Assembly (NCBI RefSeq): GCF_004014875.1
Contig: NZ_CP034929.1
Coordinates: forward strand, 434,001-498,000
Source of the DNA: Nocardioides yefusunii
GTDB lineage: Bacteria; Actinomycetota; Actinomycetes; Propionibacteriales; Nocardioidaceae
Direction of reading: 5' to 3'
Length of the DNA stretch: 64,000 bases
Every line of letters begins with the position of its first letter. The stretch's first letter is position 1. The translations under genes were made by a program, and so were the position numbers. Below are positions 1 to 64,000 of the stretch, in pieces. The notes under the pieces were generated by a model that made no database searches, had not been told where the DNA came from, and saw only the letters and a program-made list of their open reading frames with translations.

Positions 1-1
1 G

Positions 2-562
2 GCGAAGTCGACCACCGCGACGGTGAGCATCGACGAGGGTGCGTGGGACGACGTTGCCGTGGTCGCTGCAGGTGTCGACGTCGACGGTCGGACGGTGGCG
101 AGCCGGACGTGGAACACCCAGCGCCCGCGCACTCTGCAGGGAGGCCGCGAACTCAACGCTCGGGTGACGCTGAAGGCAGGACGCCACACGGTCACGCGCT
201 GGCTGCGCGACGCGTCCGGCAGGACCACGCGGAGCAGTTCCACGGTGACGGTGGCCGCGACCACCACTCCCGGCACGGTGCGTTCGTTGAAGGCCACGAA
301 GGTGAAGCGCACCTCGGCGAAGCTCACGTGGAAGAAGCCGACGGTCACTGCTGGCGGGATCACCGACTACACGGTCAAGCTGGCCTGGCGTGACGCCCGT
401 GGCGTCAAGCGCACCACGACCGTGCGCGACGGCGTCACCGCTCGTACCGGCGCGACTCTGAAGAAGTTGAAGCGCGGCACGAAGTACACCGCCACCGTGC
501 GCGCGAAGTCGGCCCTGGGAACGTCGAAGGCAGCCACGGTGGTCTTCCGGACCAAGCGCTGA
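2..562 (+). CDS. Fibronectin type III / Ig-like secreted protein, 5' end outside window
   Basis: The reading frame is open from base 2, so this is the C-terminal part of a longer protein. An internal GTG at 23 is not a credible start. The last roughly 95 residues form a fibronectin type III domain: it begins PGTVRSLKATKV, has a Trp in LTWKKP, and ends with a KYTATVRAKSALG strand. Upstream is another beta-rich, Thr/Arg-rich module. There is no enzymatic motif. The family is usually a surface or secreted adhesion or scaffold module. The gene ends just before a strong hairpin at 574-612. Confidence 0.75.
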   Translation, partial: AKSTTATVSIDEGAWDDVAVVAAGVDVDGRTVASRTWNTQRPRTLQGGRELNARVTLKAGRHTVTRWLRDASGRTTRSSSTVTVAATTTPGTVRSLKATKVKRTSAKLTWKKPTVTAGGITDYTVKLAWRDARGVKRTTTVRDGVTARTGATLKKLKRGTKYTATVRAKSALGTSKAATVVFRTKR

Positions 563-573
563 CGCCTTGAACG

Positions 574-612
574 ACGTGAGCCGCGACCGATCGGATCGGT
601 CGCGGCTCACGT
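574..612. terminator. Rho-independent-type hairpin, bidirectional
   Basis: A near-perfect inverted repeat with 15-bp GC-rich arms (ACGTGAGCCGCGACC and its complement) lies between the fibronectin gene and the convergent tRNA. There is no clear U-tract, as is common in actinobacteria. Confidence 0.7.
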
Positions 613-618
613 CATCGG

Positions 619-691
619 TAGGCCCTGTGGGACTCGAACCCACAACCAGCGGATTAAAAGTCCGACGCTCTGCCAATTGAGCTAAGGGCCC
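619..691 (-). tRNA. tRNA-Lys (anticodon TTT)
   Basis: The minus strand gives a complete cloverleaf. The acceptor is GGGCCCT paired with AGGGCCT, with a G-U at the end; the D arm is GCTC/GAGC; the anticodon loop is CTTTTAA with anticodon at 656-658; the T arm is GTGGG-TTCGAGT-CCCAC. CCA is not encoded. tRNA genes are common integration sites, and an IS-rich region begins about 220 bp away, but I see no attachment-site duplication of the tRNA end. Confidence 0.95.
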
Positions 692-912
692 GGGGGTTCA
701 ACCTTTTAATCGACGGAACCTTCTACGGAACCCTCTACTCAACGGTTGAACCACCGTGCGCCGATCTTAGCGGGCGTGGTGTGGATGCCTGCTGTCACGG
801 CGCACGGTGGCGTCGTTGGGGTTCGTTCTCCGGCTGTTGAGTTGTGGTGTGTGGTTCAGGTGTTCTTGGGGAGGTGCTCCGGTGCTGTCACTGGCACACG
901 GGAGTGTGGGAC

Positions 913-1367
913 TGCCCCGAGTTTGGTTGATGCCTGACCTGTGAGGTTTCTGCCTCGCAAGCAAGGATGTTCGCCATGGCAAAGGCGTATCCCAAGGGGT
1001 TCCGCGACGACGGAGTGGCCGTGACCCGCAAGGGCCGGGCTCCTTTGAAACAGGTAGCGAAGGACTTCGGGATCTCCGAAGGCTCGTTGACGAACTGGAT
1101 GAAGGCCGCTGACGTCGAAGACGGCCGGCGTCCAGGTCTCACTGACGCCGACCGTGCCGAACTGCGTGAAGCGAAGAAACGGATCCGGCTGCTTGAGCAA
1201 GAGAATGAGGTCCTGCGCCGCGCTGCGGCAGACCGGGCACATGCGAACCTGCCGGGAAAATAATCTTCCCGCTCGTCCGCGAGATGGCCGCGACCGGTGC
1301 CCGCATCAGGGTGCCGGTCGCGGTGGCGTGCCGAGTCCTGGGGTTGTCGACACAAGGGTCGTACAAA
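913..1367 (+). mobile_element. IS3-family remnant (left end, orfA, start of orfB)
   Basis: The sequence from TGCCCCGAGTTTGGTTGA at 913 onward matches the outer end and orfA of the IS3 copy ending at 5660, in opposite orientation. The similarity breaks off at about 1367, some 100 bp into orfB, where unrelated DNA and the next gene begin. The element therefore keeps one inverted repeat, the whole orfA and only the first roughly 35 codons of orfB. It cannot transpose alone. Confidence 0.85.
967..1263 (+). CDS. IS3-family transposase OrfA (helix-turn-helix subunit) in an IS remnant
   Basis: This is a 98-residue OrfA. It has an N-terminal helix-turn-helix (KQVAKDFGISEGSLTNWMK) and a C-terminal Leu/Glu-rich coiled coil (RIRLLEQENEVLRRAAA). 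In IS3 elements OrfA binds the inverted repeats and, joined to OrfB by programmed frameshifting, makes the transposase. The OrfB frame continues after the stop (MAATGARIRVPVAVACRV) but is cut at about 1367, so only OrfA alone can be made. It differs from the copy at 5310-5606 at several residues, for example GVAVTRKG for VVAVARKG, so this is not a fresh duplication. Confidence 0.85.
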   Translation: MFAMAKAYPKGFRDDGVAVTRKGRAPLKQVAKDFGISEGSLTNWMKAADVEDGRRPGLTDADRAELREAKKRIRLLEQENEVLRRAAADRAHANLPGK

Positions 1368-1417
1368 ATGTCTGACAAATAGTATAACTTGGGGTCCCAG
1401 ATCCCACAGGAGAAACA

Positions 1418-2488
1418 ATGCGCCTCCCCGGCATTCTCATTGCGACGTTCGCGTCCGCTGCCCTCGCGGCAACCCTTGCCCCCGCCCCCATGTCCACCGC
1501 CGCAACTGTCGCCGCCACCGAAGGTGCTCCTGAGGTGGCCTCGCTCTCGGCGAAGGCTCCCACAGCGAAGTGGTACACCTACTACAACAGCAAGTACGAA
1601 GGCGGCCGTAACGTCTGGGTGGGCAGGACGTGCAAGACGGCCAACTTCAAGTGGCACGCTGAAGCCCGCTATCCCCGCAAGGGATGGAAGGTGAAGGGCG
1701 CAACCGCAATGGTGGCCATCACTGATGAACTTGGCATGCCCTACGCCACCGCGAAGGGCAAGACCAAGGGCGGGTATCTCATCACCCCGGTGAAGGTGTG
1801 CATGGACAACGATGGTGGCTACACCGGCAAGATCACCAAGGGAACCATTACCCTGAAGAAGACAGTCAAGGTCAAGAAGCGCGGCAAGACCGTCAAGGTC
1901 GTCAAGACGAAGAAGGTCAAAGTCAAGCCCGTGACCCTCGGTAAGATCAACGTGCATCAGGACTTCACCGACCCATGGGAGCAGCCCCTTTCTGTCACCG
2001 AGAAGAAGGTGCGCGCTGTCGTCGATGGTGTTGCAGCGACCTTCAAGTTCAACCCCGTCAAGTTCGACGCCAACGGATGTGGAGTTCTCTCGGGTACGGG
2101 CATCGCGCCGGAACTGAAGGCCAACGTGAAGTGGGACAAGCCCTACATCTCGATCATGGCCTACCCGAACACGGACACGGTGAAGGCTCGCGCCTCCCTG
2201 CTCCCGATCCGTTTGACTGGCCGACCCAGCCTCAAGGGAGGCCCGGTCACCCTGACTGCGAAGAACGACACCTGTGTCAAGGACTTCGAGATGGGGGATT
2301 GGCTCATTGCGCCCCGCTCGTTCCGACCCACGAAGGACGTCATCTTCAACACCTTCAACCCGCCAGTCGAGGGGAAGTCCACCCTGATGGTCCACTTGGG
2401 CAGCGCCGCCCTCAATGACATCAACCCGTACTGGGAACCCATCACTGTGCACTTCACCCGAAACGCAACAGTGACTGCTGCTTCCTGA
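1418..2488 (+). CDS. Secreted basic protein of unknown function
   Basis: This is a 356-residue protein with a clear Sec signal peptide (MRLPGILIATFASAALAATLA, cleavage probably after an Ala in the following Ala-rich stretch). The start is supported by an AGGAG-like ribosome site at 1406-1410. The mature part is beta-rich with a Lys-rich middle (KKTVKVKKRGKTVKVVKTKK, about residues 148-168) and few cysteines (VGRTCK, KVCMD, GCGV, DTCVKDF), which could form two disulfides. I recognise no catalytic motif. The basic Ig-like style matches the other secreted proteins of this region. The start lies about 50 bp after the IS3 remnant, so the promoter may have been altered by it. Confidence 0.7.
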   Translation: MRLPGILIATFASAALAATLAPAPMSTAATVAATEGAPEVASLSAKAPTAKWYTYYNSKYEGGRNVWVGRTCKTANFKWHAEARYPRKGWKVKGATAMVAITDELGMPYATAKGKTKGGYLITPVKVCMDNDGGYTGKITKGTITLKKTVKVKKRGKTVKVVKTKKVKVKPVTLGKINVHQDFTDPWEQPLSVTEKKVRAVVDGVAATFKFNPVKFDANGCGVLSGTGIAPELKANVKWDKPYISIMAYPNTDTVKARASLLPIRLTGRPSLKGGPVTLTAKNDTCVKDFEMGDWLIAPRSFRPTKDVIFNTFNPPVEGKSTLMVHLGSAALNDINPYWEPITVHFTRNATVTAAS

Positions 2489-2520
2489 ACTGGTCCCCCT
2501 TAGCAGTCGGAACCTCCAAC

Positions 2521-2557
2521 GTGTGGGGCCTCAAGTCGTTGGCTTGAGGCCCCACAC
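2521..2557. terminator. Strong hairpin terminator after the secreted protein
   Basis: A perfect 15-bp stem (GTGTGGGGCCTCAAG) with a 7-base loop lies 32 bp after the stop codon at 2488. Confidence 0.85.
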
Positions 2558-2626
2558 GTCATTGAAGTTCCCCACTGACCGTCGATACCTAACAGGACTT
2601 ACTCCCCACTGTTAGGACGACTACGC

Positions 2627-2746
2627 ATGGCTGGTGGCGCATCCGCCTCCGAAAAGGGGCGAGACCTCAAAGGGAAAGCGGCGGCGGCACGAGCCGCGAG
2701 ACAGTCCGGCGAAAAGGTCAAACGGGTCTGCCCCTGGTCTGGTTGA
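2627..2746 (+). pseudogene. N-terminal stump, resembling NERD-domain protein starts, cut by IS3
   Basis: ATG at 2627 opens a 39-codon frame beginning MAGGASASEKGRDLKGKAAA, a Lys/Arg/Ala-rich helix. It runs into the left end of the IS3 element at 2729 and stops in its inverted repeat. Actinobacterial NERD (nuclease-related domain) proteins typically begin with a very similar MAGGASA-plus-charged-helix segment; this is from memory and the assignment is tentative. No continuation of the gene is seen beyond the other end of the element (5660), so the insertion came with a deletion or rearrangement. Confidence 0.45.
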
Positions 2747-3220
2747 CACTTGGGGTTTGCGGTAGTCAGGCCGCTTCTGCGGCAGTGTAGATCATCTCAA
2801 ACTCGACAGGCGTGAGCTTGCCGAGGGCGCGTTGGCGACGTCGGCGGTTGTACTTGGTCTCGATCCAGGTGACGATCGCCAGGCGGAGGTCTTCGCGGGT
2901 GTCCCAGCGTCGGGTGTTGAGCACGTTCTTCTGCAACAGGGAGAAGAAGGACTCCATGCTGGCGTTGTCGCCCGCGCCGTAGGAGCGGCCCATCGACCCG
3001 ACCAGCCCGTTGTTCGCGAGCAGGCACTGGACCTTCTTCGAACGAAATTGACCGCCCCGGTCGGAGTGGCAGATCGTGCCGACTGGTGTACGCAGTGCGA
3101 TCGCGTTGCGCATCGCCGCCGCGGCCAGACTGGACTTCATTCGAGCGTCGATGGAGTAGCCCACGATCTTGTTGGAGAACACGTCCTTGATCGCGCAGAT
3201 GTACAGCTTTCCTTCCCGCG

Positions 3221-4859
3221 CTTGGATTCCAGCAGTCGTCGCAACAGTCGGTTCTAAGTGGCACCCAGTAAAGCAGCAAGACGTTCGGCAGGGGTGTCCC
3301 AGTCGAGGGTCTTGCGGGGCCGGTCGTTGAGTTCATCAGCGGCAGCCTTCAACTCCTCAGCACTGTGCCGGGACAGGTCGACGCCGCGTGGGAAGTACTG
3401 GCGCAGAAGACCGTTCGTGTTTTCGTTGCTCCCCCGTTGCCAGGGTGATCCCGGGTCGGCGAAGTACACGTCGATGTTGGTGGCCACGCTGAAGGCGCGA
3501 TGTTCGGCCATCTCAGCTCCCTGATCCCAAGTGAGCGTGCCCCGCAAACTCTGGGGCAGGTGCTGCATCGTGGCGATCAGGCTGTCGCGGACGGCGTCGG
3601 CGCTGCGCTCGCGACCGAGGTGGCCAAGCATGACGAATCTGCTGGTGCGCTCGACGAGCGTCGCGATCGCCGAGCCGTTGACTGCCCCGATGATGAGGTC
3701 GCCTTCCCAGTGTCCGGGGACTGTCCGGTCCGTGACCAACGCTGGACGATCGCTGATGGGCTTCATGGGATCCACGAACCGCGGTCGGCGGGCATCAGGT
3801 TGTTTGCGGGGCTTGCGGGCCACGCGGCCCCGGCGTAGCTGCCTACCGAGTTCTCGTTTGAGTTCGCCGCGGGCATGGACGTAGATCGCCTGGTAGATCG
3901 TCTCGGTGCTCACGCGCATCTCCGGGTCGGTCGGGAAGTCCTTGACCAGCCGGTTACTGATCTGCTGTGGCGACCACTTCTTCCTCAGCTTCGCCTGCAC
4001 GTAGACCCGTAACCGTGCGTTGACCAGCAGCTTCGCCTCTCGGGGCCGTGAGCGGCGTTTCACCGATAGACGATGAGCAGTGTGGGGCAGATAGCCGCGG
4101 GACGATACTGTGTTGCGTCTCAACTCTCGACTGATCGTGGCCGGTGAACGCTGCAGCTCTCCCGCGATCTGACGGATCGACATCCCGATGCGGTGCAGGT
4201 CCTGGAGCTGTTCTCGCTCAAGTACGCTCAGGTAGCGAGGATGGATGACCTTTTCGACGACGTTCAGATCGACGCTCCCCCCGACCGCCCTTGTTCTTCT
4301 CTCTGGCACGCCGCCCATGATCGGGTCTGGGTAGCGCACCACGCGGCCATCTGGATAGATCCGGCCACGATGGATGATCGTGATGCCCTTGTCCCAGTCG
4401 GTCGCCGACCGCGCGTCGGCACCGACCTGGGCGCGGGCCTCTGCACGGGTCATACCCGATGCACGTAGGCGGAGAAACTCCTCGCGCCGCGGGTTCACCT
4501 TGCGGGCCTCGCTGGTGAATATCCCGGCCTTGTGCGCCCACGCGTAGCAGGTGACCCGCGGGAAACCCATCTCTTTTGCCACCACCGACACGTTCGGGTT
4601 GTCTGCGAGTCGCCGGAAGAATTCCTCCTTCTCCGCAGCGGTGTAGGCCCGCGGCGTCGCGCGCTGCATCGTCAGACCAGCGCTACGCAACCACGTGTAC
4701 GCCGCGCTCTTATGCACTCCTGCAGCGGCTGCGGCAGCCCTGACCGTTCCACCCTTGTCGACCAACGCGAAGAACTGGTCCTTCTGCTCCTGGCTGTACT
4801 TCGAGCCGCCCATACTTCAACACCTCCAGTAGGTGTTGCGACGACTGCTGGAATCCAAG
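3221..4859 (-). mobile_element. Complete IS30-family insertion sequence
   Basis: This is a 1639-bp element with perfect 26-bp terminal inverted repeats (3221-3246 and 4834-4859, each beginning CTTGGATTCCAGCAG). A 3-bp target duplication GCG lies at 3218-3220 and 4860-4862. One transposase gene fills it. Perfect ends, an open gene and an intact target duplication suggest a recent, possibly active insertion. A 2-3 bp duplication is normal for IS30. Confidence 0.95.
3254..4813 (-). CDS. IS30-family transposase
   Basis: This 519-residue protein is longer than the usual 320-400 of the family because of an extra N-terminal segment with two helix-turn-helix-like motifs (about residues 8-50 and 60-95). 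The classical IS30 helix-turn-helix follows (IRQIAGELQRSPATISREL, about 210-230). The C-terminal DDE catalytic domain shows GHWEGDLIIG, LTWDQGAEM and the Glu in RGSNENTNGLLRQYFPRG. It cuts and joins the element ends. The frame is uninterrupted and begins just inside the right inverted repeat, so the enzyme looks functional. Confidence 0.93.
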   Translation of the reverse strand: MGGSKYSQEQKDQFFALVDKGGTVRAAAAAAGVHKSAAYTWLRSAGLTMQRATPRAYTAAEKEEFFRRLADNPNVSVVAKEMGFPRVTCYAWAHKAGIFTSEARKVNPRREEFLRLRASGMTRAEARAQVGADARSATDWDKGITIIHRGRIYPDGRVVRYPDPIMGGVPERRTRAVGGSVDLNVVEKVIHPRYLSVLEREQLQDLHRIGMSIRQIAGELQRSPATISRELRRNTVSSRGYLPHTAHRLSVKRRSRPREAKLLVNARLRVYVQAKLRKKWSPQQISNRLVKDFPTDPEMRVSTETIYQAIYVHARGELKRELGRQLRRGRVARKPRKQPDARRPRFVDPMKPISDRPALVTDRTVPGHWEGDLIIGAVNGSAIATLVERTSRFVMLGHLGRERSADAVRDSLIATMQHLPQSLRGTLTWDQGAEMAEHRAFSVATNIDVYFADPGSPWQRGSNENTNGLLRQYFPRGVDLSRHSAEELKAAADELNDRPRKTLDWDTPAERLAALLGAT

Positions 4860-5309
4860 GCGTGGCGTGTTCGGAGATGTCCCACAACCAGACCTTGTTC
4901 GGCCCGTCGGCGGAGAACTCGTGGCGAATCACGCCGTGCGAGTCCACCACGGCGAGGAGGTCGTCGTGCGGCGCCGGACCGGTGGAGCCGGGCTTGGACC
5001 GTTTCTCGTGATGCGACGCGGTGATCCCAGCAATCCGGCACAGCCGGTGCACCCGGTTTTCCCCGACCTTGATGTCGTGCTCGTCAGCGAGTTCGTCGGT
5101 GAGGAACCGGTAGCCGAGTGTGGGGTCGTCGGCGTGCATGTCACGCAGCCTGTTGATCACATGGGCGTCGGCGTAGTCGCGTTGGCACACGGGGTCCCTG
5201 AGCCCCTTGTAGTACCCCTGGGTCGATAACCCCAGGACCCGGCACGCCACCGCGACCGGCACCCTGATCGGGGCGCCGGTCGCGGCCATCTCTTGGACGA
5301 GCGGGAAGA

Positions 5310-5606
5310 CTATTTTCCCGGCAGGTTCGCCTGCGACAGGTACGCCGCAGCACGGCGCAGGACCTCGTTCTCCTGCTCGAGGAGCCGGATCCGCTTCTTC
5401 GCTTCGCGCAGTTCGGCACGGTCGGCATCGGTGAGGCCGGGACGCTTGCCGTCCTCGACGTCGGCGGCCTTCATCCAGTTGTGCAAGGAGGCTTCGGAGA
5501 TCCCGAAGTCCTTCGCGATCTGTTTCAACGGAGCCTGGCCCTTGCGGGCCACGGCCACGACATCGTCGCGGAACTCCTTGGGATACGGCTTCGGCATGGT
5601 GGACAT
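5310..5606 (-). CDS. IS3-family transposase OrfA
   Basis: This 98-residue protein has a helix-turn-helix (KQIAKDFGISEASLHNWMK) and a terminal coiled coil (RIRLLEQENEVLRRAAAYL). It is the DNA-binding half of the IS3 transposase and would be fused to OrfB by a -1 frameshift near its end. It is homologous to 967-1263 but closer to the usual sequence (AYLSQANLPGK). The partner OrfB is destroyed by the IS30 insertion, so it now makes OrfA only, which in IS3 elements can act as an inhibitor. Confidence 0.9.
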   Translation of the reverse strand: MSTMPKPYPKEFRDDVVAVARKGQAPLKQIAKDFGISEASLHNWMKAADVEDGKRPGLTDADRAELREAKKRIRLLEQENEVLRRAAAYLSQANLPGK

Positions 5607-5708
5607 CCTTACTTGCGAGGCAGAAACCTCACAGGTCAGGCGTCAACCAAACTCGGGGCAGCCCCAATGCGGTCGGCCCCTCCTGGGTTGAGGGTTGCGT
5701 CCCTCGGG

Positions 5709-8700
5709 TCAGTCCGAAGGCATGTCCCACAGGTAGACGTTGTACTTCCCATCGGTGTCGTTCGACAGGTTCTTCGCGCTGGACGTGAACACGGCGCGAG
5801 CGCCGCTGCGAGTCAGTGAGGGGTAGTAGGCGTTCCCGTTGCCGACAGAGCCGGTCTGGTTCCCGTCGGACGCGAACGCACGGGAGATGACGGACACCTT
5901 GTTGGTGGTCGTGTCGACGACTTCGACCTTGCTGCCGTAGGTGCCGTTCTTGGCCAGGTACGCGACGTAGCGGCCGTCCTTCGACATCGACTGTGTCGCG
6001 TAGAAGCTCCCGTTCTCCGGCTCGTAATACTTCGAGCTGGTCACGATCGACTTTTCAGTTCCGCCCTTCCACTTGTAGAGCGTGTAGTTCGGGTCGACGG
6101 GGAACGCGTACGTTCCGGTGTCGTACCCCACGTACGTGAGCACGGTGCCGTCTGCAGAGATCTGCAGGCTGCTGAGCATCCGGTTACGGGCCGCGGACGT
6201 GGTGATGTTCTGGGCCTTACCGGTTGCACGAGTGATGATCGCTGCGGAGGTGCCATACGACGATGCTCCGGGGGAGATGAACAGGACCGCGACCTTGCTC
6301 CCATCTGCGGAGAGGTCCACGGCCCCGGGGTACAGGTAGGTCTGGGAGGTGCCTGGGATGATCGCGCGGGTGCCGGTGGTGCGGGTGTAGTATTGGGCCC
6401 GCGACTCCCAGGTGAGCGACTTGTTCTCGGCCCAAGCGACGTCGCCGTTGTCGGTGATCGACAGGCCGCCGGGCAGCCACGCCGAGTTCGCCGCGTCGAT
6501 GCGCTTCTGGGTGCCGTTGACGCGGTCGTAGAGCCACACGCCGAGGTTCGACTCGGTCTGGTTGTAGGCGATCCACTTTCCGTCGTTGCTGATAGCGATG
6601 TTGTCTGCACCGGCAAAGCTGGGGCTCGACGCGGCGTTGGTCGGCTTGATCTTGGTGACCTTGCCGGTCTTCAACTCACGCAGGTAGAGCCACGGGTCGG
6701 TGCCCTTCTTGTTGACCGGAGCGCCCCAGGCTGCCCACTTACCGTCGCCGGAGATGACGGTGTTGTAGGAGTTCCCTGACGGGTCGGTTCCGGGTGTGAT
6801 GTTAGTGAGGCTGCCTGTGCCAGGCGCGTCGGTCCCGAACTCCCACTCACCGGACCAAATCTTCCAAGGGCTGTCGAAGTTGTCCCACACGTTCAGGGTT
6901 CCGGAGGAGATGTCCAGGGGCGGCGCGTCCATTCGGCCGGACACTCCGAGGCCGAAGTAGAGGCCTGCGTCGATGGTGGCCTGGGGACGGTTCTGCGCGG
7001 ACGCGTTCACGTTCGCGTCTCCGGTCAGGGCCCCGCGAACCGAGATGGTCGGGCCAGTGAGGCCGTACAGGATGAGGGACGGTTCGGCGGTCACCGCGAA
7101 CTCGAAGTCGGCGGACCCTTCGAAGTTCGGGCCGATGCGCTTCAGGGTCGGCTTCTTGATGTCCTTCTTCGTCTGGAACTTGTTGCCGGACCGCTTCGAG
7201 TTCCAGTTCATCTCTGCCCAGGAGTGGAAGTCCTGGCGGTAGCCGAACTCTGCGTCGCCCTTCGTGTTGATCTGAGCGTCAGCGAGGAGCTGGATCTTCG
7301 GGGTCATGACGATCGGGATGGGGCCGGCCCACACCGTGAACGTCTTGAATGCGTACGGCTCCTTCAGCAGTGCCGTTTCCTTCAGTTCGCACGACGCGTT
7401 GCCGGTCGCGGTAGCGATGAGGGAAGCTTCTTGGTCAACGGACGCGTGGGCCTTGGCAGTGGTGCCGTTTTTCCAGTGCCAGGACGTTTCGAATCCGACC
7501 TCGGCTGCTGCCTGCAGGTCGCCGGTCAGCTCGAGCTTGCCGCCGGCCTTGCAGGACACGTTGTTCTTGAGTCGGGACAGGGTTGCGGTGACTCCGCCCT
7601 TCTCCTTGGCCTTGCCGGCGATCGTCACGTTCGTGGCGTTGGCGGTGGTGAGGGCCTGGGTTCCTGCCGCAGCTCCGGTGGGTGCCGCGTCGGTAAGCTT
7701 CACGCCCTTCTTCGTGACCGTGATGCGGGTCGTTCCATCGTTGTTGGTGGAGACAGCGGTGACCCGTGCGAGGAGTCCGTTCGGGAGTTTCGGGGTGGCT
7801 TCGGAGACGATGATGTCTCCGACCTCGTAGTGCGATTGGGGCAGGTCGACGTGACCGCCGCGGGGCGCTGCGATCGGTCCCGGGTAGAGCTCAGGGGTGG
7901 TCAGCACAGCGCCGCTGTCGGTGTTGTTCTGAACTGAGGTCACGTCTCCCGAGTCGGCGATCTTAGTTGCTGTCGGGAGTTCCGTCCCGTAGGTGACGTT
8001 GACTGTTTTCGTGGTCGACTTCGCGACCTTCACGCGCTGGTCAGATTCGTTGGCCCAGTACGTCGACTCGAAGTCGTTCGCGTAGGTCCAGTCAGCAGCG
8101 ATCTGCCAGTCGCCCGCAGCCCGAGGGAACGTGGTCGTTTCGCTGATGGTCTTGTGGAACCCGTTGGGTCCGTACACGTTCACGAGGGGGGCCAAGGCGG
8201 CGGCCGGGCTGCTGACTACGACCTTCAGGACTGAGGGGCCCTTCACGGTACGGGCCGCAACCTTCGAGGTTGCCTCTGCGTATTTTCCGTTGCGTACCAG
8301 GACGGCACGGAACTTGGTGGCGCCCGGAGTGGGGGTGTGCTTGATCGTGTACCTGCCAGCCTTGTTCGTGCGGGCCTTCGCGATCGTGACCCACTTCTTG
8401 GCGCTCTTGCGCTGCAGCTTCACGACGGTGCGGGCCTTCGCCTTCGTCGCGCGACCTGTGAACGTGGCCTTGTCTTCAGAGTTCATGGAAGCGGGCGCGG
8501 CCAATGTGACCTTCGTGCGCTTGAGGGCCTTCAAGGTGAGGGTTCGGGAGGTGACGTTGCCTGCGCGAACACGGACCTTGAAGGCCCCGGTCGTCTTCGG
8601 GGCCCGAATGGAGACCTTCCACACGCCCTTGGTGACTGCTGCTCGCTTGACCTGCTTCCACCGGCCGGCGGTGTACTGGTCGACTGTGACAGTCCGTGCC

Positions 8701-8963
8701 CCCTTGGCCTTGCCGGTCAGGGAGATCTTGGTGCCGGCGGCCACATGCTTCGATGCGACCTTCACTGTGGGTGGTTGAGCGGTGGGCGCCGCGGATGCAG
8801 GGGCGGTCGCCACGGGAATGGCCAGGGTCGTACCTATGACGGCTGTTGCTGTGGCGGTAGCTGCACGTTTGAGGAAACGGCGGGACGGGGCTGACAACTT
8901 GGCGGGCCTTTCTGAATAAGACTGACGGCCCGCATCTTCTCCCGACCCACCGACATGCCTCAC
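5709..8963 (-). CDS. Large secreted Ig-like / TolB-type beta-propeller protein
   Basis: This is a 1084-residue exported protein. After a charged N-terminus comes a signal peptide (about residues 28-58, RFLKRAATATATAVIG then an Ala-rich cleavage region). Residues 60-240 form two Ig-like modules rich in Lys, Arg and Thr (GKAKGARTVTV, RTVVKLQRKSAKKW). A beta-rich middle follows with two Cys (NVSCKAGG, NASCELKE). From about residue 735 repeated blades such as ISNDGKWIAYNQ and LSADGSKVAVLF are typical of TolB/WD40-like propellers. It is probably a cell-surface binding protein; no catalytic residues are recognised. A shorter start cannot be excluded. A disrupted paralogue lies at 9041-12489. Confidence 0.75.
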   Translation of the reverse strand: MRHVGGSGEDAGRQSYSERPAKLSAPSRRFLKRAATATATAVIGTTLAIPVATAPASAAPTAQPPTVKVASKHVAAGTKISLTGKAKGARTVTVDQYTAGRWKQVKRAAVTKGVWKVSIRAPKTTGAFKVRVRAGNVTSRTLTLKALKRTKVTLAAPASMNSEDKATFTGRATKAKARTVVKLQRKSAKKWVTIAKARTNKAGRYTIKHTPTPGATKFRAVLVRNGKYAEATSKVAARTVKGPSVLKVVVSSPAAALAPLVNVYGPNGFHKTISETTTFPRAAGDWQIAADWTYANDFESTYWANESDQRVKVAKSTTKTVNVTYGTELPTATKIADSGDVTSVQNNTDSGAVLTTPELYPGPIAAPRGGHVDLPQSHYEVGDIIVSEATPKLPNGLLARVTAVSTNNDGTTRITVTKKGVKLTDAAPTGAAAGTQALTTANATNVTIAGKAKEKGGVTATLSRLKNNVSCKAGGKLELTGDLQAAAEVGFETSWHWKNGTTAKAHASVDQEASLIATATGNASCELKETALLKEPYAFKTFTVWAGPIPIVMTPKIQLLADAQINTKGDAEFGYRQDFHSWAEMNWNSKRSGNKFQTKKDIKKPTLKRIGPNFEGSADFEFAVTAEPSLILYGLTGPTISVRGALTGDANVNASAQNRPQATIDAGLYFGLGVSGRMDAPPLDISSGTLNVWDNFDSPWKIWSGEWEFGTDAPGTGSLTNITPGTDPSGNSYNTVISGDGKWAAWGAPVNKKGTDPWLYLRELKTGKVTKIKPTNAASSPSFAGADNIAISNDGKWIAYNQTESNLGVWLYDRVNGTQKRIDAANSAWLPGGLSITDNGDVAWAENKSLTWESRAQYYTRTTGTRAIIPGTSQTYLYPGAVDLSADGSKVAVLFISPGASSYGTSAAIITRATGKAQNITTSAARNRMLSSLQISADGTVLTYVGYDTGTYAFPVDPNYTLYKWKGGTEKSIVTSSKYYEPENGSFYATQSMSKDGRYVAYLAKNGTYGSKVEVVDTTTNKVSVISRAFASDGNQTGSVGNGNAYYPSLTRSGARAVFTSSAKNLSNDTDGKYNVYLWDMPSD

Positions 8964-9275
8964 CGATTCTGCCGATTTGGAAAAGTGTGGCCCTTAATCG
9001 CATGAAGCGGTTGAGGGCCACACTGTCCGGGTATCAGAGGTCAGCTCTTCGGTTTCTCCCACATGAACACGTTGTAGCCGGACACCTTGTCGGTCTTGTC
9101 CAGGTTGGCGGAGGTGGAGATGAACGTGATCTTCTTCCCGTCACCGCTGATCGCGGGGAAGAGGGAGAACCCGTCGTCGGTGCCTCCGTTCTGGGTTCCG
9201 TCAGCGTTGAACGGTCGTGAAACGTAGGAGTGCTTCTTGAATCGCACTGGGTTTAGTTCCGCTTGATCAGTCAGG

Positions 9276-9569
9276 ATGGGAACGATGGCCAGGTATACGA
9301 ATGAGATGCGTGAGCGGGCGGTGCGGATGGTTGCCGAGGTCCGCGGGGAGCATCCGCATGAGACGTCGGCGCTGCGGTACGTGGCGGGTTTGTTGGGGAT
9401 CAACGTCGAGACGTTGCGGCTGTGGGTGAACCGCGCCGAGGTCGATGCCGGCAAGCGCCCCGGTGTCACGACCGATGAGGCCGATGAGATCAAGCGGCTG
9501 CGGCGTGAGAACGCCGAACTTCGTCGTGCGAACGAGATCTTGAAGTCTGTATCGGTGTTTAACGCCTGA
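9276..9569 (+). CDS. IS3-family transposase OrfA
   Basis: This 97-residue protein has an N-terminal MARYTNEMRERAVRM helix, a helix-turn-helix (VAGLLGINVETLRLWV), the linker GKRPGVTTDEADEI and a coiled coil (RRENAELRRANEILKSVS). It is the DNA-binding half of the transposase. It is of a different IS3 subgroup from the copy at 5310-5606 and closer to that at 15781-16110. OrfB follows after a short gap but is not intact, so autonomous movement is unlikely. Confidence 0.9.
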   Translation: MGTMARYTNEMRERAVRMVAEVRGEHPHETSALRYVAGLLGINVETLRLWVNRAEVDAGKRPGVTTDEADEIKRLRRENAELRRANEILKSVSVFNA

Positions 9570-9593
9570 GGAGCTCGACCGTCCCGCGACGAG

Positions 9594-10534
9594 ATGATCC
9601 GGTTCATTGATGAGTACAGGGATCGTTTTGCCGGTCGTGTGCCATCTGTCGGGTGTTGCGCAGGTGAGTTCGTGGGTTCATCACCTCTCGTGGCTACCGG
9701 GCTGCGAAGACGAGGACGCCGTCGGCGCGGGCGTTGAAGGACGAGTTGTTGGTGCCCGAGATCGCCAGGCTGCACGGCGAGAACTATGGCGTGTACGGGG
9801 TCCGGAAGATGCGTGCTCTGTTGCGGCGCCGGGGTTGGGAGGTCGGTCGTGACCAGACCGCGAGGTTGATGAAGATCGCGGGTGTGCAGGGCGTGAAGCG
9901 GTCGAAGAAGGTGTTCACCACCAAGCCAGACCCGGCGGCGGCGAAGCCCGCAGATCTGGTGCAACGACACTTCAAAGCAGAAGCGCCTCGCCGGCTGTGG
10001 GTTGCCGACATCACCTACGTCGCGACCTGGTCAGGGTTCGCCTACGTGGCGTTCGTGACCGACGTGTACTCGCGGCGAATCGTCGGTTGGAACGTCGCCG
10101 GCACACTGCGAGCCGATCTTGGACCGAAGCCGGCCCTGGACATGGCCGCGAGGGACGCCAAGCGCGAAGGCGCCGCCGACCTGTCCGGGTTGGTGCATCA
10201 CGCCGATCACGGGTCGAACTACCTCTCGATCGTCTACACCGACCGGATCTCTGAACTGGGTGCGACACCGTCGACCGGCACCGTCGGGGACAGCTACGAC
10301 AATGCCCTCGCTGAGGCGGTCAACGGTCTGTACAACACCTCGGTGATCCGGCGCAGGGGGCCGTGGAAGACGATCGAGCAGGTCGAACTCGCGACTCTGG
10401 AGTACGTGTGGTGGTGGAACCATCAGCGCCTTCACGGCGAGCTCGACATGTGCACCCCACTCGAGGTCGAGGCGGCGTACTACGCTGCCCAAGAATCATC
10501 CCGGCCAGCACTTGCTGGCCAAGGGAACGCATAG
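9594..10534 (+). pseudogene. IS3 transposase OrfB with frameshift and internal stop
   Basis: ATG at 9594 starts the expected OrfB N-terminus (MIRFIDEYRDRF). The conserved ICRVL block that should follow is in another frame from 9641, and a TGA at 9665-9667 then interrupts that frame. The rest is open to 10534 with all catalytic parts: VWLADIT-like (LWVADITYVATW), SRRIVGWNV, HHADHGSNY and DSYDNALAEAVNGLY. An in-frame start at about 9734 could yield a truncated protein without the N-terminal helices. The element is probably dead. Confidence 0.8.
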
Positions 10535-10549
10535 GAACGAAACCCAGGA

Positions 10550-11918
10550 TGCTTCTATGTGTGTCAAGCAGCCAGGGGTGGCGATGCCGTGAGGGTCCGG
10601 TGGATCTGACGGGTGACGTAGCGTTTGAGCGAGCGTGAGATTTCCTTCTTCGTTCGGCCCTCGGCGGTGCGTCGTTCAACGTAGGCACGGGTAGCCGGAT
10701 CCATCCGCATCCGGGTGAGCACGATGGTATTGATCGCGCGGTTGAGCTGCCGATCGCCGCCGCGGTTCAGTCTGTGCCGGGTCGTGTTACCCGACGATGC
10801 AGGGATGGGGCAGGTCCCTGCGATCTGTGCCAGTGCTGCTTCAGACCTCACACGACCCGGGTGAGACCACACAGCCATGACCACCGCCGCAGTGACGGCG
10901 CCGACTCCGGTCATTTCCAGCAGCACTGGGGCATGGTCGCTGACCAGCGTGGTCACCTGTTCACGGTTGCTCGTGAGGTCGTCGTCCAGCTCGAGCACCC
11001 GTCGGGCGTGACGGACTGCGTCAGCTCTGGCCACCGACAAGCCGAGGTTCTCTTGTCGGCGACGCCACGACGCAACGGCCCTGATCTGTGTCAACGTCAG
11101 CGCCTTGCGGGCGTCGAGGCCCAGGCTGTGGGTACGCAGTAGCGCGGTCAGCGCGTTGATCGACCTGAGTCGCTCAGCGTTCATCTGCTCACGTGCACCG
11201 GTCAGGACCTTGAGCGCTGTCTGCAACTCGCCGGCACGACGGTCCCGCAGCCTGTTGAGGTCCATCACCAGCGTTGACCGGGCCGCGGTGACAGCGTCAA
11301 GTGAGTCGGTCTTCCCTCTCCCGCGCAGTCGTTTGGCTGACGGCGCTGGAGCCTCGACCACCCGGTAGCCGGACTGGGACATGAGGTCGGCCATCACAGC
11401 GCCGTAGGAACCGGTGCCCTCGGCTGAGACAAGGACACCGTCGACGTCACCGCCGGTGCGGCGTCCAACCCAGGCGATAGCCCGGTTCAGGCCAGCAACC
11501 GTGGTAGGGAACGTCTCGGTTCCGAGCTCTCTGCCTGATGGCGATTCGAGCAATGCGTAGGTGTGGGTCGCGGCGTGGGTGTCGACACCCACGACGAACC
11601 TGTAGTGATCTGCAACGATGGACACGCGGTGTCTCCTTAGAGTGAGCGGACGTCGTGACCGGCGTCGGCCCGGGAGAAGATCACTACGAGACATGCCTGT
11701 AAGGGGCCACAACCCATCGGGTTGGACAAGCTTCTGATCAAGCCATCGTGGTGGGCCGGGACGGCGCCGGCCCTCCCAACTCGACGGACAGATCCCGGGA
11801 AAGGCACCCCGCGAAGAGGCCAAGCGATTCATGAGTCACATCGAGCCAGAAGAACCGGCACCACCCTGCCAGCCAGCCCCAGGCCAGCCACGACAGACAC
11901 TTACATGCGATTCAGACC
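10550..11918 (-). mobile_element. IS110-family element (limits approximate)
   Basis: The transposase gene is of IS110 type. That family lacks clear inverted repeats, so I infer the limits from where the neighbouring sequences stop: the IS3 end at 10546 on one side and the broken Ig-like gene at about 11919 on the other. The non-coding left and right stretches are where IS110-family bridge RNA would be expected, but I did not derive a fold. Confidence 0.75.
10564..11625 (-). CDS. IS110-family transposase (DEDD recombinase)
   Basis: This 353-residue protein starts at GTG 11625, with AAGGAG eight bases upstream. Longer versions of the frame have no such site. The N-terminal RuvC-like domain begins FVVGVDTHAATHTYAL (first Asp), followed by VSAEGTGSYG (Glu) and KTDSLDAVTAAR (Asp pair). 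The C-terminal transposase_20 domain has the typical MTGVGAVTAAVVMAVW and ALAQIAGTCPIPASSG with the catalytic Ser. It excises and inserts the element. The frame is intact. Confidence 0.92.
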   Translation of the reverse strand: MSIVADHYRFVVGVDTHAATHTYALLESPSGRELGTETFPTTVAGLNRAIAWVGRRTGGDVDGVLVSAEGTGSYGAVMADLMSQSGYRVVEAPAPSAKRLRGRGKTDSLDAVTAARSTLVMDLNRLRDRRAGELQTALKVLTGAREQMNAERLRSINALTALLRTHSLGLDARKALTLTQIRAVASWRRRQENLGLSVARADAVRHARRVLELDDDLTSNREQVTTLVSDHAPVLLEMTGVGAVTAAVVMAVWSHPGRVRSEAALAQIAGTCPIPASSGNTTRHRLNRGGDRQLNRAINTIVLTRMRMDPATRAYVERRTAEGRTKKEISRSLKRYVTRQIHRTLTASPPLAA

Positions 11919-12540
11919 CCGGCGTGGGGGTGTGCTTGATCGTGTAGCGGCCAGCCTTGTTGGTGCGGGCCTTCGCAAGCGTGACCCACTTCCCGGCACT
12001 CTTGCGCTGGAGTTTGACGACGGTTCGGGCTTTCGCCTTCGTTGTACGGCCTGTGAACTTGGCCTTGTCCTCGGACGTCATTTTCTGCGGGACAACGAGA
12101 GTGATCTTCGTGCGTGTGCGGACGGTGATGTTCACCGACTTCGACGCGCTGGAGTTAGTGGTCACCCGCAGCGTGTACCGGCCGGTCTTCTTCGGCGCCC
12201 GCAGAGTTGCCTTCCAGGAACCGTTCTTCACCTTGACGGTCTTGACCTTGCGCCACTGCTGCCCTTCACGCTTCTGCACAGTGACGGTGCGGACGCCCTT
12301 GGCCTTGCCGGAGACCTTGAAGGTCTTGCCGGTCACTGCTGCCTTCGGGGCCGCAATCGACGGCTTGGCGGCCGGTGCGGCCAGCGCTGTGTTGGCCGGC
12401 GTCAGAGCAATACCTGTTGCGGCCAGCGCTATCGCTGCAACTGCTCCGGTAACGCGCCTCGTGCACGGCATTCGTCTTGTGGGTTTCACGCGTCGGGCCC
12501 TCCTCGTTACGGTCCTCGCTCCTACAGCACGACCTCGGTC

Positions 12541-12557
12541 AGGAGTTTTGCACTCCT
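12541..12557. promoter_or_regulatory. Inverted repeat upstream of the broken Ig-like gene
   Basis: AGGAGT-TTTGC-ACTCCT, six-base perfect arms, lies 52 bp before the start codon at 12489 and could be an operator in its promoter region. Nothing else supports this. Confidence 0.25.
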
Positions 12558-12611
12558 TCTGAGCCAGGTGAGCGAATGCACGGGATCGCGCCCAGTTGCA
12601 CTGTCACCTGC

Positions 12612-12770
12612 ATGAATCTTCGACAGGCGCAGACGATGGCGCGCACCTTGGTGGACGAGCATGGACTGGCTGCCTGATGTTCCACTTCGAATGGGCCGGG
12701 TGTCTTAGATAGCTGCCGTTGAGGCGCCCGCTTCGCACCAACATCGCGTCGCTCACGAAAGGTCTACCTG
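12612..12770 (+). pseudogene. Degenerate SprT-like N-terminal fragment
   Basis: ATG at 12612 gives MNLRQAQTMARTLVDEHGL, which resembles the start of SprT-like metalloprotein-fold proteins. A stop follows at once, and shifted frames continue with FHFEWAG and then RRPLRTNIASLTKGL, the expected order of the SprT N-terminal strand and the basic/ISLS block. The HExxH zinc site would lie further on and is absent. The remnant ends where the subtilisin gene ends from the other strand. Confidence 0.4.
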
Positions 12771-14659
12771 ACTCGCCACCAGCCGGTTGCCTTTGCGGCG
12801 TGGGTGTCGGACTTCGCCACGTAGGCACGCCACTTCCCCGCCGGCAGCGAGGAAACATTCGCCTTGCCGGCCTTGCTTGCGGTGACGACCTTGCGGGTCT
12901 TCCACCTGCCGTTCACGCGCTTCTGGAACTCGATCTTCCGCTGCGCACCGGCGCTCACCTTGATGGCCGCTTTCTTCTTCGTGTGCGAAACGACCTTCAG
13001 GTTGGGGACGGCCGTGAAGCGAACCTTTAGGCCTGTCTCGCCCAGGCGGACGACGGTGTGGCTGCGAACGCGGACAGAGGCCTTCGCGACACCTTTCTTG
13101 TTCGTCTTCAACGCCCTGCGGATGGTGCTCTTTCCGGCTCGCTCGATCACCACGAGGACGTCCTCGTTGGCGACGCTGGCGCCCGTGTTGGTGTCCGTGA
13201 CCCAGACTCGCAAGGGAACGGACGTGTTGTGGGCGACGCGGTGAGAGTAAGCCTCGAACACAGTCATCAGCGAGCGAGTCACGACGCTGGCCGGGGTCTC
13301 CTTCTCGGTTTCCGGCTCGCCGGAGGTGGGTCCGACCAGAACATCACCAGGAAGCTTCGAAGCGTCACAGCTAGCGACGTCACACACTAGAGCAGCCGCG
13401 TCGAGGAGGCCGTACCCGAACTCGTCATCGCGGCCCTTCACACCGAGGTCCTTCGAGGATTTCTTGATCGTGCGTTCGAAAGCTGCCGGAGTCAACGAGC
13501 CTCCGTTCGCCTCAACGGCGAGGGCTGCCGCGGCGGAGACGAACGCAGCGGCCTGGGAGGTCCCGCTGACGGACTGACGACGGTGTGAGGGCCACAACGA
13601 GAGGATGAACGATCCCGGGGCAGCAACATCGACGCCACTGTGAGCGGAGGAGAAGGTGGTCCGGGCGTTCTTCTTGTCGGTCGCCGCTACTCCGATCACG
13701 CCCGGGTAAGCGGACGGGTACTTGAGCTGGCCGTTGCTTGCGGTGTTAGCGGCCGCGGCGACGACGATCACGTTGCGTTCGACCGCGTAGGCGATGGCGG
13801 CTTCGACGGATGCCGCCGCCCTGTCCATAGTCAGGGAAAGGTTCACGACGTCCGCTCCGTTGTTGACCGCCCAAACGATGCCACGGGCAACGTCCGAAGA
13901 TGCGCCCGCACCGTTCTCGTCGAAAACCTTCACGGGCATCACGGCCGCGCCGGGTGCACCGCCTGCGATCTGGAGCCCATTGTTGACGTTCGCGGCAATG
14001 ATCCCGGCGACGTGGGTTCCGTGCCCGTGCGGGTCCTCCCATCCCTTCCCGGGGAGGTCTTCGTCGTCAACAGGCAAGAAGCCCGCACCCTGGTCAGCGT
14101 CACGGTCCGCCTTGGTATAGTCGAACTCAGCGCCGTCGGTGACACGGCCAACGAGGTCGGGGTGGCTGATGTCGATTCCGGTGTCCACGACCGCGACCTT
14201 GACCTTGTCGCCGGTAGAGACGTTCCAGGCGCCGGGCAGCCGGGTGCGCGACAGGCCCCACTGATCATCGAAAAACGGGTCGTTCGTGGCCCCGGCGTAG
14301 TCGGCGATGGTGACGGGGGAGTCGATCTCGACTGCGACGACGCCTTCGAGGTCCTGCGCTTCTTCCACCGCCTCGGTGGCTGCAGCGGCACCCCTGACTT
14401 CGTTCGCAGCGAAGGAGGGGGCGCCGTCCTCGCCGAGCGTGACCGCGACGACGCGAACCTCGTCCTTCCTCCCCACGCCCGCGTCAGACACGAGGTCATC
14501 TGGTGCAGTCTCCACCGACCCGGTCGGCTCGAGGTGCTGAACGACGCCAGCGACATCATGACTCTCCCCGGCAACCGCGTTCGGGACGGAGGGCAATGTT
14601 GCAAGAGACAGAGCAGCAAAGGCCGCACCAACTGCGCGAACGGTCGTGGAGAACTTCAT
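12764..14659 (-). CDS. S8 family serine peptidase (subtilisin-like), secreted
   Basis: This is a 631-residue subtilase from ATG 14659, chosen because it begins a good signal peptide (MKFSTTVRAVGAAFAALSLA). Residues about 35-125 resemble an inhibitor-I9-type prodomain ending with a conserved NDPFFDDQWGL block. The triad is visible: Asp in VVDTGIDISHPD (about 157), His in HGHGTHVAG (about 212) and Ser in SGTSQAAA (about 365). The oxyanion Asn is in the VVAAAANTAS region. A C-terminal beta-sandwich of about 150 residues with Lys-rich Ig-like features follows, as in its secreted neighbours. Two Cys (LVCDVASC) may pair. Confidence 0.9.
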   Translation of the reverse strand: MKFSTTVRAVGAAFAALSLATLPSVPNAVAGESHDVAGVVQHLEPTGSVETAPDDLVSDAGVGRKDEVRVVAVTLGEDGAPSFAANEVRGAAAATEAVEEAQDLEGVVAVEIDSPVTIADYAGATNDPFFDDQWGLSRTRLPGAWNVSTGDKVKVAVVDTGIDISHPDLVGRVTDGAEFDYTKADRDADQGAGFLPVDDEDLPGKGWEDPHGHGTHVAGIIAANVNNGLQIAGGAPGAAVMPVKVFDENGAGASSDVARGIVWAVNNGADVVNLSLTMDRAAASVEAAIAYAVERNVIVVAAAANTASNGQLKYPSAYPGVIGVAATDKKNARTTFSSAHSGVDVAAPGSFILSLWPSHRRQSVSGTSQAAAFVSAAAALAVEANGGSLTPAAFERTIKKSSKDLGVKGRDDEFGYGLLDAAALVCDVASCDASKLPGDVLVGPTSGEPETEKETPASVVTRSLMTVFEAYSHRVAHNTSVPLRVWVTDTNTGASVANEDVLVVIERAGKSTIRRALKTNKKGVAKASVRVRSHTVVRLGETGLKVRFTAVPNLKVVSHTKKKAAIKVSAGAQRKIEFQKRVNGRWKTRKVVTASKAGKANVSSLPAGKWRAYVAKSDTHAAKATGWWRVR

Positions 14660-14727
14660 GGACGGGAATGCCTGCCTAGGTGGGAGCGTTGCCTTCGTTC
14701 GTTCAGCAGCGTGCCCTACCGTAAGGC

Positions 14728-15785
14728 TCAGGCATCCGCAGCGCGGCACATGAGTCCTACACCGCCCCGGGCGACCCGGACAGCGAGTGGATCATGCGGA
14801 GAACTCCTGGGGCCGTTGCACTCTGTTGCGTGCCGGGTTCGGTAGAGGCTCTGAACTAACGCACCGACGGTAGTCGGTGCGGGGTTGTGCTGGTAGTGGT
14901 TGTCCTCGAACTCGACCGGCGGGACGAGTCCGATCTCGCCGTGCAGGCGTCGGTGGTTGAACCAGTCGATGTACTCCGCGACCGCGATCTCGCGGTCGTC
15001 AATGCTTCTCCAGGGGCCCTTGTCACGGACCAATTCGGCCTTGAACAGCGAGTTGAACGCCTCAGCCAGGGCATTGTCATAGGAGTCGCCTGTCGACCCC
15101 ACCGACGCGACCGCGCCGGCCTCGGCCAGCCTCTGGGTGTAGCGAACGGCGAGATATTGAACTCCTTTGTCGCTGTGTGGGATGACGCCGGTGGTGTCCT
15201 GGCCGGCGTGCTGACGGGTCCACAACCCCATCTCCAGGGCATCCAGGGACAGGTCAGTGCGCAGACTCCTCGACACCTGCCAACCGACCACGCGTCGGGA
15301 GTAGACGTCGATGACGAACGCGGCGTACACCCACCCGGCGAAGGTCCGGCAGTAGGTGATGTCCGCGACCCAGACCCGATTCGGTGCCGGAGCGCCGAAG
15401 TCGCGTTCCAGCAGATCCGGTCGCGTGTCAGGACCGCTGCCCGGAACCGTCGTGCGGGGTCCCTTCGCCCGGCTGATCCCGCGCAACCCCTCTTTGCTCA
15501 GGAGCCGGTGCACGGTGCACCTTGCGATTCGGTGTCCACGACGGTTCAGTTCTGCGTGCATCTTGCGGACCCCGTAGACGCCGTAGTTGTCAGAGTGGAC
15601 GGCCCGCAACACTTCGACATGCTTCTCATCAGCCAGGACGCGTGCCGAAGGTGGCCGGGCCTTCGCGGCGTAATAGGTACTCGGGGCGATCTGCACCGGC
15701 CTGACGCAGGACGGTGCAGATCGGCTCGACCCCGAACCTCGTCCGGTGCTCATCGATGTAGTCGATGAGCACCGTCGTGGTCACT
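14728..15785 (-). pseudogene. IS3 transposase OrfB with early frameshift
   Basis: A GTG at 15785 overlaps the orfA stop and gives the normal OrfB start (VLIDYIDEHRTRFGVEPICTVL). At about 15696 the frame shifts (a net two-base loss or one-base gain) and the rest continues in another frame: QIAPSTYYAAK, VWVADITYCRTF, SRRVVGWQV, PHSDKGVQYL and DSYDNALAEAFNSLF. The catalytic Asp, Asp and Glu are all present, so the damage may be a single event. At its 3' end the frame runs through the inverted repeat and stops outside the element at 14728. Confidence 0.8.
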
Positions 15786-16154
15786 TCAGCTTGCGGTCGA
15801 GCTCCGCCGCGGCGAAAAACGCCGACGCAGTCCGCAAGATCTCGTTCGCACGCCGCAACTCCTTGACCTCACGCTCCAGTTCGGCGATCCGCTTCGCGTC
15901 ATCAGTCGTGACGCCGGGGCGGTGGCCCTCGTCGATCTCGGCCTGAGCAACCCAGTTGCGCAACGTCTCGGGGTTGATCCCCAACTGATCGCCGACCCGA
16001 CGCAGAGCGCCGGTCCTGGTCACTGGATCGCGTCGTAGATCAACGGCCATCCGGATCGCTCGCTCCCGAAGCTCGTCGGGGTACTTCCTCGGTGCTCCCA
16101 TGACTCTCATCCTTCCGTGGAATGAGAGCCTCCATCAGACCCGGCACGCAACAG
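14823..16154 (-). mobile_element. IS3-family element inserted in another IS3 orfA
   Basis: The ends share a 16-bp inverted repeat CTGTTGCGTGCCGGGT, then a looser continuation to GAGGCTCT, at 14823 inward and 16154 inward. OrfA and orfB read leftwards. On its right the element abuts a different IS3 orfA broken at its AAYLL region; on its left no matching orfB of that broken element remains. No target duplication was found. Confidence 0.75.
15781..16110 (-). CDS. IS3-family transposase OrfA
   Basis: This 109-residue protein opens MGAPRKYPDELRERAIRMAV, has a helix-turn-helix around GDQLGINPETLRNWV, the GHRPGVTTDDAKRI linker and a coiled coil (LEREVKELRRANEIL). It is the DNA-binding component. 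The stop overlaps the GTG of orfB. The ATG at 16101 (MGAPRK) is the more usual start than the upstream ATG at 16110. Confidence 0.9.
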   Translation of the reverse strand: MRVMGAPRKYPDELRERAIRMAVDLRRDPVTRTGALRRVGDQLGINPETLRNWVAQAEIDEGHRPGVTTDDAKRIAELEREVKELRRANEILRTASAFFAAAELDRKLK

Positions 16155-16426
16155 GTACGCGGCCGCACGCCGCAGGACCTCGTTCTCCTGCTCCAGACGA
16201 CGGATCCGCCGCTTCGCCTCACGCAACTCGGCAGCCTGATTGGCCGTGACACCGGGCTTGATCCCGTCCTCCACATCCGCTTGACGCAACCACTTCGACA
16301 ACGTCACCGGATGCACACCGAAATCATGCGCGATCTGCTCCAACGTCTCCCCGGGCCACGATCACGCGCCACCCGGACCACGTCGTCCTTGAACTCCTTG
16401 GGATACCTGCCAGCCACGAGGACCAT
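16155..16426 (-). pseudogene. Degenerate IS3 OrfA cut by the neighbouring IS3
   Basis: From ATG 16426 the frame reads VLVAGRYPKEFKDDVVRVA. At about 16357 one base is missing, and the rest (LEQIAHDFGVHPVTLSKWL, RIRRLEQENEVLRRAAAYL) is in the next frame. It breaks at 16154 where the IS3 element begins. Upstream, to about 16470, lies its own inverted repeat-like end (GGGACTTCCCAATTGG on the minus strand). It is an older insertion that served as target. Confidence 0.75.
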
Positions 16427-16712
16427 CCTTCCAGCCAAGACCTCCGGTCTTAGCCAATTGGGAAGTCCCCTATCTCTTCAGCAGTACCGCTTTGCACCGC
16501 TGGGACATTGAAGGTGAGGCCGTGGATAGGGAAAGCCTCAACCTGGCCGCGGCGACGACACGGGCCCCTCGACCCGACCGAGGGGTTCGTTAGGGTGCCG
16601 GGAACTGCGAGATCACAGGCCTGTAACTTTGGGGAGCCGCTTTCGCGTCAGCCGATCTCGGGCCCGGGCTAGCGTGGCCGCGCTCTTGCCCCCTACTCTC
16701 GAAGTGGAGAAC

Positions 16713-18146
16713 GTGAAATTGAAGCAGATGGCAACCTCTGTGCGTCTGGCTGGACTCGCGGCCGCAGGACTCGCACTGACCTCGTGTGGTGCGGCCGGCG
16801 GAGAAGTCGGCTACAACGCCTACACGACGACCGACACGAACGACATGCCCCAGGTGTGCGAAGAGTTCCTCGGCTCCCCTGAGGACGTCGCGAAGAAGCT
16901 GGACCTGGACATTGAACTCTTCGACGAGCCCAGCGCAGGCGAGTGCCGATACGTTTCACAGGCAGACGACGAGGTCCGGTTCACCATCGAGACCGACAAG
17001 CCCAGCTCTGCGATCGCGTTCGGCAAGGGCGAGAAGTACTACCTGGCGTTGCGCGCCGAGGACACCGAGGGCAATGACTTGAAGTTCAGCTCCGATGTTC
17101 GCAAGGACATCTCACAGTGGCTGCAGGAGAAGGCCGACCAGATCACCGACGACTACGACGAGTGGTTCAAGGGCCTGCCTGCGGTCACTGAGGATTACGC
17201 ATCCGCTGAGGCCACCTACACCAGCAACTACGAGGACGAAGACGGTGAGGGCGAGAACCAGGCCACCCTGTTCACCCCTGCCGGCGAGGTGGTTTTGGCC
17301 ACCGTCGAGAAGCCCAAGTACCTCGGGGCGCGCGAGGTGGCCGAGCGACCTGCAGACGACCACAAGTTCATCGCACCGATCCTCGGGTTCAACTTCGACG
17401 GCGCGAACACCGACGAGTACGGCGAGGAGACTGCACCCGAGTCTGACGCCAGCGTCCTGCCCACCTTCTCCATCGAGGTCGACGGGGCCACGCGCGACAG
17501 CGCCAAGGAGGCCCTTGCCGGCATCGTCTCATCGGGTGCCACCGGATCACTGGTGCTGTCGATCCCCAAGGACGCCAAGGACGTTTCCCTGGTTGCCACC
17601 ACCGGCGAGCTCGTGCAGAAGCTGTCGCTGCTGACTGGCAAGATCGACGACAACGGGTTCTCCAAGACCTACGCTGAGAACCACGTCGTGGGCACCAGCG
17701 ACGGCGACTTCACTGCACCCGAGGCGAAACTGCCCGACGGGGACACTCGCGAGATCGGTGGCTGGAGCTCCTGGCGTGCCGACTACAGCGAGACCATGAA
17801 GTGGCGCTACACCCCGTGGGACCCGGTGAAGCAGCAGTTGGCGCCGGCTGACAAGATGTTCTTCACTGTCATCCTCGACCCGGTCTCCCCGGAGGCTGTC
17901 GAGCCGCTCACCGCTGCTGACATGACGGTCGAGATCAACGGTAAGACATACAAGGCAACGAACTTCGACCCGAAGGCCTACACCTACAACTTCGAGGTCC
18001 CCAAGGGCGCCCAGCGCTTCAACGTCACGTTGAAGACCAAGATCCTTGTCAAGGAACTCAAGGACGAGTACTGGTACAAGCCCGGCACGACCTTGACCGG
18101 GCCGGCCGTCAACACCTGGACGGTTGACCCGAACAACGTCGACTGA
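16713..18146 (+). CDS. Secreted lipoprotein of unknown function
   Basis: The protein has 477 residues from GTG 16713, preceded by GGAG. An upstream start at 16629 would bury the signal sequence. The N-terminus is a lipoprotein signal (MKLKQMATSVRLAGLAAAGL then lipobox LTSC at about residues 26-29), so the mature protein is membrane-anchored outside the cell. The body is acidic and rich in Asp, Glu and Thr, with a beta-rich C-terminal half; only one more Cys pair (QVCEEF, AGECRY) is seen. No known domain is recognised. Composition differs from the basic Ig-like neighbours. A strong terminator follows. Confidence 0.75.
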   Translation: MKLKQMATSVRLAGLAAAGLALTSCGAAGGEVGYNAYTTTDTNDMPQVCEEFLGSPEDVAKKLDLDIELFDEPSAGECRYVSQADDEVRFTIETDKPSSAIAFGKGEKYYLALRAEDTEGNDLKFSSDVRKDISQWLQEKADQITDDYDEWFKGLPAVTEDYASAEATYTSNYEDEDGEGENQATLFTPAGEVVLATVEKPKYLGAREVAERPADDHKFIAPILGFNFDGANTDEYGEETAPESDASVLPTFSIEVDGATRDSAKEALAGIVSSGATGSLVLSIPKDAKDVSLVATTGELVQKLSLLTGKIDDNGFSKTYAENHVVGTSDGDFTAPEAKLPDGDTREIGGWSSWRADYSETMKWRYTPWDPVKQQLAPADKMFFTVILDPVSPEAVEPLTAADMTVEINGKTYKATNFDPKAYTYNFEVPKGAQRFNVTLKTKILVKELKDEYWYKPGTTLTGPAVNTWTVDPNNVD

Positions 18147-18163
18147 GCACAGTTCAAACGCTC

Positions 18164-18199
18164 GCGGCCTCTCGCCTGTTCTGCCAGGCGAGAGGCCGC
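18164..18199. terminator. Hairpin terminator after the lipoprotein gene
   Basis: A perfect 15-bp stem GCGGCCTCTCGCCTG with a six-base loop lies 17 bp after the stop codon. Confidence 0.85.
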
Positions 18200-18247
18200 G
18201 TCTGCGTCCTAGAGCCGCAACTGTCAGCGAACGACTGTGAACCGCAC

Positions 18248-18392
18248 TGGGTCTGATGGAGACTCGGGCTATTGGATTCCAACCAGGTGTTGGTCGGTCC
18301 GTTTCATAGCGTAGAACGTCTCCTCGAACTCTGCTGGCGGGACGTCGCCCAGGTAGCCATGGAGTCGGTCGTGGCTGTGCCAGAGGCCTGCG
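18248..18392 (-). mobile_element. IS3-family remnant: 3' tail of orfB and its end
   Basis: The minus strand encodes the last roughly 37 residues of an IS3 OrfB (DRLHGYLGDVPPAEFEETFY to HLVGIQ, stop at 18269), followed by the element end TGGGTCTGATGGAGACTCGG at 18248. The rest is gone. It marks the right edge of the IS-rich zone. The flank AACCGCAC before it resembles AATCGCAC before the IS3 copy at 9248. Confidence 0.75.
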
Positions 18393-18456
18393 CTGTGCGG
18401 GACGGCCCTACTCAGGCGACGACCGTGACCCACACGGGGATCGGGCCGGGGAGTCT

Positions 18457-18960
18457 TCAGTCCCCGAGCAGATCGCGCAGTGCCTTCGCAGCCAGCGTGT
18501 CCCCGCGGGCAGCAGCTTCGCGGAAGTGCTCCTTGGCCCCGACGAAGTCTCCCCGCTGCTGGAGCAGGACCGCCAGGTTGTGGTGGGCGTGCGCGTCGCC
18601 GAGGTCGCCCAGTGAGCTGCCCAGGTTCAGCCGGGCGTTGGTCTCACCGGGTTCGATCGCGAGGTCGTAGGCAGCCACCGCTTCGCCCGACAGGCCTTGC
18701 TCGGCGAGGCAGTTGCCCAGGTTGAAGGCCGCGGCGGCGTCGCCCAACGCGGACGCCCGCTCGAAGTAGTGCTGCGCGCCCTCGACGTCCCCGCGGTCGG
18801 CCAGATCGCAGCCGATGTCCACCAGCGTGCTTGTGGCGGAGGTCCAGCGTGCGCGGAATCTGAGCCACGGTGAGGGGAGGGGCAACACGTCGGCGATACC
18901 ATCACGGCTCGACGTCGGCCGCGGGCAGACAGGACGCTGAGCTGGCGGGCGCCCGGTCAC
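18457..18960 (-). CDS. Tetratricopeptide/Sel1-like repeat protein
   Basis: The frame has 167 codons. Residues from about 45 form consecutive 34-36-residue helical hairpins: STLVDIGCDLADRGDVEGAQ, AAFNLGNCLAEQGLSGEAV, ARLNLGSSLGDLGDAHA and HHNLAVLLQQRGDFVGAKEH. The pattern (small residue, Leu, Gly, Ala) is that of TPR/Sel1 repeats, which mediate protein contacts. There is no signal peptide, so it is probably cytoplasmic. The first roughly 40 residues (Pro/Arg-rich) look unnatural and the true start may be internal, or the protein may be a truncated larger TPR protein. Confidence 0.6.
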   Translation of the reverse strand: MTGRPPAQRPVCPRPTSSRDGIADVLPLPSPWLRFRARWTSATSTLVDIGCDLADRGDVEGAQHYFERASALGDAAAAFNLGNCLAEQGLSGEAVAAYDLAIEPGETNARLNLGSSLGDLGDAHAHHNLAVLLQQRGDFVGAKEHFREAAARGDTLAAKALRDLLGD

Positions 18961-18995
18961 GTCGCGGCGCGAGGAACTGTCACAGCGTTCACGAC

Positions 18996-19385
18996 GTGCC
19001 AGAGACTTCCGGTCAGCACGCCTTCCCTGCAGTTCCCCAGCTCTCGCCGGAGGAACGGGAGTTCCTCATCGTGCACGGAGGAATACCGCGCGAGGTGGTG
19101 GAACGCGAAGTCACGCGAGACGACGTCCGGAAGATGCAGGAGGAGAGACGGAGGCGCGCAGCGATCACCTGGGCCGCTCTCCCCACCGCCGACCTGCTCC
19201 GGATCCCCGGTTTCGATCGCGTCCTCGAAGTCTTCGAGGATTCTTCCCTACCGGTGGAGATCGACTCCGACCTCAACACGCCCTCGGAGAGCTTCGACGG
19301 CCTGAGCCCTGCCGCTGCACTGCGTGCGGGAGCGCCGATCGACGAACTCGTCGTCTGGGCACACGAACTGCACATGAGCTGGTAG
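18996..19385 (+). CDS. Hypothetical protein, possibly antitoxin-like
   Basis: GTG at 18996 gives 129 residues and avoids overlap with the divergent TPR gene (start 18960). It contains a helical, charged N-terminal half (SPEEREFLIVHGGIP, REVTRDDVRKMQEERRRR) and a C-terminal part ending FDGLSPAAALRAGAPIDELV then WAHELHMSW. The last block resembles the C-terminal partner-binding end of Xre/MbcA/ParS-type antitoxins, where a short G-x-xP-x-x-x-L segment precedes a final helix. There is no adjacent toxin candidate, so this is only a resemblance. Confidence 0.5.
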   Translation: MPETSGQHAFPAVPQLSPEEREFLIVHGGIPREVVEREVTRDDVRKMQEERRRRAAITWAALPTADLLRIPGFDRVLEVFEDSSLPVEIDSDLNTPSESFDGLSPAAALRAGAPIDELVVWAHELHMSW

Positions 19386-19404
19386 CGACGCACACGTCAC
19401 GCGG

Positions 19405-19440
19405 ACAGGGGCCCGGAACCGATCGGTTCCGGGCCCCTGT
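19405..19440. terminator. Bidirectional hairpin terminator
   Basis: A perfect 16-bp stem ACAGGGGCCCGGAACC with loop GATC lies between two convergent genes (stops at 19385 and 19454). Confidence 0.88.
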
Positions 19441-19453
19441 CACGTGAAGAACG

Positions 19454-20179
19454 TCAGCGCTGGGACTTGCGGTAGCCCGCGGCCCACGCGTCGGACTCGC
19501 TCGCGAAGCACTCCTCCGGGTTGGTCCGGGAGTAGAACGAACCGCTGGGGACGTGGAAGATCATCGAGTTGCCGTTGCCCTTGATCGGGTGGCTGGAGGG
19601 GCAGTCCCAACCCGACGGGATCACCGAACCGCCACCGGCCTTGGGAGGCTGCGGCGCCTGCGGGATCCGCGGGGCCTGGGGCGTCTTCATCGGGGTCTTC
19701 TTCTTCGCGACGATCTTCACCGTGGTCTGAGCAGAGGCGAACCGGGAGAGACCGTTCCACTTCGGGGCCACGACGCGGTAGGTGAAGGTGCCGCTCTTGA
19801 GGGTCTTGGCCTTGACGCTGAAAGCACCCTTGGCGTTGGTCTTGCCTGCGCCGACCTGCTTCCAGCGACCCGACTTGCGGGCCTGGACGACGAAGGGACG
19901 CTTCGAGGAACGGCCCGGAACCTGAGCGGTGGGAAGCGTGCCGGTCAGCGTGATCTTGCGACCGACGCCGGTCACCTTCTTCGGGGCCCGCAGCGTGTAG
20001 CCACCCCTCGACACCGTCCGTGTGCCGGAAGCGGCAGCGACGGTGGAGGACGGGGCGGACGCCGCGGACTCGACCGACGTGGTCCGAGCCGGAGCGGCCG
20101 CCAGAGCGGTACCGGAGAGGGGGACGGTGACGACGAGAGCAATCACTGCATGACGCAGGGTGCGGAAGGGAGGACGCAT
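19454..20179 (-). CDS. Secreted Ig-like protein with C-terminal sunset domain
   Basis: The protein has 241 residues from ATG 20179, which starts a clean signal peptide (RTLRHAVIALVVTVPLSGTA). The much longer open frame upstream is the antisense of the serine hydrolase gene. Residues about 65-160 form an Ig-like module with paired Lys/Arg/Trp motifs (RKSGRWKQVGAGKTNAKG). A Pro-rich linker (KTPQAPRIPQAPQPPKAGGG) follows. The last roughly 50 residues match the sunset domain: CPSSHPIKGN, MIFHVPSGSFYSRTNPEECF and AWAAGYRKSQR. That domain is common in secreted actinobacterial and phage-related proteins; its function is not known to me. Confidence 0.85.
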   Translation of the reverse strand: MRPPFRTLRHAVIALVVTVPLSGTALAAAPARTTSVESAASAPSSTVAAASGTRTVSRGGYTLRAPKKVTGVGRKITLTGTLPTAQVPGRSSKRPFVVQARKSGRWKQVGAGKTNAKGAFSVKAKTLKSGTFTYRVVAPKWNGLSRFASAQTTVKIVAKKKTPMKTPQAPRIPQAPQPPKAGGGSVIPSGWDCPSSHPIKGNGNSMIFHVPSGSFYSRTNPEECFASESDAWAAGYRKSQR

Positions 20180-20347
20180 CGAGGGGAGGGCCTTTCGGAC
20201 AAGGGTGGTGAGAGATGGTGGGGACGCCGAGTCGTCTGTGCCGCAATTCTGCGATACCGACCGGGACGGCCTCGTCGGGGCCTCATGTCCCCGTGGGTAG
20301 TCAGGAACCGTCGGACGCAGTCCAGAAGTGTGTGTGACAGTGGCGGA

Positions 20348-21553
20348 GTGACCGATCAAGAGCTCCACCGCCCCCGCCGCTCCCGCTGGAAGCGCGTCGC
20401 CGTCGCCGTGCCGGTGACGCTCGCCGTCCTGGTCGGTGGTGCCTACGTCGCCACGACGATCGCCGACGTCCCGCCGCCGCACCAGCTGGCCAAGACCGCC
20501 ACCGCGAAGCCGTCGGAGTGGGGCGAACTGTTCGACTACCGCACCGTCACCGCAGGCGCTCCGCGTCCGCTCACCGCCACGCCCGTCGACCTCCCGACGC
20601 AGGTGCCGTGGAAGGGAAAGCAGGTCGACCTGGCCGAGTTCCTCGACACCACCCACACCAATTCCCTCGTCGTCCTGCACGACGGTGAACTCGTCCACGA
20701 GTGGTACGCCGACGGCTTCGACGCAGGCACGCTGCAGCCGTCGTTCTCGGTCGCGAAGTCGGTGGTGTCGCTGCTCGTCGGGCAGGCGATCGGACGCGGG
20801 GAACTCTCCGAGGACGACCTCCTCGTCGACGTCCTCCCCGACCTCCGCACCGGTGGCGACTACGACAAGATCACCGTCGCCCATCTCCTCGACATGTCTG
20901 CCGGCGTCGACGTCTCGGAGGTCTACAACGAAATGTGGCCCTTCACGGGCACCTCGCTGATGTTCCTCACCCGCGACCTGGAGAAGTTCGTCGCCGACCG
21001 CACCGAGGTGGACCGCACCCCCGGCGAGAAGGCCGACTACCGCAGCGTCGAGACGATGCTCCTGGGCCTCGTCCTCGAGAAGGCCACCGGCAAGAACCTC
21101 TCCACCCTGCTCTCCGAAGGAATCTGGACGCCCACCGGCGCCGAGGCCGACGCCCGCTGGAGCCTCGACGCGGCCGACACCGACGACCGCGCAGGCGTCG
21201 AGAAGGCGTTCGCTGGGATCAACGCCACCGCCCGCGACTTCGCCCGCGTCGGGCAGCTCGTCGTCGACGGCGGTGAGGCTGACGGTGAGCAGGTGCTTCC
21301 GGCCGAGTGGATCGACCGGATCTCCACCTCGGCGGTCGTGATGGAGGCCTACGACCAGGGCTACTCCGCCCAGTGGTGGCACCCCTGGACGGACAGAGAG
21401 GACTTCACCGCCATCGGCATCTACGGGCAGTACGTCTACGTCGACCCCGCCAGCCGCACCGTCGTGGTCAAGCTCAGCGACCACGGCACCGAACAGGACG
21501 AGGACGAGACCCTCGACGTCCTGCGCGACGTCGCCCAGCACGTCAGCCGGTAG
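20348..21553 (+). CDS. Membrane-anchored serine hydrolase, beta-lactamase/penicillin-binding fold
   Basis: The protein has 401 residues. GTG 20348 is chosen because it places one N-terminal membrane segment (RVAVAVPVTLAVLVGGAYV, residues 16-35) with a basic cytoplasmic tail. The beta-lactamase-related domain has the SxxK motif (SFSVAKS, Ser about 134), a YRS motif (KADYRSVETML) and the HDGELVHEWY strand typical of class C-like esterases and EstB. The active site faces outside. It is likely an esterase, peptidase or amidase acting at the cell surface; the substrate is unknown. The third KTG-like motif is not evident. Confidence 0.85.
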   Translation: MTDQELHRPRRSRWKRVAVAVPVTLAVLVGGAYVATTIADVPPPHQLAKTATAKPSEWGELFDYRTVTAGAPRPLTATPVDLPTQVPWKGKQVDLAEFLDTTHTNSLVVLHDGELVHEWYADGFDAGTLQPSFSVAKSVVSLLVGQAIGRGELSEDDLLVDVLPDLRTGGDYDKITVAHLLDMSAGVDVSEVYNEMWPFTGTSLMFLTRDLEKFVADRTEVDRTPGEKADYRSVETMLLGLVLEKATGKNLSTLLSEGIWTPTGAEADARWSLDAADTDDRAGVEKAFAGINATARDFARVGQLVVDGGEADGEQVLPAEWIDRISTSAVVMEAYDQGYSAQWWHPWTDREDFTAIGIYGQYVYVDPASRTVVVKLSDHGTEQDEDETLDVLRDVAQHVSR

Positions 21554-21646
21554 TCGGCGCGGGGTCCTCCTCGCAGGGGAGTACGGAGTGACGGCATGGG
21601 GGAGCGCCGCTACGTTCGGAGCACCCGCCGCCGAGGAGGCCCACCG

Positions 21647-22234
21647 ATGAAGGTCCGTGCCCTGCTCGCCGTCGTCCTGGTGGCTGCGTCGCTGTCCCTG
21701 CTGCCGTCCCGGACCCTGACTGCCGAGGCCGCGCCGCAGCGCACCACCGTCGTCGTCAAGGCCCCCACCTGCAACGGCTGCACGATCGTCGTCGAACGTG
21801 TCCTCGACCGGCGCACCGGCCGTGCGTGGAGCCAACGTCGGACGGTGCGCAGCGGCCGAGCCACGTTCTCGATCCCCACCGCGTACACCCGCGGCTCGAC
21901 CTTCTGGGTCGCCAAGGACAAGCGGTACACCGCAGTGAGGGACGCCGTCCCCCTCGTGGTCACACGGTTCGGCGCCAGCGCGACCGGTGCCCGGGTGAAG
22001 GCGACGTGGCTCTCGTCGTACCGCACCGCCCGGGTGTGTTGGGGCGGCACCGACAAGTCCAGGGTGACGGTGGGGCTGGGGACCGCGTCGAGTCCCGGGT
22101 ACGCGAGCCGGGCGTCGACCCGCAAGACCCGCATCCAGCGTCACTACTGGTTCCGCCCGACGCTGGCCAGCCAGGGCCCGAGGCTGCCCGTCCGCGGGGG
22201 AGTGGTCGGGACGCAGGACGACGTGCGCTGCTGA
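21647..22234 (+). CDS. Secreted basic protein of unknown function
   Basis: The protein has 195 residues from ATG 21647, preceded by GAGGAGG. It has a signal peptide (MKVRALLAVVLVAASLSLLP, then an AEA region). The mature part is basic and beta-rich with a CNGC pair early (KAPTCNGCTIVVE), a Cys-Trp (RVCWGG) and a terminal Cys. The CNGC pair could be a disulfide or a metal-binding turn, but there is no thioredoxin fold context. It follows the serine hydrolase on the same strand after about 90 bp. No family is recognised. Confidence 0.65.
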   Translation: MKVRALLAVVLVAASLSLLPSRTLTAEAAPQRTTVVVKAPTCNGCTIVVERVLDRRTGRAWSQRRTVRSGRATFSIPTAYTRGSTFWVAKDKRYTAVRDAVPLVVTRFGASATGARVKATWLSSYRTARVCWGGTDKSRVTVGLGTASSPGYASRASTRKTRIQRHYWFRPTLASQGPRLPVRGGVVGTQDDVRC

Positions 22235-22259
22235 CCAGCCCTGCTCGCCAGCCCTGCCG

Positions 22260-22291
22260 GCCGGTCCCGCTGACCAGTCAGCAGGACCGGC
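22260..22291. terminator. Hairpin between convergent genes
   Basis: GCCGGTCC and GGACCGGC arms, with an inner CTGAC/GTCAG extension, lie between stops at 22234 and 22298. Confidence 0.7.
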
Positions 22292-22297
22292 GGAGCA

Positions 22298-23488
22298 TCA
22301 CTTGTACTGCGCGTAGTACTTCCGGAACGGGCTGACCTTCAGCATCGTGGCGGTCTTGTCCTCGAGGAACGGCGAGTTCTGCATGTCGAGCCACGGGCGG
22401 CTGAACCACAGGTAGGCGTCGACGTACTTCTTCGCGCGGGCCCGGGCGGTCTTGCTCAGGCCCCACTTCGGGTTGGCGACGTCGAAGGTCGGCGGAACGC
22501 CGGTGGTCACGCAGGTGACCTTCTTGAACTGCTTCTTGCTGGTGCAGGCGGGGGCCTCGTCGGCGACGCCCCGGTGCTTGAACTGCCAGTCACCGAAGTT
22601 CCAGGGGTTGCCGTTGGACGCAGTGGTGATGACGGTGCGCAGCTCGTTCTTGTAGCCCTTCTTGCGGAAGATGTCGACGAGCTCCTTGGAGCGCAGGATC
22701 TCCTTCTCCAGGCTGGTGTAGTGCGTGGATCCGAGCGCGAAGCCGTCGACGTTCTTGATCCCGATCGGCTCCAGGAACTTCGCCGCGGCCTTGGCGCCGC
22801 CCTGACCGGGAGCGGGCCAGTCCCAGGAGCCGGCCTCGAGGTAGATCTTGGTGTTGGCGTTCTTGTTGTACTCAGCGGCCGCGAACTTCAGCATGCCCTG
22901 GTACTTCTTCTTGTGCTTGGCCGTCATCAGGAACGGCATGTCGGGCTGCAGCACGATGATCGTGGGGGTGTTGCCGATGGCCCGGACCTGGTTGCGGATC
23001 CAGCGCTTGTAGCTGGCGATGTTCGCTGCCGAGGGGTTGGCGGTCCGCGCCTCGGTGTACCAGGGGTCGAGGCGGAACGACGCGATCGCGACGATCTTGG
23101 TGGGGTCTCCCTGCTGGGTGTCGCGGATGTAGTTCTTGGTGGACTCGTAGACGACGTCGTCGGCCTGCCATGCGCCCATCCAGCCCACCTTGGGGATGTT
23201 GACGAGCTGCTGGACGTACGGCTTGTTCTTCGCCTTCACACCGGTCCGGGTCAGCGCCTGCCATGCCTGGTCGTGGGGGCCCTTGTAGGTGCCGAGTTGC
23301 TGGCCGGCCCAGCGCGACTTGGTCGACTGCTTGCGCAGGGTGACCTTCTTCTTGGCCTCGGCCGTCGTCGTGCTGAGGGTGGTGCTCTCGCCGGTCGCCA
23401 CGGCCGAGGCGGTGGTCGCCTGTGTCAGGCCGGGGACGGTCAGGGCCAGGGACAGAAGGGTTGCGGGGAGGAAATGGCGCGGTCGCAT
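22298..23488 (-). CDS. Secreted glycoside hydrolase family 6-like (cellulase/cellobiosidase type)
   Basis: The protein has 396 residues from ATG 23488 with a signal peptide (FLPATLLSLALTVPGLTQ). Elements of the GH6 fold appear in order: IVLQPDMPFLM at the position of the EPD strand with the catalytic acid Asp, IYLEAGSWDWP (family YLDAGHSGW), VDGFALGSTHYTS (the GFALN block), TASNGNPWNF (family S-R-N-G) and KYVDAYLWFSRPW (family DAYLWVKPPGE). The GES after the last motif is replaced. GH6 enzymes cleave beta-1,4-glucans by inversion. No cellulose-binding module is present. The deviations suggest a divergent subfamily with an uncertain substrate. Confidence 0.72.
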   Translation of the reverse strand: MRPRHFLPATLLSLALTVPGLTQATTASAVATGESTTLSTTTAEAKKKVTLRKQSTKSRWAGQQLGTYKGPHDQAWQALTRTGVKAKNKPYVQQLVNIPKVGWMGAWQADDVVYESTKNYIRDTQQGDPTKIVAIASFRLDPWYTEARTANPSAANIASYKRWIRNQVRAIGNTPTIIVLQPDMPFLMTAKHKKKYQGMLKFAAAEYNKNANTKIYLEAGSWDWPAPGQGGAKAAAKFLEPIGIKNVDGFALGSTHYTSLEKEILRSKELVDIFRKKGYKNELRTVITTASNGNPWNFGDWQFKHRGVADEAPACTSKKQFKKVTCVTTGVPPTFDVANPKWGLSKTARARAKKYVDAYLWFSRPWLDMQNSPFLEDKTATMLKVSPFRKYYAQYK

Positions 23489-23908
23489 GGGCGGTCTCTG
23501 CTCTCGTGGTGATCCGGGTGCTGGCGGGCACCGGGGGAGGACGTGACGAACGGCTGCGGTGCACCGTTCGACCGGTCGGTCCGAGGCGGCGGGAGCCCCG
23601 GAATCGACGTCGCTCCTTTGAGTGTTCCCGATACATATCGGCTGTATCCCTGAATTTGAGGAGTAATTCGGGTGGCGGATCACTGGAAAATGAGCAGAAC
23701 GCGGTGGTGAGGCGCCAGGCGGTTGCTGTGGATGTGCCCGTCGGGCCCTGCGCGGTCACGGGTGCCGAGTACGCTCGGACGGGCACCTGTTCAGCGACGT
23801 CTGTCCCGGTGCCCGTCGCAGGCTCCGGCCGCGACTTCGTGCAGGCCTCGTGGACCTGCCAGACCCCGTGCAGTCAACTGGCCGTCCTGCGGCCGCGAAG
23901 GAAGATCC
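23489..23908. other. Gene-free stretch with divergent promoters
   Basis: These 420 bp separate the GH6-like gene (minus) from the small membrane protein gene (plus). They include a relatively AT-rich pocket at about 23620-23690 with a perfect palindrome at 23629-23642. No credible gene is seen. Confidence 0.6.
23629..23642. promoter_or_regulatory. Palindrome, possible operator of the GH6-like gene
   Basis: CCGATA-CA-TATCGG, a perfect palindrome in the only AT-rich pocket, lies 141 bp upstream of the GH6-like start. It is not the CebR operator known from streptomycetes. Confidence 0.3.
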
Positions 23909-24424
23909 GTGCTTCTCGTCCTCTTCGGCCTCGTCGTCATCGTGGTGGCCCTCGTCGTTCTCCGTCCCGGGCACCGTGACAGCGGTGTCGCTAACATCGC
24001 CGGCTTCATCATCGTGTCGCTCGCCGGTGCGATCGGCGCCGTCATCTTCGCCCAGAACTACCACCTCGAGCCCTCCAAGGCAGACAAGGCCGAGGTCGCC
24101 CAGGAAGCCATGGAGAAGCGCCTCTCCGACTACGTCGGCGACTGGACCGCCCAGACCATCGGCGAGGACCCGCGCGACGAGAACGGCGACCCGATCACCT
24201 ACACGGTGAAGGTGACCGGCGCCCCGACCGCCGAGGACATGCTCGAGAGCTCCACCGGCCTGTGGAGCGTGCGCACCACGCTCTCCAACGGTGAGTTCCA
24301 GGAGTTCAACTGGATCTGCTCCGCCGGTGACGACTTCCCCGACAAGACCGAGCCGACCTGCGCCGAGGCTTCCCTCTCCCTCGACGCCGAGGACGTGGAC
24401 TTCTCCCACATCAAGGGTCACTGA
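23909..24424 (+). CDS. Small membrane protein with extracytoplasmic domain
   Basis: The protein has 171 residues from GTG 23909 (GAAGGAAG upstream). Two membrane segments (LLVLFGLVVIVVALVVL, residues 2-18, and IAGFIIVSLAGAIGAVIFA, about 29-48) are followed by a soluble acidic domain of about 120 residues with a Cys pair (NWICSAGDD, EPTCAEAS). The soluble part reads like a sequence that modulates a hydrophilic partner. No family is recognised. Confidence 0.65.
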   Translation: MLLVLFGLVVIVVALVVLRPGHRDSGVANIAGFIIVSLAGAIGAVIFAQNYHLEPSKADKAEVAQEAMEKRLSDYVGDWTAQTIGEDPRDENGDPITYTVKVTGAPTAEDMLESSTGLWSVRTTLSNGEFQEFNWICSAGDDFPDKTEPTCAEASLSLDAEDVDFSHIKGH

Positions 24425-24452
24425 CCTCCCGCCCGGCTCGTCCGGGCACACC

Positions 24453-24487
24453 CGAAGGGTCCTCGCCAACACGGCGAGGACCCTTCG
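24453..24487. terminator. Hairpin terminator
   Basis: CGAAGGGTCCTCGCC and its complement form a 15-bp stem after the stop at 24424, followed by a T/C-rich stretch. Confidence 0.85.
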
Positions 24488-24570
24488 TCGTTCCTGGCCC
24501 CTGATCTCGTGAACAGTGGCGGCTTGTCGCCCGGCCCTGTCGCCCGGCTCCGTCGCCGTCCCGGAAACAC

Positions 24571-24606
24571 CGAAGGGCGTCCCCGCCACAGCGGGGACGC
24601 CCTTCG
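24571..24606. terminator. Hairpin terminator for the minus-strand gene
   Basis: CGAAGGGCGTCCCCGC and its complement form a 16-bp stem just beyond the stop of the gene ending at 24616. Confidence 0.85.
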
Positions 24607-24615
24607 GTGAGGCGA

Positions 24616-27192
24616 TCAGATCTTCGGGCGCTCGGGGAGCTTCCGCTTCTTGACCGCAGCGGTGATCTTCTCCGCCTGCGGCTCCCACGCGGAGAACGCC
24701 GTGGTCCAGTCGGCGACGGTGCTACGCGACGTGAGCGCCTTCACGGCCGGCCTGGAGCCAGCCACGCAGGCCTCGGTGCAGTCCTTCACCGCGTCAGCGG
24801 CAGCACGGACGGCGCTCGCGTCCGCCTCCACCACGTCGACGAGGGCCTGGAGTTCGGCGGTCGCCTTGGGCACCACGGTGAGTGCCTTCAAGCGGGAGAG
24901 CAGGGTCTCGCGGGAGGTGGCTGCGGCGTCGAGACGGCTCGCGACGTCGCTCTCCTCGCCCTCGACGGGCTTCTTGGCGGCGTCAACGAGAACGGCGTCG
25001 AGGTCGGAGTCCAGCGAGGTCAGGGTGCTCGTGGCGCCGGTGACGGTGGCGACGGCCGTGGCCAGGTTGGCCAGGTCGGTCTCCTTGGTGGCCTTGGCCT
25101 TGGCGTTGGCCTCCTCCCAGTCACGGAAGGTTGTGCGCGACGCCTTGACGGTGGCGTCGACGGCCTTGAGGCCTGCCTCAGCAGCAGGCCGGGTCTCGTC
25201 GGAGAGCTCCTTGGCGGCGTCGGTGGCCTTCTTCAAGGCGGCGTCCCAGACGTCGAAGGTGGCTGGGCGCAGCGCGGTGAAGCCGGTGAGGGCCTGGTGG
25301 AACTCGACGACGGCCAGCATCTCGTCCTTCTTGGCCGGGTCGGTGATGCCCTTGGCGGCCTGCGCCAGGGGAGCGGTGTACTCGCCGGCGCTGGCGCCCA
25401 CTGCACGCACGTCGGCGAGCAGCGTGGCCGCCTCGAGCTTCGCGGAGAGGTCGGTGACCGTGTCGGCAGCACCGGTGACGACCTCGTCAGCGATGGTCTC
25501 CTGCAGCCGGTCGACGATCTCGACGCCGGGGAGCAGGTCGGTGGAACCGCCGGCGGTCTCGATGTCGTCGCGCACCGCGGCCAGACCCTCGATGCTCTCG
25601 CGCAGGCTGTCCTGGGTCTCGGCCCACGACGACAGGTCGGCGGGCTTGAGGTTCTTCAACGGCGCTGCGGCAGACGCGACGGCGGACTCGGCGAGGCTGG
25701 CCCGGCGCACGGCGACGGAGACCGAGGAGTTGGTCTCGCGGGACTTCTCGTCGGTGGCACGCTGCTCGTCCAGGTTGCCCTCGAACGACGCGCCCGCGGC
25801 TGCGATCTCGGAGATCGACGACGCCTGACGCAACTGGGACGCAGCGGAGGTGAAGCCGCCGTGGGAGACGGCGAAGGCGTCCTTCACCGGAGCGTCCTTC
25901 TGGCTGTTCCACCAGAACCATCCGCCACCGCCGGCGACCAGCACCGCGGCGGCCACGCCAGCAGCCAGACCCTTGCGGAAGCGGCGCGGAGCGGGGTCCT
26001 CGTCGAGGTTGGCGTCGGGAGACGTGGGCGAGCCGTCCACGCCGATGCCGGGGGCGAAAGGAACCGATCCGGGCAGGGAGGCGGAGGTGACGCCGGCGGC
26101 GCTCAGACCGACCTCGGGGAGGGCGCTCGGGGCGTCCGTTGCCGCAGCGGGGAACTCCTCGGCGTCCGGGAGGGCGTCGACAGCGGCCTCGGTCTGGGCG
26201 GGTGCGTAGAGGGAGTCGCCGTAGAGGTCGAAGGCGGAGACCTCGGGAACGGGGACGGGCTCGAGGTCGACCGGGTCGGTCTGAAGAGCAGCGGCCATGT
26301 CGATCGCGGCGGTCTCGTCGAGGTCGAGGACCTCGGCTTCCTCGGCGCTCTCGGCGTCCTCGGCGTCCTCGGCGTCCTCAGCGTCCTCGGTGACCGGGGC
26401 GTCGGTGGCCAGCGCAGCACCGTCGACGGCCAGCGCAGCAGCCTCGGCGGCGGCGATCGGGCTGAGGGGCGCCTCGACCTCGGGGTGAACGGCGGGCTCG
26501 AAGGCGTACTCGTCGCCCTCGACGAGGTCTTCCTCCTCGGTCGCGTCCGGGGTTGCGAAGGAGGAGGTGTCGGCGGCGTCGGCGGGGTCGGCGTCGTCGG
26601 CCGCCGCGTCGAGGACGGGGGCGGTGGCTGCCTCGGGTTCGGGGAGGATCTCGACCGCGGCCGGGGACGGCTCGAGGGAGGCCCACGGGTCGACGGGAAC
26701 AGCGGGGGTGTCTGAGGTCAGACGGAGGTCGAGACCGGCCCAGGGGTCGGCGGGGACGTCCGGCGTCACCGCGTGGGTGGGCTCGACGTCGTCGACCGGC
26801 GGGGCCAGGAACGTGTCGACCGCGGCGTCGGACTCCTCGAACGCGGGGAGCGCGGGCGGGACGGGGAGAGCAGGTGCTGCGAGCTCCTCGGTCACGGTCG
26901 CGGCCGGGGCGGGCGCGGGGGTGACCGCGGCGGGGCTGCTCGTCCGCGGCTCCTCGACGCGCTCGAAGATGCTCTCGACCGGCTCGGGAGTCTGTGCGGC
27001 CGAGGGCTTCCAGGCGGCGCGGAATAGGCCGGTGTTCAGGAGGGCCTCGGGGATCTGGATTCGCCCGGTGTCAGCGAGGGCGGAGTCACCGGCCTCGGGG
27101 CTCGTGGGTTCGGTGCGCGCGCAGGCGTGGTCCGCCGTCCACTGCTCCCCACAGGTGGGGCAGGGGGTGGTTCCACTGGTCTGACTGTCCAT
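24616..27192 (-). CDS. Large zinc-ribbon, acidic-linker membrane protein with helical extracytoplasmic domain
   Basis: The protein has 858 residues; ATG 27192 has GAGGG five bases upstream and is preferred to 27204. Near the start is a zinc-ribbon-like CPTCGEQWTADHAC (residues 9-22). Residues about 40-395 are low-complexity, rich in Ala, Pro, Asp and Glu, with a run of AED triplets from near-identical 9-bp DNA repeats (26352-26393). One membrane segment (GLAAGVAAAVLVAGGGGWFW) sits near residue 410. The remaining roughly 430 residues are helical and coiled-coil-like, with a single Cys pair (DCTEAC). It probably spans the membrane once. Function is unknown. Confidence 0.75.
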   Translation of the reverse strand: MDSQTSGTTPCPTCGEQWTADHACARTEPTSPEAGDSALADTGRIQIPEALLNTGLFRAAWKPSAAQTPEPVESIFERVEEPRTSSPAAVTPAPAPAATVTEELAAPALPVPPALPAFEESDAAVDTFLAPPVDDVEPTHAVTPDVPADPWAGLDLRLTSDTPAVPVDPWASLEPSPAAVEILPEPEAATAPVLDAAADDADPADAADTSSFATPDATEEEDLVEGDEYAFEPAVHPEVEAPLSPIAAAEAAALAVDGAALATDAPVTEDAEDAEDAEDAESAEEAEVLDLDETAAIDMAAALQTDPVDLEPVPVPEVSAFDLYGDSLYAPAQTEAAVDALPDAEEFPAAATDAPSALPEVGLSAAGVTSASLPGSVPFAPGIGVDGSPTSPDANLDEDPAPRRFRKGLAAGVAAAVLVAGGGGWFWWNSQKDAPVKDAFAVSHGGFTSAASQLRQASSISEIAAAGASFEGNLDEQRATDEKSRETNSSVSVAVRRASLAESAVASAAAPLKNLKPADLSSWAETQDSLRESIEGLAAVRDDIETAGGSTDLLPGVEIVDRLQETIADEVVTGAADTVTDLSAKLEAATLLADVRAVGASAGEYTAPLAQAAKGITDPAKKDEMLAVVEFHQALTGFTALRPATFDVWDAALKKATDAAKELSDETRPAAEAGLKAVDATVKASRTTFRDWEEANAKAKATKETDLANLATAVATVTGATSTLTSLDSDLDAVLVDAAKKPVEGEESDVASRLDAAATSRETLLSRLKALTVVPKATAELQALVDVVEADASAVRAAADAVKDCTEACVAGSRPAVKALTSRSTVADWTTAFSAWEPQAEKITAAVKKRKLPERPKI
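26352..26393. repeat. 9-bp tandem repeats inside the acidic-linker coding region
   Basis: About four to five near-perfect copies of CTCGGCGTC lie in a row. They encode repeated Ala-Glu-Asp and could vary in number without breaking the frame. Confidence 0.75.
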
Positions 27193-27673
27193 CGGTTCCC
27201 TCACGTGTCACTGCTGTTCTCCGGCGACTGTAGGGCGCGCCTGCGCCTGCCGAGGTCGGTTGCGATCAATGTGATTGTCCCGTGTCGACCCGCAGAAGCG
27301 TGTGCCGGGCCCGTGCGTGGGGCGACGACGGCTGGCATGGATCGGCTGGGGAGGGGCCGTTCGGAGGTCTGGTCCAGCGGTACGGACCACTCCGGGGGTA
27401 CACGGGTGTGATCTGGGTCATCAATGGGGGCGTAACCCAAAGTTCACCGGGAACGGACGAAATGCCTGAGGAGAAGGGTTCCGTGATCGGGCGAAATTGG
27501 TAATGTTCACGACGCAACAGGTGCAAGTTCCAGCAGGTACGCCAGCGGAGTTTGTGATCCAACGGCGTTTCTTCAACGGTTACCGCAGTACCCGAGGTCG
27601 AGCGACGTGTCACCGCATCTGTGCGGGCCCGTCGCAGTGGCGGGCTCTCGCCCCGACTAAGGAGATTTGAGCA
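27193..27673. other. Gene-free stretch, cold-shock promoter and long 5' leader
   Basis: These 480 bp lie between the zinc-ribbon protein gene and the cold-shock gene, which read away from each other. The half next to the cold-shock gene is moderately AT-rich (27500-27600) and most likely holds its promoter and a long untranslated leader. I see no gene there. Confidence 0.55.
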
Positions 27674-27877
27674 ATGGCTCAGGGCACCGTGAAGTGGTTC
27701 AACGCCGAGAAGGGCTTCGGCTTCATTGCGCAGGAGGACGGCGGCGACGACGTCTTCGTGCACTACTCCGCGATTCAGTCGAACGGTTACAAGTCGCTCG
27801 ACGAGAACCAGAAGGTCGAGTTCGACGTCACCCAGGGCCCCAAGGGCCCCCAGGCTGAGAACGTTCGCCCGCTCTGA
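27674..27877 (+). CDS. cspA: Cold-shock protein (CspA family)
   Basis: This is a 67-residue single cold-shock domain, the normal length. RNP1 (KGFGFIAQ) and RNP2 ([10 protein letters not shown]) are both present, after the canonical [14 protein letters not shown] start. An AAGGAG ribosome site lies at 27659-27664. It binds single-stranded nucleic acids in the cytoplasm as an RNA chaperone. The long upstream leader fits the usual post-transcriptional control of this family. A strong terminator follows, so it is monocistronic. Confidence 0.96.
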
Positions 27878-27922
27878 TCTGAGCTGGTGACGTCGAGGGC
27901 AGCACCTGTCCTCCGACTTTCG

Positions 27923-27957
27923 CAGAACCCCTGTCCGCTCAGCGGACGGGGGTTCTG
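27923..27957. terminator. Terminator of the cold-shock gene
   Basis: CAGAACCCC(C) and GGGGTTCTG arms continue inward with TGTCCGC/GCGGACG and loop TCA, 46 bp after the stop. Confidence 0.88.
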
Positions 27958-28049
27958 TGCGTTTCGGCGTCATGGGGGAAGGGTTCTGCCGTCCTTCTTG
28001 AGCGCGTGTCAGTCTTGGTCACGCGCGCGGGGGTAGGCGAGCAGGAGGA

Positions 28050-28229
28050 ATGGACGTGGCAGACCCGTTGGACGTGAACCTCACGGATGTTGATCTGATG
28101 GGAGAGGTCGAGCTCACGACGATGCTGATGGTGGCCGCGAGCGCGAGCGACGAGCCCCTTGAGCAGGAGCAGATCGACAAGTTGCTGGGGCTGGCCGAGC
28201 CCGCACCGGAGGCCCCCGGCATGCCTTGA
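28050..28229 (+). CDS. Small acidic protein of unknown function
   Basis: A 59-codon frame starts at ATG 28050, preceded by AGGAGG at 28043-28048. The product is strongly acidic (MDVADPLDVNLTDVDLMGEV), followed by a Leu-rich helix (LTTMLMVAAS) and an EQEQIDKLLG helix. The strong ribosome site and actinobacterial codon use support translation. It ends just before the CsoR operator, so it is a separate transcript upstream of the copper operon. No family is recognised. Confidence 0.6.
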   Translation: MDVADPLDVNLTDVDLMGEVELTTMLMVAASASDEPLEQEQIDKLLGLAEPAPEAPGMP

Positions 28230-28233
28230 GGGG

Positions 28234-28248
28234 TACCCCCCGGGGGTA
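28234..28248. promoter_or_regulatory. CsoR operator
   Basis: TACCCCCCGGGGGTA is a perfect palindrome of the GTA-C4-6-G4-6-TAC-like type known for CsoR. It lies 12 bp upstream of the csoR start, so it overlaps the promoter. Apo-CsoR would repress the operon and copper(I) release it. Confidence 0.85.
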
Positions 28249-28260
28249 TAAGGTGAAGGC

Positions 28261-28551
28261 ATGTGTGCGGCCCACCACGGCTATCTGACCCAGAAGTCCT
28301 CCCATCTCGCGCGCCTCAAGCGCGTCGAGGGACAGGTGCGTGGCCTGCAGAGGATGGTCGAGGACGAGCAGTACTGCATCGACATCCTCACCCAGGTCTC
28401 GGCCGTCACGAAGGCTCTCGAGTCGGCGGCCCTGGCGCTGCTGGCCGAGCACATGAACCACTGCGTCGTCGACGCTGCCCGTCAGGGCGACGACGAGGCC
28501 CGGGCCAAGGTCGACGAGGCGATGGCGGCGATCAGCCGCCTCGTGAAGTGA
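28261..28551 (+). CDS. csoR: Copper-sensing repressor CsoR
   Basis: This 96-residue all-helical CsoR/RcnR-family protein has the copper(I) ligand set Cys39 (EQYCIDIL), His64 and Cys68 (EHMNHC). That set is diagnostic for CsoR rather than RcnR or FrmR. The LKRVEGQVRGLQRMVE helix is the conserved DNA- and subunit-contact region. It represses the following copZ-copA genes from the adjacent palindrome. It is the first gene of the operon and so autoregulated. Confidence 0.93.
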   Translation: MCAAHHGYLTQKSSHLARLKRVEGQVRGLQRMVEDEQYCIDILTQVSAVTKALESAALALLAEHMNHCVVDAARQGDDEARAKVDEAMAAISRLVK

Positions 28552-28591
28552 CCGGCACCGACCGCCCTACGAGATTCCCCCAGGAGAAGCG

Positions 28592-28798
28592 ATGAGCACC
28601 CAAGCCACCTACACCGTCACCGGCATGACCTGCGGCCACTGCGCCTCCTCGGTCACGGAGGAGATCGGCGAGATCTCCGGCGTCACGGCCGTCGACGTCG
28701 TCGTCGAGACCGGCCAGGTCACCGTCACCTCCGAGGCCCCCGTCGCCCGCGAGGACGTCGTCGCCGCCGTCACCGAGGCCGGCTACGTCGTCGTCTGA
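28592..28798 (+). CDS. copZ: Copper chaperone CopZ (HMA domain)
   Basis: This 68-residue single heavy-metal-associated domain of beta-alpha-beta-beta-alpha-beta type has the copper site GMTCGHC near residues 11-17. It is cytoplasmic and hands Cu(I) to the ATPase encoded two genes downstream. An AGGAG site lies ten bases before the ATG. The second half (VETGQVTVTSEAPVAREDVV) is a typical HMA tail. Confidence 0.95.
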   Translation: MSTQATYTVTGMTCGHCASSVTEEIGEISGVTAVDVVVETGQVTVTSEAPVAREDVVAAVTEAGYVVV

Positions 28799-28823
28799 GA
28801 CGACCCTTGTCCCAGAGGTCGTC

Positions 28824-28979
28824 ATGAGCACCCCCACCCGTCTGGCGCTCTTCGCCGGAACCCTCGTCGTCGTCTTCGCGCTGGCGTTCGGCGTGGGGCG
28901 AGTCGTCCCGACGCTCGCTGACGAGTCTCCCGAGCACTCGCACGGGCAGCCGAGCCCCGAGGTCAACCATGAGCACTGA
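28824..28979 (+). CDS. Small single-span membrane protein in the copper operon
   Basis: The frame has 51 residues from ATG 28824 and overlaps the copA start by 11 bp in another frame, which argues for translational coupling. One membrane segment (LALFAGTLVVVFALAFGVG) spans residues 7-25. The short outer tail is His-rich (EHSHGQPSPEVNHEH, four His in 15 residues), suggesting copper binding outside the membrane. Similar short proteins appear between copZ and copA in other actinobacteria, to my recollection. The function is inferred from context only. Confidence 0.75.
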   Translation: MSTPTRLALFAGTLVVVFALAFGVGRVVPTLADESPEHSHGQPSPEVNHEH

Positions 28980-31215
28980 CGTCCAGGGGCTCACGCAGCT
29001 CGACCTCGAGATCGGCGGCATGACGTGCGCGTCGTGCGCCAACCGGATCGAGCGCAAGCTCAACAAGATCGACGGCGTGAGCGCCACCGTCAACTACGCC
29101 ACCGAGAAGGCGTCGGTCTCCTACGACCCCACCTCGACGACGCTCACCCCCGAGCTCTTCGTCAGCACCGTCGAGGCCGCCGGCTACACCGCCACGCTGC
29201 CCGTCGTCGAGACGCCCGACGCCGAGCCCCAGCCCGACCGTCATGACCTCGAGGTCGCCTCCCTCAAGCAGCGACTCCTCGTCTGCCTGGTGCTCACCGT
29301 GCCGGTGATCGCGATGGCGATGGTCCCGCCGTGGCAGTTCACGCACTGGCAGTGGGCCTCGCTGACGTTGGCCGCCCCCGTCGTCGTGTGGGGAGCGTTC
29401 CCGTTCCACAAGGCTGCCTGGACCAACCTGCGCCACGGCGCCGCCACCATGGACACCCTCGTCTCGATGGGCGTGCTGGCTGCGTTCGCGTGGTCGCTCT
29501 ACGCCCTCTTCTTCGGCACCGCCGGAGAGCCCGGGATGACGCACGAGTTCGAGTTCACCGTCGCGCGGGGCGACGGGACGATGAACATCTATCTCGAGGC
29601 CGCCGCGGGTGTCACCACCTTCCTGCTCGCCGGCCGCTGGTTCGAGAAGCGCGCCAAGCGTGCCTCCGGCGCGGCGCTACGGGCCCTGATGGAACTCGGA
29701 GCCAAGGACGTCGCGGTCCTGCGCAACGGCGCGGAGACCCGGATCCCGGTCGCCGAACTGCGCGTGGGTGAGTCCTTCGTGGTGCGGCCCGGTGAACGCG
29801 TCGCGACCGACGGCACCGTCCTGGACGGCACCTCGGCCCTCGACACCTCCACCGTCACCGGTGAGTCCGTGCCCCGCGACGTCGGTCCCGGCGACGCCGT
29901 CGTCGGAGCCTGCGTGAACACCCACGGACGCCTCGTCGTGCGTGCCGACAAGGTCGGCGCCGACACCCAGCTCGCCCAGATGGCCCGCCTCGTCGAAGAG
30001 GCACAGACCGGCAAGGCCGAGGTCCAACGCCTCGCCGACCGGATCTCCGGCGTCTTCGTCCCGGTCGTGCTGGTGCTCGCCGCCGCGACCCTCGGGTTCT
30101 GGCTCGGCAACGGTGCCGGACCCACCGCCGCGTTCACCGCAGCCGTCGCCGTCCTGATCGTCGCCTGCCCCTGTGCGCTGGGCCTGGCCACGCCCACCGC
30201 GCTCATGGTCGGCACCGGACGCGCCGCCCAGATGGGCGTCCTGATCAAGGGCCCCGAGGTGCTGGAGTCCACCCGCCGCGTCGACACCGTCGTCCTCGAC
30301 AAGACCGGCACCCTCACCACCGGCGTCATGACGTTGGTCGACGTCGTCGCCGGGCCGGGGGAGTCCCTCGACGACGTCCGTTCGCGGGCCGCTGCCGTCG
30401 AGGCAGGTTCGGAACACCCGATCGCGGCTGCCGTCGTCGCAGGTGTCCGCGAGGCAGGCGTCGAGGCCGGCCTCACGGCCAGTGCTGCTGACGGCGTCAC
30501 CGGGATCGTCGGCATCGGCGCCCGCGGCACCGTCGACGGTCTCGCCGTCACCGTCGGACGGCTCTCCGCCTTCGCCCACGTGCCCGACGCCCTCGCCGCG
30601 ACCGCATCAGCCGCCGAGGCCGCGGGTCGCACCGCCGTCGCGGTCGGGTGGGACGACGTCGCCCGTGGAGTCCTGGTCGTCTCCGACACCGTGCGCCCCA
30701 CGGCCGCTCGCGCCGTCGCCGACCTGAAGAAGATGGGCCTGCGCCCGCTGCTGGTCACCGGCGACAACGACGGCGCCGCCCGCGCGGTCGCCTCGGCCGT
30801 CGGGATCGACGAGGTCGTCGCCGGTGTCATGCCCAGCGGGAAGGTCGACGTCGTACGTCGCCTGCAGGACGAAGGACGTGTCGTCGCGATGGTCGGCGAC
30901 GGCGTCAACGACGGCCCCGCGCTGGCGAGCGCCGACCTCGGCCTCGCGATGGGTGCCGGCAGCGATGTCGCCGTCGCGGCGTCCGACCTCACCCTGGTCC
31001 GCGACGACCCGACGGCCGTCGTCGACGCCGTCCGGCTCTCGCGTCGCACCCTGGCCACGATCAGGGGCAACCTGTTCTGGGCCTTCGCCTACAACGTCGC
31101 CGCGCTGCCGCTGGCCGCCTCCGGGCTGCTCACCCCGATGATCGCCGGGGCCGCGATGGCGTTCTCCAGCGTCTTCGTGGTCGCCAACTCGTTGCGCCTG
31201 CGTCGCTTCGCCTGA
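28969..31215 (+). CDS. copA: Copper-exporting P1B-type ATPase
   Basis: The protein has 748 residues. An N-terminal HMA domain carries GMTCASC (about residues 17-23). The membrane copper site CPCALGLATPT lies near residue 400, the phosphorylation site DKTGTLTTG near 443, the SEHPIA motif near 480 and the hinge GDGVNDGPALA near 642. The CPC motif and HMA domain define a Cu(I)-type P1B-1 pump that exports copper from the cytoplasm at the cost of ATP. Length and motif order are normal. It is the last gene of the csoR operon. Confidence 0.96.
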   Translation: MSTDVQGLTQLDLEIGGMTCASCANRIERKLNKIDGVSATVNYATEKASVSYDPTSTTLTPELFVSTVEAAGYTATLPVVETPDAEPQPDRHDLEVASLKQRLLVCLVLTVPVIAMAMVPPWQFTHWQWASLTLAAPVVVWGAFPFHKAAWTNLRHGAATMDTLVSMGVLAAFAWSLYALFFGTAGEPGMTHEFEFTVARGDGTMNIYLEAAAGVTTFLLAGRWFEKRAKRASGAALRALMELGAKDVAVLRNGAETRIPVAELRVGESFVVRPGERVATDGTVLDGTSALDTSTVTGESVPRDVGPGDAVVGACVNTHGRLVVRADKVGADTQLAQMARLVEEAQTGKAEVQRLADRISGVFVPVVLVLAAATLGFWLGNGAGPTAAFTAAVAVLIVACPCALGLATPTALMVGTGRAAQMGVLIKGPEVLESTRRVDTVVLDKTGTLTTGVMTLVDVVAGPGESLDDVRSRAAAVEAGSEHPIAAAVVAGVREAGVEAGLTASAADGVTGIVGIGARGTVDGLAVTVGRLSAFAHVPDALAATASAAEAAGRTAVAVGWDDVARGVLVVSDTVRPTAARAVADLKKMGLRPLLVTGDNDGAARAVASAVGIDEVVAGVMPSGKVDVVRRLQDEGRVVAMVGDGVNDGPALASADLGLAMGAGSDVAVAASDLTLVRDDPTAVVDAVRLSRRTLATIRGNLFWAFAYNVAALPLAASGLLTPMIAGAAMAFSSVFVVANSLRLRRFA

Positions 31216-31293
31216 GGGCTGCTCTGGAGCGCTGCTCTGGATGGCTGGGCGTCAGGGCCGAGCGTGACGGCAGGGGCTGCGAAGATGTCGCCC

Positions 31294-31746
31294 ATGTCGA
31301 GTGCAGCCAGCAAGCCCGAGGTCATCGCCGCCGGAGCCGTCGTCGTGCGTCACGACGCTGCCCCCGACGGGAGCACCGGACCGCGCGTCCTCCTGGTCCA
31401 CCGTCCCCACCACGACGACTGGTCCTTCCCCAAGGGCAAGCTCGACGCGGGGGAGACGATCGAGGAGTGCGCGGTGCGTGAACTCGCCGAGGAGACCGGC
31501 ATGGACGTCACCCTCGCCACGGCCCTGCCCGACCAGTGCTACGACCTGCCCAACGGCCGTCCCAAGCGTGTCCACTACTGGGTCGCAAGCGTGGCCGGCG
31601 CCCTGCTCGAAGCCGAGACCTTCGTCCCCAACGACGAGGTCGACGTGATCGCCTGGGCCATGCCCGAGCAGGCGGTCGCGCTGCTCAGCTACTCCCACGA
31701 CCGCGACCTCGTCGACGTCGCGGTGGAGTTGGCCGCCGCAGGCTGA
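31294..31746 (+). CDS. Nudix hydrolase (MutT-like)
   Basis: The protein has about 150 residues. The complete Nudix box is GKLDAGETIEECAVRELAEETG (22 residues, positions about 47-68) with the REL and EExG signature; it follows the WSFPKGK strand. It hydrolyses a nucleoside diphosphate linked to another group. WSFPKGK and the position near pst and ppk genes recall mycobacterial MutT1, which lies near ppk, but the MutT1 histidine-phosphatase domain is missing. The start could also be 31285. Confidence 0.85.
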   Translation: MSSAASKPEVIAAGAVVVRHDAAPDGSTGPRVLLVHRPHHDDWSFPKGKLDAGETIEECAVRELAEETGMDVTLATALPDQCYDLPNGRPKRVHYWVASVAGALLEAETFVPNDEVDVIAWAMPEQAVALLSYSHDRDLVDVAVELAAAG

Positions 31747-31764
31747 ACCAAGACGTCCCGCGGC

Positions 31765-31808
31765 GTTCACCTTGCGTTCACCCACGCCCCCGGATCGCGT
31801 CACCTCGA
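31765..31808 (+). promoter_or_regulatory. PHO box upstream of pstS
   Basis: Direct repeats GTTCACC at 31765 and 31776, 11 bp apart, match the actinobacterial PhoP site. A third, weaker unit CGTCACC lies 22 bp further at 31798. PhoP binds such 11-bp repeats to activate pst under phosphate limitation. Confidence 0.85.
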
Positions 31809-31858
31809 CCTCGCAGGATCTCTCATGACAACGCATTGAGAGATCCAGGAGATCAGAA

Positions 31859-32800
31859 GTGAACATCACTTCGCGTCGGGCAGTCGTGCCCGGCATCGCA
31901 GCCCTCGTACTCGCCCTCTCCGCCTGCGGATCGGGTTCCAGCTCCACCGACGAGGTGTCCGGAGACGTCGCCGTCGACGGCTCCTCCACCGTCTTCCCGA
32001 TGTCGGACACCGCCGCCGAGTACCTCATGGAGGCCTCGCCCGGCGTCGACGTCTCGGTCGGTTTCTCCGGCACCGGTGGTGGGTTCGAGAAGTTCTGCGC
32101 CGGACAGACCGACGTCTCGAACGCCTCGCGTCCGATCAAGGACGAGGAGATCGCCCTCTGCGGCGACAACGGCGTCGACTTCACCGAACTGAAGGTCGCC
32201 ACCGACGCCCTCACGATCGTGGTGCACCCCGACCTCGCCGTCGACTGCCTCACGACCACGCAGGTCGAGGACCTCTTCGGTCCCGAGGCCACCGCGAAGA
32301 AGTGGTCCGACCTCGACACGTCGTTCCCCGACACCAAGATCGCCGGCTTCATCCCCGGCGCCGACTCCGGCACCTACGACTACATGGCCTCCGACGTCAT
32401 CGGCCACGACACCGAGTCGTTGCGCACCGACTTCGAGGTCAACGAGGACGACAACGTCCTCGTCCAGGGTGTCTCCGGCACCCAGGGCGGCGTCGGTTTC
32501 TTCGGCTACACCTACTTCGAGGAGAACGCCGACAAGCTCAAGGCGCTCTCGATCGACTCCGGCAACGGCTGCGTCGCCCCGTCGGCCGAGACCGCCCAGG
32601 CCGGGGAGTACACGCCGCTGGCGCGTGACCTCTTCATCTACGTCAACGACGCGAAGTACGCCGACAACGCCGCCACCCAGGCCTACGTCGACCACTACGT
32701 CGAGAACCTCGCCGAGATCGCCGAGACCGCTCAGTACATCCCGCTGAACGACGCCGAGTACGCCGAGACCCAGGAGAAGCTCGCCGGCATCGCAGGCTGA
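31859..32800 (+). CDS. pstS: Phosphate-binding lipoprotein PstS
   Basis: The protein has 313 residues from GTG 31859. The lipoprotein signal ends with lipobox LSAC, so it is anchored outside. The phosphate-binding loops are present: DGSSTVFPMSD (about residues 42-52), SGTGGGFEKFCAG, DVSNASRPI and VSGTQGGVGFFGY. It captures phosphate for the PstCAB transporter. It is the first gene of pstSCAB, with the PHO box 50-95 bp upstream. Confidence 0.95.
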   Translation: MNITSRRAVVPGIAALVLALSACGSGSSSTDEVSGDVAVDGSSTVFPMSDTAAEYLMEASPGVDVSVGFSGTGGGFEKFCAGQTDVSNASRPIKDEEIALCGDNGVDFTELKVATDALTIVVHPDLAVDCLTTTQVEDLFGPEATAKKWSDLDTSFPDTKIAGFIPGADSGTYDYMASDVIGHDTESLRTDFEVNEDDNVLVQGVSGTQGGVGFFGYTYFEENADKLKALSIDSGNGCVAPSAETAQAGEYTPLARDLFIYVNDAKYADNAATQAYVDHYVENLAEIAETAQYIPLNDAEYAETQEKLAGIAG

Positions 32801-32832
32801 CGCCTCGACGCTCCACGGCAGCACACACTCAC

Positions 32833-33786
32833 ATGGCACCCACCAGCACCACGACCGCAGGCTCGCCCCGTCCCGGGGTGGGCCTGCCCGTCGTGCCCCC
32901 CGACCTGAACGCCAAGCGCCGTCCCGGCGAGACCGTGATCAAGGCCCTGCTGACGCTCTCGGCCCTCACATCGGTCGCGATCACCTTCGGCATCGTCTTC
33001 GCGGTCCTCGCCCCGGCAGTCGACTTCTTCAAGGAAGTCCCGTTCACCGACTTCTTCGCGACCAGCGACGAGCCCGGCGCGGTCAGCGCCGCAGTGCTCC
33101 CGCTCGTCGTGGGAACGCTGATCACGACCGTCGTCGCACTCGCGTTGGCCGTCCCGATGGGGCTCGGTGCCGCGATCTACCTCTCGGAGTACGCCTCCCC
33201 GCGTGCCCGGAAGTGGCTCAAGCCGACCGTCGAGCTCCTCGCGGGTGTCCCGTCGGTGGTCTACGGCTTCTTCGCGCTCTTCTTCGTGACGCCCGTGGTC
33301 CTGCAGGGGTGGCTCGGTCTGGACGTCAACTTCACCAACTCCTGGGCTGCAGGTCTGGTGCTGGGCGTCATGATCATCCCGACCATCGCGTCGCTGTCGG
33401 AGGACGCCCTCTCCGCGGTCCCGCACGCCCTGCGTCAGGGATCGTTGGCGCTCGGTGCGAACCGGATGCAGACCACGATCCGCGTCGTCCTGCCCGCAGC
33501 ACTGTCGGGGATCGCGGCCGCAGTCGTCCTGGGGCTCTCCCGCGCGGTCGGCGAGACGATGATCGTGACCATGGCCGGCGGTTCGGTGAAGAACATGTCG
33601 CTGGACCCCTCCGAGCCGCACATGACGATGACGGCGTTCATCGCGACCACCGCCAAGGGTGAGAACCCCGTCGGTTCGGTCGAGTACAACGCCCTCTTCG
33701 CCGTCGCCGCCCTGCTGTTCGTGATCACGTTCGTGATCAACATGGTCAGCATCGCGATCGTCCGACGCTTCCGTCAGGAGTACTGA
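32833..33786 (+). CDS. pstC: Phosphate ABC transporter permease PstC
   Basis: This 317-residue permease has about six membrane spans after a cytoplasmic N-terminus. The EAA-type loop that contacts PstB is [20 protein letters not shown], and GVPSVVYGFFALFFV is the conserved PstC/PstA segment. The stop codon overlaps the pstA start by one base (TGATG), so translation is coupled. Confidence 0.95.
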   Translation: MAPTSTTTAGSPRPGVGLPVVPPDLNAKRRPGETVIKALLTLSALTSVAITFGIVFAVLAPAVDFFKEVPFTDFFATSDEPGAVSAAVLPLVVGTLITTVVALALAVPMGLGAAIYLSEYASPRARKWLKPTVELLAGVPSVVYGFFALFFVTPVVLQGWLGLDVNFTNSWAAGLVLGVMIIPTIASLSEDALSAVPHALRQGSLALGANRMQTTIRVVLPAALSGIAAAVVLGLSRAVGETMIVTMAGGSVKNMSLDPSEPHMTMTAFIATTAKGENPVGSVEYNALFAVAALLFVITFVINMVSIAIVRRFRQEY

Positions 33787-34712
33787 TGAGCATCGCAACC
33801 CGTACTGCCCGCGACACCGTCGAGGCGACCACAGGGATCACGGCCTCCGACCTCACCGGACGCGGTCGTGACCGCAACGTGAAGTCCGTCCTCTTCCTCG
33901 TCGCCCTGTGGTTCTCGCTCTTCTTCGGCGTCGTCGTCCTGATCGCGCTCATCGTCGACACCGTCATCAAGGGCGCGCCGCGCCTCGACGCCGAGCTCTT
34001 CACCAACTACCACTCGAAGATCAGCCCCGACACCACCGGTTTCCGGGCCGGCATCCTCGGCTCGATCTGGCTCATGTTCGCCACCGCTCTCCTCGCGATC
34101 CCGCTCGGCATGGCGGCGGCGATCTACCTCGAGGAGTTCGCGAACAAGCGTTCGCGACTGCACCGCGTCATCGACGTCAACCTGCAAAACCTCGCGGCCG
34201 TCCCGTCGGTCATCTACGGCATGCTCGCCGTCGCCGTCCTGGCCCTCTTCGACCCGCCGTTCAAGGGCATCGTGATCGGTGGCGCGCTCGCGCTGGCGCT
34301 GCTGATCCTGCCCGTCATCATCATCACGACCCGTGAAGCGATCCGGGCGGTGCCCCAGGAGATCCGTCAGGGATCCCTCGCCCTCGGTGCGACGGTGTGG
34401 CAGACGACGTGGCGCAACACGCTCCCGTCGGCCGTCCCCGGCATCGCGACCGGCACGATCCTGGGCCTGTCCCGCGCGATCGGTGAAGCCGCACCGCTGC
34501 TCATGCTCGGTGTCGCGATGGTCCGCACCGACCCGACGGGCCTGTTCGACAAGGTGACCGCGCTCCCGATCCAGATCTACAACTTCTCCTCGGAGCCCAA
34601 CGAGGCGTACCAGATCGCGTCGTCGGCGGCGATCGTCATCCTCCTCGCGATGATCCTGGGCATGAACGCCCTGGCGATCGTCATCCGCAACAAGTTCCAG
34701 AAGTCGTGGTGA
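33786..34712 (+). CDS. pstA: Phosphate ABC transporter permease PstA
   Basis: This 308-residue permease shows [16 protein letters not shown], the loop [20 protein letters not shown] for PstB contact, and [17 protein letters not shown], typical of PstA. It has about six membrane helices. Together with PstC it forms the channel. It overlaps pstC by one base and pstB by seven bases. Confidence 0.95.
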
Positions 34713-35629
34713 TCACCGTGAACAAGACCCCCAGCACCATCACCGTCAACGCGGCGCACGACCCCTACGCGCCGCACGTCCCGGAGGCCCCCGTGAGCCA
34801 GATCGCCACCCGCATGCAGTCCACCGCGCCGCTGCCGGCGCTGCCGCCCGACCCGGTGATGGCGGTCGAGGGACTCAACGTCTTCTACGGCGACTTCCAC
34901 GCCGTGCAGAACGTCGACCTCGCGTTCGGACGCAACGAGATCACCGCGCTGATCGGGCCCTCGGGCTGCGGGAAGTCGACGGTGCTGCGCTCGCTCAACC
35001 GGATGAACGATCTCGTGTCGGGGGCCCGCGTCGAGGGTGCGGTGAACTACCACGGGCAGAACATCTACGCCCGCGGCGTCGACCCGATCGCGGTGCGCAC
35101 CCACATCGGCATGGTCTTCCAGAAGCCCAATCCCTTCCCGAAGTCGATCTACGAGAACATCGCCTACGGTCCCAAGGTGACGGGCATGAAGGTCGACTCC
35201 ATGGACGACCTCGTCGAAGAGGCGCTGCGCGGTGCGGCGCTGTGGGACGAGGTGAAGGACAAGCTCAAGCAGTCCGCCTACGGGCTCTCCGGCGGTCAGC
35301 AGCAGCGCCTCTGCATCGCCCGCACCATCGCGACCCGTCCCGACGTGATCCTGATGGACGAGCCCTGCTCGGCGCTGGACCCGATCGCGACCTCGCGGAT
35401 CGAGGACCTGATGCTGGAGCTGAAGCAGGACTTCACGATCATCATCGTCACCCACAACATGCAGCAGGCTGCCCGCGTCTCCGACCGCACGGCGTTCTTC
35501 ACCGCCCGTCAGGACGAGACCACCGGTAACCGCACCGGCGTCCTGGTCGAGTACGACGCCACGTCGAGCATCTTCTCCAACCCTGCCGACCAGCGCACCG
35601 AGGACTACATCTCCGGTCGCTTCGGCTGA
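34706..35629 (+). CDS. pstB: Phosphate ABC transporter ATP-binding protein PstB
   Basis: The protein has 307 residues, longer than usual because of a roughly 50-residue N-terminal extension. The family domain begins at [16 protein letters not shown]. Walker A is [10 protein letters not shown]-loop [11 protein letters not shown], signature LSGGQQQR, Walker [14 protein letters not shown] and H-loop [13 protein letters not shown]. It powers phosphate import. A later GTG (about 34793, VSQIATRM) is a plausible alternative start. It ends the operon; no phoU follows directly. Confidence 0.94.
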
Positions 35630-35639
35630 GCCCTCCCTT

Positions 35640-35674
35640 CCCCTCTCCCCTCTCCCCTCTCCCCTCTCCCCTCT
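35640..35674. repeat. Tandem CCCCTCT heptamer (5 copies)
   Basis: Five exact copies of CCCCTCT lie in a pyrimidine tract starting ten bases after the pstB stop, between it and the first palindrome. The tract is purine-free for about 50 bases and could slip or form unusual structure. Confidence 0.9.
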
Positions 35675-35681
35675 CCCTCCC

Positions 35682-35793
35682 GGACGTCATAAGGATCGTG
35701 GGTCAGAGGGCCGGATTCTTATGACGTCCTGCGCTCCGCCCCGCCGGACGTCATAAGAATCGCGGGGCAGGGGCCTCGATTCTTATGACGTCC
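35682..35793. repeat. Upstream pair of 48-bp palindromes
   Basis: Unit 1 (35682-35729) and unit 2 (35746-35793) each consist of a 16-bp arm GGACGTCATAAGRATC, a 16-bp loop and the complementary arm. A 16-bp spacer separates them, giving a 64-bp period. Unit 2 has perfect arms and unit 1 has one mismatch. The loops are alike (G-rich, GxGGGxCAGxGG). Confidence 0.92.
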
Positions 35794-35944
35794 CGAGGCG
35801 TGCACAGGGGCGAGGGACCGAGGGTTCTCCGGAGTTCTTCCACAGGGCGACGGCAGGCAGCGACCTCGACGAACGCCAGATGACGACGCTGGACCGATGA
35901 CTGTCCAGCAATCTCTTCCCCGGCTACCGCGCCCACAACGACGT

Positions 35945-36862
35945 ATGGAGCTCGAGACCATCGCCGCATTGCAGGCCGAGGTCGTGAGCGTTCACCAGGC
36001 GTATCGAACCGGGTTGACCGCGGCTGAGGTGGAGGCAGACGTCCGCGCTCGCCGCTGGCGCCGTGTCGGTCATCAGTGCTTGGTCCTGCACACTGGTCCG
36101 CTCGTGCAGGAAGCCCGCGAGTGGCTTGCAGTCCTCGACGCGGGACCACGTGCTTGTCTCGACGGCGCCTCGTCCTTGATCCGTGCCGGGCTGAAGAACT
36201 ATGACGTGGACCGGATCCGGGTGTCGGTGCCTCGAGGGGTCCCGGTCCGGAGCATGGAGGGGGTGGACGTCCGACAGACCCGCCGCCTACGGCTCGACGA
36301 TCTCTCCGACGACCGGTTGCCTCGGACCCGCACCCCGGTCGCAGCAGTACGGGCAGGTCTGTGGGCGAGGACGGACCGGCAAGCGGGTCTGCTCGTGTCG
36401 ATGGCTGTGCAGCAACGTCTGACGTCTCCTGCGGAGCTCGCGGTGGAGATGATGAGGGTCCGGCGTGACCGGCGGCGGATGCTGCTCAACGAGCTCGTCG
36501 TGGAGATCGGTGGGGGAGCTGAGTCACTCGGGGAGATCGACGTGGCCCGGGAATGCCGCTCTCGTGGGCTCCCGGAGCCGACGCGCCAGTCGGCGCGCAA
36601 GGGCCCGAACGGTCGTTGGTTCCTCGACGTCGAGTGGAAACGGTACGGCGTGGTCGTGGAGGTCGACGGGATCCAACATGCGTGGGCGCAGCACGTGGTG
36701 GGAGATGCGCTGCGGCAGAACGAGCTGGCGATCGCAGGCGCCTTGGTCCTGCGGCTTCCCCTGTCCGGGCTGCGCTGGGCGCCCGACGAGTTCTACGCCC
36801 AGGTCGAGTCGGCGCTCCGATCGCGGGGTTGGAGCCGCCGTTGGCCCTCAGGGACGTCATAA
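35945..36862 (+). CDS. AbiEi-like / DUF559 (PD-(D/E)XK nuclease-fold) protein
   Basis: The protein has 305 residues from ATG 35945 (35897 is also possible). The N-terminal part (about 1-100) looks like the winged-helix and beta segment of AbiEi-type proteins (RTGLTAAEVEADVRARRWRRV). The C-terminal part has the DUF559/Vsr-like nuclease pattern: GAESLGEIDVAREC, GLPEPTRQ, WFLDVEWKRYGVVVEVDGIQH (Asp, then Glu-x-Asp) and ALVLRLPLSGL. These proteins are common in Nocardioides-type genomes; their role is unclear. The TAA stop lies inside the left arm of the third palindrome. The gene separates pstB from the pit operon. Confidence 0.75.
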   Translation: MELETIAALQAEVVSVHQAYRTGLTAAEVEADVRARRWRRVGHQCLVLHTGPLVQEAREWLAVLDAGPRACLDGASSLIRAGLKNYDVDRIRVSVPRGVPVRSMEGVDVRQTRRLRLDDLSDDRLPRTRTPVAAVRAGLWARTDRQAGLLVSMAVQQRLTSPAELAVEMMRVRRDRRRMLLNELVVEIGGGAESLGEIDVARECRSRGLPEPTRQSARKGPNGRWFLDVEWKRYGVVVEVDGIQHAWAQHVVGDALRQNELAIAGALVLRLPLSGLRWAPDEFYAQVESALRSRGWSRRWPSGTS

Positions 36863-36963
36863 AGATCTAGGCCCAGAACCCCGGATTCTTATGACGTCCG
36901 AGAGGTGGCTGACTGGGACGTCATAAGAATCGAGGCCCTTGGGCCACAGAAGTGATGACGTCC
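36852..36963. repeat. Downstream pair of 48-bp palindromes
   Basis: Unit 3 (36852-36899) and unit 4 (36916-36963) have the same 16-16-16 design, 16-bp spacer and 64-bp period as the upstream pair. Unit 3 has arms differing at three of 16 positions. In unit 4 the right arm has decayed to ATGACGTCC. The loops (AGGCCC-rich) resemble the reverse complement of the upstream loops, suggesting that the two pairs face each other. Confidence 0.9.
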
Positions 36964-36983
36964 GGGGGTGAGAGGGACGACGA

Positions 36984-37010
36984 AGGGGCCCGGCACATGG
37001 CCGGGCCCCT
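36984..37010. terminator. Terminator of the pit operon
   Basis: AGGGGCCCGG and its complement form a tight hairpin 24 bp beyond the stop codon of the minus-strand transporter gene. Confidence 0.8.
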
Positions 37011-37033
37011 CGACGAAACAGGTGGTCGCTTCC

Positions 37034-38029
37034 TCAGGGGAGGAAGAGGTGCAGCACTCCGTAGGAGGCGGCAGCCACGAGACCGGCGGCCGGGAACGTG
37101 AGCACCCAGGCGACGACGATCGACTTCGCGACGCCCCAGCGAACAGCCGAGACACGCTTCGTGGCGCCCACACCCATGACTGCAGTGGTGATGGTGTGGG
37201 TGGTGGAGATGGGGGCCTGCCACACGTACGCGGTGGTGTAGAGCACCGACGCAGCCACGGCCTCGGACGCGAAACCGCGAGCCGGGTCGAGGTGGATGAT
37301 GCGGCGACCGAGCGTGCGCATGATGCGCCATCCGCCGGACCAGGTGCCGAGCGAGATCGCCATGGCCGCCGAGAAGATGACCCACAGGGGCAGGTCGTCA
37401 CCGGGGTTGACGTACTCACCGGCGAGCAGCGCCAGGAAGATGACACCCATCGTCTTCTGGGCGTCCTGCAGGCCGTGACCCAGCGCCATGGCGGCGGCCG
37501 AGACGGTCTGCGCGACGCGGAAGCCGCGCTGTGCCTTGTGCGGGTTCGCCTTGCGGAAGATCCACATGATGGCCAGCATCAGGGCGAAACCGAGCGAGAA
37601 CGCGACCACCGGCGACAGCACCATCGGGATGACGACCTTGTCGATCACCGTGTCCCAGCTGACGTAGACGCTCGCAGCCAGACCGGAGCCGACGAGGCCA
37701 CCGATCAGGGCGTGCGAGGACGACGACGGGAGGCCGAAGTACCAGGTGATCATGTTCCAGGCGATGGCGCCGAGAAGGCCGCACATGACGATCACGAGGG
37801 CGTGCGTACCGTCCCCGGGGTCGATCACGTCCGACACGGTGTGGGCCACCTTCTGACCCAGGAATGCGCCGACGAAGTTCATGACCGCAGCCATGCCGAG
37901 CGCCACGCGGGGCGTCAGCGCACGCGTCGAGACCGAGGTCGCGATCGCGTTGGCGGCGTCGTGGAAACCGTTGGTGTAGTCGAAGACGAGAGCGACGACG
38001 ACTACCGCGATGATGATCGCGAGATCCAT
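37034..38029 (-). CDS. pit: Low-affinity inorganic phosphate transporter (PiT family)
   Basis: This 331-residue membrane protein has about ten helices. Both PiT signature repeats are present: YTNGFHDAANAIATSVSTRAL at the N-terminus (about 17-37) and the C-terminal half with ISTTHTITTAVMGVGATKR. Between them lies WYFGLPSSSSHALIGGLVG. It imports metal-phosphate with protons. It is downstream of a PhoU-like gene with only four bases between, a common pairing in which the DUF47 protein modulates Pit. Confidence 0.93.
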   Translation of the reverse strand: MDLAIIIAVVVVALVFDYTNGFHDAANAIATSVSTRALTPRVALGMAAVMNFVGAFLGQKVAHTVSDVIDPGDGTHALVIVMCGLLGAIAWNMITWYFGLPSSSSHALIGGLVGSGLAASVYVSWDTVIDKVVIPMVLSPVVAFSLGFALMLAIMWIFRKANPHKAQRGFRVAQTVSAAAMALGHGLQDAQKTMGVIFLALLAGEYVNPGDDLPLWVIFSAAMAISLGTWSGGWRIMRTLGRRIIHLDPARGFASEAVAASVLYTTAYVWQAPISTTHTITTAVMGVGATKRVSAVRWGVAKSIVVAWVLTFPAAGLVAAASYGVLHLFLP

Positions 38030-38033
38030 CGGG

Positions 38034-38651
38034 TCAGGACTCCTTGACGGCGATCTGCTCCACGGTGTTCGCGACGCGCTCGAAGGCGTCGATGGCGCCT
38101 TCCAGCGAGGTCACGATGTCCTTGAGCTTGAGGACGTCCATCGGCTGGTAGGCACCCGAGAAGAGGCTGGCCAGGAGGCGACGGAAGATCTTGTCGCCCT
38201 GGTTCTCGAGACGGTTGATCTCGATCCAGAACTCGGAGAGGTCGGCCATCGACTTCAGGCGCGGCATGGAGGCAACGGTGACCTCCGCGCAGCGCTGGAT
38301 GACCTCGACCTGGTCGGAGAGCTCCTTCGGCAGGACCGAGGGCTCGTAGAGCAGGATCATGTCGACGGCCTCGTCCATCATGTCCATGATGTCGTCGAGA
38401 CCGGACGCGAGGGCGTAGATGTCCTCGCGGTCGAAGGGGGTCACGAAAGTCGAGTTGACCTGCTTGATGATGCGGTGCGTGGTCTCGTCGGCGGCGTGCT
38501 CGGCATCGCGCATGCGCGAAGCGACGGCGTCGCGATCGGCACCTTCAGCCAGCATTTCGGCCAGGAGACCGGCGCCGGTGACCATGTGCCCGGCGGACTC
38601 GCTGAACAGTTCATAGAACGACGCGTCGACGGGACGGAACTTCAAACCCAC
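38034..38651 (-). CDS. PhoU-like DUF47 protein, partner of Pit
   Basis: This 205-residue all-helical protein of the DUF47/TIGR00153 type has acidic metal-binding helix motifs E-x-x-x-D (MRDAEHAADETTHRI and LENQGDKIFRRLLASLF) and a central EDIYALASGLDDIMDMMDEA helix. It is cytoplasmic and membrane-associated. It is known to be linked to Pit transporters and to act as their regulator. It is the first gene of the two-gene operon and starts GLKFRPVDASFYELF. Confidence 0.9.
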   Translation of the reverse strand: MGLKFRPVDASFYELFSESAGHMVTGAGLLAEMLAEGADRDAVASRMRDAEHAADETTHRIIKQVNSTFVTPFDREDIYALASGLDDIMDMMDEAVDMILLYEPSVLPKELSDQVEVIQRCAEVTVASMPRLKSMADLSEFWIEINRLENQGDKIFRRLLASLFSGAYQPMDVLKLKDIVTSLEGAIDAFERVANTVEQIAVKES

Positions 38652-38833
38652 GGGAAACTCCTGAGGAGGAGGAAGAGAACTCTCGTCATGCTACGGGCAG
38701 GTTCGCGAGCGGGCGCAAATGAGGACGAGAAGGAGTTGCCACTACTTCAACCGCGCGCGTAGTACGCGTGCGTGAGGACTGGACACCCCCGCGCGGGTGC
38801 AGACAACTCTCCGTCGAGGCGTCCTCGCGGGCG

Positions 38834-41020
38834 TCACCGCCGACGTCGTTGTCGTTCGACCAGGGCCGCGTGCAGGTGGGTGCTGCCGGGGCGTCGTTCC
38901 CAGGTTCCGTCCGTGAGCAGTGCCCAGGCGTCGGTGTCGGGTGCGAACGCCAGGTCGAGGACGTCGGTGACCTGCTGGGTGACGGGGCCCGCGGGCAGCC
39001 TGACCAGCACTTCCACGCGACGGTCGAGGTTGCGGTGCATGACGTCGGCCGAGCCGATCCAGACCCGCGGCTCTCCGCCGTTCTCGAAGGCGTAGGCCCG
39101 GCTGTGCTCCAGGAACCGTCCGAGCACCGAGCGCACCTCGATCGTCTCGGACAGCCCGGGGACGCCGGGACGGAGCGCGCAGATGCCGCGCACCAGCAGT
39201 TGGATCGGCACTCCGGCCTGGCTGGCGAGGTACAGCGCGTCGATGACGGCCTCGTCGACGACTGAGTTCGCCTTGATCCGGATCTGGGCCGGTCGCCCGG
39301 CCAGATGGTGGGCCACTTCGGTGTGGATCGCGTCGACCAGCCCCGTCCGGACGGTGTCGGGCGCCACCAGCAGGTGCTCGTAGGAGACGTTGCGGGAGAT
39401 CCCTGAGAGCGTGTTGAACAGGTGTGCGACGTCCTCGCCGATCCCTTCGTCGCAGGTCAGCAGCCCGAGGTCCTCGTAGACGCGGGCGGTCTTGGGGTTG
39501 TAGTTGCCGGTCCCGATGTGGGTGTAACGCACGATCCCGTCGGGTTCCTCGCGCACCACCATCGAGAGCTTGCAGTGGGTCTTCAGCCCGACCAGCCCGT
39601 AGACGACGTGGCAGCCTGCCTGCTCCAGCTTGCGGGCCCACCGGATGTTGGCCTGCTCGTCGAAACGGGCCTTGATCTCGACGATCACCAGCACCTGCTT
39701 GCCGGCCTCGGCGGCGTCGATCAACGCGTCGATGACGGGGGAGTCCCCGGAGGTCCGGTACAACGTCTGCTTGATCGCGAGGACCTGCGGATCGGCGGCG
39801 GCCTGCTCGACGAAGCGCTGCACCGACGTCGCGAACGAGTCGTAGGGATGGTGCAGCAGGACGTGTCCGTGGCGTCGTACGGACTTGAACACGTCGACCG
39901 GCGACGACGACTCGACCTCCGCGAGCTGACGGTGGGTCGAGGGCACGAACGTCGGGTAGGAGAGGTCGTCACGGGGCAGGTCGGCGATGCCGTGCAGACC
40001 GCGCAGGTCCAGGGGGCCGGGCAGCCGGAACACTTCGCTGCGGGAGACGTCGAGCTCGGAGACGAGCATCTCCAGCATCCGCTCGTCCATCGTCTCCTCG
40101 ACCTCGAGCCGCACCGGCGGCCCGAAACGACGACGCAGGAGTTCGCGTTCGAGGGCCTTGAGGAGGTTCTCGGTGTCGTCCTCCTCCACCTCGAGGTCCT
40201 CGTTGCGGGTCACCCGGAAACGGTGCGTGGCCACGATCTCCATGCCGGCGAAAAGTCGCTTGAGGTGCGCGCCGATCACGTCCTCGACCGGCACGAAACG
40301 TTGGTTCCCGAGCGGCACGAAGCGGTCGAAGAGCGGCGGCACCTTCACCCGGGCGAAGTGTTCGGTGCCGGTGCGCGGGTCCCGCACGAGCACGGCGAGG
40401 TTGAGGGAGAGCCCGGAGATGTAGGGGAAAGGGTGGGCCGGATCGACGGCCAACGGGGTCAGGACGGGGTAGATGCGTTCCTTGAACAGCCGCTTGCAGT
40501 GCTTCTGCTCCTCGCGGTCGAGTTCGTCCCACGTCACCAGTTCGACGCCCTCCCGGCGCAGCGCGGGCACGAGTTCGTCGCGGAAGACCCGTGCCTGGCG
40601 CTGGGTGAGCCGTCCGGTCTCGGTGAGGATTCGCTCCAGCACCTCGCGCGGCATCAGGCCCGACGCTGCCCGCACCGCCACCCCGGCTGCGATCCGACGC
40701 TTGAGGCCCGCGACCCGGACCATGAAGAACTCGTCCAGGTTGGAGGTGAAGATCGCCAGGAACCGGACCCGTTCGAGCAACGGCAGGGAGGGGTCATCAG
40801 CGAGTTCGAGGACACGCGCGTTGAAGCGCAGCCAGCTCAGTTCACGGTCGGCGAACCGGTCGGGGAATGCCCGGACGGCCGCCAGGGCCTCGTCGTGGGG
40901 CAGGTAGGGCGGGTCGACGTCGTAGGTGGCGTGCAGGTTCCGGTCGTGCTCCGGGGGCACGTCGGCGTCGACGTCCGGGGACGTCTCCGTGCCGTCGGGG
41001 TCATGGTGCGAGCTCGCCAT
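38834..41020 (-). CDS. ppk: Polyphosphate kinase
   Basis: The protein has 728 residues from ATG 41020. An upstream ATG at 41101 would put the PHO box inside the gene, so 41020 is preferred. The PPK1 order is complete: N-terminal domain ([18 protein letters not shown]), head domain, and the catalytic phospholipase-D-like halves with the phosphorylated His in [20 protein letters not shown]. It transfers the gamma phosphate of ATP to polyphosphate reversibly. Its position beside pit and the PHO box upstream tie it to phosphate storage. Confidence 0.95.
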
Positions 41021-41038
41021 GACGGGAGTCTGCCACTG

Positions 41039-41060
41039 TCGGGTGAACGACGGGTGACGT
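41039..41060 (-). promoter_or_regulatory. PHO box upstream of ppk
   Basis: The minus strand reads CGTCACCCGTC-GTTCACCCGAC, two 11-bp direct repeats of the PhoP type, 19-40 bp upstream of ATG 41020. A CAGACT hexamer (41027-41032) would serve as -10, giving a leaderless transcript. Confidence 0.75.
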
Positions 41061-41133
41061 CGAGGCGCCAGCTGCATGAGGATTCCGGTCTGGACCGTCA
41101 CCCTGCGCGGGGTAGGCGCGAATCAGGGGTGGA

Positions 41134-41559
41134 TCAGCGTTCGAGCAGCAAGGTGACGGGGCCGTCGTTGACGCTGCTCACCTGCATGTGAGCACCGAAG
41201 ACACCACGCTCGACGTGCGCCCCGAGACGCTCCAGTTCGGCGCCGACGGCCTCGTACAACGGCTCGCTGACCGGGCCGGGGGCTGCGGCCGACCACGACG
41301 GACGACGTCCCTTGGAGGCGTCCGCGTAGAGGGTGAACTGACTGACGAGCAGGATCGGAGCGCCGACGTCGGAGGCGGAGAGTTCGCCCTCGAGGATGCG
41401 CTGGTCCCAGATCTTCTTCGCGATCCAGGCGACCTCGGCGTCACCGTCGGAGTGCGTGATCCCGAGGTAGACCAACAGGCCGGGGCCGTCGATCGCGCCG
41501 ACCACCTCGCCGTCCACCGTCACCGACGCCGACAGGACCCTCTGCACCACAGCACGCAC
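41134..41559 (-). CDS. dtd: D-aminoacyl-tRNA deacylase
   Basis: The protein has 141 residues from GTG 41559, the normal start ([16 protein letters not shown]). The family's SQFTLYAD and NDGPVTL motifs are both intact, and the Gly-x-Pro motif (GPVT) rejects L-amino acids. It hydrolyses D-aminoacyl-tRNA in the cytoplasm, as a dimer. A TACTCT hexamer at 41567-41572 seven bases before the GTG and no ribosome site indicate a leaderless mRNA; the more distal ATG 41580 overlaps that promoter. Confidence 0.93.
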
Positions 41560-41629
41560 GGGCGCAAGAGTATCCAGCATGCGACCGAATCCCTGTCGCG
41601 AGCGCAGCGCTCCGCCTAGCGTGCAGGCC

Positions 41630-42544
41630 GTGAAGACTCCGAATTCAGCTCTGGTCCTGCGTCTGGGGATCTACGGGGTGCTCGTCTATCTCGCCCAGTT
41701 CGCGGCCAGACATGCGGTGAGCATGGTGTCCCGCAAGGGGTGGGCGTGGGATTCCCGTGCCTACTACGACGCGTTCGAGGGCGGCGTGTACACCGGGACG
41801 CCGGGCAAGTTGGGGTCGTTCAACTACACCCCGGCGGTGGCCCAGATCGTCTGGCCGTTCACGCATCTGCCCTGGGTGGTCTTCGCGACGCTGACGGTGG
41901 CCGCTGCCGCGATCGGCGTGTGGTGGCTGCTGCGGCCTCTGGGCTGGTTCACGAAGACGCTCGGCTGGTGCATCTGTTCGGTCCAGGTCGCCAGTGGAAA
42001 CATCGACTGGTTGCTCGCCGTGATGGCGGTCCTGGGCGTCACCCGTGGCGGGCCGTGGGCGCTGGTTGCGTTGACGAAGATGGCACCGACCTGGGGTCCG
42101 GTGTGGTTCGCGGCACGAGGGGAGTGGCGCAATCTGGCGAAGTTCGTCCTGACCTTGGTCGTGGTGGTCGCGATCTCGGTGGCGACGGTTCCGCACCTGT
42201 GGGTGGAGTGGTTCGACTTCGTGCGCGAGCACTCGGGTGAGAAGCCGGGCATGTTCCGCGAACTGCTGCCGCCGCTCCCGTTGCGGATGGCCTTCGCGTT
42301 CGCCTTGGTGGTCTACGGTGCTCGGACGTCGCGGCGGTGGACGATCCCGGTCGCGATGCTCTGTGCTGCACCGGTCCCGGGAACCGGTCCGTGGGCGTTG
42401 CTGGCCGGGCTGCCGCGGATGCTGGAGATGGACCGTGCCGAGCGCGCCGGTGGCGAGGTCTCCGCTGCTGACGGTGTTGCCGCCCGCCGTTCTTCTGGGG
42501 CGGAAGCCGCTGAACAGTCAACGACATGGGTGGAGAATCCCTAG
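41630..42544 (+). CDS. GT87-like polyprenyl-sugar transferase (membrane)
   Basis: The protein has 304 residues from GTG 41630, preceded by a TAGCGT hexamer seven bases away (leaderless). It has about eight membrane helices. The first outer loop has the acidic [15 protein letters not shown] and [14 protein letters not shown], as in GT87/DUF2029 mannosyltransferases that use polyprenol-phosphate-mannose and carry Asp in this loop. Compared with mycobacterial PimE-type enzymes (about 430) it is short. It is followed by a paralogue. The acceptor is unknown. Confidence 0.75.
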
Positions 42545-42555
42545 GATTCCCCAGT

Positions 42556-43551
42556 GTGAACTGGACGCCCGCACGTCGCCTGGCCGGCATCTGTTGGATG
42601 GTGGCGCTGATGGTGGTGGGGGCCTTCTCCGCGGGCCACGCCGGGTTCATGATCAGCGAGTGGGACGGCGTCGGGTGGGACGCCAGGGCCTACCACCTCG
42701 CCTGGGACGGCTCGCTCTACGGACTTCCGCCGGGCGCTCCGAACGCCTACAACTACAGCCCGGTGTTCGCCCAGGTGCTGTGGCCTTTGACGCACCTGCC
42801 ATGGTCCGTCTTCTGTGCGCTGGCCGTCGGATCAGCGGCGGTGGGCGTGCTGTGGTTGCTGCGCCCGGTCTCGACGGGCCTGCTCGTGCCGTTGCTGGCG
42901 GTGGCCGGGTCGGTGGTGCTCTCGGGCAACGTGGACTGGTTGATTGCGGTGCTGACGGTGCTGGGAGTGACCCGCGGAGCGCCGTGGGCGCTGGCCGCGT
43001 TCACCAAGGTCACCCCGTGTCTGGGGCCGCTGTGGTTCCTGGCGCGCGGGGAGTGGCCGTTGCTGGCCCGGGCAATCGGCTGGATCGTGCTGCTGGGCGG
43101 CGTCTCGTTCGCGTTGTCCCCGGGAGCGTGGCTGGACTGGATCAGCTTCCTGCGCGACAACTCAGGTCGGAGCCCGGGGATGTACCCCGAGGTGGTGCCG
43201 CCGCTCCCGCTGCGGATCCTGGTGGCGGCAGCACTCGTCGTCGTGGCCGCACGACGTGGACGCCCGTCCTGGCTCCCGGTCGCCATGTTCCTGGCCGTCC
43301 CGGTGCCCAGCACGGTGTCGCTCTCGCTGCTGTTGGCGATCCCACGTCTGCGGGAGTTCGAGCGCTCCCGGGCGCGGCAGGACTCAGTAGACGATCGCCT
43401 GGACGCCGTCGACCAAGATCTCCTCGGCGAAGCTCGCGGCCCCCGCGATTCGGGCGCCGGGGAGCAGGTCGTTCTCGGTGATGCCACGGCGGGCGGCGCA
43501 CTGGGAGCAGACCGTCAGGCGCCCGGCCTCCAGCACGACGTCACGCAGTGA
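42556..43551 (+). CDS. GT87-like membrane transferase, paralogue of the preceding gene
   Basis: The protein has 331 residues from GTG 42556, with TAGGAT eight bases upstream (leaderless). It shares motifs with the previous gene: WDARAYHLAWDGSLYG, YNYSPVFAQVLWPLTHLPW, SGNVDWLIAVLTVLGVTRG and ALAAFTKVTPCLGPLWFLARGEW. It arose by tandem duplication. The final roughly 55 residues are hydrophilic and overlap the convergent DsrE-like gene by 168 bp, which suggests that the original stop was lost and the frame runs on. Confidence 0.72.
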   Translation: MNWTPARRLAGICWMVALMVVGAFSAGHAGFMISEWDGVGWDARAYHLAWDGSLYGLPPGAPNAYNYSPVFAQVLWPLTHLPWSVFCALAVGSAAVGVLWLLRPVSTGLLVPLLAVAGSVVLSGNVDWLIAVLTVLGVTRGAPWALAAFTKVTPCLGPLWFLARGEWPLLARAIGWIVLLGGVSFALSPGAWLDWISFLRDNSGRSPGMYPEVVPPLPLRILVAAALVVVAARRGRPSWLPVAMFLAVPVPSTVSLSLLLAIPRLREFERSRARQDSVDDRLDAVDQDLLGEARGPRDSGAGEQVVLGDATAGGALGADRQAPGLQHDVTQ

Positions 43552-43746
43552 GGCCAGGGGAGTGGCGAGCGGCAGTTCGAACTCCTCCGCCTTGCCGGGC
43601 ACGCCCAACCAGGCGGCTTCGCCCGTGAGCCAGAGCGAGACATCGGCTCCGGAAGCGACGGCGGAGGCAGCGACGGTGAACGCCTGGTTGAGGCGTTCGG
43701 CGTCCTCTGCTCCGCAGGTGACCTTGACGACGAGTGGGCGAACCAT
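43384..43746 (-). CDS. DsrE-family protein
   Basis: This 120-residue protein has the alpha/beta DsrE/DsrF fold. It starts VVKVTCGAEDAERLNQAF, has the ADVSLWLTGEAAWLG strand-helix and the conserved CSQCAARRGI segment with two Cys, the usual sulfur-carrying site. It is cytoplasmic, probably a sulfur relay or a redox-related small protein. It is divergently transcribed with the nitrobindin-like gene with only 22 bp between the starts. Confidence 0.85.
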   Translation of the reverse strand: MVRPLVVKVTCGAEDAERLNQAFTVAASAVASGADVSLWLTGEAAWLGVPGKAEEFELPLATPLASLRDVVLEAGRLTVCSQCAARRGITENDLLPGARIAGAASFAEEILVDGVQAIVY

Positions 43747-43756
43747 GGTTGCAGCC

Positions 43757-43762
43757 TAGGAT
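43757..43762 (+). promoter_or_regulatory. -10 element for a leaderless transcript
   Basis: TAGGAT, six bases before the ATG at 43769, with no ribosome site in the 22-bp divergent gap. Confidence 0.6.
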
Positions 43763-43768
43763 GTAGCC

Positions 43769-44263
43769 ATGGTGTTCCAGCTCCCTGACAACCTTCACCC
43801 CAACTGTGGCCCGATCGCGTGGCTGCTGGGCACGTGGCGCGGCAACGGTCACGGCGACTACCCCACGATCGAGAAGTTCCAGTTCAAGCAGGAACTGATC
43901 TTCACCCACGACGGGCGTCCGTTCTTCCACTACATGTCGCACTCGTGGATCACGGACGAGAACGGTGAGGTGCTGCGTCCCGGCGCCATCGAGACCGGCT
44001 TCGTGCGCTGCCCCGAGCAGGGCAAGATCGAGTTCCTGATGACGCACAACACCGGCGTCTCCGAGATCTGGCACGGCGAGGCCGCTGACGGCAAGGTCGA
44101 ACTGACCACCGACGCCGTCATGCGTACCGAGTCGGCGAAGGAGGTCACCGCGGGCAAGCGTCTCTACGGCAACGTCAACGGCGAACTCATGTACGCCTAC
44201 GACATGGCCGCCGAGGGCCAGGGCCTGCAGCCGCACCTGTGGGCTCGCCTGCAGCGCGCCTGA
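43769..44263 (+). CDS. Nitrobindin-like (FABP family, DUF1794) heme protein
   Basis: This 164-residue ten-stranded beta-barrel of the THAP4/nitrobindin type has the signature GTWRGNGHGDYPTI near residues 25-38, HYMSHSWIT and GNVNGELMYAYDM. The His that ligates heme lies in the C-terminal half (LQPHLWARLQR). Homologues bind ferric heme and react with nitric oxide or peroxynitrite. M. tuberculosis Rv0813c, which belongs to this family, is next to the same sulfurtransferase cluster. It appears to be leaderless. Confidence 0.9.
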   Translation: MVFQLPDNLHPNCGPIAWLLGTWRGNGHGDYPTIEKFQFKQELIFTHDGRPFFHYMSHSWITDENGEVLRPGAIETGFVRCPEQGKIEFLMTHNTGVSEIWHGEAADGKVELTTDAVMRTESAKEVTAGKRLYGNVNGELMYAYDMAAEGQGLQPHLWARLQRA

Positions 44264-44279
44264 GCCAGTACGCCATTCG

Positions 44280-44335
44280 GCACTGAGCTCCACCCTGCAG
44301 TCCACACTGCAGCTCCACCCAGCACTGAGCTCCAC
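44280..44335. repeat. Short direct repeat pair in the gap before fur
   Basis: GCACTGAGCTCCAC occurs at 44280-44293 and exactly again at 44322-44335. Between them is a partially repeated CTGCAG-TCCAC block. The spacing is 42 bp. Confidence 0.85.
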
Positions 44336-44368
44336 ACCTGTTCCACACGTACCGGTCCAGGAGGATCG

Positions 44369-44821
44369 ATGCCCGACGAACTCGCGAGCCGCCTGCGCGG
44401 CAAGGGGTACCGCCTCACGCCTCAGCGCCAACTGGTGCTGGGCGCTGTCGAGGCGCTCGGGCACGCCACCCCGGACGAGGTCCGTGACCATCTCGAGGGA
44501 GCGGTCAACACTTCCACGGTGTACCGCTCCCTCGAGGTGCTCGAAGAGCTCGGCCTGGTGCGACACACACACCTGTCCGACCGCGCCCCGACGTACCACT
44601 CGGCGCGTGAGGCCGAGCACTTCCACCTCGTGTGCCGCCGGTGTCGCCGGGTCACGTCGGTCGCCCCGGGCGATGCGGTGGTGTTCGTGGAACAACTCCG
44701 CGCCCAGCAGGGTTTCGTCACTGACGTCGGTCACCTGACGATCTTCGGCGAGTGCGTCGACTGTGACGCGCCCGTGGAGGCCGACGACGCCGACGCCGAC
44801 GCGCACTCCCACGTGCACTGA
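44369..44821 (+). CDS. Fur-family transcriptional regulator
   Basis: This 150-residue protein has a winged helix (GYRLTPQRQLVLGAVEALG, with recognition helix TSTVYRSLEVLEELGLV), then the metal site with HLSDRAPTYHSA, EHFHLVCRRCRRV and CVDCD, two CxxC pairs that bind a structural zinc. It ends with Asp/His-rich DADAHSHVH. It is probably Zur or FurB-like but the metal cannot be told from sequence. AGGAGG before the ATG supports the start. It is 66 bp upstream of ygfZ on the same strand. Confidence 0.92.
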   Translation: MPDELASRLRGKGYRLTPQRQLVLGAVEALGHATPDEVRDHLEGAVNTSTVYRSLEVLEELGLVRHTHLSDRAPTYHSAREAEHFHLVCRRCRRVTSVAPGDAVVFVEQLRAQQGFVTDVGHLTIFGECVDCDAPVEADDADADAHSHVH

Positions 44822-44887
44822 CGCCCTGCTCCCGTAGAACCCAGATCCCTGACGGCTCCTCGCGGGGCCACCACCCCGGAGGCCCCC

Positions 44888-45847
44888 ATGACCAGCCCGT
44901 TCCTCTCCTTCCCCGGCGCGGTCGCCGGCGACGGCATCGACGCTCCCGTCCCGGCGCACTACGGCTCCTTCAACGTGGAGCAGCGCACGTTGGTGAGCGG
45001 CGACGGTTTCGTCGACCTCTCGCACCGCGACGTGGTGCGGGTCAGTGGTCCGGACCGGCTCACGTGGCTGCACTCTCTGACCACGCAGCACCTCGCGCAG
45101 CTCCCGCCCAAGCAGTGGACGCAGGTGCTGGTGCTCAGCCCGCAGGGCCACGTCGAGCACCACTTCGCCGGTGTCGACGACGGCGAGGCTTTCCTGGCCC
45201 ACACCGAGCCCGGTGCTGGTCAGGCGTTGGTCGACTTCCTCGACCGGATGCGGTTCATGCTGCGCGTCGAGGTGACGTTGGTCGAAGACCTCGCGGTCTG
45301 CTGGCGTCCGTCCCCGGCCGGCACTCCTGAGACGGAAGCGGTCGGCACCTACGACTTCGTCCCCACCGACAGGCTCGAGGCGTACGCCGCTGCGGCCGGT
45401 CCTGCGTGCGGCCTGATGGCGTTCGAGGCGCTGCGGATCGAGCGCGGCGAGGTGCGTCTGGGCCTCGACACCGACCACCGCACCATCCCCAACGAGACCA
45501 CGTGGCTGCGCGACGCCGTGCACCTCGACAAGGGCTGCTACCGCGGCCAGGAGACGGTCGCGCGGGTCAACAACCTGGGGCGTCCTCCGCGTCGTCAGAC
45601 CATGCTGCACCTCGACGGTTCCGAGAACCGCCTTCCGGCGATCGGTTCCGAGGTCACGCTCAACGGCAAGGTCGTCGGTTTCGTCGGAACCTCGGCCCGC
45701 CACCACGAGCTGGGCCCGATCGCGGTCGCGATGCTCAAGCGCAGCGTCGACACGTCGGCCGAACTGCTGGTCGACGGCATGAGCGCGGCCCAGGAGGTCG
45801 TCGTCGACCCCGAGATCGGCCTGCACGTGCGTCGTCCCCTGCGCTGA
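44888..45847 (+). CDS. ygfZ: Folate-binding protein YgfZ/GcvT-like, Fe-S cluster maintenance
   Basis: The protein has 319 residues. The diagnostic motif KGCYRGQETVARVNNLGRPPRR is near residues 215-236, and the GcvT-type fold is seen in DLSHRDVVRVSGPDRLTWLH. Homologues assist iron-sulfur cluster repair in a folate-dependent way. M. tuberculosis Rv0811c is of this type and near the same gene set. ATG 44888 follows GGAGG at 44878-44882. Confidence 0.9.
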   Translation: MTSPFLSFPGAVAGDGIDAPVPAHYGSFNVEQRTLVSGDGFVDLSHRDVVRVSGPDRLTWLHSLTTQHLAQLPPKQWTQVLVLSPQGHVEHHFAGVDDGEAFLAHTEPGAGQALVDFLDRMRFMLRVEVTLVEDLAVCWRPSPAGTPETEAVGTYDFVPTDRLEAYAAAAGPACGLMAFEALRIERGEVRLGLDTDHRTIPNETTWLRDAVHLDKGCYRGQETVARVNNLGRPPRRQTMLHLDGSENRLPAIGSEVTLNGKVVGFVGTSARHHELGPIAVAMLKRSVDTSAELLVDGMSAAQEVVVDPEIGLHVRRPLR

Positions 45848-45892
45848 CGTCGGAGAGGCCGACGCGCCGGGCGGGCGCCGCTGACCGCTCGG

Positions 45893-47380
45893 TCACTCGG
45901 CGATCCGGCCGCCCCTGGCGTGCCACCATGCCAGTTCGGCGCGGGTCTCGTCGGGCAGGGTCGCGTCGGCGACCAGGTCGGCGAGGTCGGACGAACGGTT
46001 CATGCCGGCGGCGTACCGCGCGGCCTGTGTCGTGTCAGGGTCGAGCAGCGCGGTGCGCAGGACGTCGGTGGGCACCGGGTGCCCGGTGGTTCCGGCAACG
46101 GTCAGGGCGCTGGCGCGCAGCGTCGGGGTGGTCGCGCTGATCCACAGGTCGAGCCCCGGGACGGGGGCGTCGTGACGGAAGTTGCTGATCCGTCGGACGA
46201 TCCGGTCCCGCGCGGGGCAGTCGGGGTGGGTTCCGGCCAGTTCGACCATGCGCCCCGCGATCGTCGCGGAGAGCTGGGGCAGCGCGCTGAGGACCATCAC
46301 GGCGGAGGCGGCGCGGGCTTCCCAGGGGCCGAAGACGATCTCGAACAGCAGACGCGCCAGCATCGGCTGGTTCCCGACACCGAGCGGTCCGGTGATGTCG
46401 TCGGCATGATCGAGACACCACCGCCACGCGGGGTTCTCCGACGACCGTGTCCAGTCGTCGAGGCTCTCCGACGCGGGCAGGGGACGCGAGGGGTTCTCGC
46501 CGAGACGACGCCAGGCGTCGCGGGGGACGAGGCGCATGACGTGGGTGGCCCACCGTTCGACGTCGCTGCCGGGGGCGGCGTCGTCGAAGACGGTCAGGAG
46601 CGGGGCGGTGAGCCCTTCCCAGAAGTCGTTGCCGCCGATCTGGCCCAAGGACTCCAGGCCGAGAGCGCCGTGCAGCGCGGTGCGTTCGGCTCCCAGGAGG
46701 CCCAGTGACCACTTCACCGCTTCGGCGTCGACGCGCTTGCCGGCAGCGCTGGCCAGCAGTTCGGTGCCGTGGGCATGGGGCTGGTTCACGGTCTGGCGAG
46801 CCACGTCGAGGACGAGGTCACCGTAGTGGGAGCAGCGCAGCATCGACAGTGCCTCGTAGCGGGCCGGGAGCGCGTGCGAGACCGACCGGGCGGCCTCGCT
46901 GGCGAGGCGGCGCACGATCTGTTCGAACAGCGGGACCGGGAGCCCGACGTTGCCGGGCACACCGATGGTGCGGGCCCAGCGGACCCATTCGCCACCGGTG
47001 ACGGTCGCGGTCGGGTCCAGGAGACGTTCGGTGATGCCGGAGACGGTGCGGACGTCGGTCTCGGCCGGCAGCGGGCAGGTGTCCTTGAGTGGGGGCTCGG
47101 GGTGGGCGCGGCACAGGATCGCCGTCGGCGCCCAGAGTGCACCGTCAGGCAGTCCGAGGGCCTGCTCGAAACGCTGGGTGATGAAGCTGTCGCGTCGCTG
47201 CCCGGTCTCGATCCGGCTCAGGTGGGCAGCGCTCGACTCGAGTCGAGCCGCCATGGCCTGAAGGCGGGTGTCGCCCGCGTCGGGCGTGGTCGTCCTGGCC
47301 ATCCTGACCAGCCAACCCAGCCGCGCGGGTACGTCGATGTTCCCGCCGTTGAGTGGTGTGGTGTCGTCGAGCGTTCGCAC
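45893..47380 (-). CDS. Large helix-turn-helix (XRE-type) regulator-like protein
   Basis: The protein has 495 residues from GTG 47380, preceded by GGGGGA three bases away. Residues about 15-70 contain an XRE-type helix-turn-helix (RLQAMAARLESSAAHLSRIETGQR, the ETGQR being typical). The remaining 420 residues are helical repeats rich in Ala, Arg and Leu, with TPR-like character (RYEALSMLRCSHYGDLV, ASAVMVLSALPQL). Long XRE-TPR proteins of this type are common regulators in actinobacteria. No effector is visible. Confidence 0.75.
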   Translation of the reverse strand: MRTLDDTTPLNGGNIDVPARLGWLVRMARTTTPDAGDTRLQAMAARLESSAAHLSRIETGQRRDSFITQRFEQALGLPDGALWAPTAILCRAHPEPPLKDTCPLPAETDVRTVSGITERLLDPTATVTGGEWVRWARTIGVPGNVGLPVPLFEQIVRRLASEAARSVSHALPARYEALSMLRCSHYGDLVLDVARQTVNQPHAHGTELLASAAGKRVDAEAVKWSLGLLGAERTALHGALGLESLGQIGGNDFWEGLTAPLLTVFDDAAPGSDVERWATHVMRLVPRDAWRRLGENPSRPLPASESLDDWTRSSENPAWRWCLDHADDITGPLGVGNQPMLARLLFEIVFGPWEARAASAVMVLSALPQLSATIAGRMVELAGTHPDCPARDRIVRRISNFRHDAPVPGLDLWISATTPTLRASALTVAGTTGHPVPTDVLRTALLDPDTTQAARYAAGMNRSSDLADLVADATLPDETRAELAWWHARGGRIAE

Positions 47381-47565
47381 AAATCCCCCGATGTGCTCCG
47401 TGTGGTATCGCAAGTATGGGGGCGTCGACGGGTGCTGCGGGGGATGAAAAGCGAGGGGTGATCCGAAATACATGCGAAATCACGATTGAAGAGGGCCCAG
47501 AAGGGGAAAGATCACCGATTCCTGATTCCGTCACGCGGGTGCGTGTAGCGGAATCTGTGTGACGC

Positions 47566-48402
47566 TCAGATGTCCCGGTCGGGCCGGGCGTACATGACGT
47601 GGGTGTCGCGGTCGGCGTGGGAGAAGCCCAGGGACGTGTACGTCGCGATCGCGGCGGCGTTGTCGGCCTCCACGTAGAGCAGCACCTCCGTGACCCCGGC
47701 GTCCTGCAGGTGGTGCAGACCGGCCAGCGTCACCAGCTTCCCGATGCCGCGTCCCTGCGCGGACGGATCGACGCCGACGACGTAGACCTCGCCCAGGGTG
47801 GGGGAGTGCTGCTTGGTCCAGTGGAAGCCCCACGTCCCGCGCTTCGACGTGGGAGTGGCGATGATCAGGCCCTCAGGGTCGAACCAGTCCTCGCGCATCC
47901 GCCGGGCGAGGTTCACCAGGTCCATGTCGCCCTGCTCGGGGTGCTGGGCGAAGGCCGCGGCGTTGACCCGCAGCAGTTCGTTCGTGTCGCCGTGACGCTC
48001 ACCGAACCGGTGCAGGGAGACCCCGGCCGGCACCTTCAACGGCGGGAGATCGGGGGCGTCCTCGCCCATCGGGCGCCGCATCACCCACAGGTCACGCACC
48101 CGGGACCAGCCGAGGGAGGCAGCGAGCGCAGCGGCACCGGGGTGGTTGCCGTGGCTCCATGCGCGTGCGACGTCGGGGTGGGTGGAGAGCACCTCGCGGG
48201 CCAGATCGGCGGCCAGACCGTTGCGTCGCACGGGGGGATCGGCGACCAGCGCCAATTCGTCGCCCACGACGACGGCGACGACGCCGTCCTTGCTGACGAC
48301 GTCGGCGAGTCCTTCGCGCAGCGCCATCGTGACGGACTCGTCCCAGGGGGCGGCTCCGTCGGCAGCAGTGGCGCGGGCGGCGATGTCATCGATCGTCGGC
48401 AT
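47566..48402 (-). CDS. mshD: Mycothiol synthase
   Basis: This 278-residue protein has two tandem GNAT folds as in MshD. The N-terminal degenerate half ends DLWVMRRPM, and the C-terminal half has the acetyl-CoA loop (VDPSAQGRGIGKLVTLAGL) and LYVEADNAAAIATYTSLGF. It acetylates Cys-GlcN-Ins to complete mycothiol, the main actinobacterial thiol. The order glnR-mshD matches M. tuberculosis. A TAGGCT hexamer six bases before ATG 48402 suggests a leaderless mRNA. Confidence 0.95.
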   Translation of the reverse strand: MPTIDDIAARATAADGAAPWDESVTMALREGLADVVSKDGVVAVVVGDELALVADPPVRRNGLAADLAREVLSTHPDVARAWSHGNHPGAAALAASLGWSRVRDLWVMRRPMGEDAPDLPPLKVPAGVSLHRFGERHGDTNELLRVNAAAFAQHPEQGDMDLVNLARRMREDWFDPEGLIIATPTSKRGTWGFHWTKQHSPTLGEVYVVGVDPSAQGRGIGKLVTLAGLHHLQDAGVTEVLLYVEADNAAAIATYTSLGFSHADRDTHVMYARPDRDI

Positions 48403-48451
48403 GAGGTGAGCCTAGAGCGAGTGGGGCGCCGTGTGTCAGGTCAGGGACGTG

Positions 48452-49171
48452 TCACGCCGAGGTGGTGCTGTCCTGCTCCTCGTCGACGCGCTCACGCTGC
48501 AGCACGAAGCGGTAGCCGACGTTGCGGACCGTGCCGATGAGGGTCTCGTTCTCGGGGCCGAGCTTGGCGCGCAGGCGACGGACGTGCACGTCGACGGTGC
48601 GGGTGCCCCCGAAATAGTCGTAACCCCAGACCTCCTGCAGCAGCTGTTGGCGGCTGAAGACGCGTCCGGGGTGTTGGGCCAGGAACTTCAGGAGCTCGAA
48701 CTCCTTGAAGGTGAGGTCGAGCGCTCGACCTCCGATCCGGGCGGTGTAGGTGGCGTCGTCCACGACGACCTCGCCGGTCCGGATGACGTGCGCCTCCGGG
48801 TCGGCCGCGGCCTTGGCCGCGGTGAGGCGTCCGACGGAGAGACGGATCCGGGCCTCGAGCTCGGCCGGCCCGCAGGTGTGCAGGACGACGTCGTCCATGC
48901 CCCAGTCGTGGGAGACGACGGCGAGGCCGCCCTCGGTGACGACCAGGACGACCGGCACCTCGGCGCCGGTGGTGCGGATCAGGCGGCACAGGTCACGGGC
49001 GTGGGCGAGGTCCTGGCGACCGTCCACGAGGACGAGGTCGGACTCCGGCGCCTCGAGCAGTGCGCTGCCCTCGGCGGGCAGGATCTTCACCTGGTGGCCC
49101 AGCAGTGCGAGACCGGGCAGCACGTCCGCGGACGACTGCAAGGCGCTGGTGAGTAGCAGCAGCGTGCTCAA
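48452..49171 (-). CDS. glnR: Atypical OmpR-type response regulator GlnR
   Basis: The protein has 239 residues. TTG 49171 is chosen because GGAGG lies six bases before it and the result starts [11 protein letters not shown] like GlnR. The receiver domain has Asp50 ([10 protein letters not shown]), but the usual acidic pocket and Lys are missing, as in atypical GlnR proteins. The C-terminal winged helix ([36 protein letters not shown]) binds DNA. It is the global nitrogen regulator in actinobacteria. It is next to mshD in the same orientation. Confidence 0.9.
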
Positions 49172-49390
49172 GTGCGCCTCCTCTGTCAGGTCTGGAAGGG
49201 CCAAGAATATCTGCCGCGGCGTGGTCCACGTCACCGGATCGCCGTACGTGGGCGTCGTTCTGTGCGTGTTCAGGTGCTGACGACGGGCCCGTGAGGCGCG
49301 GGGAGCGGCTCGACGTGGCGTGCGTCACCGCCGCCCCATGAGCCCCGAAGTGTCCGGATCGCGGGACGCGGCAGCGTCACACGCATGCGT

Positions 49391-50923
49391 TCACAGGCAG
49401 TTGCTGGCGGTGGGACGTGCTGCGCACCAGTGGGTCTTCACCTGGGACGCGCTCAGGATGACTCCATAGGCGGACACGGCGTCGATGTGTGCTTCCGACT
49501 GATGGGAGGTGGCCGTCGCGGCGTCGTAGCCTCCCGCGCCGATGCGCCACCGAGCGGCACTGACCACCTCGAGGCTGGCGCCGGAGTTGCCGCTGGCGAC
49601 CGAAGCTCCGTCCACGTAGATCACCAACGGGCGGAGGAACCCGGCGACGCCCGCGCCCATCGTGAGGACGACGTGGTGCCACTCCCCGTCGTCGTAGGCC
49701 TTCCCCGCGGGGCTGATCAGTGAGGTGAGGATCCCTTCGCGGATCCGTCCTGACGCATCGACCTGGAGCGACGGGAAGGCGGCGTTGGCCGTGGCGGACG
49801 TCGCATTGATCTGGAGCCCCGCGAGTTGCTGCGGAGTGCTGGTGCGCGTCGTCCTGAACCACAGTTCGACCGAGACGGCCGACAGGCCGAGGAGCGAGCC
49901 GACCGCACCGCCGAGCACGGCGTAGCCGGCCTTGCCGGTGAACTTCAGGTGCGCCCCGGGGATGGCGCCTCCCGTGGCGGGCTGTGTGGTTGTGGACCCG
50001 TACACGGTGCCGTCGCCGAGGCTCGCGAATCGGCTCTTGAGCGTCGTCGTGCCGCTGGACTCGTCCAGGAGCCAGAACCCCGCAGGGGTGTTGAGGTCGA
50101 CGGCTCGCACGTACGGATGGCGGAAGTCGCTCGAGGCAGTCCACTTGTTCCCGGGGTGTGGGCTCGAGCGGCTGAAGCGAGCGTCCGCGTTCCCCGGGAC
50201 GGAGCCGACCACGGTGGTGGCGACCGCGAGGGCCAGCAGGGTCAGGCAGACGAGGGCGATCGACCGGCCCGTGCCACCGTGCGGCGGGTCCGGTGGGTCG
50301 CTGTCGTCGTCCTCGGGGGAGCGACGCAGGGAGCGGACAGCGGCGACCAGACCGGGCGGGTCGTCGGCCAGGCGTCGTCGGGCCAGACCGAAGGCGAGAG
50401 CCGTCAACACCATCCACAGCAGCAGCGGCGCCCAGGCGGCGCTCCGGAACCAGACGACGGGGCTGCCCACCCACGGCGCCATCAGAGTGGCTCGCCCCAG
50501 GAACGCCTCACGGGGGACCGGCGTGATGTCCGGATCGGGGTTCGCGTCGCCCTGGGAGGTCCACGTCCCGTCGTGGGGGCCGTCGGCAGGCCCGTCGTCG
50601 TCGAAGCCGATGATCCGGTGCAGCAGGACGTGTCCGTCGCTGCGCGAGGGGTCGGCGAAGGCGTAGATCCTCCCGGGTTCGGGGGAGACCTCGGGAGCCA
50701 GGCTCCGCGTGTGAACGACGTCGCCCACCGAGATCCGGGGCTCCATCGACCCCGACTGCACGACGTAGGTGTGCCACCCGAACAGGCTGGGGACCACTGC
50801 TGCGGCAGCCAGCGTCAGGAGCACGGCCCGGTAGAGGCGGGCTGCGGTCACCGCGCAGAACTCGGCCCAGACGCTCGTGGGGGAGCGTCCGGGCCGGGCA
50901 GTGTCTTGTGCTCTGGGGGACAT
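49391..50923 (-). CDS. Signal peptidase I (SipW type) fused to a LamG domain
   Basis: The protein has 510 residues. Residues about 28-200 form an S26B/SipW-type signal peptidase: a first membrane helix, the catalytic Ser in VVQSGSMEPRISVGDVV (about residue 58), HVLLHRIIGFDD (the His of the SipW Ser-His type) and DANPDPD. A second membrane pair is at about 155-180. After a Pro/Asp-rich linker and a third helix (ALVCLTLLALAVATTV) a concanavalin-type LamG domain (about 265-505) follows with WHHVVLTMGAG and IYVDGASVASG. It should lie outside the cell. The fusion is unusual. Confidence 0.85.
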   Translation of the reverse strand: MSPRAQDTARPGRSPTSVWAEFCAVTAARLYRAVLLTLAAAAVVPSLFGWHTYVVQSGSMEPRISVGDVVHTRSLAPEVSPEPGRIYAFADPSRSDGHVLLHRIIGFDDDGPADGPHDGTWTSQGDANPDPDITPVPREAFLGRATLMAPWVGSPVVWFRSAAWAPLLLWMVLTALAFGLARRRLADDPPGLVAAVRSLRRSPEDDDSDPPDPPHGGTGRSIALVCLTLLALAVATTVVGSVPGNADARFSRSSPHPGNKWTASSDFRHPYVRAVDLNTPAGFWLLDESSGTTTLKSRFASLGDGTVYGSTTTQPATGGAIPGAHLKFTGKAGYAVLGGAVGSLLGLSAVSVELWFRTTRTSTPQQLAGLQINATSATANAAFPSLQVDASGRIREGILTSLISPAGKAYDDGEWHHVVLTMGAGVAGFLRPLVIYVDGASVASGNSGASLEVVSAARWRIGAGGYDAATATSHQSEAHIDAVSAYGVILSASQVKTHWCAARPTASNCL

Positions 50924-50938
50924 GGGGCCTTCGAAGGA

Positions 50939-51547
50939 TCAGGTGGTGGTCATGGTCCAGGTGAAGCTCGCGCCGCCGGTCAGGCCCTGGAGGGTGTTGT
51001 GCTCCACCCCTCCGGTCGGTGTGAAGGTCCAGGTGAAGGTGAAGGCGTACTTGGTGGTCGTGGTGGTGGCGTGGGTGTCCACCGAGTAGTCCGGGGTGGT
51101 GACGTTCGGGACGCCCAGGGTCCCGTTCGCGACCGTGACCGCGGTTCCGGTGGCGGTGGCGCAGGTCTCGGCGCCGGTGGCTTCCTTGCGGGTGACGGTC
51201 AGGGCGATGTGCGGTTTGAGGCCGGCGGCGGGGAGCCCGGTCGGGGCGGAGGTGAACGAGACCGTCGAGGCCGGGCCGTTGGTGGCCGTGACCAGGATGC
51301 ACTTCGAGTCGGTGGCGCCCGGAGCGATGTTGGTGACGGCGAACGAGGCGTTGCCCTCGTTCTCACTGGTCAGGGTGATCGCCCCTGCCTGCCAGGAGTT
51401 CTCGGGGCTGGTGGTGGTGTCGGTGAACGCCGACCAGGAGGCCTGGTAGACGAGGGCGCCGGCGGCCACGACCGCGACCGGGGTGGTGAGTGCTGCCAGA
51501 AGAGTGCGGGTCTTCTGCTGCCGCGTGCGGGGGCGGGTGGGATTCAT
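50939..51547 (-). CDS. TasA/camelysin-like secreted protein, likely substrate of the adjacent signal peptidase
   Basis: The protein has 202 residues. The N-terminus has a SipW-class signal (LLAALTTPVAVVAAGALVY, then QASWSAFTDTTTSPENSWQAG, typical after cleavage in this group). The mature part is Thr-rich beta sandwich with a Cys pair (SKCILVTATN, AETCATATG). Proteins of this kind form fibres or surface coats, as TasA does in Bacillus biofilms. It sits directly upstream of the signal peptidase gene, 15 bp apart, so they form an operon. Confidence 0.82.
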   Translation of the reverse strand: MNPTRPRTRQQKTRTLLAALTTPVAVVAAGALVYQASWSAFTDTTTSPENSWQAGAITLTSENEGNASFAVTNIAPGATDSKCILVTATNGPASTVSFTSAPTGLPAAGLKPHIALTVTRKEATGAETCATATGTAVTVANGTLGVPNVTTPDYSVDTHATTTTTKYAFTFTWTFTPTGGVEHNTLQGLTGGASFTWTMTTT

Positions 51548-51689
51548 GGGGAGCCTCGGAGTGGTCGGGCCGCCGAGGGGAACGGCGGGGGTGCTCCCAG
51601 TAGGTGCCCGCCGGGTTCCCGCTGTCAGCCGGGCTCACGCGTGCGCGCGCCGGTAATCACCCGTGGAGGGTGACTCCGGGAGGGGAGGA

Positions 51690-52178
51690 ATGCTGGGGCC
51701 GGGGGCGTGGTTGGCTTCTGGTGTGACCGTCGGACAGTGGATTCTCGTGGTGGCCGTCGTGGTGGCCGTGGGCTTCGGTCTGTGGCGTGCGCGGATGGAC
51801 GGTCGCTTCGGGTCGTCGCGGGCGGTGCCCGCGCAGGAAGGTGTGGTTGTGCAGGACGAGGTCGTCTCGGTGGTGGCTGACACCCCGTTCGCTGATCAGC
51901 TGGGGGAGCGCGCGACGTTCCTGCAGTTCTCGAGCGCGTTCTGTGCTCCGTGCCGGGTCACCCGCCGCACGTTGGAGGAGGTCACCGATCTCCTTCCTGA
52001 CGTGGCTCACGTCGAGGTCGACGCCGAGCTGCACCTCGACCTGGTGCGTCGTCTGGACGTCCTGCGGACTCCGACGACGATCGTGCTCGACGCCGCTGGA
52101 CGTGAGGTGACGCGCGCGGCGGGCGCCCCGACGAAGGCGCAGGTGCTCACCGCGCTGGCCCTCGTCCACGACTCCTGA
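51690..52178 (+). CDS. Membrane-anchored thioredoxin-like protein
   Basis: The protein has 162 residues from ATG 51690 (GGGAGGGGAGG upstream; a GTG at 51723 is the alternative). It has one N-terminal membrane helix (VGQWILVVAVVVAVGFGLWR), then a thioredoxin fold with the redox pair FCAPC, the cis-Pro in RTPTTIVLD and VEVDAELHLDLVRRL. It should face the outside or the membrane surface. M. tuberculosis has a thioredoxin-like gene (Rv0816c) in the same cluster next to glnR and mshD. Confidence 0.88.
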   Translation: MLGPGAWLASGVTVGQWILVVAVVVAVGFGLWRARMDGRFGSSRAVPAQEGVVVQDEVVSVVADTPFADQLGERATFLQFSSAFCAPCRVTRRTLEEVTDLLPDVAHVEVDAELHLDLVRRLDVLRTPTTIVLDAAGREVTRAAGAPTKAQVLTALALVHDS

Positions 52179-52275
52179 CGACTGCGTGACGACCTCCCGC
52201 CGGCTGCGTCCATGGGCGCACGAGGGGGAGTCGTGAGCGTGAAAACGGGTCCGATTCTCACACTGTGGACCCCTT

Positions 52276-52290
52276 GTCCACATAATGGAC
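52276..52290. promoter_or_regulatory. Inverted repeat upstream of the leader peptide
   Basis: GTCCA-CATAA-TGGAC, perfect five-base arms, ends 32 bp before the -10 hexamer of the leader peptide. It could be an operator. Confidence 0.35.
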
Positions 52291-52321
52291 GAGCAATTCG
52301 TGCAACGAGTCGGTAGCGACC

Positions 52322-52327
52322 TACTCT
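52322..52327 (+). promoter_or_regulatory. -10 element of the sulfur operon (leaderless leader peptide)
   Basis: TACTCT lies seven bases before the ATG of the leader peptide, the spacing of leaderless actinobacterial promoters. Confidence 0.55.
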
Positions 52328-52334
52328 TCTCGAC

Positions 52335-52418
52335 ATGAACTCGGCCTGGCTGACCAAGCGACGCGCAGTGGACCACTGCCGCGTCCGGTCTGCGCTGTGT
52401 CGAATGTCCTGTGGTTGA
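52335..52418 (+). CDS. Cysteine-containing leader peptide (attenuator) of the sulfurtransferase operon
   Basis: A 27-codon frame begins at ATG 52335 with no ribosome site. The peptide holds LTKRRAVDHCRVRSALCR and ends MSCG, so three Cys lie in its last 13 residues. It matches the pattern LTKRRxVDLCRVxSAxC of short actinobacterial leader peptides placed upstream of sulfur genes. In mycobacteria such leaderless Cys-rich leaders attenuate translation of downstream operons according to cysteine supply. Here it lies 101 bp upstream of the DUF4395 gene. The assignment rests on pattern and context; the exact mechanism is inferred. Confidence 0.8.
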   Translation: MNSAWLTKRRAVDHCRVRSALCRMSCG

Positions 52419-52432
52419 CGCATCTCCATTTG

Positions 52433-52449
52433 TCCATTGACTTAATGGA
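52433..52449. promoter_or_regulatory. Inverted repeat after the leader peptide
   Basis: TCCATT-GACTT-AATGGA, perfect six-base arms, in an AT-rich stretch between the leader stop (52418) and the DUF4395 start (52520). It could be part of the attenuator hairpin. Confidence 0.4.
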
Positions 52450-52519
52450 TTAAGGTGGCGTCAGCCTCTGGCGGCACCACCCGATGCCGTCCCGGCCACG
52501 ACTCGCCCAGGACAGGACC

Positions 52520-52999
52520 ATGACTCAGCTCGACCCCCGCACCCCGCGCGTTCCGACGCCCGGTCAGGTGGATCCCCGCGGTCCGCAGTTCGCCGCCTGG
52601 ATCACCGTGCTGCTGCTGGCCGTCGTGCTCGCGACCGCACCGTCGGCCGTCTCCGTCGTGGTCCTGGCCGTCCAGACCGTGTTCTTCGCGCTCGGTGCTG
52701 CACTCGGTGTCGCCCGCACGCCGTATGCATGGCTGTTCCGCACGCTGGTCCGACCGCGTCTGGCTCCGCCGGTCGAGTGGGAAGAACCGCAGCCCCCGCG
52801 TTTCGCGCAGGCCGTCGGCCTCGCGTTCGCCGTCGTCGGACTGGTCGGTCTGCTGGCCGGCGCCACCACGGTGGCCCTCGTCGCGGTCGGCTTCGCGCTG
52901 GCCGCCGCACTGCTCAACGCAGCCTTCGGCTTCTGCCTGGGCTGCGAGATGTACCTGCTCGGGAAGCGTCTGGCGGCACCGTCCGGCCGCGCAGCCTGA
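52520..52999 (+). CDS. DUF4395 membrane protein of the sulfur operon
   Basis: This 159-residue protein has four predicted membrane helices (ITVLLLAVVLATAP and following; GLAFAVVGLVGLLAG). It begins with DPRTPRVPTPGQVDPRGPQF, typical of DUF4395, and has the conserved CLGCEMYLLGKR near the C-terminus, where two Cys at the membrane surface may carry sulfur. It is 48 bp upstream of the sulfurtransferase gene. Confidence 0.88.
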   Translation: MTQLDPRTPRVPTPGQVDPRGPQFAAWITVLLLAVVLATAPSAVSVVVLAVQTVFFALGAALGVARTPYAWLFRTLVRPRLAPPVEWEEPQPPRFAQAVGLAFAVVGLVGLLAGATTVALVAVGFALAAALLNAAFGFCLGCEMYLLGKRLAAPSGRAA

Positions 53000-53047
53000 A
53001 CATCACTGACACCCCAGATTTCACACCACCCGAAAGAGAGAACCACC

Positions 53048-53896
53048 ATGAGCCGCGAGAACTCGCTCGTCTCTGTCCAGTGGGTCGAGGACAACCTCGA
53101 GACCCCCGGTGTCGTCCTGATCGAGGTCGACGAGGACACCGCTGCCTACGACAAGGGCCACATCCCGGGCGCGATCAAGCTCGACTGGACCAAGGACCTC
53201 CAGGACCAGGTCCGTCGCGACTTCGTCAACAAGGAGCAGTTCGAGGCTCTTCTCTCTTCGCGTGGCATCGGCAACGACGACCTCGTCGTGCTGTACGGCG
53301 GCAACAACAACTGGTTCGCCGCCTACGCCTACTGGTACTTCACCCTCTACGGCCACAAGAACGTCAAGCTCATGGACGGCGGCCGCAAGAAGTGGGAGCT
53401 CGACGCCCGCGAGCTCACCAAGGACGTCCCGGTGCGCCCGGAGACCTCCTACACCGCCACCGAGCAGGACTCCTCGATCCGCGCCTTCCGCGACGAGGTC
53501 GTTGCCGCCATCGGCGTGCAGAACCTGATCGACGTCCGCAGCCCCGACGAGTTCGCCGGTCGCCTCCTCGCTCCGGCCCACCTGCCGCAGGAGCAGTCCC
53601 AGCGCGCCGGTCACATCCCCACCTCGCTGAACGTCCCGTGGTCGAAGAACGCCAACGACGACGGCACCTTCAAGTCCGACGAGCAGCTCCGCGAGCTGTA
53701 CAACGAGGTCGGCATCGACGACTCCAAGGACACCATCGCCCTGTGCCGCATCGGTGAGCGCTCCTCGCTGACCTGGTTCGTCCTGCAGGAGCTCCTGGGC
53801 TTCAAGAACGTCAAGAACTACGACGGCTCCTGGACCGAGTACGGCTCCCTCGTGGGCGTTCCGGTTGCCCTCGGCGACGAGCCGGGCACGCTCTGA
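53048..53896 (+). CDS. Thiosulfate/3-mercaptopyruvate sulfurtransferase (two rhodanese domains)
   Basis: This 282-residue protein has an inactive first rhodanese domain and a second with the catalytic Cys about 233 (IALCRIGERSS). The CRIGERS loop is that of the actinobacterial CysA2/SseA-type enzymes. It transfers sulfane sulfur from thiosulfate to acceptors in the cytoplasm. AAGAGAG upstream supports ATG 53048. Its stop overlaps the DUF1416 start (TGATG). M. tuberculosis cysA2 and sseC are arranged the same way. Confidence 0.93.
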   Translation: MSRENSLVSVQWVEDNLETPGVVLIEVDEDTAAYDKGHIPGAIKLDWTKDLQDQVRRDFVNKEQFEALLSSRGIGNDDLVVLYGGNNNWFAAYAYWYFTLYGHKNVKLMDGGRKKWELDARELTKDVPVRPETSYTATEQDSSIRAFRDEVVAAIGVQNLIDVRSPDEFAGRLLAPAHLPQEQSQRAGHIPTSLNVPWSKNANDDGTFKSDEQLRELYNEVGIDDSKDTIALCRIGERSSLTWFVLQELLGFKNVKNYDGSWTEYGSLVGVPVALGDEPGTL

Positions 53897-54192
53897 TGTG
53901 CGGCGCAGTTGAAGGCGGCCTGTCGCTCGACGGCGTCAACGTCGCCAAGGAGGCCGTGATCCAGGGGCAGGTCACCCGTGACGGCGAGCCCGTCGCGTCG
54001 GCCTACGTCCGTCTGCTCGACAAGAACGGCGAGTTCACCGCTGAGGTCCCGACCTCGGCGACCGGACACTTCCGCTTCTTCGCTGGCGAGGGCATCTGGA
54101 CCCTGCGCACCCTGGCCCCGAAGGCCGAGCCGGTCGACCGCAAGGTCCACGCCAGCATCGGCAACGTGGCTGAGGTCGCGATCGCCGTCTGA
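53896..54192 (+). CDS. sseC: DUF1416 protein (SseC)
   Basis: This 98-residue beta-sandwich protein starts MCGAVEGGLSLDG, with the conserved Cys2 early. It has the carboxypeptidase-regulatory-like fold (IQGQVTRDGEPVASAYVRLL, SATGHFRFFAGEG). In actinobacteria it always follows the sulfurtransferase and is thought to work with it, perhaps as sulfur acceptor. It overlaps the previous stop by one base. A terminator follows. Confidence 0.92.
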   Translation: MCGAVEGGLSLDGVNVAKEAVIQGQVTRDGEPVASAYVRLLDKNGEFTAEVPTSATGHFRFFAGEGIWTLRTLAPKAEPVDRKVHASIGNVAEVAIAV

Positions 54193-54229
54193 CACGACGC
54201 CGTCGACGTGAGTCGACGCCATGCATGAC

Positions 54230-54262
54230 GGGGCTGGGCACGCATCACGCGTGCCCAGCCCC
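54230..54262. terminator. Terminator of the sulfur operon
   Basis: GGGGCTGGGCACGC and its complement form a strong stem 37 bp after the sseC stop. Confidence 0.88.
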
Positions 54263-54350
54263 TGCTCTACCGGCAGCACCGGCGGGACTCGGGTCCCGCG
54301 GCACCCCGTTCAGTTCTTCATTCGTCACCACGACCCTGCAGGAGCCTGAG

Positions 54351-55637
54351 ATGACCTACCGCCCCGAGACCCTCGCCGTCCACGCCGGCCAGGAGACCCC
54401 GGACCCCGCGACCAACTCGCGAGCCGTCCCGATCTACCAGACCACGTCGTACGTCTTCAACGACACCGAGCACGCCGCGAACCTGTTCGCGCTGGCGGAG
54501 CCGGGCAACATCTACACCCGCATCATGAACCCGACGCAGTCGGTCTTCGAGGACCGGATCAACCAGCTCGAGGGCGGCGTCGGTGCGCTGGCCGTGGCGT
54601 CCGGTTCGGCTGCGATCACCTACGCGGTGCTCAACCTGACCTACGCGGGCGACAACATCGTGGCGCTCTCCACCCTGTACGGCGGCACGTACGCGCTGTT
54701 CGCGCACACCCTCCCGCAGTTCGGCATCGAGGTCCGCTTCGTCGACCCGAACAAGCCCGAGGAGCTCGCCAAGCACGTCGACGCCAAGACCAAGCTGGTC
54801 TTCGGCGAGACGGTGGGCAACCCCAAGATCAACGTCGCCGACCTCGACGCCTGGTCGGCCGCGGCTCACGAGCAGGGCCTGCCGTTCATCGTCGACGCCA
54901 CTGCCTCGACCCCGTACCTGGTGCGTCCGTTCGAGCACGGCGTGGACGTCGTCGTGCACTCCGCGACCAAGTACATCGGTGGCCACGGCACCTCCATCGG
55001 CGGCATCATCGTCGACTCCGGCAACTTCGACTGGGCCGCTCACGCCGAGCGGTTCCCCGGCCTGACCGGCCCGGACTCGGCCTACCACGGTGTGGTGTGG
55101 ACCGAGGCCGTCGGCAACCTCGCCTTCATCATTCGCGCCCGCACGGTGCTGCTGCGCAACACCGGTGCCGCGATCACGCCGCACAACTCGTGGCTGTTCC
55201 TGCAGGGCCTGGAGACGCTGCACCTGCGCATGGAGCGTCACTCGTCCAACGCGCTGGCGGTCGCGCAGTGGCTGCAGGAGCAGGACACCGTGGCGTGGGT
55301 GACGTACCCGGGCCTGGAGGGCAACCCCGACAAGGAGATCTACGACCGGCTCTCGACCGGCAAGGGCTACGGCGGTCTGCTGTCGTTCGGTCTGAAGTCG
55401 GGCCGCGAGGGTGGCAAGAAGTTCATCGAGTCGCTCAACCTGTTCAGCCACCTGGTCAACATCGGTGACGCGAAGTCGCTGGCCGTCCACAACGCCACCA
55501 CGACGCATTCCCAGCTCACGCCTGAGGAGCTGGAGGCGGCTGGTGTCAGCGAGGACCTGGTGCGTCTGAGCATCGGCATCGAGAACGTCGACGACCTGAT
55601 CGCCGACCTCGAGCAGGCGCTGACCGCCAGCAAGTGA
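54351..55637 (+). CDS. metY: O-acetylhomoserine sulfhydrylase (aminocarboxypropyltransferase)
   Basis: The protein has 428 residues from ATG 54351 (CAGGAG at 54340-54345). It is a Cys/Met-metabolism PLP enzyme: RIMNPTQSVFEDRINQLEGG, the PLP Lys about 207 in HSATKYIGGHGTSIGG, and FIVDATASTP. Length over 420 and the GNFDWA insertion favour MetY over the shorter MetB or MetC. It makes homocysteine from O-acetylhomoserine and sulfide. It is followed by metX, which makes the acetyl donor. Confidence 0.94.
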   Translation: MTYRPETLAVHAGQETPDPATNSRAVPIYQTTSYVFNDTEHAANLFALAEPGNIYTRIMNPTQSVFEDRINQLEGGVGALAVASGSAAITYAVLNLTYAGDNIVALSTLYGGTYALFAHTLPQFGIEVRFVDPNKPEELAKHVDAKTKLVFGETVGNPKINVADLDAWSAAAHEQGLPFIVDATASTPYLVRPFEHGVDVVVHSATKYIGGHGTSIGGIIVDSGNFDWAAHAERFPGLTGPDSAYHGVVWTEAVGNLAFIIRARTVLLRNTGAAITPHNSWLFLQGLETLHLRMERHSSNALAVAQWLQEQDTVAWVTYPGLEGNPDKEIYDRLSTGKGYGGLLSFGLKSGREGGKKFIESLNLFSHLVNIGDAKSLAVHNATTTHSQLTPEELEAAGVSEDLVRLSIGIENVDDLIADLEQALTASK

Positions 55638-55645
55638 TCTGAAGC

Positions 55646-55688
55646 GACCGCGGCGCCCCTCGCTGATCGGGGAGGGGGCGCCGCGGTC
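55646..55688. terminator. Hairpin after metY
   Basis: GACCGCGGCGCCCC and its complement pair with a 15-base loop, starting 8 bp after the stop. Confidence 0.8.
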
Positions 55689-55703
55689 GGAAGCCATGCC
55701 TCG

Positions 55704-55750
55704 TCCCACGCCCACACCCTGCGGTCAGACCACGGTGTGTGGGCGTGGGA
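55704..55750. promoter_or_regulatory. Second hairpin, upstream of metX
   Basis: TCCCACGCCCACACC (with TGTGGGCGTGGGA) forms a long stem 34 bp before the metX start. It could be an additional terminator or a control structure of metX. Confidence 0.5.
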
Positions 55751-55783
55751 TCATGGGGCAGTGACCGGAACAGAAGTGGTGTC

Positions 55784-56899
55784 GTGACCGGGCCCATCGA
55801 ATACGTCGAGACCCAGCGGGTCCGCCTCTTCACCGCAGAGACGCCGTTGCGTCTGCGGTCGGGGCGTGAGTTGGCCGAGGTCGACGTGGCCTACGAGACC
55901 TATGGCGAGCTCAACGAGGCCCGCGACAACGCGATCTTCGTCTGCCACGCGCTGACGGGTCACGCGCACGCCGCGGGCCTGCACCTGGGTGCGAAGAAGC
56001 GTGGCTGGTGGGACAACATCATCGGCCCCGGCAAGCCGCTGGACACCGACAAGTACTTCGTCGTCGCCCCCAACATCTTGGGCGGCTGCTCGGGCACCAC
56101 CGGCCCGCTGTCGGTGAACCCCGCGACGGGCGAGCCCTACTACATGGACTTCCCGCTGCTGCACATGAGCGATCTGGTGCAGGTGCACCGGGCGTTGGTG
56201 GCGCACCTGGGCATCGAGAAGTTGTACGCCGGTGTCGGTGGTTCGCTGGGTGGCATGCAGATCCTGCAGTGGGTGATCGACCAGCCCGACGCGATGGCGA
56301 AGGCCGTGATCGTGGCGGCGTCGTCGCGGATCTCGACCGAGAACATCGCGTTCTCGTCGGTCGCGCGCACCGCGATCATGAGCGACCCGGAGTTCTACGA
56401 CGGCCGGTACGTCGAGCATGACACTGTGCCGCGTCTGGGCCAGAAGGTCGCCCGGATGATGGCTCACATCACCTACGTCTCCGACGTGTCGTTGGACGAC
56501 AAGTTCGGTCACCGCCGCGATTCGGTCGGCGAGGAGATGCAGATGGAGCCCGACTTCGCCGTTGAGCACTACCTGCAGCACCAGGGCGAGGTGTTCCTGG
56601 ACCGTTTCGACGCGCTCAGCTACCTCTACCTGACGCGCCTGCTGGACTACTTCGACCCGTTCGCTGCGCCCGAGACCGCTGAGCGTCTCGCTGCGACGGA
56701 GACGACGTTCCAGGTGACCAGCTTCGACTCTGACTGGCGTTTCGACACCCGTCAGTCAATGGCGATGGTGGAACAGCTCGAGGCCGCAGGTGTGGCAGTC
56801 GACTTCGCCGAGCTGCACTCCACCTACGGCCACGACTCGTTCCTGCTGCAGCCGCCCGGCTACCACGACCGGATCGCGGGTTTCCTGAACCGCGCCTGA
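55784..56899 (+). CDS. metX: Homoserine O-acetyltransferase
   Basis: The protein has 371 residues from GTG 55784. It is an alpha/beta hydrolase with nucleophile Ser about 153 (GGSLGGMQILQWV), Asp in VTSFDSDWRFDT and His in HSTYGHDSFLL. The family entry motif CHALTGHAHAAG is present, then GWWDNIIGPGKPLDT. It acetylates homoserine using acetyl-CoA, upstream of MetY. Length is normal. An 83 percent similar 70-bp relic of its 3' part lies after it. Confidence 0.93.
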   Translation: MTGPIEYVETQRVRLFTAETPLRLRSGRELAEVDVAYETYGELNEARDNAIFVCHALTGHAHAAGLHLGAKKRGWWDNIIGPGKPLDTDKYFVVAPNILGGCSGTTGPLSVNPATGEPYYMDFPLLHMSDLVQVHRALVAHLGIEKLYAGVGGSLGGMQILQWVIDQPDAMAKAVIVAASSRISTENIAFSSVARTAIMSDPEFYDGRYVEHDTVPRLGQKVARMMAHITYVSDVSLDDKFGHRRDSVGEEMQMEPDFAVEHYLQHQGEVFLDRFDALSYLYLTRLLDYFDPFAAPETAERLAATETTFQVTSFDSDWRFDTRQSMAMVEQLEAAGVAVDFAELHSTYGHDSFLLQPPGYHDRIAGFLNRA

Positions 56900-56948
56900 C
56901 GCGCGATCAGAATAGGGCCTGGTGTCTTGGTCGTCTACGCGTCGACCA

Positions 56949-57041
56949 GACCGTTGCTCTCGAGACGGGACCACTGAGCGTCTCGCGGCGTCGAAGGTGA
57001 CGTTCCAGGTGACCACCGGCGACTCCGACTGGCGTTTCACG
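56949..57041 (+). pseudogene. Relic of a second metX-like gene
   Basis: The 70 bp at 56971-57040 align with metX bases 56676-56745 with about 12 mismatches, without gaps. The encoded TERLAASKVTFQVTTGDSD matches TAERLAATETTFQVTSFDSD. Weaker similarity begins near 56949. It lacks the rest of the gene. The mismatches are spread, so it derives from a diverged homologue rather than a recent tandem copy. Confidence 0.7.
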
Positions 57042-57068
57042 GTTTCCTGCGTCGACGTTCTGGACGCA

Positions 57069-57107
57069 CGAGGGCCGCCCCCCCCTGAAGGATGTGGGCG
57101 GCCCTCG
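57069..57107. terminator. Hairpin terminator of the Tat-exported protein gene
   Basis: CGAGGGCCGCCC and its complement form a stem between the metX relic and the minus-strand stop at 57124. Confidence 0.82.
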
Positions 57108-57123
57108 CGGTGTCCGTGCGGGA

Positions 57124-58230
57124 TCAACCGAAGAGATCGAAGTAATCCAGGCGTTCGAGGTCGCTGACGTTGCTGGGGGTGCCAGTTCCGGTCGCTGTTC
57201 CGGTGGCGGTGGCCCAAGGTGCGAGCAACTCCCCGGTCCCGAGGTCGAGGCTCAGTGCGTCCAACGGGATCGAGTTCACCAGATCCCCGAGCAGTCCCAA
57301 GATGCCGCCAACATCTAGCGTGATGGCATCCAAGCCTGTCTCGAGGTGGATTTCCTTGGAGATGGTGTACTGCAACGGGACTGTCTTGGGTGCGGCCTCA
57401 CCTGACGCGGGCTGCAGGATCGGGTCGAGTTCGAACCTAGATCCCTTGCCAAGCAGATTGATGTCAACCAGACCGAGGGCATCGATCTCGAGAAGGCTGG
57501 AATCTCCGGTGTGGGTCCAGTACGCCTGCGAGGAGGGCCGCAACTCGAGCATGAAGTTGCTGGGGTCATCGAAGTCGACTGAGGCGTTGAGCGGATAGAT
57601 GACGTTGGCCACGACGTCGTCCAGGGGGTCGCATCCGGGGTTGGTGACCGTGGCATCGATGGTGGTGTGGGTGTACTTCCACACTTCCCTCACCTTCACG
57701 CCCACCGTGTAGTAGCCAGGGACGACGTTAAGGGGGCCGGACCGTGGGGTCCATACGCGGGTGAACGTCACAGTCCGGTTCACGGTGAGCGCGGGGATGT
57801 CCCAGTCCGTATTGGCAACGTTCCAGTGGGCCGTCAGTGGGCTCTCACCGTGGCTGCCGTAGCTTCCGGAATACGTGAGGGTTGAGGTGGCGCCCCCCGA
57901 CCCGAGCGTGTTGGTGGCGACTGTGTTGAGGATAAATGTGCTGAGGCTCATGGCCGCGGGGCTTCCAGAGTGAACGCCGTTGCCGAGACCGAGGCCGACA
58001 GGGTTGGTCAGGATCGCCGGGTCGAGGATCACGTTGGCGGACACGGCGGCTCTCGTGCCGTTGATGCTGATGACGTTGGCACAAGTGCCCCCAGAGCCAG
58101 CGAAGGCAGGCGACGCGGAAGCGAGCGTGACGGCGGGCGTGGCCCATGTTGCCGTGCGAATGATGCCTCGCCGGCTGACGGGCCCGAGTGAACTCGGTGC
58201 CTGCGTAGTTGTCTTCTGATCCTGGCTCAC
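57124..58230 (-). CDS. Tat-exported protein of unknown function
   Basis: The protein has 368 residues. The signal has a twin-arginine motif SRRGIIRTATWATPAV with a hydrophobic segment and ASPAFAGS cleavage site, residues about 19-46. The mature protein is Thr/Asn/Asp-rich beta sheet with two Cys pairs possible (GTCANV, NPGCDPLDD), and repeated Leu-Gly-Leu segments at the end (ITLDVGGILGLLGDLV). It ends LERLDYFDLFG. The style is of a surface-layer or filament protein, but no domain is recognised. Confidence 0.72.
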   Translation of the reverse strand: MSQDQKTTTQAPSSLGPVSRRGIIRTATWATPAVTLASASPAFAGSGGTCANVISINGTRAAVSANVILDPAILTNPVGLGLGNGVHSGSPAAMSLSTFILNTVATNTLGSGGATSTLTYSGSYGSHGESPLTAHWNVANTDWDIPALTVNRTVTFTRVWTPRSGPLNVVPGYYTVGVKVREVWKYTHTTIDATVTNPGCDPLDDVVANVIYPLNASVDFDDPSNFMLELRPSSQAYWTHTGDSSLLEIDALGLVDINLLGKGSRFELDPILQPASGEAAPKTVPLQYTISKEIHLETGLDAITLDVGGILGLLGDLVNSIPLDALSLDLGTGELLAPWATATGTATGTGTPSNVSDLERLDYFDLFG

Positions 58231-58468
58231 GAGCTAACCCCCGATTGATCTCTCTCGTGGGCCTGACCACGAGTCCATGTCTCGGGCCAATTTAGGCAAT
58301 CTTGTGTCCTCGACATAGGGCCGTTTGGGCTACGCCAAATTGGGTATGTCGGGTTCCTGAACAGCCAGTAATGGGGGCTGTGGGCCTCGTGCGGCGTGAA
58401 GTTGGACTGAGTACGGCCGGAATTGCACGGCAGGGTTGTCCTCGTGGGAAAGCGGAAAACCACCCTTC
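58231..58468. other. Promoter region without recognised gene
   Basis: The gap between the divergent Tat protein gene and the next gene pair has lower GC than the surroundings (58280-58400). I see no gene or clear operator. Confidence 0.4.
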
Positions 58469-58744
58469 ATGGGTGAGTGGTCCAGTCAATGTCAGTGGTT
58501 CATGGGGTCGATTGCTGGGGAGCGACAGCAGTGGGAGCGCGTCCGCACGTCCTTCGTGCGCCTCGCTGCGAGCGATTTCACGGGAAACGGAGGCCTCGAA
58601 GCGATGGTTCGAGCGGCTTTGTCGGCAGAAGGTGGTGTCGCCGCCGAACGGATCGATCAGTTGGGAGATGTGGGGCGCACCCTGGGGCACGCTGATCAAG
58701 GCGTGGCCCGCCTTGTGCAGCGCACGTGGCGGCGTCGTCCGTGA
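58469..58744 (+). CDS. Small helical protein paired with the DUF1023 hydrolase
   Basis: An in-frame ATG at 58469 gives about 91 residues; ATG 58502 or an upstream start at 58436 are alternatives. The product is helical (GERQQWERVRTSFVRLAASD, GGLEAMVRAALSAEGGVAAE) with no membrane segment and no Cys-rich motif. Its stop overlaps the next gene's GTG (GTGA), so the two are co-translated. In related loci a small WXG100-type protein precedes the DUF1023 hydrolase; the size fits, but a WxG motif is not clear here. Confidence 0.5.
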   Translation: MGEWSSQCQWFMGSIAGERQQWERVRTSFVRLAASDFTGNGGLEAMVRAALSAEGGVAAERIDQLGDVGRTLGHADQGVARLVQRTWRRRP

Positions 58745-60024
58745 CCGGCACGTCGCGAATGGTGACGTGGATCCTGCGAGTGGCGCACGAGCTCGAAGGC
58801 ATGGCGGCGGCCCTCGACGGGTCGCCTGGTCCGCGGTGGTCAGGGCGGTCGCGAGAGGCCTACGAAGCAGTGAAGTGGGACGACATCGCTCGCTGGCGTC
58901 GACTCGCAGACCTGTTGCGTCGGGCGGCACGCGCGGTGGAGATGGGGGATCCTGCATTGGTGTCCGAAGCGACCGATGCAATTGGCCTCTATGGATCTTT
59001 GTCGACAAATTCTGCCTCCGGGGTGTGGGCAAACGATCCTCACCCGGCCGACGTACGGCTGCGGTGGTCCACGATGGATGCGGAGGCACAGCGTCGGGCA
59101 GAAGTGGAGTTCGGGCCAGAACTTGCAGACCTGCCCGGCATCCCACTGGACGTGCGGGATCGTCTCAACCGTGACGAGCTGCGCCACGACGAGGCTGCCG
59201 GACACGACGTCAGTGCAGTCCGTGATGCCGTGGGCGGTCCGGGCTCCACGTGGCTGTTGGGGTACTCCAGGAGCGCGCACGACGGTGACGGCACGGCTGT
59301 CGTGGGGTTCGGCGACGTGGCTGGTGCCGAGAACCTCGCAGTTCTCGTCCCTGGCGTCGGGACCGATCTGCACGACGTGCGACGCGGGGCGCGTCAGGCG
59401 AGGGCTGTCCAGGACGCGGCGGGGAACGGCGCCGCTGCGGTGTGGTGGTTGGGGTATGACGCCCCCGACGGTCCGAGCGACGGCGCGATGGTGACGATGT
59501 CCAGGGCTCGCGAGGGTGGCACGGCGCTCGTGGCTGAACTGGATGCGCTGGGTCGGGCGCGGGAAGGCGTCGCGGGTGGTCGGACGGTCGTGGTGGGGCA
59601 CTCCTACGGCTCGACGACGGTCGCTTCCGGTCTGGCGGACGGTGTGCCAGCCGGGGGAGCGGGGCGCCCTGATGCCGTTGTGCTGGTCGGCTCACCCGGT
59701 GCGGGGTCGGCGCGGGTCGCTGATGATCTCCGGGCGCGAGAGGGCGTCCACGTCGTCAAGAACGATGACGACGTCGTCGCGATGCTGGGGTCGGGAGGAC
59801 GGTTGCCCGTTCCAGATGTGCTGGGTGCGCCGTGGGGCCTCGGGACTGATCCGGCGTCGCCGGGCTTCGGTGCGCGCGTCTGGGTGGAGCCCAGCCGGAA
59901 CGGCGGAGGCCTGGCTGGATTGTGGGAGGCCCACACCTCCTACTTCACGCCGGGCACCACATCGTTGGGGGTGATCGGCGACGTCGTGGCAGGCCGCTCT
60001 GTGTCGACGGAAGGGAGTGGCTGA
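58741..60024 (+). CDS. DUF1023 alpha/beta hydrolase
   Basis: The protein has 427 residues from GTG 58741, overlapping the previous stop. The N-terminal helical region (about 1-110, WSGRSREAYEAV and RWRRLADLLRRAARAVE) resembles WXG100-like or T7SS-linked helices. The DUF1023 hydrolase domain follows, with the nucleophile elbow VVVGHSYGSTT (Ser about 288), the Asp-like VHVVKNDDDVVAML and a His near EAHTSYF. Such proteins are often paired with small helical partners. The substrate is unknown; a lipid or peptidoglycan ester is plausible. Confidence 0.8.
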   Translation: MTGTSRMVTWILRVAHELEGMAAALDGSPGPRWSGRSREAYEAVKWDDIARWRRLADLLRRAARAVEMGDPALVSEATDAIGLYGSLSTNSASGVWANDPHPADVRLRWSTMDAEAQRRAEVEFGPELADLPGIPLDVRDRLNRDELRHDEAAGHDVSAVRDAVGGPGSTWLLGYSRSAHDGDGTAVVGFGDVAGAENLAVLVPGVGTDLHDVRRGARQARAVQDAAGNGAAAVWWLGYDAPDGPSDGAMVTMSRAREGGTALVAELDALGRAREGVAGGRTVVVGHSYGSTTVASGLADGVPAGGAGRPDAVVLVGSPGAGSARVADDLRAREGVHVVKNDDDVVAMLGSGGRLPVPDVLGAPWGLGTDPASPGFGARVWVEPSRNGGGLAGLWEAHTSYFTPGTTSLGVIGDVVAGRSVSTEGSG

Positions 60025-60057
60025 ACGCTGCTTGCGTCGAGCAGACAGAATGCGTCC

Positions 60058-60495
60058 ATGCCGTTGCTCCTGCGCCGGGTGTCGCGACTGGCACTCATCG
60101 TCTACACGTTGCTCCTGCTGCTCGTCGTCTTCCAGCCGCAGCCTGAGCTCGCCGTGGGATCGGTGGAGGTGGCTCGTGAGGCAGTGGTCAACGCGGTGCC
60201 TGCTGCTGCACCTCACGTCAACGACGTCAGGATCGAGTTCTTGATGAACACGATCCTCTTCGTCCCGCTGACATTCCTCGCCTCACTGGTCTGGCCGCGC
60301 GTGCGCTGGAGCGAGTGGGTGGTGGCCGCCTTCGTGATCTCGTGTTCGATCGAGCTCTTCCAGGCGGTCGTGCTCGACGCGCGCTCTGCCCAGTACCCCG
60401 ACGTCGTCTCCAACACCTTGGGTGGGTTGGTCGGTGCTGTGCTTGGCGCTGGAGTACTCCGGGTTCTCGTGCGCCCGAGGCACACCGACGTGTGA
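60058..60495 (+). CDS. VanZ-like membrane protein
   Basis: This 145-residue protein has four membrane helices. The family motif is FQPQPELAV at the first loop, and IEFLMNTILFVPLTFLASLVWPR and SIELFQAVVLDARSAQYPDVVSNTLGG match VanZ (E-x-x-Q, D-x-x-D-x-x-x-N-x-x-G). VanZ relatives affect teicoplanin sensitivity, but most are of unknown function. It lies upstream of the polysaccharide genes. Confidence 0.85.
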   Translation: MPLLLRRVSRLALIVYTLLLLLVVFQPQPELAVGSVEVAREAVVNAVPAAAPHVNDVRIEFLMNTILFVPLTFLASLVWPRVRWSEWVVAAFVISCSIELFQAVVLDARSAQYPDVVSNTLGGLVGAVLGAGVLRVLVRPRHTDV

Positions 60496-60613
60496 CGATC
60501 GAGCGCCGCTGAGTCTCTCGAGTGAGAGCGGCGGGTGCTGCTTGCCTGGCCCCCAACGGACACGCCTAGACTCGGGCCGTCGTCCGCTTCTGAAATGGGG
60601 AAAAGTGCACGCA

Positions 60614-61627
60614 ATGACCGCAGCCAACCAGGCAACGGTGCTGGTGACCGGTGGTACCGGTTCCTTCGGCTCCGCGATGGTGAAGCAACTGCTCGAGTCA
60701 GACGTCCGGGAGATTCGTATCTTCAGCCGTGACGAACTCAAGCAGGACGACATGCGGCGGCACCTGGGTGACTCCCGGGTGCGCTTCTACATCGGTGACG
60801 TGCGCGACTACGACAGCGTCGACCGCGCCACGCGGGGTGTCGACTTCGTCTTCCACGCTGCCGCCCTCAAGCAGGTTCCCAGCTGTGAGTTCTTCCCGAT
60901 GGAAGCCGTGAAGACCAACGTCATCGGTTCCTCCAACGTCATCGAGGCCTCGAACAAGAACGGCGTGCACTCCTTGGTGTGCCTCGGCACGGACAAGGCT
61001 GCCTACCCGGTCAACGCCATGGGCATCTCCAAGGCGATGATGGAGAAGGTGGCGCAGGCTTTCGCACGTAACAACCCGACGGCCAACACCACGGTCTCGA
61101 CCGTGCGCTACGGCAACGTCATGTGTTCTCGTGGATCGGTGATCCCGCTCTTCATCGAGCAGATCAAGGCGGGGAAGCCGCTCACGCTGACCGACCCGAC
61201 GATGACGCGTTTCTTGATGTCGCTCGACGAGGCCGTGATGCTGGTTGATCACGCCTTTGAGCACGCCAAGCCGGGCGACCTCTTCATCCGTAAGGCCGTG
61301 GCATCGACGGTCGAGGATCTTGCGTTGGCAGTGGGCAAGGCGCTGGGCGTGGAACCCGAGATTCAGGTGATCGGCACGCGTCATGGCGAGAAGCTCTACG
61401 AGACGCTGGCCACCCGCGAGGAGCTCGAGCGCGCGGAGGATCAGGCTGACTACTACCGCGTCTCCGTCGACGCCCGCGACCTGAACTACGGCAAGTACTT
61501 CGACGAGGGAAGCGTCGTGGAGAGCCACGACGACTACCACTCCCACAACACCGAGCGACTGGACGTCGACGGTGTCGTCGACCTCCTCATGAAGCTCCCG
61601 CAGTTCCGTCTGCTGGCCGGTCTCTGA
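60614..61627 (+). CDS. UDP-GlcNAc 4,6-dehydratase (CapE/WbjB type)
   Basis: The protein has 337 residues (GTG 60605 is an alternative start with GGGGA before it). The Rossmann motif is VTGGTGSFGSAMVKQL, then the DVRDYDSV strand and the RDELKQDDMR loop typical of CapE/FlaA1-type dehydratases. The catalytic Lys/Thr/Met region is LGTDKAAYPVNAMGISKAMMEK, with MxxxK in place of YxxxK, as in this group. It makes the 4-keto-6-deoxy intermediate of UDP-L-FucNAc or related sugars. It is the first enzyme of the surface polysaccharide cluster. Confidence 0.9.
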   Translation: MTAANQATVLVTGGTGSFGSAMVKQLLESDVREIRIFSRDELKQDDMRRHLGDSRVRFYIGDVRDYDSVDRATRGVDFVFHAAALKQVPSCEFFPMEAVKTNVIGSSNVIEASNKNGVHSLVCLGTDKAAYPVNAMGISKAMMEKVAQAFARNNPTANTTVSTVRYGNVMCSRGSVIPLFIEQIKAGKPLTLTDPTMTRFLMSLDEAVMLVDHAFEHAKPGDLFIRKAVASTVEDLALAVGKALGVEPEIQVIGTRHGEKLYETLATREELERAEDQADYYRVSVDARDLNYGKYFDEGSVVESHDDYHSHNTERLDVDGVVDLLMKLPQFRLLAGL

Positions 61628-61630
61628 GCC

Positions 61631-62596
61631 GTGATCGCCTTTTGGGGGGCTGCGGCGGTGGCCGTGGTGGTGACGGGCGCGCTCATCATGGTCCTGCACA
61701 AGGCCCGCGTGATGGACGTGCCCAACGGCCGTTCGTCTCACGTCGTGCCGACCCCCCGTGGGGGTGGAATCGCGGTGATGCTCGCGGTGGTCACTGGTCT
61801 CGCGCTGGCAGGAACGATCCCGTGGTGGGTGCTCGCACCGTCGCTGCTCCTGTCCTGCGTGGGGCTGATGGACGACGTCCGGTCCTTACCGGCGCTGTTC
61901 CGCCTCGTCGCCCAGGTGGGCGTCCTGGCCTGTGCTGTGTTCTTCTTGCTCGACGACGGCGCTAAGGCTTTCGGCCTTGTCGCACTGGTCGGCGTGATCG
62001 CCGCGGTCGGGTACGTGAACGCGTTCAACTTCATGGACGGCGTCAACGGCATCTCGGCGCTGCACGCAGCAGTGGCGGGCGGCTGGTTCGTCTGGGTCGG
62101 TTCGCGCTACGACGTCGACGTGGTTGGTCCCGTCGGTGCCGCGTTGGCCGGGGCCGTGCTGGGCTTCCTGTTCTGGAACGCCCGCGGATCGATCTTCCTC
62201 GGGGACGTGGGCAGTTACGGCATGGGTGCTCTCATCGCTCTCAGCAGCGTTTTCGCCTGGGGGGCAGGAGTTCCTGCGCTCGTCGTCGTGGCGCCTCTCG
62301 GGGTCTACCTGAGCGACACGGCATGGGTATTGGTGAAGCGGAAGCGCGCGGGCAAGTCGCTCACCGAAGCACACCGCGACCACGTGTACCAGCGTCTGCT
62401 CGGCTTCGGTTGGTCGCACCTAGTGTCCGCAGCGTGGAGCGCGTCGATCGCTGCGCTAGGGTGCGTGTCGGTCGCGCTCCTGGTCGACGGCAACCCGGTT
62501 CTGGCCGCTCTCGTCCTCGCAGCGCTGCTGGTCCTCTACCTCGCCAGCCCGCAACTAGTGCAGCGCACCGTGCTTGCGCGCAAGCAGGCCGCATGA
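61631..62596 (+). CDS. WbpL/MraY-type priming glycosyl-1-phosphate transferase
   Basis: This 321-residue protein has about ten membrane helices. Family motifs are DVPNGRSSHVVPTPRGGG near the start, LMDDVRSLPALFRLVAQ (the DD of MraY-like enzymes), NAFNFMDGVNGISALHA and FLGDVGSYGMGAL. Enzymes of this group transfer a sugar-1-phosphate to undecaprenyl phosphate to start O-antigen or capsule repeats. GTG 61631 begins three bases after the previous stop; translation is coupled. Confidence 0.9.
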   Translation: MIAFWGAAAVAVVVTGALIMVLHKARVMDVPNGRSSHVVPTPRGGGIAVMLAVVTGLALAGTIPWWVLAPSLLLSCVGLMDDVRSLPALFRLVAQVGVLACAVFFLLDDGAKAFGLVALVGVIAAVGYVNAFNFMDGVNGISALHAAVAGGWFVWVGSRYDVDVVGPVGAALAGAVLGFLFWNARGSIFLGDVGSYGMGALIALSSVFAWGAGVPALVVVAPLGVYLSDTAWVLVKRKRAGKSLTEAHRDHVYQRLLGFGWSHLVSAAWSASIAALGCVSVALLVDGNPVLAALVLAALLVLYLASPQLVQRTVLARKQAA

Positions 62597-63510
62597 CTGG
62601 CTCGCCCGTGTCCCCGGTCGCAGTGGTCGGGGCTACCGGATTCGTCGGGAGGGCAGTCCTGGCCGCCTTCGAACAGCGGGGCATCGAGGTGCGTGCGATC
62701 AGGGCACCCCGTCTGGAGACGAGTGCGCGCCAGGTGGATGCCCTGCACGCCGAGATGGCTGCCCCCGCTCTTCGGGCGGAGAGTGAGCGTCTGCGGGAGG
62801 AGCTCCGCGGTTGCTCGGTGGTAGTGAACGCTGCTGGGCTCTCCGATGCCACCAGCGGTGGCGACGTGCTCTTCGGAGCGAACGCACTTCTGCCCGGTCT
62901 GCTCGCTGCGAGCACCGAACCCGGTACCGGGTTCGTTCACGTCAGCTCGGCAGCGGTCCAGGGGAGGCGTGCGGTGCTCGACGAGACGACCGAGGTCGAA
63001 CCATTCAGCCCTTACTCCGAGGCCAAGGCACTGGGCGAAGCGATGGTTCCCGACGGCTCGGTCGTCTTCAGGCCCACGTCGGTGCAGGGTGCCGGGCGTC
63101 GCGTCACGGCCTCCCTGGTCCGTCTCTGTTCTTCCCCGTTGGCCTCGGTCGCCGCCCCGGGCGACTTCCCGACGCCTCAGGTGCTGGTCGAGAACGTGGC
63201 GGATGCGATCGTGTTCGTGGCGCTACGGGCTGAAGATGCTCCGCGGGTCGTGCTCCAGCCGTGGGAGGGCGTGACGACAGGGGAACTGGTGAGGCTACTC
63301 GGCCAGCGCCGCCCCCTGCAGGTACCACAGTGGTTGGCGAGAGCGCTGGTCCGGCTCGGCTACGCGCTGAAGCCGCTGACCTCTCGTGCCGCTGGAATTG
63401 CACGCCGTCTCGAGATGTTGTGGTTCGGACAGGGACAGGCTCCGGGATGGCTCGACGACAAGTGGGCTCCGCCCGTGGGGCCCGAGGGATGGAAGAAGCT
63501 GAGCCGATGA
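62593..63510 (+). CDS. NAD-dependent epimerase/dehydratase (WbpV-like)
   Basis: The protein has 305 residues from ATG 62593, overlapping the previous stop (ATGA). The longer frame upstream is the antisense or shifted frame of the transferase gene. The Rossmann motif VVGATGFVGRAVL is at the start. The catalytic Tyr and Lys are in FSPYSEAKALGE (short SDR type, S-S-A-A-V before it). It works on the same NDP-sugar as its neighbours, probably as reductase or epimerase. It overlaps the next gene by four bases. Confidence 0.85.
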   Translation: MTGSPVSPVAVVGATGFVGRAVLAAFEQRGIEVRAIRAPRLETSARQVDALHAEMAAPALRAESERLREELRGCSVVVNAAGLSDATSGGDVLFGANALLPGLLAASTEPGTGFVHVSSAAVQGRRAVLDETTEVEPFSPYSEAKALGEAMVPDGSVVFRPTSVQGAGRRVTASLVRLCSSPLASVAAPGDFPTPQVLVENVADAIVFVALRAEDAPRVVLQPWEGVTTGELVRLLGQRRPLQVPQWLARALVRLGYALKPLTSRAAGIARRLEMLWFGQGQAPGWLDDKWAPPVGPEGWKKLSR

Positions 63511-64000
63511 CCTACGGAGTTCTGACGCAGTGGTTCGATCCCGAGCCGGGGCCTGCCGCCGTGCCGGGCGTCCTCGCGCGTGAACTCGCGACCCGCGGTC
63601 ACCAGATCGAGGTGCTCACGGGGTTCCCGAACTACCCGGTCGGCAGGGTTTACGAGGGCTACAAGCAGTCCTGGTCGGCGCGAGAGCAGGTGAGTCCGGG
63701 AGTCACCGTGAACCGGGTTCCGCTCTACCCGAGCCATGACGGCGGTGCCGTCGGGCGGGCCGGCAACTACCTGTCCTTCGCGGCGACCGCCTCCATGCAG
63801 GTGGTCAGCCACCTCAAGGACTGCGACGCCGTATGGGTCTACAACTCCCCGGCCACGGTCCCGCTCGCGGCTCGGCGCTTGAAGGGAAGGGCCGGCGTGC
63901 CGTTCCTGCTCCACGTCATGGACGTGTGGCCCGACTCCGTCCTGCACAGCGGGATGCTGGACGGTCCGCTGGGGAAGCTTCCGGTTGAGAAGTGGCTCAC
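63507..64000 (+). CDS. Glycosyltransferase family 4 (WbuB-like), 3' end outside window
   Basis: The frame from ATG 63507 is open to the window end (about 164 codons). It begins MTYGVLTQWFDPEPGPAAVP, with a GVLARELATRGHQIEVLTGF start typical of GT4 transferases of the WbuB type. VVSHLKDCDAVWVYNSPATV and FLLHVMDVWPDSVLHSGML are also WbuB-like. WbuB transfers L-FucNAc to lipid-linked GlcNAc or similar, consistent with the dehydratase upstream. The C-terminal nucleotide-binding domain lies beyond the window. Confidence 0.85.
   Translation, partial: MTYGVLTQWFDPEPGPAAVPGVLARELATRGHQIEVLTGFPNYPVGRVYEGYKQSWSAREQVSPGVTVNRVPLYPSHDGGAVGRAGNYLSFAATASMQVVSHLKDCDAVWVYNSPATVPLAARRLKGRAGVPFLLHVMDVWPDSVLHSGMLDGPLGKLPVEKWL

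Follow-up and report, generated by a model that had tools for sequence, protein, structure and literature searches.

A DUF559 nuclease-type gene of Nocardioides and its family of dispersed palindromes: a candidate two-part REP-like element

The window analysed here, a stretch of 64,000 nucleotides from the genome of Nocardioides yefusunii, carries between pstB and pit a gene for a DUF559 protein with two 48-bp hairpins on either side, and this locus is one member of a genus-wide system in Nocardioides and related soil bacteria. The DUF559 gene looks like the partner of a palindrome family, a pairing that is well supported by the sequences compared, and we consider it rather probable that gene and repeats make up a two-part REP-like element, in which a DUF559 nuclease gene lies between its cognate palindromes and further copies of the latter are scattered elsewhere. 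This reading draws on patterns apparent in the sequences, namely the flanking of the gene, the co-divergence of protein and palindrome, the dispersal of the palindromes, the conservation of the pairing and the helical phasing of neighbouring units; the role that we infer for the pair is built upon them. The parts of the locus, in window coordinates, are as follows.

35682..35729, no strand: hairpin 1, 48 bp, outer member of the upstream double
35746..35793, no strand: hairpin 2, 48 bp, both arms exact, inner member of the upstream double
35897..36862, plus strand: gene of 321 codons, AbiEi-like module and DUF559 PD-(D/E)XK-type domain
35921..36517, plus strand: AbiEi-like module (winged helix and NTase-like fold), about residues 9-207
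36521..36832, plus strand: DUF559 / PD-(D/E)XK-type domain, about residues 209-312
36852..36899, no strand: hairpin 3, 48 bp, inner member of the downstream double, its left arm including the stop codon of the gene
36916..36963, no strand: hairpin 4, 48 bp, with a diverged right arm, outer member of the downstream double

The initial annotation of this DNA had described four palindromes, each built of a 16-bp arm, a 16-bp loop and a 16-bp arm and repeated with a 64-bp period on both sides of the gene. The palindromes are indeed real: their start-to-start steps are 64, 1106 and 64 bp, and a search allowing up to 3 mismatches recovered seven of the eight arms in the window, all with at most 2 mismatches, compared with a mean of 0.20 and a maximum of 2 arm matches in 100 shuffles of the window. 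The positions given for the arms are right, but the geometry had to be amended, as the ‘loops’ are partly complementary, so that each unit is one 48-bp hairpin, and as only about 10 of the 16 bases in the right arm of hairpin 4, by a visual count, agree with the consensus. As described, a palindrome arm, namely the left one of hairpin 3, includes the stop codon (TAA, 36860-36862), and the gene separates pstB from the convergent pit (both names read from translations). The suggestion that the downstream loops are reverse complements of the upstream ones is weak by eye, the loops of the family being generally G+C-rich and semi-palindromic, and reading the hairpin pairs as the two ends of one transposon is unsupported. 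The gene may also start later, which would give the 305 aa of database entry P0001. Directly before hairpin 1, at 35635-35680, repeated CCCTCTC units form a pyrimidine tract; several other hairpins of N. yefusunii are preceded by pyrimidine-rich and followed by purine-rich DNA.

To judge from its sequence, the gene product is a probable DNA-cutting enzyme. The DUF559 domain matches above the curated cut-off, the residues E213, D244, E255, D257 and H261 are invariant in 48 sequences, and comparison with the PDB gave weak matches for the nuclease domain, the N-terminal module being recognised as an AbiEi antitoxin fold. No AbiEii (DUF1814) toxin gene was recognised next door, where the translations read as those of pstB and the convergent pit. 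There are four DUF559 matches in the N. yefusunii genome, two of them over the cut-off, and no match to RAYT (PF01797) over the cut-off, the best reaching 12.8 bits; a RAYT acting in trans was rejected on this basis.

A search with the window protein gave matches in 135 of 215 genomes of the genus (at most 10 candidates being scored per genome), which split into close homologues with about 48-60% identity and paralogues with about 30-37%. From the matches listed we read 110 close-homologue and 20 paralogue loci, mostly from hairpin-bearing genomes; one of the latter 20 gave no match to the window protein. A hairpin with GGACGTCAT-type ends, the only type counted at this step, lies within 500 bp of 85 of the 109 homologues with at least 45% identity (on both sides in 67, on one side in 18 and on neither in 24). 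This type was found beside none of the 19 sampled paralogues, and it is also absent beside one broken homologue at 43.6%. Not all of these 24 homologues are truly bare, as many of them carry palindromes with other ends (GCGTCAT, ACGTGTG, ACGTCCT), often around the same 30-base middle. A strict palindrome score, which misses imperfect units, was positive on at least one side in 71 of 102 homologues (both sides in 32) and in 15 of 19 paralogues (both sides in 11), and in none of 242 shuffled flanks, an approximate control based on two-base-block shuffling. We also scored, blind to sequence, whether the upstream and downstream palindromes match each other. This was so for 63 of the 102 homologues and 9 of the 19 paralogues, 39 homologues failing the test, and, among random 900-bp pseudo-genes, for only 2 of the 293 placed in these loci and 1 of the 164 placed in the window.

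In most within-genome comparisons the palindrome sequence follows the clade of the protein, not the host. On the protein tree the palindrome type goes with the protein clade, as judged by eye, and in 20 of 22 comparisons drawn from 11 genomes with two usable copies the palindrome of the closest protein from a different genome is the more similar one; 4 of the 22 comparisons use the near-identical pair G135/G136, one of the favourable ones has low scores (G089, 2 versus 1), and the exceptions are one tie (G188) and one case against (G068). Such comparisons within genomes partly control for host relatedness. The ACGTGTG type has 3-7 matches in each of six genomes with the corresponding protein clade, some of the one-mismatch matches not being palindromic, and an unconvincing 2, 0, 1 and 0 matches in four genomes without the clade. 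One genome, G094, contains 60 GGACGTCAT units, yet its close homologue is of the ACGTGTG type; these units may be orphans. In N. yefusunii itself, a second DUF559 match, which at 18.3 bits stays below the cut-off, has 37-bp palindromes of its own on both sides, with the arm TGGAGGATCGCTGTCA; the genome has full copies of these at 4 additional places and one isolated arm at another (1 match for the reversed control). Another DUF559 gene of this genome, at L031:1451, has a 59-bp palindrome on one side and one of a different kind on the other.

The palindromes of the window type are widely dispersed in the N. yefusunii genome. Their arm, GGACGTCATAAGAATC, has 95 matches there (up to 2 mismatches) in about 38 clusters, and the reversed pattern used as a control has none. 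Compared with only four DUF559 matches, this number led us to reject a mobile cassette unique to the window locus and leaves a restriction of the palindromes to DUF559 loci unsupported. The initial annotation had listed the occurrence of the arm at many DUF559-free places as an outcome that would count against its proposal; the arm does occur at such places, yet this is also what a REP-like system predicts. In the stretches read from this genome, the two arms are 32 bp apart and the hairpins are single or double; the starts of a double lie 63-65 bp from each other, or 80 bp in one pair. The hairpin ends, GGACGTCAT and ATGACGTCC, pair with each other and contain CGTC inside the paired arm. Fifty-three units from these stretches were selected for their ends, with up to 4 mismatches tolerated, and for a minimum of 15 pairs out of 24; in these, the outer 9 positions pair in 98-100%, partly by construction of the selection, and the middle pairs in modest excess over a partner shuffle (z up to 6.1), with no excess at positions 13, 17, 18, 21, 23 and 24. 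In 349 distinct units from loci L083 upward, a few of them from N. yefusunii and all selected on ends rather than pairing, the excess over the shuffle is clear at positions 10-12 and 16-22 (z 5.5 to 23, values inflated by common inheritance) and not clear at position 15 (z 1.6).

As RNA, the hairpins have a mean predicted energy of -33 kcal/mol, and their mononucleotide shuffles one of -12 kcal/mol. A rough purpose-made gene caller places 20 of 39 clusters in convergent gaps, 12 in tandem, 4 in divergent and 2 in intragenic positions and 1 at a stretch edge; convergent gaps account for about 30% of the intergenic bases of the window. Strong hairpins, many of them between convergent genes, would also be expected of ordinary bidirectional terminators or structural repeats among which the DUF559 gene merely tends to sit. 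We find this very unlikely, given that matching pairs surround 63 of 102 DUF559 genes and about 1% of controls, that protein and palindrome co-diverge, and that terminators do not predict the helical phasing described below.

Across the genus, the pattern GGACGTCAT-N30-ATGACGTCC (up to 2 mismatches) is present in 154 of 215 genomes, with 0 to 102 copies per genome and none in the remaining 61, and its reversed control matched one genome, once per strand. The genera among the matches listed are Nocardioides, Marmoricola, Aeromicrobium and Mumia, in addition to records not placed to genus. The ends are common across the genus and the middles look lineage-specific by eye; the full arm pair of the window type was not found in the 57 relatives searched for it. 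Genomes with a close homologue (n = 96) have a median of 10 hairpins and those without (n = 119) a median of 1, at least 3 hairpins being present in 82 of 96 and 42 of 119, respectively, in counts uncorrected for relatedness between genomes. Fourteen genomes have at least 10 hairpins and no close homologue detected among the at most 10 candidates scored per genome, and four have a homologue without a match to the pattern (other ends in G087 and G128, ends with 3 mismatches in G217, a contig fragment in G185). Nine tandem hairpins with a 62-bp period occur at L119:3320-3863 in Nocardioides sp. GY 10127. Near the pit genes of some relatives (L389, L391, L403, L264, L269) there is another palindrome family of about 60-68 bp (e.g. 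TATCTAGGGACGTTCTGG..).

In the one genome mapped, that of N. yefusunii, 32 of 38 clusters lie in the chromosome half around coordinate 0 (p 2.4e-5), and a dnaA-like ORF at the contig start lies near this point. The palindromes might thus mark an origin-side domain, the protein being a nucleoid factor, and the helical phasing would suit such chromosome-organising sites. Nevertheless, we regard this as the least probable of the explanations weighed here: the copy number is highly variable, down to zero in the 61 genomes lacking the pattern, the palindrome sequence turns over with the protein clade, the acidic nuclease residues are invariant, and the origin bias comes from a single genome.

From the start of one hairpin to that of its neighbour there are 51-53, 62-65, 72-74, 83-84 or 92-93 bp, with one distance of 80 bp, so that the spacing clusters on whole helical turns, from 5 to 9 (R 0.85 at 10.5 bp for 64 arrays, with a p value inflated by relatedness). 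In the 52 arrays left when N. yefusunii is removed the best period is 10.2. Nineteen labels contribute to the 5-turn class, 17 to the 6-turn and 7 to the 7-turn class, some of these labels being loci of the same genome; off-phase spacings include the 80 bp of N. yefusunii and 88-bp steps in G064, which is outside the 64-array sample. We read this phasing as pointing to a protein bound to one face of duplex DNA. A bound protein could also be part of an autoregulated nuclease, with the flanking palindromes serving as operators as in abiE and the dispersed copies as regulon sites or, in defence, as marks telling self from invader; the AbiEi-like module is in keeping with this, and AbiEi and Rv2827c bind inverted repeats at their own promoters, according to the available text of PMC7319586. 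We nonetheless hold this alternative to be unlikely, as the palindromes also stand at the 3′ end of the gene, half of the clusters mapped with the rough gene caller (20 of 39) lie in convergent gaps, and the copy number ranges from 0 to 102 within one genus.

Returning to the REP-like element, the comparison of relatives makes movement of the palindromes plausible and slow. One hairpin unit lies inside a coding sequence of Nocardioides soli, presumably for a CoA-carboxylase-like protein, of which N. yefusunii has a relative without the unit; there is no clear target-site duplication at this one unit gained inside a gene, as judged by eye. Among 16 rows of empty-site candidates, one is a clean gain (L204 versus L056), L098, compared with L113 and L182, offers a candidate that is less clean and lies within a coding stretch, and the remaining rows were rejected as array changes or other palindromes beside DUF559 genes. 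The array length beside the gene differs between relatives, and the homologues adjoin pit in about a dozen genomes, by comparison of coordinates, and lie elsewhere in others. The initial annotation had proposed a comparison with sites where pit directly follows pstB; in G177 these two genes are separated by about 131 bp, and no DUF559 gene lies in this gap. G135 and G136, the closest pair compared, share nearly all listed sites, and movement is therefore slow; the place of one G136 hairpin is taken in G135 by about 2.4 kb of other DNA.

Two proposals of the initial annotation, a REP/RAYT-like unit that uses a PD-(D/E)XK protein and a nuclease having recognition sites of its own, are favoured by flanking, co-divergence and dispersal, with cutting and movement as their conjectural part. 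In the scheme we propose, the AbiEi-like N-terminal module would bind the palindrome arms as duplex DNA, much as AbiEi binds 23-bp inverted repeats, and the C-terminal PD-(D/E)XK domain would cut at or beside the palindrome or its cruciform. Repair would then copy the palindrome into new sites, or keep it where it is. A PD-(D/E)XK fold is not known to join strands by itself, and the scheme therefore has to call on host repair. The DUF559 nuclease would thus be the counterpart of what RAYT is for REPs, with unrelated chemistry.

Similar pairings may exist beyond the genus. Of 30 DUF559 loci sampled from other families of the phylum, 8 gave no readable ORF, and 4 of the 22 readable ones have matching flanks by a script whose scorer missed a short palindrome type, 3 being kept after exclusion (L431, L441, L446). 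The locus set aside, L429, has a short gene matching DUF559 with palindromes on both sides that resemble parS sites, which is the reason for its exclusion. Five short DUF559 loci adjoin CCCTCCCC-type palindromes by eye, and a regular expression found these on both sides at L423, L425 and L426 and on one side at L424 and L428. Among 16 loci from a plasmid collection, some of them chromosome-sized and all picked from 44 matching records, a CCCTCTCCC-type palindrome adjoins 12, including 8 that have it on both sides; an earlier scorer had found a shared palindrome pair at 6. The flanks of four loci hold 13 clusters versus 0.23 expected from the surrounding 50 kb, the loci being picked as positives and the control thus biased. 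In Escherichia coli MG1655, the DUF559 gene ycjD (L469:1108-1461) has a degenerate CCCTCTCCC-type palindrome at its 3′ end, another of this type about 170 bp past it, and a different one with perfect 17-bp arms upstream, none of them matched by the regular expression used for the plasmid-collection loci. Similar DNA occurs in 3365 of 5426 E. coli genomes, and all three of the strains lacking ycjD that we looked at have efflux genes at that place. In Pseudanabaena (L476:21947-26812), a DUF559 domain and palindromes occur inside a PglX-like gene of a BREX-6 cluster, a gene with several more palindromes. A broader proposition is that DUF559 proteins throughout bacteria serve palindromic repeat families as their dedicated enzymes, every clade recognising and spreading a palindrome of its own, with AbiEi-fused forms and long variable palindromes in Actinomycetota and short forms with the widespread CCCTCTCCC palindromes elsewhere; we consider it evenly balanced between true and false.

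Literature searches, mostly without subscription papers and preprints, returned no report pairing DUF559 with palindromes or inverted repeats, and no relevant report of a repetitive sequence linked with ycjD. A DUF559 PD-(D/E)XK domain is shared with the Caulobacter protein VsrA, a Vsr-like DUF559 protein for which a role in mismatch repair has been proposed (PMC12907096), in a paper whose available text does not mention palindromes. DUF559 proteins, now labelled Vsr-like or of unknown function, would gain a concrete DNA target if our reading holds. The AbiEi and Rv2827c antitoxins, as described in the accessible part of PMC7319586, have a similar two-domain fold and bind inverted-repeat DNA, whereas the module is here fused to a nuclease-type domain and the sites are dispersed genome-wide. 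The triplex motif TM_ECO / PIT, CCCTCTCCC..GGGAGAGGG, is the same type of repeat as that beside many short DUF559 genes, and its site No 9 is the palindrome lying about 170 bp beyond ycjD on the 3′ side; mobility genes were never found at these sites, and the text available to us makes no mention of DUF559 (Holder 2015, PMC4666352). CGTC-tagged REPs are likewise palindromic repeats of many bacteria, said to lack a dedicated transposase (Di Nocera 2013, PMC3733652, where the text at hand has no mention of Actinobacteria); CGTC is also present in the ends described here, but inside the paired arm of a 48-bp unit, whereas in those REPs it is unpaired and the stems are 8-9 bp. A palindrome-tracking nuclease offers repeats such as the CGTC REPs and the CCCTCTCCC motif a candidate partner amenable to experiment. 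The closest likeness in organisation is to REPs and REPINs with their RAYTs (TnpA-REP, ‘REPtron’), which, as far as the consulted portions of PMC3733652 and PMC8266576 go, also combine dispersed, mostly extragenic palindromes, often in inverted pairs and lineage-specific in sequence, with an enzyme gene flanked by copies of them. The enzyme there is a Y1 HUH transposase and here a DUF559/PD-(D/E)XK protein, and the present repeats are 48-bp units with no GTAG tag, their neighbours phased on duplex DNA. Were the broader proposition on DUF559 proteins to hold, REP systems would include a second class that is not of the HUH type, and some repeats with no known partner would gain one.
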